47,694 bases of DNA from a bacterium HR30 (GTDB lineage Bacteria > Desulfobacterota > Binatia > HRBIN30), in the NCBI GenBank assembly GCA_002898795.1, contig BEIG01000012.1, forward strand, positions 1 to 47,694, written 5' to 3'. The notes beneath the pieces were generated by a model. That model saw only the letters and a list, made by a program, of their open reading frames with translations. It was not told where the DNA came from and did no database searches. Shown in pieces: positions 1 through 47,694 of the stretch. Positions within the stretch are counted from its first letter, which is position 1. Each line of letters opens with the position of its first letter. A program made the translations under genes and the position numbers.

Positions 1-365
1 GCCGTGCGCCCCTACCATCGCCCGGAGGCGTTGTGGCTGGCGAGGCAACGTGGGTGGTAATGGGAACTAGGGCGCACTGCCGTGCGCCCCTACCATCGCG
101 CGGAGGCGTTGTGGCTGCCGAGGCAATGTGGGTGGTAATGGGAACACGGGCGCACTGCCGTGCGCCCCTACCATCCCCCGGAGGCGTTCTGGCTGGCGAG
201 GCAGCGTGGGTGGTAACGGGAACGAGGGCGCACTGCCGTGCGCCCCTACCATCGCGCGGAGGCGTTGTGGCTACCGAGGCAACGTGGGTGGTAATGGCAA
301 CGAGGGCGCACTGCCGTGCGCCCCTACCTCCACCACCACCAACGTCGCAATCGCCGCACCCACGC
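1..365. repeat. Repeat cluster 1: 78-bp tandem array with GTAG-foot hairpins
   Basis: A 78-bp unit is repeated in tandem. Its hairpin core (stem GGGCGCAC / GTGCGCCC, loop TGCC, then CTAC) starts at 70, 148, 226 and 304, and a fifth copy is cut by the left edge. The rest of each unit (ATCGCGCGGAGGCG, then GGTGGTAA) varies by a few bases. After 330 there is a remnant of the reverse-oriented composite seen in cluster 3. Because 78 is a multiple of 3, the array stays open in several frames and gives a 26-residue repeating peptide, which I regard as non-coding. The array abuts the stop of the vWA gene at 386. Confidence 0.9.
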
Positions 366-385
366 ATCGTTGGTGCACGCCGTTT

Positions 386-3025
386 TTAGGTTGCGGCAGC
401 CATGGTGGTGCGCAGAAGCCTCCTTGCGGCGACATCGCCAACGAACGCGAACATCGCCAGCGGCAGGAACACCCACTCCAAAGACTTCGCCGCGGTTTGC
501 CTTCCGCGAGCGCGGCTGGCCACGATTTCTTCCGGGCTCGGGTCGAGCCGGCCTCCGGTTTCCCGCGCGAGGATCTCGAGTAACGACCGATTCGGCTCGC
601 GCACTTCCTCGCCACTGCCGCTACTCTCCCGGGGAAAGTAAACAGCAAAGCGACGCTCCTCCAACGCGCGCCCTCGAGAACGCAACAGCACCGTGAGTTC
701 CCCCGGCAAGCCTGCCGCGCTCCTAGCGGTAGCCACGAGTTTCCCTTCTCGAGCCGGCAAAAAGCGCAAATCTTGCACTTGCTCGCCTATCACCAACCGC
801 CCCAAGGCCTCCTCCGGCGCTGCGGACCCAAAACTCTCGAGCCAAATCCGCCAGCTACCCGCGGCCGCAGGTTCGACCCCGACGGCCACATCGCGAGGCG
901 AGATTTCTCGCAAGAGCCAGCGCAACAACTGCGCCCACAACTGCGAGCTTTGAGGCCAGGCAAGCCAGGGCTCGGCTCCTTCGCTCCAACCCGCCGTGAA
1001 CGTCACCGCACGACCCGCACCATAGTTCCACGCAGCGAGAAGGGGATCGGCGCGCTCCCCCTGCGTTGCCCGCAACCAAGGCTCCGCATCGGGCTTCAAG
1101 CGCGTGTAGGCATAACCAAGCAGCGGCGGAGCACTGTCCCAAGCAATGCCCTGCAATACTTGCGTGCGCTGCGCTGGCCGAGCCGTGACCACGCTCTCCC
1201 CGCGGGGCTTTTGCGTGATCACCCGGCTCGTGTCCTGTAACAACAACTGCGGTAGCTCGCTGGCGTCGCGCGCATGGTAAAATTTGCCACCCGTGCGGTC
1301 CGAGATCGACCGCAAAAACTCGAGATTCACCGTATCGTCGCCGATGCGGATCGTGGTCACGCTGACACCCGCCTGTTCCAGCGCCTGAAGAACCGGCTCG
1401 TGCTCTGCCGCCGAGCGGTTGGTGTCGCCATCGGTCAGCAGGATAATGTGGCCCAGACGAGCGCGATTCCGAGCCAGTTCGGCGCTCGCCCGTTTGAGCG
1501 CGTCGTAAAAATCCGTTCCGCCGCCTGGTTGCAGTCGCGCCACGTTGTGCTCGAGCAAGCCCCGGTTTTCCGCCAAAGGCGCCAAGGGGGCCACCTCGTA
1601 CATCTGCGAATCGAAGGCAATGACACCGACACGATCGCTGTCGCGCAGTTGCGAGATCAGCGCCAACGCAGCACGCCGTGCGTAGGAAAGCTTGGATTCC
1701 TCCTCGCTGCGCCGCATGCGATCGTGAATGTGGTAGCCCATGCTGTTCGAGCGATCGATGAGCAACACCAGCGACAGTGGCTCGCGTTCCGGGCGTGGGG
1801 GCCGCCGCGCCTCGAACGTCACCGGCAGTAAGCTGGCCAACGCGGTCGACTTCAACCGCAAATCGCCAAAGGTCGTTTCCCCACCCACGACCAGAAACCC
1901 GCCGCCTCGTTCGACATAGCTGCCCAGTTCCGACCAAACCCCTGGCGGGATCTTGCTCGTAGGCTCCTCCCAAACGACGGCGTGGTACGCATCCCAGTCT
2001 ACCGCGCGCTCGCGCACGGCATCGGGCGCGATGCGGCGCACTTCGAATTGCTGCGCCCGTGCCGTCGCGACGAGCGGAGAATGGCTGCGCTGCGTGATCA
2101 AGAGCACACGCGGAGCTGCGGTCAACGAGAGATTCGCACTGGCGCGGGCGACCGAAGTGAAATATCCGCCGCTCGAAGGCTCGACTTCCAAACTCACTCG
2201 GTACGCACCCGGCTCTGCTCCCTTCCATTCCAAGATGACCGGAACCATTCCCGGCTGCAGCTCCACGGTTCTGGTTTCGGCAAGCGCCTCGTTCACCCAC
2301 AGCCGTAACTTCGCTGCCTGCTCGTGCCCGCGGTGCACAAGCAATGCTCGCACCGGCACCACGGTGTGCGCCGGCGCAACCTTAGGCACAACCAGTTGGG
2401 CAACCTCCGTGACCCGCTCCGAGCTCTGTGGCGGAATGGGCACGTACACGGGCACCCGCATGCTTTGCAACACGGGGATCAAGCTGCGCACGTCCCCGCG
2501 GGTTTCGTTGCCGTCGGTGAGGAGCAAAATCTTCCGCTCGCGTCCATCCGGCAAAAGACCACGCGCAGTCTCGAATGCCGCGCTCAAGTCCGTTGCCTCG
2601 GGCTCGGGGGCGAACCCCAAGGAATCCGCGAGCGGAGCTGCGTCGGGCCAACGGGCTACCCGTGCCTGACCGGCAAAGACGACGATGCCGAGCTCGTCTT
2701 TAGGGCTCCGGCGCCGATCGACCTCGCGGAGAAACCGCTCCTGCCACGCACGGCCGGAATCGTCGATGCTCGCAGAGCGATCGACTAGCACCACCAAGGT
2801 CGCCGGCAGCTCCGGCAGCGGCACGCGCAAATGTACTCCGGCCAATCCGGCCACCGCAGCCACCCACGCGACACACCGCAACGTAACAACCAACGGCGAC
2901 CAGCCAGCTCGATATTTCCCCCAGTACAGGAACCAACCAACCCCGAGCAACGCAAGGAGTGCCAAGGGGTTCATCGCCCCGAGGGTCACTTCGCTGGCGC
3001 GCGACCATACGTAGTACCAGCTCAT
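386..3025 (-). CDS. Large membrane protein with two vWA domains and a glutamine-amidotransferase-like middle
   Basis: A predicted inner-membrane protein of 879 residues and last gene of the MoxR/vWA operon. Two helices open the protein (about 20-35 and 48-65). A first vWA domain follows with MIDAS motif DRSAS near residue 82 and an LLLTDGNE strand. Next is a stretch ending in ERGGGFLVVGGE that resembles the type 1 glutamine-amidotransferase-like fold of this family. A second vWA domain has DRSNS, GGGTDFYDAL and LLTDGD. A single helix (LEWVFLPLAMFAFVG) closes the chain. Its ATG overlaps the preceding stop by 4 nt (ATGA), so translation is probably coupled. vWA proteins beside MoxR AAA+ ATPases usually act in metal-dependent assembly or stress functions. 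The substrate here is unknown. Confidence 0.85.
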   Translation of the reverse strand: MSWYYVWSRASEVTLGAMNPLALLALLGVGWFLYWGKYRAGWSPLVVTLRCVAWVAAVAGLAGVHLRVPLPELPATLVVLVDRSASIDDSGRAWQERFLREVDRRRSPKDELGIVVFAGQARVARWPDAAPLADSLGFAPEPEATDLSAAFETARGLLPDGRERKILLLTDGNETRGDVRSLIPVLQSMRVPVYVPIPPQSSERVTEVAQLVVPKVAPAHTVVPVRALLVHRGHEQAAKLRLWVNEALAETRTVELQPGMVPVILEWKGAEPGAYRVSLEVEPSSGGYFTSVARASANLSLTAAPRVLLITQRSHSPLVATARAQQFEVRRIAPDAVRERAVDWDAYHAVVWEEPTSKIPPGVWSELGSYVERGGGFLVVGGETTFGDLRLKSTALASLLPVTFEARRPPRPEREPLSLVLLIDRSNSMGYHIHDRMRRSEEESKLSYARRAALALISQLRDSDRVGVIAFDSQMYEVAPLAPLAENRGLLEHNVARLQPGGGTDFYDALKRASAELARNRARLGHIILLTDGDTNRSAAEHEPVLQALEQAGVSVTTIRIGDDTVNLEFLRSISDRTGGKFYHARDASELPQLLLQDTSRVITQKPRGESVVTARPAQRTQVLQGIAWDSAPPLLGYAYTRLKPDAEPWLRATQGERADPLLAAWNYGAGRAVTFTAGWSEGAEPWLAWPQSSQLWAQLLRWLLREISPRDVAVGVEPAAAGSWRIWLESFGSAAPEEALGRLVIGEQVQDLRFLPAREGKLVATARSAAGLPGELTVLLRSRGRALEERRFAVYFPRESSGSGEEVREPNRSLLEILARETGGRLDPSPEEIVASRARGRQTAAKSLEWVFLPLAMFAFVGDVAARRLLRTTMAAAT

Positions 3026-4836
3026 CGCGTTACTCCCGAAGCAAGCCGGCTTGCAATCCAGGCTTCGAACAGCAGCAGCACCAATGCCGCAGTAAGCACA
3101 GCCTTACCCCAAGGAACTCTCTCGGTTGCCGCCAGCACCGATGGCCCAGTGGATGGTGCGCTCGCTGCGCGAAGCTTCGGTGCAATGTCCCCTTCCCGAG
3201 GATCGGCCGCTGCGACGTGAACAGAGGCTGTTCCCTTCGGACCATGGAATTCGTAATGGCCTCGCCAATGCGGAACGAAGCTTTCCGTCCCCGAGGGCAA
3301 TGGATGCTCTTCCCCGTTGGGAAGACGCACCACTGCTGGACTACCAACCGCCAGCGGCCAAGCCTGGCCCACCGGCCACACCGAGGCAGCAGGTTCCGCG
3401 GGTTTGAGCCAGGCCAGGCTCTGCAACAAGAACACGGCCAGCGGAAAGCCTTCCGAAGTGAGCAATGGTTCCCGCACCGGATCGAAAGCCCACCACACCT
3501 GCCGCCCTGGCGCTTCACTGGTCCAAGCGACGGTAACGAGCTCGTCCCCCGCCTTGCCCCACAGCAGTGGGGCGGCATTGCCCGAAACCTCGATGGCGCG
3601 AACCCTGGTGAGTGGCATGGGGAACGCCGGTGTCCATCCCGCGAAAATCGGGTGACGTGCGTCCCAGGCAACGAGCTTTACCTCGCGGAACGACCGGCCT
3701 GATTGCCCTGCGACCCGAGCTGGGGGATCAACCACCAAGGCTGGATGAGGAAAATCTTCGGGCGGACGCACCCGGTGGAACAAATACACATCGGCCTCTC
3801 CCCCACCCGTAGCGCAGCCGCGAGTGTCGAACCGAAGGTTCCGGGCGGCAGTACTCAACAACTGGAGTTCCGGCCATCGATCCAGTTGTGGCGAGACCAA
3901 GCACACCCGCAAAGAATCCGTTTCCGGCACGTAAACGCTAGCTTCGTTATCGGCCGCCAATAAATCCGGAACCAAGAGCCTTGCCGAAACAACTCCTGCA
4001 CCCACAAGCGGCTGCACGACCGTTTCCGTTTGTCCCGCCTCGAGCGTGAATCCCTTCTGCAGCAAGGGCTGCCCCTCTCTCTCCAACAACAAAAGCCCGT
4101 GCTTGGCCGTACTACCGAAGTTCCGCACCCGCAAAGCGAGTTCCGGCCGCGCGCCAGTTTGCCAACGCGGCTGGGTTATTTCCAAGCCTTCGATCCCGAC
4201 ATTGTCGTCGCCAACGCCTACGGGAAATAACTGTGCGTGGGCAATCAAAGCCGCAGGCAAATCGGCGTCGGCAAAGTCGCTGAACACAGCCACTTGCCCG
4301 CGTGGCTCCGCTGCCTGCACCAGGGAATGCGCGAGCGATAGTGCCTGCGCCAAACGGCCCCCACTGTCGTAAGGCTTCAAAGCCGCGAGCGAGCGCCGTA
4401 CCCCTTCCAAGTCGTTAGAGAAGGGAACCAACAGTTCCGCTTGTTCCGCTACGGACACCAGAGCCACTTGGTCGCCGGGCTTCAACGAAGATACGTAGCG
4501 GTCGGCTTCGGCTTTGGCGGCCTCGAAGCGCGTGCCTGCCCCGTACCTTGCCTGCATGCTCGCTGTACGATCCAACACCAGCACGTGCCGCTGCGGCAGC
4601 GAAGGGGCTGGCCGCTCCACGTACGGGCCCGCCAAAGCTGCCACCAAGGCCAACAAGGCCAGAAGTTGTAACAGCAGCAAAGGGTCCCACCGGCGCCGCC
4701 GCGGCGGAGGCAACTGCGGCCACAAAAACACCGCGGGCACGATGCGAGCGGGCTGGCGCTGCGGGCGCAAGAACAAATACAGGAGCACCAGTGCCAAGCT
4801 CGCGAAAATCCAACCAATGGGGTCGGTAAAGCCCAT
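3022..4836 (-). CDS. BatA-type vWA membrane protein
   Basis: A 604-residue protein with the N-terminal BatA arrangement: one helix near residues 5-22 (WIFASLALVLLYLFL), a proline- and arginine-rich loop, a second helix (LLLLQLLALLALVAALAG), then a vWA domain. The MIDAS motif reads DRTAS, with Thr for the usual first Ser, so metal binding may be altered. The C-terminal half is beta-rich and unassigned, and a final helix (AVLTAALVLLLFEAWIA) closes the protein. I chose ATG 4836 because a GAGG Shine-Dalgarno lies 6 nt upstream; an upstream TTG at 4869 would overlap the DUF58 gene. It ends in a 4-nt overlap with the next gene. Confidence 0.82.
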   Translation of the reverse strand: MGFTDPIGWIFASLALVLLYLFLRPQRQPARIVPAVFLWPQLPPPRRRRWDPLLLLQLLALLALVAALAGPYVERPAPSLPQRHVLVLDRTASMQARYGAGTRFEAAKAEADRYVSSLKPGDQVALVSVAEQAELLVPFSNDLEGVRRSLAALKPYDSGGRLAQALSLAHSLVQAAEPRGQVAVFSDFADADLPAALIAHAQLFPVGVGDDNVGIEGLEITQPRWQTGARPELALRVRNFGSTAKHGLLLLEREGQPLLQKGFTLEAGQTETVVQPLVGAGVVSARLLVPDLLAADNEASVYVPETDSLRVCLVSPQLDRWPELQLLSTAARNLRFDTRGCATGGGEADVYLFHRVRPPEDFPHPALVVDPPARVAGQSGRSFREVKLVAWDARHPIFAGWTPAFPMPLTRVRAIEVSGNAAPLLWGKAGDELVTVAWTSEAPGRQVWWAFDPVREPLLTSEGFPLAVFLLQSLAWLKPAEPAASVWPVGQAWPLAVGSPAVVRLPNGEEHPLPSGTESFVPHWRGHYEFHGPKGTASVHVAAADPREGDIAPKLRAASAPSTGPSVLAATERVPWGKAVLTAALVLLLFEAWIASRLASGVTR

Positions 4837-4858
4837 CGTTGCCCTCGACAGAACTTCG

Positions 4859-5815
4859 TCAGCCGACAATTCCGGCGTGCACTAGAGCTCCGAACAAACA
4901 AGAGTCCAAACCCGCGTCAGGGTCGACGTGCACGTAATAGAAGCCGTGGCGGTGGCAGCTATCGCGCAACTCGGCTTGGTGGTGCACCAAAACCTCGCGG
5001 TAACGAGCCCGCGTTGCGCTATCCCAAGCGAGGGTTCGCTCCTCGTTCGTCTCGGCGTCGCGCACGGTCAACACACCACTGGGCCAATCCCATTCGAAAT
5101 GGCTCCGAGGCAAAATTTGCAGGGCAACCACGGCCAAACGCCGTGCGGCCAATAAGGCCAGGGCGCGGCTAACCTCTTCTACCGGGTAGTAAAAATCGGA
5201 AAGGACAATGCTCACACCGGGCACCAGAGGCTGCGACAAAAAGCTTTCGAGCGCCAAACGTAAGTCCACGCGACCCGAGGGGCGAACCGCCTCCACGAAG
5301 CGTGCCGCCTCCAAGGCTTGCCGGCGGTGGCGCCACACCGGTGAGCGACGACAGGAAGAAGCCCCGCCCCCGAGCAGGCCGATCATCACGGGTTCGTGTC
5401 GGCGCAAACAAATGTAGGCCAGCGACGCAATCAGTTGGCGGGAGAAAGAAAAGGCACTCACCCCGCTACGAACGGACACGTCCATGGAAGCCGACGTATC
5501 CAGGAGCAAGTAGGTGGCGCTTTCTCGCTCGGCTCGGAACACGCGAAGAAGTAGTTCGTCCGTGCGCGCGTAAGCGTTCCAGTCGAGGTAGCGCAAATCG
5601 TCGCCCCACGTGTACGGGCGAAAGCCATGCACCTCGAATCCATACGGGGCCAAGGCACCGCGGGCGCGCTGGGCGCCTTCGCGCAAGGCAGTTGGCCGCG
5701 GCACGACCAACTGCACGCGGTCGAGCTTGCGTAAGAACTCCGGGTGAAACAACGGCGGTTCCGCTCGTGGCGCACTGGGGTTCGGTCGGTTGGGTTTTCG
5801 CCAAGGCCACGGCAT
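4859..5815 (-). CDS. DUF58 domain protein
   Basis: A soluble-looking 318-residue protein of the DUF58 family, which carries a degenerate vWA fold. The family signature is clear: YTWGDDLRYLDWNAYART, followed by a vWA-like strand LLLDTSASMD with a complete DxSxS motif. DUF58 proteins occur almost always directly after a MoxR ATPase, and here the start is 7 nt downstream of the moxR-like stop. The N-terminus (PWPWRKPNRPNP) is basic and proline-rich. The length matches typical members of about 300 residues. The precise function of DUF58 is not established; a role as a MoxR partner is inferred from gene order. Confidence 0.88.
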   Translation of the reverse strand: MPWPWRKPNRPNPSAPRAEPPLFHPEFLRKLDRVQLVVPRPTALREGAQRARGALAPYGFEVHGFRPYTWGDDLRYLDWNAYARTDELLLRVFRAERESATYLLLDTSASMDVSVRSGVSAFSFSRQLIASLAYICLRRHEPVMIGLLGGGASSCRRSPVWRHRRQALEAARFVEAVRPSGRVDLRLALESFLSQPLVPGVSIVLSDFYYPVEEVSRALALLAARRLAVVALQILPRSHFEWDWPSGVLTVRDAETNEERTLAWDSATRARYREVLVHHQAELRDSCHRHGFYYVHVDPDAGLDSCLFGALVHAGIVG

Positions 5816-5822
5816 ACGGGCT

Positions 5823-6854
5823 TCACGTGCGCAGTCGCCGAGCGCGGGCCAAGATGCCTTCGATCAAGGAACGTGGCTCGATACCGTCGGCCAAGGCCGC
5901 AAAATTTACCACCAAGCGATGGCTGAGCGCCGGCACCGCAACAGCATCCACGTCTTCGTAAGTCACGTGCACACGGCCGTCCAACAGTGCTCGCACTTTC
6001 GCCCCCAGCAACAAAGCTTGGCCACCGCGCGGGCTGGCACCGAAGCTGACGTACCGATTGATCGGCTCGTCTGCCGCTAGAGGCGCATCCCCGGCGGGAA
6101 GGAACTTGGAGGTCGTGGGGATCGTGGCGCGTACCAATGCAGCCGCATACGACTCGATTTGCGGCGCCACCATCACTTGCCGCACCAGCGCACGCAGGCG
6201 CTCTACCTCGTCGGCCGCAACCGCGGCATCGAACAACGGCGATAAATGCGGTTCGCTTTCTCCCGTGGTGCGTGCGAGGATTCTTCGAAGCTCGTCGTGC
6301 GATGGGTAACGCAACACTACTTTGAACAAAAATCGGTCGAGCTGCGCTTCGGGGAGAGGATAGGTTCCTTCCATTTCGATGGGATTGAGTGTGGCCAAGA
6401 CGAAAAACGGACGCGGCAGCGGATACGATTGGCCTGCCACCGTCACCTGCAGCTCGGCCATGGCTTCGAGCAAGGCCGACTGCGTTTTCGGCGTGGCACG
6501 ATTGATTTCATCCGCCAACAGCACGTGCGTAAATAAGGGTCCAGGCTGGAAGCGAAAAGACCGTCGGCCGTCTTCCTCGACCAAAATGCGCGTCCCGGTA
6601 ATGTCGGCCGGCATCAAGTCGATGGTAAACTGCACGCGCGCAAAGCTGAGATTCAACAGCTCGCCCAAGCTACGAACGATGAGCGTCTTTCCGGTTCCCG
6701 GTAGCCCCTCGATCAGCACGTGTCCGCCCGCAAAGAAAGCGATCAAAATCAGTTCGAGGTGCTCTTCGTGTCCGACGATTACGCGCCCCAGCTCCGAGCG
6801 CATGCGCGCGAAGGTATCAGCAAAAAACTGTACGTTGCGTTGGGGGGTGGTCAT
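5823..6854 (-). CDS. MoxR-family AAA+ ATPase (first copy)
   Basis: A 343-residue AAA+ ATPase of the MoxR group, expected to work as a hexameric chaperone with the neighbouring vWA proteins. Walker A is GLPGTGKT, Walker B is VLLADEINRA, and the sensor region reads ATLNPIEMEGTYPLPEAQLDRF in pieces around the MoxR-specific GTYPLPEAQ motif. The C-terminal lid domain ends near LIEGILARARRL. ATG 6854 forms an ATGA overlap with the stop of the upstream gene; an in-frame TTG at 6863 is a less likely start. It is gene two of a five-gene operon whose members overlap or are separated by at most about 22 nt, so they are probably co-expressed. Confidence 0.93.
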   Translation of the reverse strand: MTTPQRNVQFFADTFARMRSELGRVIVGHEEHLELILIAFFAGGHVLIEGLPGTGKTLIVRSLGELLNLSFARVQFTIDLMPADITGTRILVEEDGRRSFRFQPGPLFTHVLLADEINRATPKTQSALLEAMAELQVTVAGQSYPLPRPFFVLATLNPIEMEGTYPLPEAQLDRFLFKVVLRYPSHDELRRILARTTGESEPHLSPLFDAAVAADEVERLRALVRQVMVAPQIESYAAALVRATIPTTSKFLPAGDAPLAADEPINRYVSFGASPRGGQALLLGAKVRALLDGRVHVTYEDVDAVAVPALSHRLVVNFAALADGIEPRSLIEGILARARRLRT

Positions 6855-8209
6855 GGCTGCCAAGACCGGTAGAATAGCTGCCGGGCCAGCAGCTCGTACT
6901 CTGGGGGGAGCAAAGGTTTCTGCAAGGATGGCGACTCGGAAGAGGAGCTCGTGCCTGCGGCAAGGGTATCCTCGGCCACCTGAGTGCCCCGAGCTGCGTT
7001 GCCTTGGCGCTGCCCTTTGCCGCGCACCACGCTACTCACCGGCAACTGCACCACTAAAGGTTCCGCACCGCGCCCGGGGGCAACTTCGGTGGTTGCGTCC
7101 GCTTGGCCGTACAAACCCGCACCGTCGGTGCCGCTACCGGCCGCTCCTTTTTGACCCGAGTGTGGTTGCGACGGCTCGGGGGCAGACTCGCGGCTATCGC
7201 TCGGCCGCGGTCCACCCTCGCCGCGCTGCCCGAAGCGATTTGGTTCGAGTTGCGCCGCGAGAGAGGAGCCCGCGCCCGCATCTGTTTTTTGCTCTGACTC
7301 GAATTTTCCCGGCTGGGACTTTGCCTCTGCCTTGCCAACCTTCCTCACCGGGCCACCTTGCGTTTCGCCCCGGCCAACACCGCCGGCGGTGTGCTCGTTA
7401 GCACGCTCGCCTGCCGTCGCGTCTCTGGGCACTTGCCCAGTGCGTGCGGAGCGCACACCACTGGAGCCTCGGCCATCGGAAGCTCTTCCGCTTTCTGCCC
7501 CGGCGTTTGCGTCGGCGACCTCGGCAGTTGCCTCGCTATCGAACGAGTTTTCCGCTTCCGCGCTTGCATCCCCTTGGTCGCGATTCTCTCCAAGAACTGC
7601 CGAAGCATGCTCTTGATTGGTGCGACTGCGCTCACGCTGCTCGCCGCCCACGGCGGAAAGCGATGGTTTCGCGCTAACCGCGCTCGATGTGCTTTTTCGT
7701 TCCGCTGGTGCTGCAGGTAGGTTGGTCCACGCCAAGGCGAACGCCAACACTCCAGCGACAACGGCGGCCACCGGTTTTAGCGGTCGCCAAGGAACAAGGT
7801 TGCGAGGTTGGTAGCGCGAGGACAACTGCAGAAGCTGCAGTAGCAGAACGGAAAACAGCGGCGATCGCTTTGGCGCCTCTCCGAGCGCCGCAAACGTGGA
7901 CAAACGAAATTTCAACCGGGCTTCGCGATCCACCCAAGCAGCGACGCTTTGCCCATCGAGCCCACGCTCGCGGAGCGCGCTCGCCAACGAAGCCACCACG
8001 ACGGTCAGGGCCAGGAAAAGTGCCAATGACCAAGTTGGGTAAGTGGCAACCGTTTGCCCCCCGTCCCACCACACCACGAGGGCCGAGAAACCCAGCGTGC
8101 ACCCCAGCGCGTATCCCAAGGCGTGCAGGCGGGCACGCATCCTTAGTCGCCACAAGATCGCGCGCAGCCGCTCTTCGATGTCACGCGCACTGAGGGAAAG
8201 AGCCGCCAT
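6851..8209 (-). CDS. Membrane protein with low-complexity region, first gene of the MoxR operon
   Basis: A 452-residue protein that I cannot assign to a named family. It has two adjacent N-terminal helices (LGYALGCTLGFSALVVWW and LALFLALTVVVASLASAL), a third helix (AAVVAGVLAFALAW), then about 200 residues of Ala/Glu/Gly/Ser-rich, probably disordered sequence. It ends with LPPEYELLARQLFY. A closing PPEY motif is seen in membrane proteins that sit beside MoxR/DUF58 clusters (DUF4175-like), which fits the context. ATG 8209 is preferred; an in-frame GTG at 8242 and an ATG at 8233 are alternatives. The gene lies divergent from mutY with about 170 bp between them. Confidence 0.7.
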   Translation of the reverse strand: MAALSLSARDIEERLRAILWRLRMRARLHALGYALGCTLGFSALVVWWDGGQTVATYPTWSLALFLALTVVVASLASALRERGLDGQSVAAWVDREARLKFRLSTFAALGEAPKRSPLFSVLLLQLLQLSSRYQPRNLVPWRPLKPVAAVVAGVLAFALAWTNLPAAPAERKSTSSAVSAKPSLSAVGGEQRERSRTNQEHASAVLGENRDQGDASAEAENSFDSEATAEVADANAGAESGRASDGRGSSGVRSARTGQVPRDATAGERANEHTAGGVGRGETQGGPVRKVGKAEAKSQPGKFESEQKTDAGAGSSLAAQLEPNRFGQRGEGGPRPSDSRESAPEPSQPHSGQKGAAGSGTDGAGLYGQADATTEVAPGRGAEPLVVQLPVSSVVRGKGQRQGNAARGTQVAEDTLAAGTSSSSESPSLQKPLLPPEYELLARQLFYRSWQP

Positions 8210-8379
8210 GATTCCAACTCGCCTCGGGAACATAGTCGACACCTTCGCAAGTGTTCAACATGAAAGAAGAGCGCTGCCGTACGCTTCCGCGCACAATCGA
8301 TTCTTGCCTGAAGGAACGCCCGATGCACCCTGGCCCTGCTTGACCTTTTCCCGTTCTCGTGTTGCCCCATGGAGCCTCC

Positions 8380-9564
8380 ATGGCTCCCAGTCGCTCGCAG
8401 GCACGCGGACAAGGATGCGATCGCGGAAATCCACAGCGGCGCGGTTCGGCAACGCGAGGTTCCGCCGCGGCCCTCCTTCGCCTCGACCCGGCTGAGATTC
8501 GTTGGTTTCGCCGGCGCTTGCTCCGTTGGTACCGCAAGTACGCGCGCCCTTGGCCCTGGCGAGCTTCGGCAAATTCGTACCACGTGTGGGTGGCCGAGGT
8601 GATGCTTCAGCAAACCCGGGTCGAAGTGGTGGCCAAGGCGTTTCCACGGTTTCTTGCGCGGTTTCCTTCGGTAGCGGACCTCGCCCTGGCACCGCTCGAA
8701 AATGTGCTCGCGGTGTGGTCGGGGCTCGGCTACTACACGCGCGCTCGCAACCTGCACCGTGCAGCGCAGTGGCTCTGGAAACATGGTTACAGGGAGTTCC
8801 CGCGTGAACCCTCTTTGGCGCGAGCCCTTCCAGGGGTCGGCCCCTATACCGTAGCGGCCGTGCTCTCCATTGCTTACAACCAGCGCCTGGCTGCCGTCGA
8901 CGCCAACGTGCGGCGCGTGCTGGGCAGAGTGACCGGCAACCCCAGCGCAACCAAGAACGGAAAGCTCGCTCAGGCAATCGCCGTAGCCCTGCTCGACCCC
9001 CATGCACCTGGCGACTGGAACCAAGCATTGATGGAGTTGGGTCAGCGACTGTGCATTCCTCGCACCCCACAATGTCCGGCGTGTCCGTGGCAACCGCGTT
9101 GCGCCACCGCACGAAGTTCCGTAGCCCTCAGGATTGCGGCGCCACGCCGCCGCGGGCCAGGCAAGTCGCCCATCGAGCTCGTTGCAGATCTCGTCTTCGA
9201 TACGCGGGGGCGCATCGTGGTGGAAAGAGGCGTTTTCCCCTACCTTCGGCACCTGTGGGTTCCGGTCTTGCACGAGGCGCAAGCGTCCGCTGCTGGGCTT
9301 GCCCCTAGTCGTGGCCAATCTCTCGGCACGTTTCGCCATGCCATTGGCAAGCGGCAGTTTCGTGTGTCGGTGTACCTGCGGAAACTTTCGAACCAAAAAG
9401 CAACCCGATTCCTCCACGACGTGCCGGCACCCGGAGAACGACGGCTGGTGACACCGAAAGAGCTCGAACACCTGGGGCGTTCGTCGTTGCTGCTCAAATC
9501 TTGGCAGTTGTGGGTGCGGCAATTAGCGCGCGGCGGTGTTGCGTTTTCCGAGGCGAACCAGTAA
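8380..9564 (+). CDS. mutY: A/G-specific adenine DNA glycosylase MutY
   Basis: This enzyme removes adenine mispaired with 8-oxoguanine during base-excision repair. The 394-residue protein shows the QQT motif (VMLQQTRVEVV), the helix-hairpin-helix LPGVGPYTVAAVLS, the catalytic Asp in AVDANVRRVLGR, and a complete 4Fe-4S loop C-x6-C-x2-C-x5-C (CIPRTPQCPACPWQPRC). A NUDIX-like C-terminal domain follows and would read the 8-oxoG. The first 30 or so residues are Arg/Gly/Ser-rich and not conserved. I chose ATG 8380 because GGAG lies 5 nt upstream; GTG 8359 is also in frame. The next gene starts 24 nt after the stop. Confidence 0.95.
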   Translation: MAPSRSQARGQGCDRGNPQRRGSATRGSAAALLRLDPAEIRWFRRRLLRWYRKYARPWPWRASANSYHVWVAEVMLQQTRVEVVAKAFPRFLARFPSVADLALAPLENVLAVWSGLGYYTRARNLHRAAQWLWKHGYREFPREPSLARALPGVGPYTVAAVLSIAYNQRLAAVDANVRRVLGRVTGNPSATKNGKLAQAIAVALLDPHAPGDWNQALMELGQRLCIPRTPQCPACPWQPRCATARSSVALRIAAPRRRGPGKSPIELVADLVFDTRGRIVVERGVFPYLRHLWVPVLHEAQASAAGLAPSRGQSLGTFRHAIGKRQFRVSVYLRKLSNQKATRFLHDVPAPGERRLVTPKELEHLGRSSLLLKSWQLWVRQLARGGVAFSEANQ

Positions 9565-9587
9565 CGGCCAGCAAGGACGAGGGAAGC

Positions 9588-10652
9588 ATGCGCAAATATC
9601 GGGTCATTCAGTGGGCTACGGGTCATGTCGGGAAACACGCTCTGCGCGCCATTGCGCAGCATCCGGAGCTGGAGCTGGTTGGCGTGTGGGTCTCGAGCCC
9701 GCAAAAGGTCGGGCGCGATGCTGGCGAACTTTGCGGCATTGGCGCTACGGGGGTGAAAGCGACCAACGACTTCGACGCTTTGCTAGCCACCGAGGCCGAC
9801 TGCGTGTGTTACACTGGGGCGACCGACGACCGCCCGACGGAAGCCATCGAAGACATGTGCCGCATGCTCGCCGCGGGCAAAAACGTGGTCACGAGTTCCT
9901 TCGTACCTCTGATCTATCCTTGGCACGTGATTCCAGCCTTCGCGCGGCAACTGGAAGATGCCTGCCGCCAGGGGCAGACGAGTTTTTACTGCTCGGGGAT
10001 CGACCCTGGATTCTCTCCCGACGTGCTCCCCATCACACTATCGAGCCTGTGCGAACGGATCGATTCCATCCGTGCACAAGAAATCTTCAACTATGCCACT
10101 TACGATCAGCCGCACACGCTCTTCGAAGTCATGGGCTTCGGCAAGCCCCCGGGCACACCGGTACCCCTGTTTGCACCCGGCGCGCTGTCGATGGCGTGGG
10201 GTGCGTCGGTACGCATGGTAGCCGACGCGTTGGGAGTCGAGCTCGACGGCATCGAGCAACGGCATGAAGTGGAGGTGGCCCCGGAGGATTTCGAAATTTC
10301 CTGCGGTGCCATCCGCAAGGGTACGGTGGCGGCGTTGCGCTTCGAAGTCATGGGCATGGTACGAGGCGAGCCGCGCATCGTGGTGGAGCATGTCACGCGT
10401 TTGCGCGACGACTTGGCCCCTCACTGGCCGCAAGGCGTGGGGCCGGGGACGTACCGGGTAACCATCGAGGGCATGCCGTCGCTGCGCTGCGACTTACAGG
10501 TGGGGTTTCACAGTGCCGATCACAACATCGATGGCTGCGTGGCCACAGCAATGCGTTTGGTGCACGCCATTCCCGCGCTTTGCCAGGCAAACCCCGGTGT
10601 GAAAACTTATCTCGATCTGCCACTCACACCTGGCCGCCATGCGCTTCGTTGA
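9588..10652 (+). CDS. DapB-like NAD(P)H-dependent oxidoreductase
   Basis: A 354-residue protein with an N-terminal Rossmann fold (VIQWATGHVGKHALRAI) and the domain order of dihydrodipicolinate reductase-like enzymes, the group that includes 2,4-diaminopentanoate dehydrogenase. Motifs include CYTGATDDRP, the SGIDPGFSPDVLP segment and HSADHNIDGCVATAMRLVHAIP near the C-terminus. True DapB is about 270 residues and has a different substrate motif, so this is unlikely to be the lysine enzyme. The substrate is unknown; an amine or amino acid is a guess from the family. ATG 9588 follows a GAGGGAAG ribosome-binding site. An upstream extension would overlap mutY and is not conserved. Confidence 0.8.
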   Translation: MRKYRVIQWATGHVGKHALRAIAQHPELELVGVWVSSPQKVGRDAGELCGIGATGVKATNDFDALLATEADCVCYTGATDDRPTEAIEDMCRMLAAGKNVVTSSFVPLIYPWHVIPAFARQLEDACRQGQTSFYCSGIDPGFSPDVLPITLSSLCERIDSIRAQEIFNYATYDQPHTLFEVMGFGKPPGTPVPLFAPGALSMAWGASVRMVADALGVELDGIEQRHEVEVAPEDFEISCGAIRKGTVAALRFEVMGMVRGEPRIVVEHVTRLRDDLAPHWPQGVGPGTYRVTIEGMPSLRCDLQVGFHSADHNIDGCVATAMRLVHAIPALCQANPGVKTYLDLPLTPGRHALR

Positions 10653-10853
10653 GCCGAACCTGCGCGAGGCTCGCGACGGGCGAGTTCCTGGCGTTCGGGC
10701 TTTTGCGTTGGCAGAATCTCGAAGCGCTCAAGCTTGGCGGCACGAAGGTGACCTTGGCAGCGCGCGCCAATCTCGTTGCTGTGGCCCTCGTTTCTTGCGC
10801 GACAGTTCGATATAAGGGCGCCGTGTCGCAGCAGCCCACAACACACTTGTTCA
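10653..10853 (+). promoter_or_regulatory. Intergenic stretch with a candidate -10 box for the aminotransferase transcript
   Basis: No gene is visible between the oxidoreductase stop and the structured leader. TATAAG at 10811-10816 matches a -10 box at five of six positions, but no good -35 lies 16-18 bp upstream. Transcription from it would begin near 10823 and give a leader of about 145 nt that contains all three stems described in the next entry. Confidence 0.3.
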
Positions 10854-10968
10854 GCCGTGGACGTGGCAAGCGGCAGCGTCCACGGCAGACGAAAATCCAC
10901 ACAGGAGTTGTGTGGCGGAGCGGTGCGAGGGCGGTCTTCTCCTGTGCAAAAGCTCGAGGAGACGCGAA
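10854..10968 (+). promoter_or_regulatory. Structured 5' leader with two perfect hairpins and a Shine-Dalgarno-covering stem
   Basis: Stem 1 is a perfect 10-bp helix (GCCGTGGACG 10854-10863 with CGTCCACGGC 10877-10886, 13-nt loop). Stem 2 is a perfect 7-bp helix (CCACACA 10897-10903, TGTGTGG 10909-10915) whose loop GGAGT belongs to an upstream Shine-Dalgarno-like AGGAG. Stem 3 pairs TCTCCT 10938-10943 with AGGAGA 10957-10962, which is the Shine-Dalgarno of the aminotransferase. A 20-codon frame (GTG 10910, TGA 10970-10972) overlaps the aminotransferase ATG as ATGA, and GTG 10912 is in frame with the enzyme. I do not recognise a known riboswitch consensus. Regulation is inferred from structure alone. 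Confidence 0.5.
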
Positions 10969-12348
10969 ATGACAGATACGGTGCATCGTTTTGCCCCCCG
11001 TCATTTGGTTTGCGGGTTCGTGTCGCCGTACCAAGTGATGCAGCAGGGCACCCTGCGGCTCGTCAAGGGCCGAGGTATTTATGTGTGGGATCAACATGGC
11101 CGCCGGTATATCGACGGTCTCGCTTCGCTGTGGAACGTCGCTGTGGGTCATGGCCAGCCGAGCATCGCACGGGCCGTTGCCCGGCAGATGAACCACTTGG
11201 CTTATGCCCCCACGCTTCTTGGTTTTTCCTCTCAGCCGGCCGAGGAGCTTGCGCGGCGAATTGTCCAGCTCGCGCCTCGCGGGCTGACCCGGGTGCTGTT
11301 CACCTCGGGAGGATCGGAAGCCAACGAATCCATCATTCGCCTGGTGCGACTGTACTGGCGACTTAAAGGGCACCCGGAAAAATTTCGCATTGTTACCTTG
11401 AACCGGGGCTACCACGGGTCGTCCACGGGTGCCGCCAGCCTGACTGGCCTTCCTTACTTCCACCAGTACTACGAACCCCTCATGGAGGGCGTGCTGCGGC
11501 TGCCGCGCCCGCACTGTCGGCGGTGCGAACTGCAACTCGAGCACCCCTCCTGCGAGATTGCCTGCGCCAACGAACTGGAGCAACTGATCCAGCGCGAGGG
11601 GGCGCAAACGATCGGAGCGGTGCTGATCGAGCCCGTCCAAGGTGTCGGCGGTGTCATCGTACCTCCCGAGGGCTACCACCAGCGACTGCGCGAGATTTGC
11701 TCGCGCTACGACATCTTGCTCGCTTGTGACGAGGTGATCACCGGCTTTGGCCGCTTGGGTTACCCTTTTGGCATCCAGCGCTGGCGGGTCACACCGGATC
11801 TGATCTCATTCGCCAAGGGAGTGACCAGCGGCTACCTGCCACTCGGCGGTGTGCTCTTGAGCGAGGAAATTTACCGAACCCTCGTGCAAGCTGGCCCCGA
11901 ATTTTCTTTGCACCACGGCTTTACCTATTCTGGGCATCCAGCGGTTTGCGCTGCGGCTTTGGCGAATTTGAACCTGATGCGAAGGCGCCGATTGATGTCG
12001 CGTGCGCGACGCCTGGAAGCTTACCTGGCAAACCTTTTGGAACCGCTCAAACGGCACGGGGTGGTGAGAGAAATTCGCGTGATCGGACTCATGGCTGCAG
12101 TGGAATTCGAGAGCAGCCAGGTGCCAACGGCGAGCGGGCAGTGGCCACTCGCGGTGCAAGTGCGGCAGGCATGTTTGGAGCGAGGGCTCATCGTGCGAGC
12201 TAGTGGCGACGTGGTTGCGGTATGCCCGCCCCTGGTGGTGAAAACTTCCGAGCTCAAGCAAATCGTCGACACCATCGACCGGGCCATCGAGGCGGTGGTG
12301 ACTAACGCCAAGGAGTCGGCTCGGCAGTCGACCCGTGCCAATGGTTGA
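10969..12348 (+). CDS. Class III PLP-dependent aminotransferase
   Basis: A 459-residue fold-type I, class III aminotransferase (the omega-amino acid:pyruvate / putrescine / acetylornithine superfamily), cytosolic and PLP-dependent. Visible motifs are the GGSEANE cofactor-binding segment, GYHGSS, LIEPVQGVGG, CDEVITGFGRLG with the PLP-binding Asp, and the Schiff-base Lys in SFAKGVTSGYLPLGG. An insertion reads CRRCELQLEHPSCEIAC, a four-cysteine motif found in some members. The exact amino donor cannot be told. It precedes argC by 33 nt, which could hint at arginine or ornithine metabolism, but the protein looks unlike ArgD. ATG 10969 has AGGAGA 6 nt upstream, inside the leader stem. Confidence 0.85.
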   Translation: MTDTVHRFAPRHLVCGFVSPYQVMQQGTLRLVKGRGIYVWDQHGRRYIDGLASLWNVAVGHGQPSIARAVARQMNHLAYAPTLLGFSSQPAEELARRIVQLAPRGLTRVLFTSGGSEANESIIRLVRLYWRLKGHPEKFRIVTLNRGYHGSSTGAASLTGLPYFHQYYEPLMEGVLRLPRPHCRRCELQLEHPSCEIACANELEQLIQREGAQTIGAVLIEPVQGVGGVIVPPEGYHQRLREICSRYDILLACDEVITGFGRLGYPFGIQRWRVTPDLISFAKGVTSGYLPLGGVLLSEEIYRTLVQAGPEFSLHHGFTYSGHPAVCAAALANLNLMRRRRLMSRARRLEAYLANLLEPLKRHGVVREIRVIGLMAAVEFESSQVPTASGQWPLAVQVRQACLERGLIVRASGDVVAVCPPLVVKTSELKQIVDTIDRAIEAVVTNAKESARQSTRANG

Positions 12349-12381
12349 GCAGGCGGCAGCAAGCTCCTACACGTAAGGGTC

Positions 12382-13332
12382 ATGCGACCGAAGATTTACG
12401 TGGACGGCCAGGAGGGTACGACCGGTCTGCGCATCCGCGACTGGCTGTCGTGGCGAGGCGACCTGGAGCTAATCGTTTTGCCGCACGCGCGGCGCAAAGA
12501 CCCTGAAGCTCGTTACGAAGCGATGGCCGCTGCGGATGTCGTCATTCTCTGTTTGCCCGACGAGGCCGCGCGCGAGGCTGCCCACTGGGCCACCAAAGCG
12601 GGAACGCGGCTGATCGACGCGAGCACTGCCCATCGAGTGCATCCGGAATGGGTGTACGGGCTTGCGGAGATCGGACCGGAACAAGAAGCCGCCATTCGCG
12701 GCGCGGAGCGCGTGGCCAACCCAGGGTGCTATGCCACAGCCTTTATCCTTTTGCTTCGCCCGTTGATCGACCGGGGGTTGGTCGACCCCAAAGCGCCCAT
12801 CGTTTGCCATGCCCTTTCCGGGTACTCGGGAGGAGGCCGGGCACTGATCGAGCGGTGGGAGGACCCGCAAAAAGGGCTCAGCGCCCTACCTTACGAGGCT
12901 CCGTACGCCTTGCAACGCGTGCACAAGCACGTGCCGGAGATGACCCGTTACACCGGACTTGCCACCGAGCCGTACTTCGAACCAGCCGTGGGGCCGTTCC
13001 GATGCGGTATGCGCGTGCAAATTCCGTTACATGCGCACTTACTCCAGGGTTCTCCCCGCGACGTCTGGGAAACGTTGGCCGAACGTTACGAAGGGCAACC
13101 GTTCGTGCGCTTGCAACCTTACACGGAAAATGGCGACTTGGACGAAGAAAGCTTGAGCCCCCTGGCTTGCAACGACACGAACCGCATCGACTTGCACGCC
13201 ATCCCACACCCTTCGGGTCACGTTCTACTCGTGGCGATTCTCGACAACCTTGGGAAAGGGGCCGCCGGCAACGCCATTCAAAACCTCAATCTCATGCTGG
13301 GACTGCCCGCCCATACCGGTCTGCCCTCGTAG
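12382..13332 (+). CDS. argC: N-acetyl-gamma-glutamyl-phosphate reductase, short (type 2) form
   Basis: Catalyses the NADPH-dependent reduction of N-acetylglutamyl phosphate to the semialdehyde in arginine synthesis. At 316 residues it matches the shorter type 2 ArgC. The nucleotide-binding start is KIYVDGQEGTTGLRI, the catalytic Cys lies in NPGCYAT, and the C-terminal half has HKHVPEM and GYSGGGRALIE. The gene sits alone among arginine genes, with no argB, argJ or argD nearby, though it follows a class III aminotransferase by 33 nt and may share its transcript. The start is the first ATG. The assignment is firm, apart from possible action on LysW-bound substrates, which I cannot exclude. Confidence 0.92.
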   Translation: MRPKIYVDGQEGTTGLRIRDWLSWRGDLELIVLPHARRKDPEARYEAMAAADVVILCLPDEAAREAAHWATKAGTRLIDASTAHRVHPEWVYGLAEIGPEQEAAIRGAERVANPGCYATAFILLLRPLIDRGLVDPKAPIVCHALSGYSGGGRALIERWEDPQKGLSALPYEAPYALQRVHKHVPEMTRYTGLATEPYFEPAVGPFRCGMRVQIPLHAHLLQGSPRDVWETLAERYEGQPFVRLQPYTENGDLDEESLSPLACNDTNRIDLHAIPHPSGHVLLVAILDNLGKGAAGNAIQNLNLMLGLPAHTGLPS

Positions 13333-13361
13333 CGGCTGCGACGGGCAAGCCTCACCGTGCG

Positions 13362-13444
13362 TCCGTAGGCACGTGGAATGACCGTACCGCCGCGCAAGAA
13401 GCCACTTAAGTCGCCACGTGCCTCCGTAGGCACGTGGAGTGACC
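13362..13444. repeat. Two 22-bp direct repeats, the second within a 10-bp-stem hairpin
   Basis: A 22-bp sequence beginning TCCGTAGGCACGTGGA occurs at 13362-13383 and again at 13423-13444 with one mismatch, 61 bp apart. Around the second copy CCACGTGCCT (13414-13423) and AGGCACGTGG (13428-13437) form a perfect 10-bp stem with loop CCGT. It lies between convergent argC and the alcohol dehydrogenase gene, so a bidirectional terminator is possible, but no T-tract follows on either strand. Confidence 0.6.
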
Positions 13445-13473
13445 CGAGCTGCCTTTTGCCTGGACCCGATAGC

Positions 13474-14499
13474 TCACGGGCGTTCGGGACCGCTGTCGTC
13501 GCCGACGAGCAACACGCCCGTGCCCTCTAAGCCATCGTGCTTCAGTTGCCGCAGCGCTTCGTTCGCTTCCGACAGCGGGAAGTGCGTCGTGCGCGGACGA
13601 ATCGGAATCTCCGCCGCGAGCGCCAGCATTTCGTCTCCGTCGGCTCGGGTGTTGGCGGTGACGCTGCACAAATTCTTTTCGTAAAACAGGTGGCGCTCGT
13701 ACTGGAGTTGAGGCACGTCGGTCAGGTAAATTCCGGCAATCGCTAACGTGCCACCACGGTCGAGCGCTTCCAAAGCTGGCGGCACCAGGTGGCCCACCGG
13801 CGCGAATAGAATGGCCGAATCGAGCGGAACTGGTGGCTTTTCCGATGCGTCGCCCACCCAAACCGCGCCAAGTGCCCGCGCCAGTTCTCGGTGCTTTAGC
13901 TCCCTCGTCATCACGTACACCTCGCAGCCCCAGTACCGCGCCACTTGAATGGCAATGTGCGCGGAAGATCCGAAACCGTACATGCCCAAACGGCAGCCAG
14001 GGCGCGTGTTCGCCCGGCGCAAAGCTCGGTAACCGATGATTCCTGCGCACAGCAGTGGGGTGGCCTCGGCGTCGCCCAGCGAAGGTGGAATGGCGTAAGC
14101 AAACTGCTCTGGCACGACTGCGTACTCGGCGTAGCCGCCATCCTCGTGGTATCCTGTGAAACGGGCATTCGGGCACAAGTTCTCTTGCCCTTTCGCACAA
14201 TACCGACAGGAGCCGCAGGTAGAGCGCAACCACGCAATGCCCACGCGGTCGCCCAGTTGAAAGCGCGACGTACCCTCGCCCAACGCGACCACTGTGCCCA
14301 CAACCTGATGGCCGGGCACGACTTGGTCGCGCACCGGCGGCAGGTCACCCTCGACAATGTGCAAGTCGGTACGACAAACCCCACAGGCTCGCACGCGAAG
14401 GAGTAATTCCCCCCGGCGCGGCTCCGGTACGGGCAGATCCCTCCACTCGAGTGGCCGTTCCTCGATTGGTTTTGGTTGGCGAACCACGAGAGCTTTCAT
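13474..14499 (-). CDS. Zinc-dependent alcohol dehydrogenase
   Basis: A 341-residue medium-chain dehydrogenase/reductase expected to oxidise or reduce an alcohol/aldehyde with NAD(P). Catalytic zinc ligands are the Cys in CGVCRTDLH and the motif around GHQVVGTV, where the usual GHE reads GHQ. The structural zinc loop is CGSCRYCAKGQENLC with four cysteines. A Rossmann segment MYGFGSSAHIAIQVA follows. Length and layout fit the AdhA/AdhP-like group. I start at ATG 14499 (MKALVV); ATG 14523 is in frame, and the frame stays open to 14802, but that extension is translated hairpin repeat and should not be included. Its promoter must lie in or next to repeat cluster 2. Confidence 0.9.
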   Translation of the reverse strand: MKALVVRQPKPIEERPLEWRDLPVPEPRRGELLLRVRACGVCRTDLHIVEGDLPPVRDQVVPGHQVVGTVVALGEGTSRFQLGDRVGIAWLRSTCGSCRYCAKGQENLCPNARFTGYHEDGGYAEYAVVPEQFAYAIPPSLGDAEATPLLCAGIIGYRALRRANTRPGCRLGMYGFGSSAHIAIQVARYWGCEVYVMTRELKHRELARALGAVWVGDASEKPPVPLDSAILFAPVGHLVPPALEALDRGGTLAIAGIYLTDVPQLQYERHLFYEKNLCSVTANTRADGDEMLALAAEIPIRPRTTHFPLSEANEALRQLKHDGLEGTGVLLVGDDSGPERP

Positions 14500-14557
14500 C
14501 CACCCGTTGATTACCGCGAGCATTAGCCCCCGGCAACGCGCGTTAGGGGACCACCGC

Positions 14558-15182
14558 GGGCGCATTGTAATGCCCCCTGGGAGCGCGGGCGTCCCCGTCC
14601 GGCACATCGTGCGAACACATGTGTCGTGCGCACCAGCCCGGCCTTTTCCTGCGGGCCTTCGGCCCGCACGCGGCAGCACGGCTGCCGCACTCCAAAAACG
14701 GCATGCGCCCCTACGTGTTAGCGGCATTCGGGTTGGGCGGAAAACCCGGTGGTGATGGGTACCGCACGCACCAGCATGGCTGCCGCACTCCAAAAACGGC
14801 ATGCGCCCCTACGACGTGCTGGTCGCGTTTCAGTTGCATTGGCAACGCACGTGGTGATGGACGCACGGGCGCACTGCCGTGCGCCCCTACCGTCCATGGT
14901 GGCGCGGGTGCGGCGATTGCGACGATGGTGGTGGCGGTGGAAACACGGGCGCATTGCCATGCGCCCCTACGAGCGCGGACGTCCCCGCCGGCACTTTTCC
15001 TGCGGGCCTTCGGCCCGCACGCGGCAGCACGGCTGCCGCACTCCAAAAACGGCGTGCGCCCCTACGTGTTAGCGGCATTCGGGTTGGGCGGAAAACCCGG
15101 TGGTGATGGGTACCGCACGCACCAGCACGGCTGCCGCACTCCAAAACGCGCCGTGGGTCCCTACGCGGCGATCCGCCCCTAC
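14558..15182. repeat. Repeat cluster 2: mosaic of hairpin modules
   Basis: A mosaic of short palindromic modules, most ending in CTAC. It contains the two-hairpin composite (cores at 14867 and 14947, 80 bp apart), two copies of the module with stems TGCGGGCC/GGCCCGCA and GCGGCAGC/GCTGCCGC (14650-14715 and 14998-15065), and a module beginning GTGTTAGCGGCATTCGG twice (14716 and 15066). A worn hairpin lies at 14559-14577. The cluster fills the whole gap between the alcohol dehydrogenase start and the dCMP deaminase stop, and its right end overlaps that stop codon. Confidence 0.9.
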
Positions 15183-15640
15183 GACAGTTCCACTTTGTGC
15201 AGGCGGACGTGTGGCGCGTACTCGAGCAGCGGGCTCAACGTGTGCAGTTTGTACTCTTTTTCGTAGCAAATACGAACGATGCCGGTGTTCACCAAGACTT
15301 TGAAGCAGTGGATGCACGGGGTGTGCGTGATGTAGATCGTGGCGTCGCGAATCGAAGTGCCATTTTTTGCCGCCTGCGCAATGGCGTTGATTTCGGCGTG
15401 AATGGTGCGGAAACAATTTTCTTCCAGCTCGCCCGTCGGTGTCGTGGAGCGATAGATGAGGCATCCGACATCCAGGCAGTGGGGCAGCCCCGACGGAGCT
15501 CCGTTGTAACCGGTGGCGAGAATATTCTTGTCGCGCACGATCACCGCCCCTACTTTGGCTCGAAGGCAGGTGGACCTTTCGGCCACGGTACGCGTAATCG
15601 TCAGAAAGTACTGATCCCAGCTCGGACGCACATTCGCCAT
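15179..15640 (-). CDS. dCMP deaminase family protein
   Basis: A 153-residue zinc-dependent deaminase expected to convert dCMP to dUMP for dTTP synthesis. The zinc site is complete: HAEINAIAQ supplies His and the catalytic Glu, and TPCIHC supplies the two Cys ligands. The [13 protein letters not shown]-type opening of the family (here [15 protein letters not shown]) and [12 protein letters not shown] are present, which favour dCMP deaminase or its ComEB-like relatives over cytidine deaminase. ATG 15640 lies 3 bp from the upstream protease stop, so the two are probably co-transcribed. Its TAG stop sits inside the GTAG foot of a repeat hairpin. Confidence 0.92.
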
Positions 15641-15642
15641 CT

Positions 15643-16689
15643 TCACGCTTCCTGTAATCCGAGTTCGCGCATTTGCTCGCGCTGCCGCTCTACGGGCACG
15701 TCTTGCCGGTGTGTCGGTTCCGAAGGATACATGGGCGCCAAGGGCTTGGGCACGAACAGGGCGAGAAACAGTAAACACGTCATGATAAAACCCGCGCGGC
15801 GCCAGCCCCGAAGAGGAATCCAGTCCGTCCGGGTTGGCGGATGATCGAACCCAAGCACCAGCGGGAAGATCGCCCAAAAGTACCAGCCCGGCCAGAAAAG
15901 CAGGGCACAAATCATCACCCCTCCCCAAGCGATGCGCGCCCACACTGCATGGCGCCGGCCAAGGAAGGCGTACGTGACGTGGCCTCCGTCGAGCTGGCCC
16001 ATGGGGAGCAAGTTCAGCACGGTCACGAAAAACCCGACCCATCCCGCGAAGGCCACAGGACTGAAGTACAGTGCGTGGCCTTCGGGCACCGGCCCGTGAA
16101 TCCAGTACACCAATGCTTTCGTCAGCAACGAATCCCCCAATTCGAGGCCCATGCCATCCGTCGGCACAGGCTCGACGCGCGAGTGATACAAGCCAATGAC
16201 GAACGCCACCACCGCGGCCACAAAACCAGCCCACGGGCCAGCCGCCCCCACGTCGAAGAGCGCGGCACGGCTATGGGGGATTGCCTCCATGCGAATAAAC
16301 GCACCGAACGTGCCGATGAAAAACGGCGGGGCCGGCAGAAAATATGGCAAGCTTGCAGGCACGCGATGATACCGGGCGGTAAAGTAATGGCCGAGCTCGT
16401 GGATCGTTAGAATCGACATCAGGGCTACGGCGAACGGTAACCCTGCCCAAACTCCCCCAGGGTTTTGCAGTAAGTCGACGCCCTCGAGAAGCGCACCATT
16501 GATCGTGACCGTGCTGAAGGTGACGACAAACAGCGTCAGGTGTAGCCACAGCCGCGTTTTGCGCACGGTAGGCACAGCAGGGCGTTGCGCCGCCACAGAT
16601 ATCTCCTCGAGCCGGCGCGCTAACTCTTCTAACGATACTTGCTCAGCTTCGGCTGCCGTCGGCTGCCTGTTCCGTTGCCACCACTTCAT
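15643..16689 (-). CDS. Site-2 protease family (M50) membrane metalloprotease
   Basis: A 348-residue polytopic protease that would cut substrates within the membrane. The zinc-binding motif HELGHYF is present, and the third ligand lies in the C-terminal [12 protein letters not shown] motif. Several hydrophobic segments flank both (for example [17 protein letters not shown] and the [10 protein letters not shown] region). The N-terminus has a short helical stretch rich in Glu and Ala. The layout resembles EGY/S2P-like enzymes without a PDZ domain. ATG 16689 gives a 47-nt overlap with the upstream SAM hydrolase gene, unusually long for this window; a later start is possible. The substrate is unknown. 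Confidence 0.88.
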
Positions 16690-17452
16690 CGCCGACACTC
16701 GCTTGCAAACATTGCGCGGCGTTCCCATCGCGCTGGGCAATTTCCACTAAGTCCCAACTTCCCACCAGTGCCCCCAAAGCGCCCCGCGGCAACTGGGCAT
16801 ACGTCGAAACCAGTCCCTGAATCCATGTGCCACGAATCCTAAACCAAACCCGATCTCGGGCAAGGTGTGCAAGAGAAGCGGGTGTGAAATTGGTCACTAA
16901 ATTGCCAAAGCGGTCCACGTAGAGCACTTGGCCGACCAAGGTTGCGCCCGAACGAATCGGCCAGGGAAGTTCGAGTTCCACCACGTCGGGCGCCTCTGGA
17001 CCCACATCGGCAAGGGCTCCGCCGGCAAGCAAATGCCCGGCAACGGGTGCGAAAATATCGCGGCCGTGGAACGTGCTCGACACCGGATGGCAAAAGAGCG
17101 CTTCATTCGTGATTTGCCGCACTTGCTGGCGTTGCTCGCGCGGAGCGGCCAAGGTGAGCAAGCCATTGTCCGGGCCGAGGAACACGTACTCTTTCGTGGC
17201 AATCGCAATCGCTTTGCGATCGGAACCTACCCCGGGGTCCACCACCGCTACGTGCACAGTGCCCGCAGGGAAGAAACGAACGGCGCTGCGTAAGGCCAAC
17301 GCCCCGAGAAAGACCTGCTGTGGCGGAATCTCGTGGGTCAGGTCGACGATCGTGGCATGGGGTGCGCGCGTCAGAATGACGCCCTTCATGACCCCGACAT
17401 AGGGGTCGGCAAGCCCGAAGTCGGTGAGTAAAGTGACGATCCGCTGCGCCAT
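16643..17452 (-). CDS. SAM hydroxide adenosyltransferase (SAM hydrolase, DUF62 family)
   Basis: A 269-residue member of the S-adenosylmethionine hydroxide adenosyltransferase family, relatives of fluorinase and chlorinase, which split SAM into adenosine and methionine. Motifs are TLLTDFGLADPYVGVMKGV, DLTHEIPPQ, VAVVDPGVGSDRKAIA and GPDNGLLT. The fluorinase-specific loop is absent, so the hydrolase is the likely activity. The 5' end lies 18 bp from the glutamate-cysteine ligase stop, and the 3' end overlaps the M50 protease. Its physiological role in bacteria is not settled. Confidence 0.9.
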   Translation of the reverse strand: MAQRIVTLLTDFGLADPYVGVMKGVILTRAPHATIVDLTHEIPPQQVFLGALALRSAVRFFPAGTVHVAVVDPGVGSDRKAIAIATKEYVFLGPDNGLLTLAAPREQRQQVRQITNEALFCHPVSSTFHGRDIFAPVAGHLLAGGALADVGPEAPDVVELELPWPIRSGATLVGQVLYVDRFGNLVTNFTPASLAHLARDRVWFRIRGTWIQGLVSTYAQLPRGALGALVGSWDLVEIAQRDGNAAQCLQASVGDEVVATEQAADGSRS

Positions 17453-17470
17453 GGAACGGAATGTCGCCCG

Positions 17471-18844
17471 CTATTTCTCCCCTTCGCTCGCCCGATACGC
17501 GAGGCCAGCCACCAAGCGGCTGGGTTCTCGGTTCCACGGCCCAATCCACTTCTCGATCACGCGCTCGGCTGGAGAAATGCCCTTGCGGTTCCAATCGCGA
17601 ATTTGCTCCAAATACATCGCCTCGCTTTCCAACCCCACGGGCCGTTGGCGATCGAGGCCATATTCCGCGATATCGAGGAGCTCGCGAGCGAATTCGCGCA
17701 GCTCGATGTTGCGAATCCGTGCATGCAAGCCTTGACGGTGGGCATCGTGATAAACCTGGAGCCGCTCTTCCCAACGCCACCGCTTCACCAAATCCCAGGC
17801 TGCCAACAAAGCATCGGGGTCGTAAAACACTCCTTTGACCAGCGCAGGCACCGCTAACATCAGCTCCGGCGTCTGGCTGTCGACCGAGCGAATTTCAATG
17901 TATCGCTTCATGCGGGCCTCGGGGAACAAGGTGGTCAGGTGACAGTTCCAGTCCGCTAGCGTAGCGCGCTGCCCCTGGTAACCGTCGCGCCAATACTGGC
18001 GGAAGGTCATGTGGGTCATGTCGATCCACTGGTCGCCCCGGACAATGAAGTACATCGGCACGTCGAGGGCGTATTCCACATAATCGCTAAACCCGGCTTC
18101 CGGCGAAAACACGAAGGGCAGCAAACCACAACGCGCGGGGTCGGTGTCGGTCCACACGTGCCCACGGAAGCTCAAAAACCCGTTCAAATCTCCGTCGCTC
18201 AGCGGTGAATTGCCGAACATCGCATTCAGTAAAGGAGCGAGTGCGTTGCCCAGCCGAAGTTTGGCCATGGCATCGGCTTCGCTGGCAAAGTCGATGTTGA
18301 CCTGAACCGTAGCGGTTTGCTTCATCATCCGGTGCCCCAGTGTGCCCACTTTTTCCATGTACGGGGCCATGATGCGGTAACGGCGCTTGGGCACCCACTC
18401 GATGTCCTCCACTCGACTAATGGGCTGCATTCCCAGGCCCAAAAACACGATGCCGAGTTCTTCGGCCACGGCAACGATTTGGCGCACGTGTTCCCGAAAC
18501 TCCTGCCCCGCTTCGTGCACATTGTGCCACTGCTCTCCGCTCAATTCCAACTGGCCGCCAGGCTCGAGCGTAATCGAGGCTCGCTCACCCGCAAGCGCGA
18601 TAATACGCCCGTCTTCTTCCACCGGAACCCAACCAAAACGGTCCGCCATGCGCCGCAAGATCTCTTCGATTCCGCCTGTAAACGGTGCTGCCGTGCCATC
18701 CGCAATGCGCACCCCAACTTTTTCGTATTCCGTGCCGATCCGCCACTGGTCGCGGGGCTTGCAAGCGGACTCGAAATACCGCACGAAGTCCTCGAACGAC
18801 TCGATCGGAACCTCTTCCGACACGTTAGCGACATACTGAGACAT
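17471..18844 (-). CDS. gshA: Glutamate-cysteine ligase, plant/alphaproteobacterial type
   Basis: Joins glutamate and cysteine with ATP, the first step of glutathione synthesis. The 457-residue length and sequence fit the GCS2-type family found in plants and Proteobacteria, not the E. coli-type enzyme. Conserved segments include WRIGTEYEKVG, the SITLEPGGQLELSG motif, QVNIDFASEADA and RYIEIRSVDSQTPE. ATG 18844 starts the conserved region. No gshB is in the window. It lies downstream of mgtA with about 180 bp between them that shows no gene, and it is followed closely by the SAM hydrolase and protease genes. Confidence 0.92.
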   Translation of the reverse strand: MSQYVANVSEEVPIESFEDFVRYFESACKPRDQWRIGTEYEKVGVRIADGTAAPFTGGIEEILRRMADRFGWVPVEEDGRIIALAGERASITLEPGGQLELSGEQWHNVHEAGQEFREHVRQIVAVAEELGIVFLGLGMQPISRVEDIEWVPKRRYRIMAPYMEKVGTLGHRMMKQTATVQVNIDFASEADAMAKLRLGNALAPLLNAMFGNSPLSDGDLNGFLSFRGHVWTDTDPARCGLLPFVFSPEAGFSDYVEYALDVPMYFIVRGDQWIDMTHMTFRQYWRDGYQGQRATLADWNCHLTTLFPEARMKRYIEIRSVDSQTPELMLAVPALVKGVFYDPDALLAAWDLVKRWRWEERLQVYHDAHRQGLHARIRNIELREFARELLDIAEYGLDRQRPVGLESEAMYLEQIRDWNRKGISPAERVIEKWIGPWNREPSRLVAGLAYRASEGEK

Positions 18845-19021
18845 GGCGAACTCGCACCACGAAGGCCCTTCAAATTACCCGCGGTGTTTGTCTTCGCGCA
18901 AGCCGCGCCTTCGCTTTGCTCCGCCAGCAGCTCCGCACGCCTGGGGGCGAAACTTGATCGCTCGCTTCGCGCTATTCTCTCTTTCTCTCGGAGCGCACTC
19001 CTGGCCCTGCCGCAGGCTCAG

Positions 19022-21520
19022 CTACGCGTGACCACTGCCAACGTGGCGGCGAAAGAACGAGCGCTTAACCTGTTCGACCAGGAAGAGGTACGCGAGCACA
19101 ACCGCAGCTAACACGACAAAAAACAGCGGGGGCAAGGGCCGGAAGCCGAGGTAGGGAGCCAACGGGGAAAAGGGCAAGAGCACGGCCAGGGCGACAACCC
19201 CGAGTGCGGCCGCAGCAAGAGATGGGTGAGGTCGGCTCCGCAAGGGGCTTTGTCGCGTGCGTAGGACAAAGATCACCAACACCTGCGTGGCTACGGACTC
19301 GACAAACCAACCCGTGTGGAACAACACCTGGTCAGCCGCGAACAAGCGAAGCAGCAGGTAAAAGGTGAGGAAGTCGAAGACCGAGCTGATCGGTCCAACG
19401 GAAAGCATGAAATCGCGAACAAAGCGCATCTCCCACTTGCGGGGCTTCTGCATGTCCTCTTCGTCCACTTGGTCGAGCGGTAAGGGAATTTCCGAGAGGT
19501 CATACAGCAAGTTGTTCAGCAAGATTTGCAGCGGCCGCATAGGCAAAAACGGCAAGAACAAAGTGGCGCCGGCCATGCTGAACATGTTTCCAAAGTTGGA
19601 GCTCGTGGCCATCATGATGTACTTCATCACGTTGCCAAAGGTGCGGCGCCCTTCGCGAATGCCGGCGTGCAAGACGCGCAAATCCTGTTGCAACAAGATG
19701 AAATCGGCCGCGTGCTTGGCCACGTCTACCGCGCTATCGACGGAGATCCCCACATCGGCTGTATGCAACGATGGAGCATCGTTAATGCCGTCCCCCAGGT
19801 AGGCCACCACGTGCCCCCGCGCCTTGAGCGCCAACAGCACGCGGTTTTTCTGCATGGGATCGAGCCGGCAGAAAATATTACACGCTTCCACGCGGGCTCG
19901 CAGAGCTTCGTCGTTCATGGCCGCGATCTCTTTCCCGGTCAGCACGCCGGCCACGGGCAAGTGGAGTTGGGTACATACATGACGGGTAACCCGCTCGTTG
20001 TCGCCGGTAAGGATTTTGACCGCCACGCCGCTGTCGATGAGTGCCTGAACCGCCAAACTGGCTGAGGCCTTCGGCGGGTCGAAAAAAGCTGCGAAGCCAG
20101 CGAACACCAAGTCCGTCTCGTCGGCAACGGATGCATGGTCACGCGCGGGCTCCACTTCCTTCCACGCGATGGCCAGCACGCGAAACCCGTCCTCGCCCAA
20201 GTTGTCGAACAATTGAGTCGCGCGCGCTCGAACCGCTGCGTCGAACCCCTGCACGGTGCCACTGCCCGTTTCGAACCCTTTGCACTGGGGGAGGATTTCC
20301 TCCGGCGCCCCTTTCACCAGCAAGAAGCGACGGCCCTCGCGCTCCAACAGGACGGAAATTCGCCGCCGCTCGAAATCGAAGGGAACTTCGTCGACTTTGC
20401 GCCACTGCGAAGCATCGATCTCGCGGTGCTCCAGGATCGCCTCGTCCATGGGGCTTTTGAGCCCGGTCTCGAAAAAGCTGTTAAGGTACGCCAGCTCCAG
20501 CACGTGCTCGCTAGCGTTGCCATCGATGTCGACATGTCGCTCCAGGCGGATTTTGGCTTCAGTAAGAGTCCCCGTTTTGTCGGTGCACAAGACGTCCACC
20601 GCGCCCAAATCCTGAATTGCCGAGAGTCGCTTCACGATCACGTTTTCCTTGGCCATGCGCAGGGCACCTCGAGCCAGTGTGACCGACACGATCATGGGCA
20701 GCAGTTCGGGGGTGAGGCCCACAGCTAACGCCACGGCAAACAAAAACGACTCGAGCAGGGGCCGTTGGAAAAGAAGATTCACCAACAACACGAACAGCAC
20801 CAGCCCCACCGTGAGGCGCATGATTAGCAGGCCAAACTGCCGGGTGCCGATTTCGAACGCTGTGGGCGGAGCCGGACGCTCCAGGCTGCCCGCAATACGC
20901 CCGAGGAGAGTGCGCGAACCAGTGTGCAGCACCAACATGCGCCCGGTCCCACTCACCACAGAACTCCCCAGGAACAGAGCGTAGGGCACTTCCGGGCTCA
21001 GAGCCTGCGGTTGTTGCGGAAGAGTTCCGGCCGGGGCTGCATGTCTTTCCACTGGGTATGGCTCGCCCGTGAGCGCCGCCTGATCGACGAAAATGTCCTT
21101 CCCCTCCAAGAGCCAACCATCCCCCGGAACCAAGTCTCCCGCAGCGAGCAGGACAACATCTCCCGGCACGATGGCGGAAAACGGCAGTTCCCACACCTTA
21201 CCGTCGCGCAGCACATGTGCAGTCAGCGCCACCCGTCGAGCCAGCGCTTCCGCAGCGCGGCCCGCTCGGTATTCTTGCACAAAATCCAGCGAGACACTGA
21301 GCACAATGATTGTCGCGATGATGCCCGCCCCCGCGACGTCGCCGGTCATCGCCGATACCGCACTGGCAAACAACAGCACGGACACCAGCGGGTTGGCAAA
21401 CCGCGCTAGGAACTGGCGTAGCACCTGCGTACGGCCAGTGCCCCCGAACTCGTTCGGCCCAAAACGCTCGAGCCGCTGCCGGGCCTCCTCGCTGGACAAA
21501 CCGCTACTCAGCTCCGTCAC
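19022..21520 (-). CDS. mgtA: Magnesium-translocating P-type ATPase (MgtA-like)
   Basis: A P-type ATPase of the P3B group, expected to import Mg2+ into the cytoplasm. The phosphorylation site is CTDKTGTLTEAKI, with TGEPYPVE in the actuator domain, KGAPEEI in the nucleotide domain, TGDNERVT and the hinge GDGINDAPSLHTADVGISVDSA. About ten helices are visible, with the last six in the C-terminal 250 residues. The start is uncertain. GTG 21520 gives an 832-residue protein beginning before the conserved LSSEEARQRLERFGPNEF. TTG 21550 is an alternative, and the frame runs to 21622 only through repeat-derived sequence. The 5' end abuts repeat cluster 3, so its leader may be repeat-derived. Confidence 0.93.
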   Translation of the reverse strand: MTELSSGLSSEEARQRLERFGPNEFGGTGRTQVLRQFLARFANPLVSVLLFASAVSAMTGDVAGAGIIATIIVLSVSLDFVQEYRAGRAAEALARRVALTAHVLRDGKVWELPFSAIVPGDVVLLAAGDLVPGDGWLLEGKDIFVDQAALTGEPYPVERHAAPAGTLPQQPQALSPEVPYALFLGSSVVSGTGRMLVLHTGSRTLLGRIAGSLERPAPPTAFEIGTRQFGLLIMRLTVGLVLFVLLVNLLFQRPLLESFLFAVALAVGLTPELLPMIVSVTLARGALRMAKENVIVKRLSAIQDLGAVDVLCTDKTGTLTEAKIRLERHVDIDGNASEHVLELAYLNSFFETGLKSPMDEAILEHREIDASQWRKVDEVPFDFERRRISVLLEREGRRFLLVKGAPEEILPQCKGFETGSGTVQGFDAAVRARATQLFDNLGEDGFRVLAIAWKEVEPARDHASVADETDLVFAGFAAFFDPPKASASLAVQALIDSGVAVKILTGDNERVTRHVCTQLHLPVAGVLTGKEIAAMNDEALRARVEACNIFCRLDPMQKNRVLLALKARGHVVAYLGDGINDAPSLHTADVGISVDSAVDVAKHAADFILLQQDLRVLHAGIREGRRTFGNVMKYIMMATSSNFGNMFSMAGATLFLPFLPMRPLQILLNNLLYDLSEIPLPLDQVDEEDMQKPRKWEMRFVRDFMLSVGPISSVFDFLTFYLLLRLFAADQVLFHTGWFVESVATQVLVIFVLRTRQSPLRSRPHPSLAAAALGVVALAVLLPFSPLAPYLGFRPLPPLFFVVLAAVVLAYLFLVEQVKRSFFRRHVGSGHA

Positions 21521-22422
21521 GCCACACGGTCGCTTACCACGAACGACCAACCCATCGTAAGGCCACCACAGCGAGGGTAAGAGCACACTGCCGTGTACGG
21601 GCGCACGGCCGCGCAGGGGCACACGGCGTGTTTTGGAGTGCGGCAGCCATGCTGGTGCATGCGGTACCCATCACCACCGCCTTTTCCGCCCAACCCGAAT
21701 GCCGCTAACACGTAGGGGCGCATGGCAATGCGCCCGCGTTTCCACCGCCACCACCATCGTCGCAATCGCCGCACCCGCGCCACCATGGACGGTAGGGGCG
21801 CACGGCAGTGCGCCCGTGCCTCGATCATTACGTGCGTTGCCGCAGTTGAAACGCCACCAACACGTCGTAGGGGCGCATGGCGTTTTTGGAGTGCGGCAGC
21901 CATGCGGGTGCGTGCGGGCCGAAGGCCCGCAGGAAAAGGCCGGGCGCGTGCGCACGACACATGTGTTCGGTCGTTGTGCGGACGCGGACGCCCGCGCTCC
22001 CGTGGGGGCGATGTGCCGGCGCATGGCCCCGTAGGGGCGCATGGCAATGCGCCCGTGGTTCCCCCACCTCGTGCGTTGCCAACACGGCTGAAACGTCACC
22101 AACATCTCGCACGACCCATGTGTTCGCGCGTTGTGCGGAGGAGGACGCCCGCGCTCCCGTGGGGGCGATGTCCCGGCGCATGGCCCCGTAGGGGCGCACG
22201 GCAGTGCGCCCGTGCCTCCACCACCACGTGCGTTGCCAACGCAATTGAAACGCGACCAACACGTCGTAGGGGCGCATGCCGTTTTTGGAGTGCGGCAGCC
22301 ATGCTGGTGCGTGCGGTACCCATCACCACGGCCTTTTCCGCCCAACCCGAATGCCGCTAACACGTAGGGGCGCATGGCAATGCGCCCGTGGTTCCACCAC
22401 CTCGTGCGTTGCCAGCACGGCT

Positions 22423-22662
22423 GAAACGTCACCAACATCTCGCACGACACATGTGTTCGCGCGTTGTGCGGAGAACGACGCCCGCGCTCCCGGGGTGGCG
22501 CTGCGGTAGCATCGCTAACGCGATGCCCGCGAAAGCATGGCTTTCGCACTCCATATTCACGGCCCTGGTTCGCAGCCGCACGACAACGTGGCTGAACCGG
22601 TGGTCTCGGCCGGGCGCATTGGTGCGGATGGAAACACGGGCGCACTGCCGTGCGCCCCTACC
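22423..22662. repeat. Copy 1 of a 240-bp direct duplication
   Basis: Near-identical to 22946-23182. It starts GAAACGTCACCAACATCT and ends with a GGGCGCAC hairpin and CTACC. Differences seen are a 3-bp indel near 22505 and a few substitutions, such as CCCTGG for CCCCGG. Confidence 0.85.
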
Positions 22663-22945
22663 ATCGCGCGGAGGCGTTGTGGCTGCCGAGGCAACCTGGG
22701 TGGTAATGGCAACACGGGCGCACTGCCGTGCGCCCGTGCCGGCACCGGCAAGTGCGTTGCCGTACCGCCGAAACGCGACCAACACGTCGTAGGGGCGCAT
22801 GCCGTTTTTGGAGTGCGGCAGCCATGCTGGTGCATGCGGTACCCATCACCACCGCCTTTTCCGCGCAACCCGAATGCCGCTAACACGTAGGGGCGCATGG
22901 CAATGCGCCCGTGCCTCCACCACCACGTGCGTTGCCAACATCCCC

Positions 22946-23182
22946 GAAACGTCACCAACATCTCGCACGACACATGTGTTCGCGCGTTGTGCGGAGAACG
23001 ACGCCCGCGCTCCCGGGGTGGCGCTACGGCATCGCTGACGCGATGCCCGCGAAAGCATGGCTTTCGCACTCCATATTCACGGCCCCGGTTCGCAGCCGCA
23101 CGACAACGTGGCTGAACCGGTGGTCTCGGCCGGGCGCATTGGTGCGGATGGAAACACGGGCGCACTGCCGTGCGCCCCTACC
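22946..23182. repeat. Copy 2 of a 240-bp direct duplication
   Basis: The downstream copy of 22423-22662, 523 bp further on. The high identity points to recent duplication within the cluster. Confidence 0.85.
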
Positions 23183-23260
23183 ACAGCGCGGTGGGCGTGT
23201 CCTCGACCACGACCACGCTGGCGTGACCCGTGGTAACGCCCCATTGCTCCGCGCCCCCGT

Positions 23261-25081
23261 TCAAGGGCACACAACGCGGGCGCCGGAAGGAGTGGACGGA
23301 TCGGAAACGAACGGCGGCTCGAGCGGACTTGGCCGTGGGTCACCGGCAAGCACCTTGCCGCAATCCGAGCACTGAACGTTGACCCACTGCGAGGAGCGCT
23401 GCCGCATCGCTTGCACCCAGGCGACAATGGTCATCGACTCGCCACCACTTTGGTCGGTGTACACCTTGTTGTGGCCCCACATGCCATGCCGCGATCCAGC
23501 GCCCACGTAGTAACGGTAGTTCGCCGGGTTCGCCGTAGCCGTGGCGACCAGTTGATTCATTGCGACAGTGTTCCAGGCGCAGGAGGCATCCCACCACCGG
23601 ATCCACTGCAGCACGTTGTTCGGATTCAGCATAATATTGTAAAAGCCGCTTTGGCCGCCCGAACCGCCATCGTACGCCGTCGTGTAGTGTCCCCAAGCAG
23701 TATCTGGGAAGAACGAGGCGACGGCGTTGACGTAGGCAGGCAATCCTCCACCTTGGAGAGCCGCCAAAACGCCTGGGATGTCGGGCGGGACGTGCGCTAC
23801 CAAATTCCACGTTGGCAGCTCGTCCAGGAGAAAACTCGTGGTAATCACGCCGTTCCCAGCATCGCCCAGGACCGAAAACGGCGAAGCCGGCCACACGAAG
23901 TGGTGGAGGGGCGCGTTGAAAAAGGCCCCGTAGGCTCCAGCGCTGGTTCCAGCCACGAACACCTCATCGGGGTTCACGAAGTGCTCGCGTGCCCATTTCT
24001 CCACCACACGGGCATTGTGATAGCCCCGATGGAACACAAGAACGTCCGGCGACCCCACGTACACACGATCGGCATCGCCAAAGTGCAAATCTCCGGTGCA
24101 GTAGGGGACAAAAACGATGTGCCAATCTCGAAACGGATTTCTGGGGTCGCTTAGGTTCGCAAATCCGGCAGGGCTCGCCACATTGTTCGGGTTGTCGGAG
24201 CCAGCCGGGTCCACAGTGAAGTCGAAGGTGAACAGATCACCGCAGGTAACGCGGTTCCAGCAAGCTCCTCCCCCTTGGTAGTAAATCAAAAGGTTGTTCG
24301 TTGCGCCCCGCTTCGCAAAAAAATGAAACGGCGAGTCGAACGCACACCGTGGACGGAGCAATTCTCCCTGGTAACTCACGGCTGCAGCAGGCGTGACCGT
24401 GAGAAAGGAATCGTCGGGCACCGCGGGAGAAACGGTAGCCAGCTCGATTGCGTCGCCCACGAGGTCTTCGACCAGTGCTTGCACTTGAGTTTCGGTAGCA
24501 ACCGTCGGGCAACTCCCTCGGGTGGCCCGCGTCCACGCGTTGGTAAACCGCGTTACTGCCCGGTTTCTTTTCTCTGCACGCTTGCTGCGCGAGGGGTCAC
24601 GGTCGAGCCGGGTCACGAACGCCGCCTCCGCAGCCAAAAACGCCCGGCACTTGGCTCCGACTGCACGAAGCAACGCGCGACTACAACGGGCGTGAGCCAG
24701 CGTGTTCAAATCGAGGCCAGACTCGATCGTGCTGCGCAACGTTTGCAGCCATGTATCGACAGTCGCCTTTGCCGTCGTGGCAGTGGCCGTGGTCTCGCTG
24801 CAATCCACCCCCTCAGCCGAGGCCGCCGCTTCCGCCCTGGCCCAGCGCTGGCTCAACAACGTGCTTGCTTCGCCGATGGCCGCGTCGCGCTTGGCAGTGT
24901 TCTGAGAAACCTCCCAGGCAGCCCATGCGCGAGAAACAGCGCGGCAGTACGCTGCCGCAGCACGAAGCTTGGCACCGACACAACGGTTCGTGGGATACGC
25001 CCTTCCCACGGCCCAGGCCGGCGGCACGAGGAACAAAGCAACACCGAAAGCTACCCAGACCGCGCGTCGGATGGTCACCAC
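23261..25081 (-). CDS. Secreted pectin-acetylesterase/Notum-like serine hydrolase with duplicated Cys module
   Basis: A 606-residue secreted protein. A signal peptide (IRRAVWVAFGVALFLVPPAWA) is followed by two helical modules of pattern C-x11-C-x45/47-C (Cys 34/46/94 and 133/145/191). The C-terminal 350 residues look like the pectin-acetylesterase (PAE/Notum) family: YYQGGGACW as oxyanion-hole segment, nucleophile Ser in GTSAGAYG, Asp in LGDAGNG and His in GSRHGMW. Such enzymes deacylate polysaccharides or lipidated proteins; the substrate here is unknown. GTG 25081 is preceded by AAGGAGGAGG, a strong ribosome-binding site; GTG 25078 is equally possible. The 3' end lies about 80 bp from cluster 3. 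Confidence 0.82.
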   Translation of the reverse strand: MVTIRRAVWVAFGVALFLVPPAWAVGRAYPTNRCVGAKLRAAAAYCRAVSRAWAAWEVSQNTAKRDAAIGEASTLLSQRWARAEAAASAEGVDCSETTATATTAKATVDTWLQTLRSTIESGLDLNTLAHARCSRALLRAVGAKCRAFLAAEAAFVTRLDRDPSRSKRAEKRNRAVTRFTNAWTRATRGSCPTVATETQVQALVEDLVGDAIELATVSPAVPDDSFLTVTPAAAVSYQGELLRPRCAFDSPFHFFAKRGATNNLLIYYQGGGACWNRVTCGDLFTFDFTVDPAGSDNPNNVASPAGFANLSDPRNPFRDWHIVFVPYCTGDLHFGDADRVYVGSPDVLVFHRGYHNARVVEKWAREHFVNPDEVFVAGTSAGAYGAFFNAPLHHFVWPASPFSVLGDAGNGVITTSFLLDELPTWNLVAHVPPDIPGVLAALQGGGLPAYVNAVASFFPDTAWGHYTTAYDGGSGGQSGFYNIMLNPNNVLQWIRWWDASCAWNTVAMNQLVATATANPANYRYYVGAGSRHGMWGHNKVYTDQSGGESMTIVAWVQAMRQRSSQWVNVQCSDCGKVLAGDPRPSPLEPPFVSDPSTPSGARVVCP

Positions 25082-25566
25082 CTTTGGCCTCCTCCTTGGT
25101 GGTGCTTACGTGGCGGCGCCACCCGATGCAAGCAGGAAGATTCGCGGAGAGAGCATCTGTGGCCCGGCTAGCGGCACCCCGTCTTCGTTGGCTCGCGGCC
25201 CGAGAGGCCGGGCTCCCTTCCGCCGCGCTCTACAAGCAAAGCGCCACAGTAAGGGCGCCGGTCCACCGCGCCCCATCCACAGGCCCAACCCTAAGGCTCC
25301 TCTCCTCTCGCTCGATTGCTCAGAGTCTTCGCTGATGTGGCGACAGTTTGCACGGAGTGTGCGGTGGCTCTCAGAGCGGGGCACACGTACGGCAACGACC
25401 CCGAGTTTCTCCGGGCACGTCGCGTTGCAATTCTACGGCGCATCGGCTACGCGACCGAGCCACTGAAGCGTGTCAATGCGCGAGGGAATGTGGGCCGCAA
25501 CCGAACCACAATGGGCACCGCTAGCTAGTGGTGAGCGGTAGCGGTCAACCGCAACGAGAGGGTACA
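25082..25566. other. Intergenic region between divergent genes, no gene seen
   Basis: About 485 bp between the hydrolase and pheA. I see no gene, tRNA or clear attenuator. A small inverted repeat (GCGGT 25541-25545 with ACCGC 25548-25552; a second GCGGT at 25535 could compete) lies just before the pheA ribosome-binding site. Both promoters are presumably here, but no convincing pair of boxes was found. Confidence 0.5.
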
Positions 25567-26655
25567 GTGCGAAGACCGACTTCCATCGAGGAACTACGAG
25601 CTCGCATCGACGAGATCGACAAGAAACTGCTCGCTTTATTGAACCGCCGGGCGCGCTTAGCGCGCGAAATCGGTGAGCAGAAGCGGCGGCAGAACGCGGC
25701 GGTTTACGCTCCAGCACGGGAAAAGTACATTCTCTCTCGCTTGCAGCGGGCCAACACCGGCCCACTGCGGGCGGACCAAGTGCGCAGCATTTTCCGAGAG
25801 ATCATCAGCGCTTGCCTGGCTCTGGAACAGCCGCTGAAAATCGCTTGTCTCGGACCGCTCGGAACGTTTTCCCACCAAGCTGCCGTTCAACAGTTCGGCA
25901 ACCAGGCTGATATCGTTCCCGTGCCAACCATCCCCGAGGTATTCGACGAAGTGGAGCATTATCGGGCTGATTACGGCGTGGTACCGGTCGAGAACTCGAC
26001 GGAGGGCGTGGTTGCGGTCACCCTCGACCGGCTTGCCGATTCACCCTTGACGATCAAGGCGGAAATCCTGCTGCGCGTCGAGCCTTGCCTGCTTTCGCGG
26101 GTAAGTCGGCTGGAGGAGGTGAAGCTCGTCGTGGCGCACCCACAGGCGCTCGCTCAATGCCGCTTGTGGCTGCAGCAGCACCTGCCCGGCATTCCGCAAA
26201 TGGGCGCCTCCAGCACCGGAGCGGCAGCGCAACGGGCCCAAAAGGAGCGTGGCGTTGCTGCGGTCGCCAGTAAACTGGCGGCCGCGCACTACAATCTGAA
26301 CATTCTGGCCGAGAACATTCAGGACCTCGCCAATAACTTCACCCGTTTCTTCGTGCTGGGACACGACGGCTTGGCCAGCCCCAGTGGCGAGGATAAAACC
26401 TCGATCGTGATCTCGACCCGCCACGAAGCCGGGGCGCTGTATCGTGTGTTGCAGCCGTTTGCGGAACATGGCGTGAGTTTGTGCAACATCGAGTCGCGAC
26501 CCCTGCGGAACCGCCCGTGGGAGTATCTGTTTTTCCTCGACATGGTGGGCCATGTACAAGAGCCCCACGTGGCTCAGGCACTGGCCGAAGTCGAACGCCG
26601 CTCGTTGTTCTGCAAGGTTTTGGGCTCTTACCCCGCAGCCGCTCGGCCCGACTGA
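25567..26655 (+). CDS. pheA: Bifunctional chorismate mutase/prephenate dehydratase
   Basis: Converts chorismate through prephenate to phenylpyruvate for phenylalanine synthesis. Three domains are visible in 362 residues: a helical AroQ-type chorismate mutase (about 1-85, starting IEELRARIDEIDKKLLALL), a prephenate dehydratase (about 95-270; GPLGTFSHQAA, PVENSTEGVV, and NFTRFFVL with the catalytic Thr-Arg-Phe), and a C-terminal ACT domain with the ESRP Phe-binding motif, so feedback inhibition by Phe is likely. GTG 25567 follows a GAGAGG ribosome-binding site; GTG 25528 is in frame further up. It heads a long plus-strand operon and is 6 nt from hisC. Confidence 0.95.
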   Translation: MRRPTSIEELRARIDEIDKKLLALLNRRARLAREIGEQKRRQNAAVYAPAREKYILSRLQRANTGPLRADQVRSIFREIISACLALEQPLKIACLGPLGTFSHQAAVQQFGNQADIVPVPTIPEVFDEVEHYRADYGVVPVENSTEGVVAVTLDRLADSPLTIKAEILLRVEPCLLSRVSRLEEVKLVVAHPQALAQCRLWLQQHLPGIPQMGASSTGAAAQRAQKERGVAAVASKLAAAHYNLNILAENIQDLANNFTRFFVLGHDGLASPSGEDKTSIVISTRHEAGALYRVLQPFAEHGVSLCNIESRPLRNRPWEYLFFLDMVGHVQEPHVAQALAEVERRSLFCKVLGSYPAAARPD

Positions 26656-26661
26656 CGAACC

Positions 26662-27786
26662 ATGACGACGAAACTGGACCAACTCGCCCCCGAGTGGATT
26701 CGGACCCTTGCCCCATACCCACCGGGGAAACCGATCGAAGAGTTGGAGCGCGAGTACGGGATTAGCGACTCGATCAAGCTTGCTTCCAACGAAAATCCCC
26801 TCGGGCCTTCGCCCCGCGCTTTAGCGGCCATCCAGGAGGCGCTGAGCCAACTGCACCGCTACCCGGATGGAAGTTGCTACTACCTCAAACGCGCACTCGC
26901 CCGGAAGCTCGGGGTGTCGCCCGATGCCATCGTGTTCGGCAATGGGTCGAACGAGCTAATCGAACTGGCGGTACGCACCTTTTTGCGACAGGGCGACGAA
27001 GCCGTGATGGCAGATCAGGCCTTCGTGATCTACCGCCTCGTCGTGCAGGCGCAGGGAGGCCGGGCCCGCGTGGTCCCGTTGCGCCACTACACCCACAACC
27101 TCGAGGCCATTGCCGACGCCATCACGCCAGCAACGCGCATGGTCTTCCTCGCGAACCCGAACAATCCGACCGGCACTATTTTCTTTCGGGATCAATGGGA
27201 GGAGTTCCTTGCCCGCGTGCCGGAAGATGTTGTCGTCGTCATGGACGAAGCGTATTTCGAGTACGTCGACGACCCACGCTATCCGGATTCCCTGTCTAGT
27301 CACGCGCCCACACGCGCGCTGCTGACGCTGCGCACGTTTTCCAAGATTTACGGCTTGGCCGGCTTGCGCATTGGTTACGGGGTTGCCCCGCCGGTGCTGG
27401 TGGACTTGATGGACCGCGTTCGGGCGCCCTTTAACGTCAGCAGTCTGGCTCAGGCAGCCGCCATTGCTGCTTTGGAAGACGACGAGCACGTGGAGCGAAC
27501 CCGCCGCGTGAACCGTGAGGGGATGGAGTTTTTGCGCCACGAATTCGAACGCCTCGGGCTCGAGTACGTACCGAGTTGGGCGAATTTTATCCTCGTGCGA
27601 GTTGGCAACGGAGCGCGCGTGTACGAAGCCTTGTTGCGCCGAGGCGTGATCGTGCGGCCGATGGGCGTGTATGGATTTCCCGAGCACGTGCGCATCAGCG
27701 TCGGCACGCGGGCGGAGAACGAGCGTTGCATTGGCGCACTGGAGCAAGTGCTACGGGCAGGAGGTTTGCGTGCCACCGCGTTTTGA
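26662..27786 (+). CDS. hisC: Histidinol-phosphate aminotransferase (HisC family)
   Basis: A 374-residue fold-type I PLP aminotransferase. Motifs are SNENPLGPSPRA near the N-terminus, NPNNPTGT, VMDEAYFEYVD, the Schiff-base Lys in RTFSKIYGLAGLRIGYG, and RVGNGARVYEALL towards the end. In histidine synthesis it makes histidinol phosphate. HisC-like enzymes placed between pheA and tyrA often also transaminate phenylpyruvate and hydroxyphenylpyruvate, which this context suggests. ATG 26662 is 6 nt after pheA, and the 3' end overlaps tyrA by 17 nt. No other his genes are in the window. Confidence 0.93.
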   Translation: MTTKLDQLAPEWIRTLAPYPPGKPIEELEREYGISDSIKLASNENPLGPSPRALAAIQEALSQLHRYPDGSCYYLKRALARKLGVSPDAIVFGNGSNELIELAVRTFLRQGDEAVMADQAFVIYRLVVQAQGGRARVVPLRHYTHNLEAIADAITPATRMVFLANPNNPTGTIFFRDQWEEFLARVPEDVVVVMDEAYFEYVDDPRYPDSLSSHAPTRALLTLRTFSKIYGLAGLRIGYGVAPPVLVDLMDRVRAPFNVSSLAQAAAIAALEDDEHVERTRRVNREGMEFLRHEFERLGLEYVPSWANFILVRVGNGARVYEALLRRGVIVRPMGVYGFPEHVRISVGTRAENERCIGALEQVLRAGGLRATAF

Positions 27787-28645
27787 ACGCGTTGCCGTGA
27801 TCGGAGTGGGACTCATCGGTGGCTCGCTCGCCCTCGCGGCCCGAACGGCAGGGTTGTTCGGGCACGTTGTTGGCGTGGGGCGTTCCCTGACGAATTTGGA
27901 AGAAGCGTTACGGCGGCAAGTGATCGACTCGTATACGCTCGACCCGCAAGCGGCGGTTGCCAACGTGGACTTGGTCGTTTTGTCGGTACCTGTACGGGCC
28001 ATGGCCCCGGTGGTGGCCCAGTGTCGAAATGCCCTCGCGCCCGGAGCGTTGGTCACCGACGTGGGTAGCGTCAAGCGTTATGTGCTCGATACCGTGGAGC
28101 CTGTGCTGCCGGCGGGAGTCCGCTTCGTCGGAGCGCACCCAATCGCAGGAACGGAAACGAGCGGAGTCGCAGGAGCAACGGCGGATTTGTTTCGTGGTCG
28201 GCGCTGCGTGATCACGCCGGGAACCCGTTGCGACACAGAGGCAGTGTTGCAAGTGCGTGCGCTCTGGGAAGCCGTGGGGATGGAGGTGGTGGAAATGAGC
28301 CCCGATCGTCACGACTCCGCGCTAGCTTGGGTGAGCCACTTACCGCACGTGCTGGCCTTCGCCGCCACCCGTGCACTCGAACGGCACTTGCCCGAGGCTG
28401 CAGGCTTGGCCGGTCCGAGCTTCGCCAGTCTGACGCGGGTTGCCGCGAGCAGTGCCGAGACGTGGGTAGATATTTTCGTGGCAAACCGCTCGGCCATTGC
28501 GCGGACCGTGGAAGACTTCCTTGCTACTCTAGAAGAGTTACGCCACACCATTTGCCAAGCGACACCGGAAGAACTGCGCGCTTGGCTGGAAGAAAGTCGC
28601 GGCGCACACCAGCGCCAGCTCCGCGCCAGCAAAGAAAAATCATGA
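27770..28645 (+). CDS. tyrA: Prephenate (or arogenate) dehydrogenase
   Basis: Oxidatively decarboxylates prephenate to 4-hydroxyphenylpyruvate for tyrosine synthesis. The 291-residue protein begins with a Rossmann fold (VAVIGVGLIGGSLALAA) and has VLSVPVRAMAPVV, TDVGSVK, the substrate motif GAHPIAGTETSG, and WVSHLPHVLAFA. No ACT domain follows, so Tyr control differs from the longer forms. GTG 27770 has GGAGG just upstream, inside the hisC 3' end; an upstream ATG at 27671 would overlap hisC by over 100 nt and is not conserved. It ends in an ATGA overlap with aroA. Confidence 0.93.
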   Translation: MPPRFERVAVIGVGLIGGSLALAARTAGLFGHVVGVGRSLTNLEEALRRQVIDSYTLDPQAAVANVDLVVLSVPVRAMAPVVAQCRNALAPGALVTDVGSVKRYVLDTVEPVLPAGVRFVGAHPIAGTETSGVAGATADLFRGRRCVITPGTRCDTEAVLQVRALWEAVGMEVVEMSPDRHDSALAWVSHLPHVLAFAATRALERHLPEAAGLAGPSFASLTRVAASSAETWVDIFVANRSAIARTVEDFLATLEELRHTICQATPEELRAWLEESRGAHQRQLRASKEKS

Positions 28646-29925
28646 GCCTCGAGGAGATCTACTGGGTCCGCCCTGTCACCCGTCCGATCGATGCAGTCGT
28701 GACGGTTCCGGGTTCGAAGAGCATCACGAACCGGGCGTTACTTCTGGCCGCCCTCGCACAGGGCGACAGTACCCTCGAAGGGGCGTTATTCAGCGACGAC
28801 ACGCTGTACATGGCGCAAGCATGGCGCTCCCTCGGCATTGCGGTAGAGGAAGACCGTGCCAGCGCGTTGTTCCGGGTGCGTGGCGGGGCAGGCAGCTTTC
28901 CGGCGCGTAGCGCGGATTTGTTCGTGGGCAACGCCGGAACCGCCATGCGTTTTCTGGTGGCCGCCCTCTGCTTGGGGAACGGGCGTTTTCGCATCGATGG
29001 ATCGCCGCGAATGCGGCAGCGTCCCATCCAAGCCTTGCTGGATGCCCTGTGCCAGCTTGGTGCAAATGTGCATACGGAACACGGCAATGGCTGTCCGCCG
29101 GTCATCGTGCTTGCCAGTGGTCTGCGGGGCGGAGCAGCAACTCTCGACGCCAGTAAGAGTAGCCAGTTCCTTTCCGCCATTTTGCAAGTGGCACCCTGCA
29201 CACAAGAGGGAGTGGAAGTGCGGCTCGTGGGCCGCTTAATTGCAGAACCTTATGTGGACATGACCATACGGGTCATGGAGGCCTTTGGCGCAAAAGTAGA
29301 GCGCCCCGCCGAAGGGGTGTTCCGCGTGGCCCGCCAGGCATACGCTGGCCGGCATTACCGCATCGAGCCCGACGCCTCCAGTGCGCACTACTTCTGGGCA
29401 GCGGCTGCACTTTGCGGTGGTTGTGTGCGCGTGCCTGGACTCAACCGCGGGTCGCTGCAGGGCGATGTGCGCTTTGCCGAGGTGCTGCAGCAAATGGGTG
29501 CCAAAGTACAATTCGGCGACGACTTCATCGAGGTGTGTGGCAGCGGTGAGCTGCGGGGAGTGGACATCGACATGAATGCCATCTCGGATACGGCCATGAC
29601 GTTGGCCGCGATCGCGCCATTTGCCCGTGGGCCGGTAACCATCCGCAACGTGGCACACTTGCGCCTACAGGAAAGCGACCGGCTGCGAGCCATGGCCACG
29701 GAGCTGACACGGCTCGGAGTGAAAGTCGAAGAAGCAGCCGATTCCTTGACCGTGCATCCGAGCTCGATCCGCCCTGCGGTGGTCGAAACCTACGACGACC
29801 ATCGCATTGCCATGAGCTTGGCTCTGATTGGTTTGCGAGTTAGCGGCATAGGTATTCGCAACCCACAGTGCGTGGGTAAGACCTTTCCCGACTACTTTGC
29901 CCACTTGGAGGCGCTGCAAGGATGA
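28642..29925 (+). CDS. aroA: 3-phosphoshikimate 1-carboxyvinyltransferase (EPSP synthase)
   Basis: Joins shikimate-3-phosphate and phosphoenolpyruvate to form EPSP, the step before chorismate. The 427-residue protein shows both pseudo-symmetric domains: PGSKSITNRALLLAAL and GNAGTAMRFLVAAL at the N-terminus, RQRPIQALLDAL, and YDDHRIAMSLALIGLR at the C-terminus. The glyphosate-site segment reads GNAGTAMR, where class I enzymes typically have GNAGTAMRP; here Phe replaces Pro. The start is the ATG overlapping the tyrA stop (ATGA), and the stop overlaps cmk in the same way, so these genes are translationally coupled. Confidence 0.96.
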   Translation: MSLEEIYWVRPVTRPIDAVVTVPGSKSITNRALLLAALAQGDSTLEGALFSDDTLYMAQAWRSLGIAVEEDRASALFRVRGGAGSFPARSADLFVGNAGTAMRFLVAALCLGNGRFRIDGSPRMRQRPIQALLDALCQLGANVHTEHGNGCPPVIVLASGLRGGAATLDASKSSQFLSAILQVAPCTQEGVEVRLVGRLIAEPYVDMTIRVMEAFGAKVERPAEGVFRVARQAYAGRHYRIEPDASSAHYFWAAAALCGGCVRVPGLNRGSLQGDVRFAEVLQQMGAKVQFGDDFIEVCGSGELRGVDIDMNAISDTAMTLAAIAPFARGPVTIRNVAHLRLQESDRLRAMATELTRLGVKVEEAADSLTVHPSSIRPAVVETYDDHRIAMSLALIGLRVSGIGIRNPQCVGKTFPDYFAHLEALQG

Positions 29926-30611
29926 AGCCCGTAGTGGTCGCCATCGATGGTCCAGCCGGCGCAGGCAAGAGCACGGTCAGTCGCCGACTAGCCCAGCGGC
30001 TGGGCTTCCAGTACGTCGACACCGGCGCCATGTACCGGGTGATCGGCGTCCTCGCCGCAGAACGGCACATCGATCCGAACGACGCCGAGGCACTGGAGCG
30101 GCTGTGCCGCGAGACCCGCATCAGCTTTCGCGACGACCCGGAAGGGCGCACCCATATTTACGCTGATGGTCGCGACTTGAGCGACGCCATTCGCACGCCA
30201 GAGGCGGCCCAGTGGGCATCGAAGGTGTCGGCCGTGCCGCAGGTGCGGGCACATCTCGTGGCGCAGCAGCGTGCACTTGGCGACAAGGGTGGCGTGGTCA
30301 TGGAAGGAAGGGACATCGGCACCGTGGTGTTTCCCGATGCGATGGCAAAGTTCTTTCTCGACGCTTCCCCGCGGGAACGGGCGCGTCGGCGTGCTGCGGA
30401 ACTCCATCGTGAGGTCAGTGAGGCCGAAATCGAGCAAGTGGCCCGTGAAATTGCCGAGCGCGACACCCGCGATCGCAACCGCGCTCATGCTCCGCTCAAA
30501 CCGGCAGACGACGCCGTGTACGTGGACACGACAGACAAAAGCATCGACGAAGTCGTGCAATTGCTCTACGACATCGTTACTGCGCGTCGTGCAGAACTTG
30601 CAACGCTATAG
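29922..30611 (+). CDS. cmk: Cytidylate kinase
   Basis: Phosphorylates CMP and dCMP. The 229-residue protein has the P-loop GPAGAGKSTVSRRLA, DTGAMYR, the VVMEGRDIGTVVFPDA motif and the lid segment RDTRDRNRAHAPLKPADDA. Length fits Cmk. Its start overlaps the aroA stop by 4 nt. The aroA-cmk-rpsA order is widespread in Proteobacteria and supports all three assignments. Confidence 0.96.
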   Translation: MKPVVVAIDGPAGAGKSTVSRRLAQRLGFQYVDTGAMYRVIGVLAAERHIDPNDAEALERLCRETRISFRDDPEGRTHIYADGRDLSDAIRTPEAAQWASKVSAVPQVRAHLVAQQRALGDKGGVVMEGRDIGTVVFPDAMAKFFLDASPRERARRRAAELHREVSEAEIEQVAREIAERDTRDRNRAHAPLKPADDAVYVDTTDKSIDEVVQLLYDIVTARRAELATL

Positions 30612-30621
30612 GTGTGACGAT

Positions 30622-32370
30622 ATGAAGGACCGGAGTTCAGCCCCAGGGGGTAACCCGTACATGGAACAAGCAAGAGACGAAGCTGCGTCCAGCAGCGAGA
30701 ACGACTTTCGGGAGCTTTTTGAACAAAGCGCCCGTGCGCCTCGCCCAGGGCAGGTCGTTCGTGGTCGTGTGGTCGACGTTTCGCATGATACAGTCACGGT
30801 AGACATTGGTTACAAGTCAGAGGGAAGCATTCCAGTTGCGGAATTCACCGATCGGGAAGGCAACGTAGAGGTTCGCCCCGGTGACGAAATCGACGTCTTC
30901 CTGCTTGGCGTCGATGCCGAGACAGGTTCAGTTTATTTGTCGCGGGTCAAAGCCGAACAACTGCGCGTGTGGAGCGACATCGAGGAGGCCGAGCGGACGG
31001 GGAAGACCATCGAAGGGACGATCGTCGGTAAGGTGAAAGGTGGCTTGAAGGTGGACGTCGGTGTGCCCGCCTTCTTGCCGGCATCGCAAATTGACGTCCG
31101 CCCCGTGCGCTCGCTCGATCGTTTTATCGGTCAGCGCATGCAGTTCGCCGTGATCAAGTGCAGCCGTGCTCGCGGCAACGTGGTTCTCTCGCGCCGCAAG
31201 GTGATCGAGGAAGAACGAGAGCAAATGCGGAAAGAAACCCTCGCAGTGCTCGAAGAGGGTGTCATTCTCGAAGGGGTGGTGAAGAACATCACCGACTACG
31301 GAGCGTTCGTCGATTTGGGAGGAATCGACGGGCTTCTGCACGTTACCGACATGGCTTGGGGCAGGGTGAACCACCCTTCCGATGTAGTCAAAGTCGGGGA
31401 GCGAGTTCGGGTCGTGGTCTTGAAGTACGATCCCGACCGGGGTCGGGTGTCGCTGGGCATGAAGCAAATCATGCCCGACCCGTGGCAGGGCGCAAGTGAA
31501 CGTTATCCGGTCGGTTCGCGGGTGCGTGGTCGGGTGGTGAACATTGCCGACTATGGTGCGTTCGTCGAGCTCGAGCCAGGCGTGGAGGGCCTGGTGCACG
31601 TATCGGAAATGTCGTGGACCAAACGGGTGGTGCATCCCTCGAAGATCGTCGAGATGAACCAAGAGGTCGAGGTGGTCGTGCTCGACGTAGACGAGGCGAA
31701 CCGGCGCATCTCGCTCGGCCTGAAACAAGCGGTACCGAATCCCTGGGATTTGCTGCGCATCAACCATCCGGTCGGATCGCGCATTACCGGGGTGGTAAAA
31801 CATATCACGGACTTCGGGGTCTTCGTCGGTATTGCCGAGGGCATCGATGGGTTGGTCCACATTTCCGACATGCACTGGACGAGAAAGATCAAGCACCCCT
31901 CGGAGCTTTACAAAAAGGGCGATACGATCGAGGCGGTGGTGCTGAGCATCGACCCCGAACACGAGCGAGTGGCCCTGGGGGTCAAGCAGCTTACCGAGGA
32001 CCCGTGGACCACCATGGCCCAGAGATATCCGGTGGGCAGCCGCGTGCGTGGCAAGGTGACTTCCGTGACTGACTTTGGCGTATTCGTAGAACTGGAAGAA
32101 GGCGTCGAAGGTCTGATCCACGTTTCGCAATTGAGCCACGAGCGTGTGGATCGTCCTCAGGACTTGTTCCAACCCGGCCAAGAAGTGGAAGCAGAAGTGA
32201 CTCTGGTCGATCCGAAGGACCGTAAGATCAGCCTGAGCATTCGTGCGCTGCGCCGCACCGAAGAGCGCCTGGAAATGGAGTCGTACCTGCAACGGGATCG
32301 CAATCAAGGGCGCTTCTCCCTGCAGGACATCATGGCGGAGCAGCTCCGGGTGGACACGGAGAAGAAGTAG
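30622..32370 (+). CDS. rpsA: 30S ribosomal protein S1
   Basis: A 582-residue ribosomal protein that helps load structured mRNA onto the 30S subunit. Six S1 (OB-fold) repeats are visible, starting near residues 43, 130, 212, 297, 384 and 471. Repeats 3-6 are the most alike (for example DYGAFVDLGG, DYGAFVELEPG, DFGVFVGIAEG, DFGVFVELEEG), with the usual GLLHVTD / GLVHVSE endings. ATG 30622 is 11 nt after cmk; ATG 30661 is in frame with AGGGGG about 10 nt upstream and could be the true start. The C-terminal tail is charged. Confidence 0.95.
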   Translation: MKDRSSAPGGNPYMEQARDEAASSSENDFRELFEQSARAPRPGQVVRGRVVDVSHDTVTVDIGYKSEGSIPVAEFTDREGNVEVRPGDEIDVFLLGVDAETGSVYLSRVKAEQLRVWSDIEEAERTGKTIEGTIVGKVKGGLKVDVGVPAFLPASQIDVRPVRSLDRFIGQRMQFAVIKCSRARGNVVLSRRKVIEEEREQMRKETLAVLEEGVILEGVVKNITDYGAFVDLGGIDGLLHVTDMAWGRVNHPSDVVKVGERVRVVVLKYDPDRGRVSLGMKQIMPDPWQGASERYPVGSRVRGRVVNIADYGAFVELEPGVEGLVHVSEMSWTKRVVHPSKIVEMNQEVEVVVLDVDEANRRISLGLKQAVPNPWDLLRINHPVGSRITGVVKHITDFGVFVGIAEGIDGLVHISDMHWTRKIKHPSELYKKGDTIEAVVLSIDPEHERVALGVKQLTEDPWTTMAQRYPVGSRVRGKVTSVTDFGVFVELEEGVEGLIHVSQLSHERVDRPQDLFQPGQEVEAEVTLVDPKDRKISLSIRALRRTEERLEMESYLQRDRNQGRFSLQDIMAEQLRVDTEKK

Positions 32371-32410
32371 TATCCCTACACAGGCACAACTGAACCGGGG
32401 AGTAACGGGT

Positions 32411-32707
32411 ATGACCAAAAGAGAGCTGGTCGAGGAACTAGGCCGCCGCTTTCCTTACTGTTCCCGACGGGACTTGGAGCTTGTCGTTCACACCGTGTTT
32501 CGAAGCATGGTGGAAGCATTGCAGAAAAACGACCGCGTGGAGATCCGCGGCTTTGGCACCTTTCAATTGCGCCAGCGACAAGGGCGCGAAGCTCGCAATC
32601 CGAAGACCGGGGCTCCGCTCCACATCGCTCCAAAGCGGGTGCCGTTTTTCCGCGCGGGAAAGGAGTTGCGGCTCCGGGTTGACGGCCGCAAGCCGGACAA
32701 AGCTTGA
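32411..32707 (+). CDS. IHF/HU-family DNA-bending protein
   Basis: A 98-residue histone-like protein. It has the family core RVEIRGFGTFQLRQRQGREARNPKTG in pieces, where GFGTF and RNPKTG are the HU/IHF signatures, followed by KRVPFFRAGKELR. Position right after rpsA matches ihfB of Proteobacteria, so IHF-beta-like function is likely, though HU cannot be excluded from sequence alone. The ATG follows GGGGAGTAACGGGT. Confidence 0.92.
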   Translation: MTKRELVEELGRRFPYCSRRDLELVVHTVFRSMVEALQKNDRVEIRGFGTFQLRQRQGREARNPKTGAPLHIAPKRVPFFRAGKELRLRVDGRKPDKA

Positions 32708-32803
32708 CGAGGGCGCGCTTTCACCCGTGCACCTCGCTGAAGGCGCAGAGTGGGTAGAGGCACTGGGCGGTCGCCCACGAGGAAACGGAGGACGGAGGGT
32801 CGG

Positions 32804-33286
32804 GTGGTCGACGTTCTGTGGGCACCATGGCGCGGCGTGTATCTGACGGGCCCGAAACCCGACGAATGTATCTTTTGTCGCGCCCGCGATGCCAAGGATC
32901 CGCAGGAACAGTACGTGCTCAGCACCTCGCCGGTCGTGGTCATGCTGAACAAGTTTCCGTACGCAACGGCTCATTTAATGGTTGCCCCGCGCCGCCACAC
33001 TGCAGACTTTGCCGGCCTGCCAGCGAGCGAATCCTGCGAGCTGATCACCGCTGTTCAACGCGCCGCCGCCATCCTCCAAAAAATCTACAAGCCCGACGGA
33101 ATGAACATTGGCCTCAACTTAGGCACCGCCGCTGGAGCCGGCTTTGCAGATCATTTGCATTGGCACGTGGTGCCCCGCTGGGCCGGAGACACCAACTTCA
33201 TGCCGGTTGTCGCCGGCGTCAAAGTGATGCCCGATCACCTGGCGGCAATTTACGAGAAGCTGAAGCCGCACTTTTCCAGTCGTTGA
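32804..33286 (+). CDS. HIT-family nucleotide hydrolase
   Basis: A 160-residue histidine-triad protein, likely a dinucleoside polyphosphate hydrolase or adenylyl hydrolase. The triad is HLHWHVVPRW, and an N-terminal CIFC motif, a zinc-site hallmark of many HIT proteins, is present. GLNLGTAAGAGFADHLHWHV matches the AP4A-phosphorylase-like subgroup. GTG 32804 has GGAGG upstream; a GTG at 32750 is in frame but adds a basic, non-conserved tail. It is the last gene of the plus-strand block and converges on the TetR gene 45 bp away. Confidence 0.9.
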   Translation: MVDVLWAPWRGVYLTGPKPDECIFCRARDAKDPQEQYVLSTSPVVVMLNKFPYATAHLMVAPRRHTADFAGLPASESCELITAVQRAAAILQKIYKPDGMNIGLNLGTAAGAGFADHLHWHVVPRWAGDTNFMPVVAGVKVMPDHLAAIYEKLKPHFSSR

Positions 33287-33330
33287 CCGGCTTGGCCAAA
33301 GCCTCGGTGCTTTCGGCTTGTCCTTAGCGC

Positions 33331-34083
33331 CTACCACCGGCGCCTCTTTGGCTTTCCCAACCGTTCCGAGGCAATAACGTGTTCCCCTGCTTCTCGCCTG
33401 CCTCCATGGGTCTCCGGGTTTGCATAGGCACGGAGCAACACCTCCACCGCCTCCCGCACCACTCGTTGGCGTTCGCGCTGGGTGGGGCGCTGCCTCCCCC
33501 CGATCAAGAGTCCTACGTTGATCATGCCAAGCCACATGCCCAGTAACTGCTCTGCTGCCAGCAGGCTGTCGTGGGGGCGAAGATCGCCGCGGGCCTCGGC
33601 GGCGGTAAGAATGCGCGCGACCTTAGCCCGCATGACTTCTGGGCCCTCGCGGTAAGTCAAGGATCCGAGCTGGCGGCGCAAAGCGGGCTCTGCGGCCAGC
33701 ATCCGCTGCAAGGCAATGGCTTCGGTACCGGTAAGAAATTCGAGCAAGGCCTCACCGAATTCCACCAGAGAGCTACGAACGTCTGCCGTGCTTTGGGGTA
33801 ACCGATCGAGTGCAGCCGTCATCGTTGCCCGGTGACCTTGGATGACTGCCCGCAGCAATGCGCGCAGGTTGCGGAAGTGCGCGTACAACGTCGCCTTCGA
33901 TACGCCGGCCTCGCGAGCGATTCGCTCCATGCGCAGCGCGCGAGGATCGCCGGAGAAGAACAACCGCTGGGCAGCAGATAAGATAGCCGCGCGTTTGCCA
34001 GGGTCTGGTGGTCGCCCTCGGGCTGGGCGCAACCGCCGGCCGCCCCGCGGCAATGCCTCGGGTACAGGACTCTTTCTAGCCAT
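33331..34083 (-). CDS. TetR-family repressor of the adjacent RND pump
   Basis: A 250-residue one-component regulator. The N-terminal third holds the helix-turn-helix (IAREAGVSKATLYAHFRNL); the rest is helical and would bind a small hydrophobic inducer. The first 30 residues are basic and proline-rich, an extension beyond the usual TetR start. The gene is divergent from the RND adaptor with 40 bp between start codons, and a perfect 16-bp inverted repeat lies 5 nt upstream of its ATG. Repression of both genes is therefore likely. The ligand cannot be predicted. Confidence 0.9.
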   Translation of the reverse strand: MARKSPVPEALPRGGRRLRPARGRPPDPGKRAAILSAAQRLFFSGDPRALRMERIAREAGVSKATLYAHFRNLRALLRAVIQGHRATMTAALDRLPQSTADVRSSLVEFGEALLEFLTGTEAIALQRMLAAEPALRRQLGSLTYREGPEVMRAKVARILTAAEARGDLRPHDSLLAAEQLLGMWLGMINVGLLIGGRQRPTQRERQRVVREAVEVLLRAYANPETHGGRREAGEHVIASERLGKPKRRRW

Positions 34084-34111
34084 TTACTGAACGGAGCCGT
34101 TCAAATATACT
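34083..34111 (+). promoter_or_regulatory. Promoter of the RND operon
   Basis: A -35 box TTTACT (34083-34088), a 17-bp spacer and a -10 box TATACT (34106-34111) fit a sigma-70-type promoter. The operator fills most of the spacer. On the other strand TATATT (34109-34104) could be the -10 of the repressor gene, so the two promoters would overlap. The transcript would start about 6 nt before the adaptor ATG, which has no Shine-Dalgarno, so the mRNA may be leaderless. Confidence 0.55.
34088..34103. promoter_or_regulatory. TetR operator
   Basis: Perfect inverted repeat TGAACGG-AG-CCGTTCA, 16 bp. Its half-site resembles the TGAACG half-sites of operators bound by AcrR-type TetR proteins. It sits between the -35 and -10 boxes and directly upstream of the repressor start. 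Confidence 0.75.
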
Positions 34112-34123
34112 TTCGCCGAACTC

Positions 34124-35200
34124 ATGCACTCGCATCGTGGATGGCGGTTTTGTTGGCACAGTGTGTTGTGCGCCGCAATGTTCGTGGGCGGGCTGTGGGG
34201 GTGCAGCCAAGAAACCACGCCAAGAGAGCGGGAGCTGCCGCCGCTGGTCCGCGTCGCCAAAGTGCAACCGGCGGAGCCTTTGGTCTGGAGCCTATCCGGA
34301 ACGATTCGGGCGCGACACGAAACGCCCGTTGCCTTTCGGATTGGCGGCCAGATTCGGCAGCGACTGGTGCAAGCTGGCGACCGGGTCACTGCTGGGCAAG
34401 TGTTGTTCCGCTTGGACGATCACGACGTTCGGCAAGCGGTCGTGGCGTCGGAGGCGCAGGTCGCTGCTGCCCGTGCAGAAGCCGACCATGCCGAGCGCGA
34501 GCGCTCGCGCGCCGCAGCGTTGCAGGAGCAACAGATCGTCAGCGAACAGGCCTACGAACTTGCCCTGACCGCCGCCACCGCCGCACGCGAGCGCCTACGG
34601 GCAGCCGAAGCGCAGCGGGCTCAGGCACAAAACCTCCTCGCGTACACCAACCTCGAGGCGCCTTCCGACGGCGTGGTCACGGAAGTTCATGCCGAGCCTG
34701 GTCAAGTTGTTGCCCCAGGCCAAACCGTGGCCGTCGTCGCGCTGGATGGTCCAAGGGAGGCAGAGGTCTTTCTGCCGGAAACCCGTCACGCGGATCCGCC
34801 CTCGGAGGCGCTCGCATCGGTCTGGGGTGATCCGCGCGAGTGGCGAGCCTCTCTGCGAGAGCTGGCAGGGAGTGCTGACCCGCTGGCGCGAACGTGGCGA
34901 GCTCGGTTTGCGTTGGAGGGAGACACGGCAACGTTGCCCCTCGGTGCGACCGTTCGCTTAGTGTTCCGCGAGGGTGCAGGCGCTCTGCAACGCGTTCCGG
35001 CGTCGGCAATTTTCGAAAACGGCGACGGCACCCACGTTTGGCTCGTGCGTAACCAGCAAGTGGAACTCGTACCGGTGCGCGTGCGACGGATCGACGAGGA
35101 GTATGCGTTCCTCGAGGCCTCGTTACCCGAGGAATCTGTTGTGGTGGCGCTCGGCGTCCATTTGCTCCAGCCGGCACAAGCGGTGCGAGTGGCGCCATGA
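34124..35200 (+). CDS. RND efflux periplasmic adaptor lipoprotein
   Basis: A 358-residue membrane-fusion protein that links an RND pump to an outer-membrane channel. A lipoprotein signal with lipobox LWGC (Cys 27) opens the protein. The HlyD-type order is visible: beta-barrel and lipoyl half (IGGQIRQRLVQAGDRVTAGQVLFRL), a coiled-coil hairpin rich in Ala/Glu (about 110-170), the second lipoyl half (LEAPSDGVVTEVHAEPGQVV), and the membrane-proximal domain. It overlaps the pump gene by 4 nt (ATGA) and is controlled by the shared promoter and operator. Confidence 0.92.
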   Translation: MHSHRGWRFCWHSVLCAAMFVGGLWGCSQETTPRERELPPLVRVAKVQPAEPLVWSLSGTIRARHETPVAFRIGGQIRQRLVQAGDRVTAGQVLFRLDDHDVRQAVVASEAQVAAARAEADHAERERSRAAALQEQQIVSEQAYELALTAATAARERLRAAEAQRAQAQNLLAYTNLEAPSDGVVTEVHAEPGQVVAPGQTVAVVALDGPREAEVFLPETRHADPPSEALASVWGDPREWRASLRELAGSADPLARTWRARFALEGDTATLPLGATVRLVFREGAGALQRVPASAIFENGDGTHVWLVRNQQVELVPVRVRRIDEEYAFLEASLPEESVVVALGVHLLQPAQAVRVAP

Positions 35201-38200
35201 ATCGTTTTGCATTCAACCTTTCCGCGCTTGCCGTCCGTGAGCGATCGGTCACGCTATTTTTCCTGCTGGCCACGGCCGTAGCCGGAGCTACGGCATTTTG
35301 GTCGTTAGGGCGGGCCGAGGACCCGGCATTCACGGTACGCGCGCTGGTTGTTTCTGCGTTGTGGCCAGGCGCCACTGCCCAGCAGATGCAAGAGCTGGTA
35401 GCCGATCGTTTGGAAAAGCGGATCCAGGAGGTGGAGTACTTCTACCGTATGGACACCACTGCCCGCCCGGGTAGGGTGGACATTATTGTCGAGTTCCACG
35501 ATTACACACCCTCGGCCAAGGTTCCCGACCTCTTTTATGAAGTGCGCAAACGGATGCTCGACGAAGCTCCTCGTTTGCCCCCGGGCGTGCGGGGACCGTT
35601 GGTCAACGACGACTTTTCGGACGTGTACTTTGCCCTTTACTCGCTCACGGCTCCGGAGCTTGCACCACGGCAACTTGTGCGCGAGGCGGAGAGAATCCGC
35701 GATCGCCTCCAGGCCATTCCCGGTGTTCAAGAGGTGCACATCCTCGGGGAACGGCCAGAGCGGGTGTTCGTACGCTTCGACAACGCTCGGCTGGCGCAGC
35801 TAGGGATTTCGCCGGCACAGGTACAAGATGCGCTCGATGCGTACAACCGCCTGATGCCGTCGGGCTTGTTCGAGGGGCGAGGTCCGCGAATCCTGCTTCG
35901 TGTCGAAGCCGACCTCGCCGATTTGGAATCCATCCGCAACGTGCCGCTCCGCATGGGCGCCCGGCTCGTTACCCTCGGAGAAGTGGCTGCAGTGGAGCGT
36001 GGCTACGAGGATCCTCCCACGTACTTGGTACGAGCGTTCGGCAAAGATGCGGTACTGCTGGGTGTCGTCATGCGCAAAGGGGAAAACGGCTTGGTTCTCG
36101 GGGAACGGCTCCAAAGCTTCTTGGCGCACCAGCAGGAGATCCTTCCGGTCGGCTTGCATTTGGACGAAGTCACCAACCAAGCACACGCGATCGCGGCAGC
36201 GGTAAAGCTCTTTCAGGTGAAATTCTTTCTCGCTGTGGGTGTAGTCACCCTCGTGAGCCTTGCCGCCCTCGGACCCCGAGCGGGGATCATCGTTGGGATT
36301 GCCGTGCCTCTTACCCTGGGACTGACTTTCGTGCTCATGCGCGCCACGGGGATCAACCTCGATCGGGTTTCGCTTGGCGCCTTGATCGTGGCACTCGGGC
36401 TGCTGGTCGACGACGCGATCATTGCCATCGAAATGATGGTGGTCAAACTCGAGCAGGGTTGGGAGCGTGCGCAGGCGGCTGCTCACGCGTGGAATGTCAC
36501 GGCGGCTCCGATGCTCACTGGCACAGTGGTCACTGCTCTCGGGTTTTTGCCCATCGGGTTCGCACGCTCGGGTGTCGGCGAGTACGCCGGCAACATGTTT
36601 TGGGTGTTGGCCTACGCCCTCTTGATTTCCTGGCTCGTCGCCGTGGTGTTCACTCCTTATCTCGGGGTTGCCCTCCTCCCCGAGTTCCGCCACCGCGAGC
36701 AGGCCGAGCACTCGTTGTACGACACCCGAGTTTACCGAAGGTTACGGCGCGCCATCGAATGGTGTGTGAAACGGCGGCTGAGCGTGGTGCTAATCAGTGC
36801 TGCCATTTTGGCGGCGAGCATGGTCGTGCTGCAGACGACAGTGCCGCGACAGTTCTTCCCCACGTCGGATCGCCCGGAAGTGATCGTCGACCTGTACCTT
36901 CCCCAAGGTACGAGCATCAAGGTTACCGACGACGTCGCGCGACGAGTGGAACGCTTCCTTCAGCAAAGACCAGAAGTGAGAAGCCTGTCTGCGTACGTGG
37001 GTGCCGGTGCCCCTCGATTTTTCATTTCTTTGAACCCGGAAATGCCGAACCCGGCATTTGCAAAAGTCGTTGCGGTCACTGGCTCGGCGCACGAACGCGA
37101 CGTGGTCCTTGCCGCAATTCGGGAAGCAGTGGCCAATGGGCATTTCCCCGAGGCAAGAGTGCGTGCGCACACGCTCCTGTACGGGCCTCCGGTACAATGG
37201 CCCGTGAGTTTCCGCGTGGTCGGACCAGACCCGACCGAGCTTCGGCACCTTGCCCGTGAGGTGCGCGAGATCGTGGCACAAAATCCCCACGTCGTCGATG
37301 CCCACCTGGAGTGGCAAGAGCGCATGCCGGTGTTGCGCTGGGTAGTGGACCGCGAGCGACTGAGGGCCATTGGCCTTACCCCGCGCGAGTTGGCCCAGCA
37401 GCTCGAGTTCGAACTCGCTGGATTGCCGGCCACGGAGCTACGCCAGGATGTGCGTGGAGTCCCCCTTTACCTTCGGGGAGTCGACCACGGGCAACTGGCA
37501 ACGTTACAAGTGAAAACACTCGACGGGCGTTCGATTCCTTTGACCCAAGTGGGCACATTGCAGCTCGACTTCGAAGACCCGGTCTTGAAGCGTTACAACC
37601 GCGAGCCTTTCATTGCCGTCAATGCGGAAGTGCGTGGTGCCCAACCAACTGACGTGACCTGGCAAATATGGAAGGCCCTGGCCGGGTTGCGATCACGTCT
37701 TCCACTCGGATACCGGATCGACATTGGCGGAACGGTCGAGCAGTCGCAAAAAGGCGAACGGTCCATCCAAGCCGTGCAGCCAATCATGCTCTTGCTCATG
37801 TTGATGGTGATCATGCTGCAAATGCGCACCTTCCGCGGCACCCTTCTCGTGGTGGCGACCGCTCCCCTCGGCATCATTGGCGCAACTCCTGCGTTGCTCC
37901 TCACCCAGCGACCTTTAGGCTTCGTCGCCATGCTGGGGATGGTTGGGCTCGCCGGGATTCTCATGCGGAACACGCTGATCTTGGCGAAACAAATCGATGA
38001 CAACCTCGATGCTGGAATGAGCCCACGCGAAGCGATCGTCGAGGCAACCGTGCGGCGTGCCCGGCCCGTGGTTCTGACTGCTGCTGCCGCGGTGCTCGCC
38101 TTCGTCCCGTTGGCCACGGACACATTGTGGGGGCCAATGACCATCGCCTTGATTGGCGGGGTCACCGTCGGGACGATCATCACGCTCCTCTTGTTACCCG

Positions 38201-38250
38201 CGCTATACGCTTTGTGGTTCGGGTTGCGGCCCGGGGCGATGCCATCGTAA
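35197..38250 (+). CDS. RND efflux transporter permease (AcrB/MexF superfamily)
   Basis: A 1017-residue inner-membrane proton antiporter. Twelve helices are expected, and two large periplasmic loops follow helices 1 and 7. Helix 4 carries the paired aspartates of the proton relay in LGLLVDDAIIAIEMM, and the pseudo-symmetric C-terminal half has GLAGILMRNTLIL. The porter-domain segments LWPGATAQQMQELV and PRQFFPTSDRPEVIVDLYLP are typical of the AcrB-like family of this subgroup. No outer-membrane factor gene is adjacent, so a TolC-type channel must come from elsewhere. Substrates are unknown. Confidence 0.95.
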   Translation: MNRFAFNLSALAVRERSVTLFFLLATAVAGATAFWSLGRAEDPAFTVRALVVSALWPGATAQQMQELVADRLEKRIQEVEYFYRMDTTARPGRVDIIVEFHDYTPSAKVPDLFYEVRKRMLDEAPRLPPGVRGPLVNDDFSDVYFALYSLTAPELAPRQLVREAERIRDRLQAIPGVQEVHILGERPERVFVRFDNARLAQLGISPAQVQDALDAYNRLMPSGLFEGRGPRILLRVEADLADLESIRNVPLRMGARLVTLGEVAAVERGYEDPPTYLVRAFGKDAVLLGVVMRKGENGLVLGERLQSFLAHQQEILPVGLHLDEVTNQAHAIAAAVKLFQVKFFLAVGVVTLVSLAALGPRAGIIVGIAVPLTLGLTFVLMRATGINLDRVSLGALIVALGLLVDDAIIAIEMMVVKLEQGWERAQAAAHAWNVTAAPMLTGTVVTALGFLPIGFARSGVGEYAGNMFWVLAYALLISWLVAVVFTPYLGVALLPEFRHREQAEHSLYDTRVYRRLRRAIEWCVKRRLSVVLISAAILAASMVVLQTTVPRQFFPTSDRPEVIVDLYLPQGTSIKVTDDVARRVERFLQQRPEVRSLSAYVGAGAPRFFISLNPEMPNPAFAKVVAVTGSAHERDVVLAAIREAVANGHFPEARVRAHTLLYGPPVQWPVSFRVVGPDPTELRHLAREVREIVAQNPHVVDAHLEWQERMPVLRWVVDRERLRAIGLTPRELAQQLEFELAGLPATELRQDVRGVPLYLRGVDHGQLATLQVKTLDGRSIPLTQVGTLQLDFEDPVLKRYNREPFIAVNAEVRGAQPTDVTWQIWKALAGLRSRLPLGYRIDIGGTVEQSQKGERSIQAVQPIMLLLMLMVIMLQMRTFRGTLLVVATAPLGIIGATPALLLTQRPLGFVAMLGMVGLAGILMRNTLILAKQIDDNLDAGMSPREAIVEATVRRARPVVLTAAAAVLAFVPLATDTLWGPMTIALIGGVTVGTIITLLLLPALYALWFGLRPGAMPS

Positions 38251-38369
38251 AGGTACGCGGCCAGCGCAGGGGAGCTTACGGGCACGGGCGCGGCGCGGTC
38301 CACTGCAGGTGCGGCCGTTTGGTGCTGGTGTTTTTGTGTGCGGGTGTGCCGCTCGACGGGTAGGCTGCG

Positions 38370-38996
38370 TCAGCGGGCAGCAGGGTTAATTGCGTAAACT
38401 CCAGTAATCCGAGCCTGCGCGAGCACGTGCCCTTGCAGTGCGCGCAACACGTCGCCGCCGGCAAACTTGCCCGTCAGGGGGAAGCGATCGAAGTCGGTTG
38501 CATAGAGTGTGAAGTGGTAGTGGTGAACGATTTCGTCGTTCCACGGCGGGCAGGGGCCGTCGTATCCATAATAATCGCCTGCCATTTGGGGATCGTTGGC
38601 AAACCAGTTCGTGTAGTCGTTGATTCCCTGCCGGGTGCCACGCGGACCTTCAGGGCCAGGCTTTCCGCGGGGGACGATGCCGTTAGAAAACTCGCCCTCG
38701 GCAATTTCCCCGATCGTTGGAGCCAAGTCCACCAAGACCCAGTGAAAGAAGTCCACCCGCGGCAGCGAAGCGGGCACAGTAACTCCTTCCTTGTTCACGT
38801 CATCGGCACGACTCGGAACATCGGAGTCGTGGCAAAGAAGCACCAGAGACTTCGTCCCCGGAGGCAGGTCGGACCAGGCAAGGTGCGGGTTTTTGTTGTC
38901 GCTGAGCTCCACATGGGTTTGGGGATGGTACTTGCCAAAAGCGCAGCGTTCGGGAATTCGCCCGCCATCCGTAAAACTCTCGCTCCACAACTTCAT
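38370..38996 (-). CDS. YbhB/YbcL-family phosphatidylethanolamine-binding-like protein
   Basis: A 208-residue PEBP/Raf-kinase-inhibitor-like protein. Family motifs are NKNPHLAWSDLPPGTKSLVLLCHDSDVP, DFFHWVLVDLAPT, and YGYDGPCPPWNDEIVHHYHFTLYATD in pieces, with the anion-pocket residues in DGPCPP. It lacks a signal peptide. The bacterial role is unclear; binding of phosphorylated ligands is known for the fold. A strong GAGGAGG site precedes ATG 38996, and it lies 35 bp after the vWA gene. Confidence 0.9.
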   Translation of the reverse strand: MKLWSESFTDGGRIPERCAFGKYHPQTHVELSDNKNPHLAWSDLPPGTKSLVLLCHDSDVPSRADDVNKEGVTVPASLPRVDFFHWVLVDLAPTIGEIAEGEFSNGIVPRGKPGPEGPRGTRQGINDYTNWFANDPQMAGDYYGYDGPCPPWNDEIVHHYHFTLYATDFDRFPLTGKFAGGDVLRALQGHVLAQARITGVYAINPAAR

Positions 38997-39031
38997 GGTA
39001 CATCCTCCTCGTTGGCAAACTTGTCCGGCCG

Positions 39032-40237
39032 CTATCCAAGGGGTGTTGCAGCCGTTTTGGCGCCCACCAGAGATTGCACCGCTTGGGTCAGGCCGTCAAC
39101 GCTCAGGTAAAACATGGGGAACAGCTTGCGGATGATCCGGCAGGTATCGGCGTCCCAGTACGCGGGTTTCTCCGGATTCACCCAAACCGAACGCTCGAAG
39201 TGCGAGGCGATGCGCTGCAGCCAAACGATGCCCGGGGTAGCAGAAACCCGGCGTGGGTCGATGTTCCCGTAGGGTTCGAGAAGCTCTGCCGGGTGCATCG
39301 ATGCATCGCCCACGATCATCACTTTCCACCGATGATCCAGGCGGCGCAGTAAGTCGCCCGTGGGCACAGCGTCGGAACGAAACATCCGTGCCCGGTTATA
39401 GACGTGATCGTAAACGCAGTTGTGGAAGTAGTAGGCCTCGAACGCGCGCAAGCCGCGTTCTTCGTGCAGCGCGGTCAAAAGCTGGCTCACCGGTTCGAAG
39501 TACGGATCCATGGTACCGCCGACGTCCATCAGCAAGAGCAAGCGCACGTCGTTGCGCCGTGGCGGCCGAAAAATCAGTTCGATCTCGCCGGCATTGCGGC
39601 AGGTTTCATCCACGGTTCGGTCGAGGTCGAGTTCCGTGGCTTCGCCGCTACGCGTCAGATGGCGCAGCCGGCGCAACGCCACCCGGATTTGCCGCACGTC
39701 GAGGCTGACGTCTGTTCGATAGTCACGAAAGCGGCGCTCCTCTGCCACCTTCATCGCCGAACGGCTGCGCGGCGGCCCGCCGACCCTGATTCCCGTGGGG
39801 TGTTGCCCAGAGTGACCAAAGGGCGAGCGTCCGCCCGTGCCGATCCATTTGTCTCCCCCGTCGTGTCGCTCGGTTTGCTTTTCCAACGTTTCGAGGAAGC
39901 GCCGCATCAGTTCATCGTGGCTCAAGCGTTCCAACTGAGCGAGCTGTTCGGGAGTCAAGTTCGGAAAGTTTTTGGGATTGCGCAGCCAGTCGAGAACCTT
40001 CTCCACCACCTCGTCGCCGAGCGATCCCTCGACTCCGCGGAACACTCGGGCAAACACGCGGTCATAAGCGTCGAAGTAAGTTTCACTTTTGATCAAGCAA
40101 GCACGACCGAGTTGGTAAAAGCCGAGCAAGCTCGACCCGTGCAGGCCTTTTTCCAGGGCCTCGAGAAACGTCATCCATTCCTGGATGCCGACCGGAACCC
40201 CTTCCTCGCGCAAGCCGTAAAAGAGGTCGAGGAACAT
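39032..40237 (-). CDS. CoxE-type vWA protein
   Basis: A 401-residue soluble vWA protein of the CoxE-like family, partner of the MoxR ATPase 27 bp upstream. The N-terminal 200 residues are helical, with a linker rich in Gly (GTGGRSPFGHSGQHPTG). The vWA-like strand reads LLLLMDVGGTMD, the degenerate MIDAS form of this family, and is followed by FEAYYFHNCVYDHVY and a C-terminal ASHFERSVWVNPEKPAYW segment. In carbon-monoxide dehydrogenase systems CoxD/CoxE help build the metal site, but no cox genes are here, so the client is unknown. Confidence 0.88.
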   Translation of the reverse strand: MFLDLFYGLREEGVPVGIQEWMTFLEALEKGLHGSSLLGFYQLGRACLIKSETYFDAYDRVFARVFRGVEGSLGDEVVEKVLDWLRNPKNFPNLTPEQLAQLERLSHDELMRRFLETLEKQTERHDGGDKWIGTGGRSPFGHSGQHPTGIRVGGPPRSRSAMKVAEERRFRDYRTDVSLDVRQIRVALRRLRHLTRSGEATELDLDRTVDETCRNAGEIELIFRPPRRNDVRLLLLMDVGGTMDPYFEPVSQLLTALHEERGLRAFEAYYFHNCVYDHVYNRARMFRSDAVPTGDLLRRLDHRWKVMIVGDASMHPAELLEPYGNIDPRRVSATPGIVWLQRIASHFERSVWVNPEKPAYWDADTCRIIRKLFPMFYLSVDGLTQAVQSLVGAKTAATPLG

Positions 40238-40264
40238 GGCCCTGCCTCGCCACTGCAGAGCAGG

Positions 40265-41146
40265 TTACTGGTTGTATCGTGGCCCGAGTTCGGACCACGA
40301 CTTGGGGAAACGCCCGCCCGCTGCGTCGTACCGGAGCAAGGCGTCCACGTCCTGTTCCTTTTTCAGGAGCGCTCCCACGAACGGGATATGTTGCTCCACT
40401 TTCTCGATACTCACACCGGCCCGCACCAGGGCAGCGATCCAATCGATGAGTTCCGAGGTCGATGGCTTCTTTCGTAGCTCCGGCTGCTCGCGGAGCCAGT
40501 AAAACTTGATCAGCACCTGGTCCAACAGCTTGGCGTCGAGGTGCGGATGGTGCACGGCCACGATGCGCCGCATGAGCGCAGGGTCGGGGAACTCGATGTA
40601 GTAAAAGATGCAGCGGCGCAAAAACGCGTCGGGAAGTTCCTTTTCGTTGTTGGAGGTGATGATCACGATCGGGCGGTGGCGTGCCACGATCTCCTCGCCT
40701 GTCTCCACGATGGTAAAGCGCATTTCGTCCAGTTCGCGCAACAAATCGTTGGGGAACTCGAGGTCGGCCTTATCGATTTCATCGATGAGCAACACCACGC
40801 GTTCCGGGGAGGCAAACGCTTGGCCCAGCGGGCCCAGTTTGATGTACCGGCGAATGTCCGACACGTCGCCGGTGCCAAAGCGACTGTCGTTGAGACGCTG
40901 CACCGTATCGTAAACATACAGGCCTTCCGCGGCTTTGCTGGTGGACTTGATATGCCAGGACAGCATCTTCAGCCCGAGCCCTTCGGCCACGTGGCGGGCA
41001 AGAACCGTCTTACCCGTTCCGGGCTCGCCTTTGATGAGCAGCGGCCGCTCCAACGCAATGGCACAGTTCACCGCATCCACGAGGGCCGGCGAGGCAATGT
41101 AACCTGGGGTCCCTTGAAACCGTTTGAAACCATTATCCTGCGACAT
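40265..41146 (-). CDS. MoxR-family AAA+ ATPase (second copy, CoxD-like)
   Basis: A 293-residue AAA+ ATPase with Walker A GEPGTGKTVLARHVAEGLG, Walker B VVLLIDEIDKAD and sensor IITSNNEKELPDAFLRRC. It differs clearly from the first MoxR of the window and pairs with a CoxE-type vWA protein instead of a DUF58/BatA set. ATG 41146 begins the conserved region; the frame stays open to 41767 only because it runs into repeat cluster 4. The promoter must lie in the 110 bp before the cluster or inside it. Confidence 0.92.
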   Translation of the reverse strand: MSQDNGFKRFQGTPGYIASPALVDAVNCAIALERPLLIKGEPGTGKTVLARHVAEGLGLKMLSWHIKSTSKAAEGLYVYDTVQRLNDSRFGTGDVSDIRRYIKLGPLGQAFASPERVVLLIDEIDKADLEFPNDLLRELDEMRFTIVETGEEIVARHRPIVIITSNNEKELPDAFLRRCIFYYIEFPDPALMRRIVAVHHPHLDAKLLDQVLIKFYWLREQPELRKKPSTSELIDWIAALVRAGVSIEKVEQHIPFVGALLKKEQDVDALLRYDAAGGRFPKSWSELGPRYNQ

Positions 41147-41256
41147 GGCCCCACTTGGTATCGGTGAGCACCGCCACACGCAACCCGAGGTGCCGCGGGC
41201 AACGCCGGCATCACCACTCCGCCATTGCGGCGATCCCAGGCGCCGCGGGCGCACAC

Positions 41257-42034
41257 GTAGGGGCGCACGGCCGTGCGCCCGCCGTTTCCACCACGCACGC
41301 CCCCTGGGAGAGCAGGCGTCCCCGCCCGCAAAACGCTCGAGCACGCGTTTCCTGCGCACCCGCCGGTGTCCTCCTGCGGGCCTTCGGCCCGCACGCGGCA
41401 GCATGGCTGCCGCACTCCAAATCACCCCGCACCACAATGGGAATATGGAGTGCGAAAGCCATGCTTTCGCGGGCATCGCGGTAGCGATGCCGTAATGCGA
41501 CACCCTGGGATCGCGGGCGTCCCGACCCGCAAAACGGCCCAACACGTGCGTCCTACGGCGCCTCAGTGGCGTTCCGGCCGTGTTGGCAACGCACGTGGTG
41601 GTGGATGTACGGGCGCACTGCCGTGCGCCCGCCGTTTCCACCACGCACGCCCCCTGGGAGCGCGGACGTCCTCGTCCGCGAAACGGCCCAACACGTGCGT
41701 CGTACGGCGCGTTGGCGGCGTTCCGGCCGTGCTGGCGACGCACGTGGTGGTGGAGGCACGGGCGCACTGCCGTGCGCCCCTACCGTCCATGCTGGCGCGG
41801 GTGCGGCGATGGCGACGATGGTGGTGGCGGTGGAAACACGGGCGCATTGCCATGCGCCCCTGCATCAGCCCGGCGGCGTGCACCCGGACATCGCCCCCCT
41901 GGGAGCGTGGACGTCCTCGTCCGCCCAACCCCCGAATACGTCCGCCTTGCCCACCCGCCCGGCCTGGTCCTGCGGGCCTCCGGCCCGCACGCGGGAGCAT
42001 GGCTGCCGCACTCCAAAGCGCGCCGTGCGCCCCC
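41257..42034. repeat. Repeat cluster 4: left border of the accessory island
   Basis: A hairpin-module mosaic. It starts with a GTAG-footed, fully palindromic hairpin at 41257 (stem GGGCGCACGG/CCGTGCGCCC). The 41374-41522 segment is near-identical to 45816-45966 in cluster 5, and the two-hairpin composite (cores at 41760 and 41840) matches cluster 5 cores at 46056 and 46136. Two copies of a module (ACGGGCGCACTGCCGTGCG, then TTTCCACCACGCACGCC) lie at 41256-41302 and 41609-41655. No credible gene is present. Confidence 0.9.
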
Positions 42035-42090
42035 GCTTTCCATCGCCACGGACGTCGCCATACTGTCACGCACGCCCCCGCAACACGGAT

Positions 42091-42137
42091 CACCCTCTCC
42101 CTCTGGGAGAAGGTGGCCCGAAGGGTCGGGTGAGGGC
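42091..42137. repeat. Widespread-type intergenic repeat (CCCTCTCC...GGGTGAGGG)
   Basis: A G/C-rich palindromic element unlike the GTAG family: CCCTCTCCCTCTGGGAGA, then AGGTGGCCCGAAGGG and TCGGGTGAGGG. Elements with this wording are common between genes in many unrelated Proteobacteria. It lies between cluster 4 and the shortened EVE gene. Confidence 0.6.
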
Positions 42138-42261
42138 GGCACGGCCGCACGCCGACGCGCCCGAGACGACGCAGGGGCACGACAATAGGTTCAGGGTTCG
42201 AACGCCCGGCAATTTGCGATCTATTCTACCCACGACGTTTCCACCGTCCATCCAGGGTCGT

Positions 42262-42968
42262 TCAACCGTATCTCCCCGTCTGCGCGAGTAGACTTGCGCG
42301 ATCACTGCGAGGCACCCAGATCTGCATCCCCATCCGTGCACCGATCTCCACTAGGAGGGCCTGGATCTTTGTCGACTCTCGAAGCTCGGGGCGCCTTTCG
42401 TCTTCCTCACCATCCGACTCAGCCTCTTCAGGCACCGTTACGGTAACGTCCTTGTCCGCTCGACGGACGCGGTGGGTGGTTAGCTTCCGGTAGGTAGCCG
42501 GGTCTACGGGATACGTGACTTCACTTTTGACCTGAGCCAGGAGCAGAGTTTCGAGGAAGGCGCCATCGGAGTCATCGAGCTGAACCAAACTTCCACGGAG
42601 CTTTCCTGTCCAGGTCGGGGAAGTCTTGGATTGACCGCGGGTGGAGGAGAGAGGCTCCCAGACTTGGGCCTCGTGGATCGGAACGGCCTTTTCCACTGGC
42701 AGCCATACCAACTCCCGAACACGAAAGCGGACCACGAACGGGTCGTCCTCGGGGTAACAGATGGGTGTCTGTTCGATGAAGGGCCCCTCCCGCACCTCCA
42801 GCAGACCTATCCACCTGGATAGCCTCGTCATGTAACAGACGAACTTGTCGCCGGACTTCACCCGCTGCGCGACATTCCGTTGCCGGAGGCGAAATCCGGA
42901 GATCGTTCGGTCCGATCGCCCAAACGCTTCGTACGTTTCAGGGGAAAAAGGTCTAGATAGTAGGCCAT
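42262..42968 (-). pseudogene. EVE-domain gene, frameshifted at the start and shortened at the end
   Basis: The product is an EVE-fold (PUA-like) protein, a family linked to recognition of modified bases in RNA or DNA and often fused to nucleases. The conserved body runs from SPETYEAFGRSDRTISGF through LVCYMTRLSRW-type motif (here KFVCYMTRLSRWIGLLEV) to WTGKLRGSLVQLDD. The likely original start, ATG 42968, reads MAYYLDLF and joins this body only if one T is added to the T5 run at 42945-42949; the uninterrupted frame must begin at GTG 42975 with an unrelated peptide. After ESTKIQALLVEIGARMGMQIW the frame stops at 42262, where relatives, as I recall them, continue into a nuclease-like domain. 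Confidence 0.65.
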
Positions 42969-42995
42969 TTCGCACTACTCGTGACTCATGCTGCC

Positions 42996-43056
42996 GACTA
43001 ACGGTGCGCGGCTCAGCTGCGCCGATTACTCCGGCGGCTGCAGTCGCCGATTAGGC
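42996..43056 (-). other. attC-like integron recombination site (site c)
   Basis: On the minus strand the hicB stop codon lies in GCCTAAT (43056-43050) and the site ends with GTTAGTC (43002-42996), imperfect R''/R' boxes. Inside, CGGC-GA-CTGC pairs with GCAG-CTGA-GCCG, the stem-bulge-stem layout of attC sites. Length is 61 bp. Confidence 0.55.
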
Positions 43057-43266
43057 GACGCCCACCTCGACGAACTCCCCCTCTGAACTGGGAGGCGGCA
43101 GTGGCAAACCGTCTTCCTTCAGGCTCTGGATGTGGAACTCGATCGCCTCTCGGATTAGTTGTAGCACCTCCTCCCGAGTCTCCCCGACTGCAACACAACC
43201 AGGCAAATCAGGAACGTGTGCGCCCCAGCTCGTCTCGCCGCGCTCGATAACTACCATGTAACGCAT
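43051..43266 (-). CDS. hicB: HicB-family antitoxin
   Basis: A 71-residue partner of HicA. The family pattern is MRYMVVIERGETSWGAHVPDLPGCVAVGET in pieces: a short RNase H-like fold with the VPDLPGC motif, followed by EEVLQLIREAIEFHIQSLKEDG. It lacks a C-terminal DNA-binding domain, as in the short HicB forms. ATG 43266 has AGGAACCCAGG upstream and lies 10 bp from the hicA stop. The stop TAA is within the attC-like site, as is common for integron cassettes. Confidence 0.93.
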   Translation of the reverse strand: MRYMVVIERGETSWGAHVPDLPGCVAVGETREEVLQLIREAIEFHIQSLKEDGLPLPPPSSEGEFVEVGVA

Positions 43267-43276
43267 CCTGGGTTCC

Positions 43277-43465
43277 TCACTTCTTCAAACTTGCCTGCTT
43301 CAGTATCGCATTGAGCGTGCCCGGCGGGATGTCAAGACCCTCCTTGCCAGCTACAGTCACCGTGCCAGGTTTCTTCGGATGCTTGAACTGCCGATGGCTT
43401 CCCCGGGTCCGTCTCAACTGCCACCCGTCCTCCTCCAGAAGCCGAATCAACTCCCTGACTTTCAA
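43277..43465 (-). CDS. hicA: HicA-family mRNA interferase toxin
   Basis: A 62-residue double-stranded-RNA-binding-fold toxin that cleaves mRNA. The catalytic His lies in RTRGSHRQFKHP, and the family continues GTVTVAGKEGLDIPPGTLNAILKQA. It begins with TTG 43465, preceded by a strong GTGGAGG site 4 nt upstream. The toxin gene comes first, then hicB, the usual order. Both sit between attC-like sites, consistent with a mobile cassette. Confidence 0.93.
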   Translation of the reverse strand: MKVRELIRLLEEDGWQLRRTRGSHRQFKHPKKPGTVTVAGKEGLDIPPGTLNAILKQASLKK

Positions 43466-43491
43466 GCGACCTCCACGTTCGCATCACAGTC

Positions 43492-43563
43492 GCCTAACGG
43501 ACTGCGTTTCGGCCACGCCGCAAAACGCAGGGAAGCACCCTCTGCTGGAAGCGGTTGTTGGCG
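43492..43563 (-). other. attC-like site (site b, partly degenerate)
   Basis: A canonical R' box GTTAGGC (43498-43492, minus strand) ends the site. The other end reads CGCCAAC, which is GCCTAAC lacking one T. An internal stem CTGCGTTT/AAACGCAG is perfect, but the outer folding is less like attC than sites a and c. It separates the small hypothetical gene from hicA. Confidence 0.45.
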
Positions 43564-43566
43564 GGC

Positions 43567-43806
43567 TCATGGCCAAGGCTTGGGACTCCGTTGCTCGGTG
43601 CCCACCACCAAATCAGGTCCCACCAGGTGCTCCACCCGCGCGTGGCGAAAGGACACCGCTTTCATCCAGGCGCAACAGTCGGCACCCGTGTAATTGAAAC
43701 CTGCCGGCGTCTCAATGCAGGCCCCGTGATACACATCATGCACGAACCGGGTGGGGTAAGGTAGCCCCTCTCCCCCAGGTTCGCTCGTAATCACTTCAAT
43801 CGTCAT
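43567..43806 (-). CDS. Small hypothetical protein, cassette-borne
   Basis: A 79-residue frame beginning [12 protein letters not shown], overlapping the end of the DUF2834 gene by 11 nt and stopping just before site b. It contains [10 protein letters not shown]-like hydrophilic segments (here [14 protein letters not shown]) and [13 protein letters not shown] do not recognise a family. No membrane segment or signal is visible. A GTG upstream at 43890 would extend it by 28 residues but deepens the overlap. It may be real, since it ends at a recombination site, but it could equally be chance. Confidence 0.35.
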
Positions 43807-44140
43807 CGGTAACCTGTTGTCGTCGAAACGAACATTCAGTTTCTGCTTCTCTGGCACACAAGTAGGGCCGGAATCCACACGGGAGCCCAATCAGCAGATC
43901 ACGAGGGACGAACAGCCGCGGGCTTGGTGCTTGGTTTCGACGGCGCTCGTAAATCACCACAATCCGGAGTATGAACCAGGTAATCAGCAAATCTGAAGCG
44001 AACGCCCCTGTCGCCGGATTTCCAAATAACGCCGTGACGAAGCGCACAAGGCTCAACCCTTCGTTAATGAAGCGTTGAACGAAGAATATGTAGGGAACGA
44101 CCGCTCCGACAATCGCCAGAAGGAGATATAGCCGTTTCAT
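43796..44140 (-). CDS. DUF2834 small membrane protein
   Basis: A 114-residue membrane protein resembling DUF2834. Two or three helices are visible: [19 protein letters not shown], then [17 protein letters not shown], and a weak third region near [11 protein letters not shown]. The family usually ends in a third helix with PLFLYLRE; here it reads RPYLCARE, so the tail may be altered or slightly frameshifted. ATG 44140 has GAAGGAGAGG upstream. It is the first gene after attC-like site a. Function is unknown. Confidence 0.6.
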
Positions 44141-44201
44141 TGTATCGCCTCTCCTTCGTGGTGCTCCACATCTTCTACTATGGGAGTTCATTGGCGCAGT
44201 T

Positions 44202-44266
44202 GCCCACCCAGTGGTGCCGTTCAGCAGCGCGTCGCTTGGGGCGCCCTCTGCAAGGCATGGTTAGGC
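44202..44266 (-). other. attC-like site (site a)
   Basis: On the minus strand the R'' box is a canonical GCCTAAC (44266-44260). Inside, TGCC-TT-GCAG pairs with CTGC-TGAAC-GGCA, giving the stem-bulge-stem of attC. The R' box is worn (GGTGGGC, 44208-44202). It lies just upstream of the DUF2834 gene. Confidence 0.5.
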
Positions 44267-44425
44267 TGTTACGTTGCACGGCCTCTGCCAACATTACGAG
44301 CTCCCACCGCTCAAGTAAACGGCGGCAGATCCGCTCTGCAGAACCCAGGAACAGGGGCAACATCAACCGCCCGAGAAATCCCCACTTGGCGCGGGCAATA
44401 AATTCGAGGTTGACTTGAGAACCCA
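44267..44425 (-). pseudogene. Possible fragment of an SRPBCC-like gene
   Basis: One minus-strand frame reads DLGSQVNLEFIARAKWGFLG and RLMLPLFLGSAERICRRLLERWE, which looks like the C-terminal helix region of polyketide-cyclase/SRPBCC proteins. No start, ribosome-binding site or upstream body remains. The match is by eye only. Confidence 0.25.
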
Positions 44426-45171
44426 GGTCGAGCGGGTCCGCTCACCATGTACGTTTGAGTTCCTTCAGCGGACACAAATCGTCGGGGGCGTTCGTATCGA
44501 CAGAGTGGGCATACGCTCGTCCTTCGTCCCGTAGTATACGGGTTTCGTTCCACCCGCGATCCATCGTATCGTAGCAGCGACGTCACATTCCCAGCCCTTG
44601 TCCTGAGACCACCTCAACTTTGCTGAGTTATCCACAATGTCCGCACAGCCCGCATGGTTGGTCATGACTTGCCACCTCTGGCGGACAAGGACAATGTGAG
44701 ACGCAGTCTGGTGAAGCTCGCCATCCGCAATCCAAGATTTCGTCGCCGTGTCTGTTCCCCCTCCTCACCATTTGTTAGAGGCCGACCGCTCACAGTCAGC
44801 GGGGGCGCCAAGCGCCGTCTGCTGCATGCCGTACTTGAGCGGCTGTCTGGTTTTGTCATGGTGGGTCCGAAGAATTGCGGTGCGGGCAGCGTCCGGGGGA
44901 TCCGGGCCGACGACGCGAGTGGCGCTCCGCTGTTTCGGCTCGCCAAGTTCATCGCTGCCGCGCAGGATCCAGGAGCGGATTCGATCGAGCTCGGAGACGC
45001 GGTCGGCGTCCTGGTCTCGGCCAGCACACGGGGTCTCATTTGGTTCCTCCGCCCCTCCGTCGTTGCGAGCTACGGGTCCACCGCCACGACGACCTCGGCT
45101 TCGCCGTCGCCGTGGACGCCGTGTGCACAGGACAGCTCGGAGGAGGCTGATGGGATGGCTTCCAGCGGGGC
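44426..45171. other. Accessory-island stretch with no recognisable gene
   Basis: About 750 bp with short frames on both strands, none showing a known motif together with a ribosome-binding site. The longest (44654-45175, plus) has low-complexity Ser/Thr-Pro sequence at its end. A GTTAGAG at 44774 is reminiscent of an attC core but lacks a partner. Base composition appears less GC-rich than the flanking core genes. Decayed cassettes are the likeliest explanation. Confidence 0.4.
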
Positions 45172-45790
45172 TTAGTTCCGGACCACGTACGAGTTGGATC
45201 GTGGGCGGGCGAGTGATTCTGGATTGACATGGCGCAAGCCTTCTCCAGGTACCCGCGTGTCTTCTCCGTGCCTCACATAGGGCTGAGGCCCTCGCCGCCC
45301 TGCACCCCTCACACCGAGAGATAGTGTATGCAGGAGATGCCATGCAGGAAGGCGTTGAGCCGGTGCTCGTTCTTCGTTTGCAGGCGGCCGGAGCCATTGA
45401 GACCCTGCACCAATTAGACGCCGTCCGACTTCAGCGCTCGATGGCCCCCGGGAGCACATTGATCGGATTGGCTTGATGTGGACCGCGTCGAAGCTGGTGA
45501 TCAGGTCGAAGGCCGCCACCGCTGCGGTCTCATCAAAGTAGCTCAGATCGGGGATGACGAACTCCACGTTCTGAAGCTTTCGCTCCGCGGCCTCGTTGCG
45601 CGCCGCCGGGCTTGCCTCCCGGGAGACAGTTAAATCCCGCTGAAGCGGCTTTCGGCAACAGGCTCGCCGTGTGATCAAGGTCCAACCGGTGCCGCACTCG
45701 GTGTCGAGCATGGTGCCGCCGGCGCTGAGGTGCTCGGCCAGGACCGGGACCACGGGAAGGAGATGCTTCTCCGAAGGTCGCCGACATCGT
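45172..45790 (-). pseudogene. Broken SAM-dependent methyltransferase gene
   Basis: Pieces of a class I methyltransferase lie in different frames. One frame has the motif I remnant TMLDTECGTGW (for VLDxGCGxG), ARNEAAERKLQNVEFVIPDL and DLITSFDAVH. A second has LNAFLHGISCIHYLSV before a TGA. The latter continues with GGEGLSPM, a TGA where relatives have Trp, then GTEKTRGYLEKA. The end returns to the first frame as SYVVRN. Several frameshifts and in-frame stops show the gene is dead. Its 5' end merges into repeat cluster 5. Confidence 0.75.
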
Positions 45791-45815
45791 GGCCCCCCTG
45801 TCCCCGCGGCTTGTT

Positions 45816-46238
45816 CCTGCGGGCCTTCGGCCCGCACGCACCAGCATGGCTGCCGCACTCCAAATCACGCCGCACCACAATGGGAATATGGAGTGCGAAA
45901 GCCATGCTTTCGCGGGCATCGCGGTAGCGATGCCGTAATGCGACACCCCCTGGGAGCGCGGGCGTCGCCGCTGGCAGAACGCCCGAACACATGCGTCCCT
46001 CAACGTGTTCGTTGCGTTTCAGTTGCGTTGGCAACGCACGTGGTGATGGAAGCACGGGCGCACTGCCGTGCGCCCCTACCGTCCATGCTGGCGCGGGTGC
46101 GGCGATGGCGACGATGGTGGTGGCGGTGGAAACACGGGCGCATTGCCATGCGCCCCTGCAACCGCACGGCGGCGTTGTGGTTACGTCGGAAACGTGCGTG
46201 CCGATGGAAACTGCGGGCGCACTGCCGTGCGCCCCTAC
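45816..46238. repeat. Repeat cluster 5: right border of the accessory island
   Basis: Shares a near-identical 150-bp segment (45816-45966) with 41374-41522 of cluster 4 and carries the two-hairpin composite (cores at 46056 and 46136, 80 bp apart). A last hairpin core ends with CTAC at 46238, 20 bp from the 3' end of tRNA-His. Confidence 0.9.
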
Positions 46239-46257
46239 ACGGCCGGCGGCAACGATG

Positions 46258-46330
46258 GGTGAGTGAAGGGGCTCGAACCCTCAACCCCCGGAGCCACAGT
46301 CCGGTGCTCTGCCAGTTGAGCTACACTCAC
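46258..46330 (-). tRNA. tRNA-His (anticodon GTG)
   Basis: Full cloverleaf: acceptor GTGAGTG/CACTCAC, D-arm TAGCTCAACTGGCAGAGC, anticodon arm CGGACTGTGGCTCCG and T-loop GGTTCGAGCCC. The base before the 5' end is G, consistent with the extra G(-1) of tRNA-His, facing a C discriminator. Confidence 0.95.
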
Positions 46331-46409
46331 CACGGCACGGTCGCGACACTGCCAAGCACTGACGAATATGCAAAGGCATCGGCCCTCGCAAGGCCGACCA
46401 TTTCACGAG

Positions 46410-46483
<74 letters not shown>

Positions 46484-46524
46484 TGACAGCGATTTAGCCA
46501 AGAATTTTGCACCGTGGCAATCAA

Positions 46525-46598
46525 TCGGGGTGAGAGGATTTGAACCTCCGACTCCCTGCGCCCAAGGCAGGTGCGCTACCAGGCTGCGCTACACCCCG
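46525..46598 (-). tRNA. tRNA-Pro (anticodon TGG)
   Basis: Acceptor CGGGGTG/CACCCCG, D-arm TAGCGCAGCCTGGTAGCGC, anticodon arm CCTGCCTTGGGCGCAGG and T-loop GGTTCAAATCC. First of three tRNAs on the minus strand, probably co-transcribed downstream of rph-rdgB. Confidence 0.95.
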
Positions 46599-46775
46599 CC
46601 ACGATTTTCCCTTATGCCGGCCACTGCGGGCCACGCTTGGCTAACAGTACCCCTTTGGGAAATCAACGCAAGCCAGCGCTGCATCGCTCGATACGATTGC
46701 TGCTTCCGCACAAAGGCAATGCACCGAAGCACGATTCCCCCATGGCCCCATCGAGCTTCCCTCCATGCCACCGGC

Positions 46776-47420
46776 TCAATCGCACGTAGCGCCAGGAACG
46801 ACATGGTTCGTCAGGAAGCTCACCAGAACCTCTCGCAACTTTTGAGCTGCGCGTGCGCGGTGAGAGTATTGGTTTTTTTCTTCGGGGCCCAACTCGGCAA
46901 ACGTTCGGTCGCAACCGACAGGTATGAAAATTGGGTCGTAACCGAAACCACTGGCGCCCCGTGGCTCCAAGGCAATGGTCCCTTCGCAGCTTCCCTCCAC
47001 GGCCAACGTCTTGTGGTCTGGCCGCGCCACGACGAGCACGCAGCGAAACCGAGCGCTACGCCGCTCGGGCGGCACGCCGGCCAGGGCCGCCAGCAACTTC
47101 GCCACGTTGGCGGCATCGTCTGCCTGCGGGCCCGCAAAGTGAGCCGAGTCGACCCCGGGTTCCCCGTTCAGTGCATCCACTTCCAAACCCGAGTCGTCCG
47201 CCAATGCTGGCAGGCCACACCACTCCGCAATACCTCGAGCTTTGAGGGTGGCGTTTTCTAGGTACGTGCGCCCTGTTTCCTGGACCTGCGGATGCCCCGC
47301 AAAGTCGATGAGAGAAAGACACTCGACGCCAGTACCTGCTAACAGCTCCTGTAGCTCCCTCGCTTTGCCTGGATTGGCTGTGGCCAGAACCAAACGAGGC
47401 TTTTGCACCCGATCGCTCAT
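46776..47420 (-). CDS. rdgB: dITP/XTP pyrophosphatase (RdgB/HAM1 family)
   Basis: Removes non-canonical purine nucleotides (ITP, dITP, XTP) from the pool. The 214-residue protein has the substrate motif [15 protein letters not shown], the metal-binding [13 protein letters not shown], and [13 protein letters not shown] with [12 protein letters not shown] near the end. ATG 47420 overlaps the rph stop by 4 nt (ATGA), the common rph-rdgB pairing. A frame extension to 47468 overlaps rph and is not conserved. The final 15 residues ([14 protein letters not shown]) are less typical. Confidence 0.95.
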
Positions 47421-47694
47421 GGAAGTGCGCGCCGCTGCGCCTGAAGTAGCTCTTGAATCCCGGCCCAAGCTAAATCGGCCAACTGATCGAGGGTAGCGCG
47501 ATCAAACGGGCTTCCCTCCGCCGTGCCTTTGACCTCCACGAACCGGCCTGTATCGGTCATCACGAAGTTCATGTCTACTTCCGCGCGCGAATCCTCCGCG
47601 TAGCATAAGTCCAGCATGGGCACCCCATCCACCACACCAACGCTAACCGCAGCCACTGCCCCGGTCAGCGGTGTTTGCTCGATCAGCCCGTTCT
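47417..47694 (-). CDS. rph: Ribonuclease PH, 3' part (cut by window edge)
   Basis: The C-terminal 92 residues or so of the phosphorolytic 3' exonuclease that trims tRNA ends. The visible part begins [19 protein letters not shown] and includes [19 protein letters not shown] and [21 protein letters not shown], all typical of RNase PH. The 5' two thirds lie outside the window. Placement upstream of three tRNA genes fits its role. Confidence 0.95.

Follow-up and report, generated by a model that had tools for sequence, protein, structure and literature searches.

The window that we analyzed, a stretch of 47,694 nucleotides at the start of contig BEIG01000012.1 from bacterium HR30 (Binatia), belongs to a 3.73-Mb genome in 211 contigs. 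An earlier note, made from the letters alone, had described a structured leader at 10811–10971, ahead of an aminotransferase gene, as having the layout of a cis-regulatory RNA that matched no known class. The genes around this leader are as follows:

8359–9564, HhH-GPD glycosylase
9588–10652, dehydrogenase with a 2,4-diaminopentanoate dehydrogenase domain
10969–12348, forward strand, class III (omega-type) aminotransferase (Pfam PF00202, E = 7.5e-92)
12382–13332, forward strand, argC, N-acetyl-gamma-glutamyl-phosphate reductase (TIGR01851, 368 bits against a cut-off of 229.85)

A zinc alcohol dehydrogenase gene comes next after argC, on the opposite strand, and argC would be the second gene of the aminotransferase operon. 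The argC protein matched only itself in the genome at E ≤ 1e-20, and the gene looks like the only argC that the genome has. The aminotransferase scored under the cut-off for each of the best 25 of 69 NCBIfam families, argD included. We rejected the idea that it is ArgD because it reached 245 bits against a cut-off of 410 and the genome has a separate argD, scoring above its cut-off, on another contig. By annotation, its best solved relatives are class III aminotransferase, amine, 4-aminobutyrate, and polyamine:pyruvate transaminases, with putrescine aminotransferase ranking lower.

In a genome from another genus of the same family (L021, positions 1507–3958), a dehydrogenase 77% identical to that of 9588–10652 lies directly upstream of a 41%-identical aminotransferase in the same orientation. 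Roughly 70 nt separate the two matches, which is too short for such a leader, so the gene pair recurs there without it. The pairing may therefore predate the leader, or the leader may have been lost elsewhere.

We compared the leader across three species of the genus: that of the window (G000) and two relatives (G001 and G002). It is present in all three, with one match in each, and comprises these elements:

10787–10822, forward strand, promoter-like block, CTCGTTTCTT (10787–10796) and then TATAAG (10811–10816); the three species agree in 29 of 36 columns
10823–10846, forward strand, conserved 5′ strand
10823–10972, forward strand, putative coding frame of 49 codons, from GTG 10823 to TGA 10972, its stop sharing an ATGA with the enzyme start; uninterrupted and equally long in all three species
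10854–10886, forward strand, hairpin P2, 11 bp with a variable loop; 3 of the 11 pairs vary, with pairing kept in all three species
10898–10914, forward strand, hairpin P3, CACACA-GGAGU-UGUGUG; 6 bp, invariant in all three species
10898–10949, forward strand, invariant core of 52 nt: P3, a G-rich linker (10915–10934), and the anti-Shine-Dalgarno strand
10900–10907, forward strand, left strand of helix C, CACAGGAG; 8 Watson-Crick pairs with 10939–10946, possible in all three species
10939–10946, forward strand, right strand of helix C, CUCCUGUG; shares positions with the anti-Shine-Dalgarno strand 10938–10943
10935–10962, forward strand, hairpin D over the Shine-Dalgarno sequence, in two registers (10935–10941 with 10956–10962 or 10938–10943 with 10957–10962)
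10956–10961, forward strand, Shine-Dalgarno sequence GAGGAG of the aminotransferase; 10952–10962 identical in all three species

Every element of the earlier description was found in its place, and the observation as a whole emerged stronger than first stated. The first of its two perfect hairpins is the 10-bp inverted repeat of P2 (10854–10863 with 10877–10886, loop of 13 nt), which an eleventh pair (10864 with 10876, U-G in the window) extends. Of 2000 shuffles of the 146-nt leader, 0.5% contained a perfect 10-bp repeat with a loop of 3–20 nt. The second hairpin, 10897–10903 with 10909–10915, also stands in the window, but only six of its pairs occur in every one of the three species, the seventh (10897 with 10915) being confined to the window. 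The 6-bp pairing that had been drawn over the ribosome-binding site (UCUCCU 10938–10943 with AGGAGA 10957–10962) is there as well; the alternative register of hairpin D (UCUUCUC 10935–10941 with GAGGAGA 10956–10962) has equal duplex energy, and both registers cover the Shine-Dalgarno sequence. A further helix, P1, can form between UCGCA (10826–10830) and UGCGA (10924–10928); its pairs are invariant in all three species, and it appears in the lowest-energy folds of G000 and G001 and is absent from that of G002. The predicted fold of 10811–10971 reaches −70.2 kcal/mol, against −56.3 kcal/mol (sd 4.1) for dinucleotide shuffles, and beats 200 of 200 of them (z = −3.4). The lowest-energy structure does not quite reproduce the three hairpins of the earlier note, as the 5′ strand is a competing partner for the second stem.

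The syntenic DNA of the two relatives aligns to the window in long pieces at about 65–79%, and the three-way alignment of 16.4 kb has a mean identity of 57.5%. Three-way identity is 21% in the upstream gap (10653–10784), 77% in the leader (10785–10968), and 68% in the enzyme. Upstream of the promoter-like block it is 0–5% (10740–10779), and the conserved island starts at about 10787. The longest identical run in the alignment, 52 nt at 10898–10949, is the core of the leader; the next longest are two runs of 20 nt, one of which starts at 10811, within the same leader. At the identity of the enzyme (0.68) and with sites assumed to be independent, runs of 52 nt would be expected 1e-5 times in the 16.4-kb syntenic region, in which the identical runs were surveyed, and 0.002 times in 3.7 Mb. 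Within the island, identical columns form a mosaic: 22 of 24 in the 5′ strand, 0 of 7 in the linker after it, 10 of 11 and 8 of 11 in the arms of P2, 6 of 11 in its loop, 1 of 11 in the next linker, 52 of 52 in the core, and 11 of 11 in the Shine-Dalgarno region. Such quick-changing linkers beside an invariant core would speak against the stretch as a whole having been transferred or gene-converted recently.

Two other features of the window deserve mention in their own right. The other of the two 20-nt runs, joint second longest in the syntenic region, lies at 19572–19591. Two 163-nt direct repeats (14633–14795 and 14984–15146, 96% identical) enclose a shorter repeat pair (14851–14890 and 14931–14970), and pieces near 146–327, 14841–14890, and 21792–21842 match one place in G001; the repeats around 14633–15146 look like a dispersed repeat.

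The aminotransferase provided the yardstick for what peptide constraint leaves behind in this genus. Its codon positions 1, 2, and 3 are identical in the three species at 83%, 93%, and 27%, respectively; 25% of its conserved-residue codons (Met and Trp left out) are identical, and its longest run of identical codons is three. In the leader frame, the core amounts to 17 consecutive identical codons, a run that, with enzyme third positions at 27% and codon runs of at most three, does not come from peptide constraint alone. The comparison indicates that the constraint on the leader acts on the nucleic acid and not on the encoded peptide.

With TATAAG heading the conserved island, transcription would start near 10823, upstream of all the hairpins. 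An element like TTGACA at −35 was not found before TATAAG, and a consensus promoter scan gave no match there. Two other signals were considered within the leader and rejected: an intrinsic terminator on the minus strand (10915–10897), whose T-run is missing from the other two species, and a sigma-54 promoter inside the core, whose GG and GC elements are, by eye, one base closer than in the consensus.

For a transcript running from 10823 to 15 nt past the ATG, the predicted probability that AGGAG is unpaired is 0.003, 0.001, and 0.042 in the three species, against means of 0.50–0.55 when the true start was kept and the part upstream was shuffled. Between 0.3% and 1.3% of the 300 shuffles per test were as closed as the full leader in each of the three species, although these tests are not independent because the core is identical. 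When only the 40 nt before the start were modeled, 2–16% of shuffles were as closed, and sequestration was not unusual. In another set of nine constructs, the Shine-Dalgarno sequence was at least 83% paired in eight; in a construct from 10811 to 3 nt past the ATG, it was 59% unpaired in G002, versus 14% and 3% in the other two species. Folding thus predicts, for a transcript from 10823 and with this one G002 construct excepted, an expression platform that hides the Shine-Dalgarno sequence in all three species.

A switch would need a second state, and the leader offers a candidate for one. The strand CUCCUGUG can pair either within D, on the Shine-Dalgarno side, or with CACAGGAG, which is otherwise part of P3, and the two arrangements are mutually exclusive. 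Of the helices of at least 6 bp that are possible in all three species, only one has a lower duplex energy than the latter pairing, helix C, and 8 bp against the anti-Shine-Dalgarno strand were matched by 2.6% of 3000 shuffles. The fold with helix C is 8.4–9.9 kcal/mol less stable than the best fold, and its equilibrium probability was 0.00 in all nine ensembles computed. Switching would therefore need strong binding energy or co-transcriptional folding. With that proviso, helix C is the most plausible candidate for the ON state.

Covariation, which the earlier note had proposed as a test, gives little to go on with three sequences. P2 has at least four substitutions with its pairing kept; at one pair, the three species have U-G, U-A, and C-G. 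These changes are consistent with a selected stem. They are not significant in the shuffle control (337 of 500 shuffles scored as high), and in the RNAalifold analysis no pair differs on both sides from its commonest form. The other helices (P1, P3, D, and C) are invariant, which leaves them neither supported nor refuted by covariation.

We searched for the leader among known families and in other genomes. Against Rfam 15, it matched no family at the gathering score in the Infernal comparison that the earlier note had suggested; the only three matches of the window are tRNAs, and relaxed filters added for the leader one chance-level snoRNA match (16 bits against a gathering score of 94, E = 3.3). 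With blastn against 58 relatives, only members of the genus stood above chance, the best match outside the genus having E = 0.0017 in a search whose limit of E ≤ 10 let all 58 genomes show something. A covariance model (R1) found three carriers, all in the genus, among 148 genomes of the class, with a best E of 0.013 outside the genus and with 23 of the 148 showing something at E ≤ 0.5; among 395 genomes sampled from the phylum, it found one carrier, the window's own genome. Both R1 searches used the stricter filters of Infernal, at which some weak matches are lost. An exact 24-base pattern from the core had no match in viral contigs. Before the orthologous aminotransferase of another genome of the same family (L042), no conserved blocks were seen by eye, and the likely ATG has a GGAG 7 nt ahead of it. 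This orthologue (L042, positions 4001–5247) aligns as two forward pieces that differ in frame and are separated by a gap of about 24 residues, and may reflect an assembly error or a damaged gene.

A search of the literature for a riboswitch with a class III aminotransferase, or with Binatota, found nothing, and one that combined riboswitch, argC, leader, and translation returned nothing on the subject as judged by titles and the starts of abstracts. In the excerpts returned, none of the best 12 of 27,887 matches had the word Binatia, and the best 15 of 36 matches appeared to be general discovery papers and papers on single riboswitch classes (for example, PMC11109978 and PMC2864571).

The main rival to an RNA switch, or a co-player with it, is translation of the leader frame. 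Under this doubtful but serious alternative, ribosomes would read the 49-codon frame, open D, and hand over at the ATGA, with stalling as the regulatory event; they would start at GTG 10823, possibly on a leaderless transcript, or at an inner start such as GTG 10910. The earlier note had drawn attention to two shorter frames. Its 20-codon frame from GTG 10910 to TGA 10972, which ends on the enzyme start as ATGA, is real as a frame, but its use as a start is unsupported, as is that of GTG 10912, another real frame, whose own AGGAG (10903–10907) stands only 4 nt before it. An N-terminal extension of the enzyme from GTG 10912 was rejected: three orthologues (L006, L011, and L012) have, by eye, an ATG within about three codons of ATG 10969.

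The 49-codon frame is open, identical in length, and ends on the ATGA in all three species, and no other forward frame is free of stops in all of them, each of the other two having a stop in one species. The TATAAG ends 6 nt before GTG 10823. The frame also has no gap opening over its 34 variable columns, against 12 over 112 variable columns in 10653–10822, a rate that predicts about 3.6; after argC, 13333–13405 has 5 over 66. Rates are lower in two other stretches, with 0 gap openings over 12 variable columns in 12349–12381 and 12 over 693 in 14400–15170 (where the count probably reflects long gaps at repeats that the relatives lack), and the indel-free leader is therefore weak evidence. Moreover, the variable columns of the frame fall on codon positions 1, 2, and 3 as 12, 9, and 13, versus about 76, 34, and 333 in the enzyme (chi-square p = 6e-6), and 15 of the 19 varying codons change the residue, yet 17 consecutive codons are identical, which points to RNA. 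The best match of the peptide outside the genus has E = 0.0046, which is at chance level, with 128 of 148 genomes matching at E ≤ 1, and the ATGA overlap results from the Met-Thr start of the enzyme. The frame thus lacks the signature of coding constraint while being kept open and in register in all three species with no gap opening. This absence of indels is mildly surprising, and it keeps alive a role for translation of the leader or for strict spacing.

Two further alternatives both seem unlikely to us. In the first, control would act at the DNA level, with the dyad CACACA-N5-TGTGTG and the conserved block forming a repressor operator to which RNA structure is incidental. The dyad is a perfect one of 6 bp, with one exact copy in the genome and two more places with one mismatch; this single copy does not speak for a regulon-wide operator, while being still compatible with a dedicated regulator. 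Against an operator, the identity continues for 35 nt past the dyad with no symmetry seen, the dyad would lie ~75 nt downstream of the transcription start, the Shine-Dalgarno sequence and its complementary strand are both kept, and the changes in P2 leave G-U pairs, which are meaningless to a DNA-binding protein.

In the second, an RNA-binding protein or a small RNA, and not a metabolite, would act on the conserved core. CsrA sites have a motif with GGA in a hairpin loop, and the GGA in the loop of P3 (ACA-GGA), together with the GGA in the Shine-Dalgarno sequence, resembles this layout. However, CsrA (PF02599) was detected in none of seven genomes of the family, the three carriers included, whereas 6 of the 29 genomes searched had it, with 3 of 14 control genomes positive; we rejected CsrA as the regulator on this count. 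For a small RNA, the genome of the window has, among the matches listed, no long sequence elsewhere that is similar or complementary to the leader (others at chance level, E = 0.36 or worse). Some protein other than CsrA may act on the core instead. Least probable, and by a long way, is ordinary GC-rich structure without function: GC-rich leaders fold readily, and the window has six perfect 10-bp inverted-repeat matches (two of them overlapping) against zero to five in ten shuffled windows, but conservation contradicts it, with the 52-nt run expected 1e-5 times in 16.4 kb for independent sites.

We return to the reading that we prefer. The supposition of a cis-regulatory RNA of no known class is supported by conservation far above the surroundings, by predicted sequestration in all three species, and by the lack of an Rfam match. 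Most likely, the strongly constrained leader regulates translation initiation as RNA. The computed basis is constraint at the nucleic-acid level, pairing kept in P2, and predicted sequestration in three species. Somewhat on the favorable side of even, in our judgment, is the fuller account in which D hides the Shine-Dalgarno sequence, the core senses, and refolding releases translation of the aminotransferase and argC. A transcript from about 10823 would then control initiation at the aminotransferase and, through it, at argC. By default, hairpin D would pair the Shine-Dalgarno sequence with the upstream UCUCC strand and keep ribosomes off. The 52-nt invariant core would be the sensing part, scaffolded by the sequence-variable P2, and its refolding, most plausibly an exchange of P3 and D for helix C (10900–10907 with 10939–10946), would free the Shine-Dalgarno sequence. 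What we infer here is that such a transcript and operon exist, that the leader switches, and in which direction and on what signal it does so.

That the leader is a putative metabolite riboswitch is plausible, and because of the genes controlled, its signal should be sought first among amines, ornithine, and arginine. A bolder version is tentative: a new riboswitch class of this one genus of Candidatus Binatia, in which the core binds a metabolite of an amine or arginine pathway and helix C replaces hairpin D, possibly alongside a translated leader frame. If true, a regulatory RNA would control what appears to be the sole argC together with an omega-type transaminase, in a bacterial class whose known laboratory models are few, if there are any. 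This RNA might sense a metabolite that no known RNA sensor reports, and, with a same-family orthologue lacking the leader, it would be a riboswitch-like leader that arose, or last survives, in one lineage.

Leaders of several known systems invite comparison. Leader-peptide attenuation or coupling, as by SpeFL of speF, is alike in its open frame ending on an ATGA start and in the genes of amine or arginine type downstream of that frame; our leader differs in its nucleotide-level invariance without a codon-position signature. CsrA-controlled leaders share the GGA in a hairpin loop and in the Shine-Dalgarno sequence, and the difference is that CsrA was not detected in the three leader-carrying genomes. 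Compared with translational riboswitches, the leader has no Rfam match, was found in one genus only, and has a switch helix that is not favored in silico, and its ligand-binding role is putative. It is like them in having a conserved core and a variable scaffold stem before a hairpin predicted to hide the Shine-Dalgarno sequence, a candidate for a mutually exclusive alternative pairing, and metabolic genes downstream. Although without a known family under which to file it, the leader belongs to a known type of device, the leaders that hide a Shine-Dalgarno sequence.
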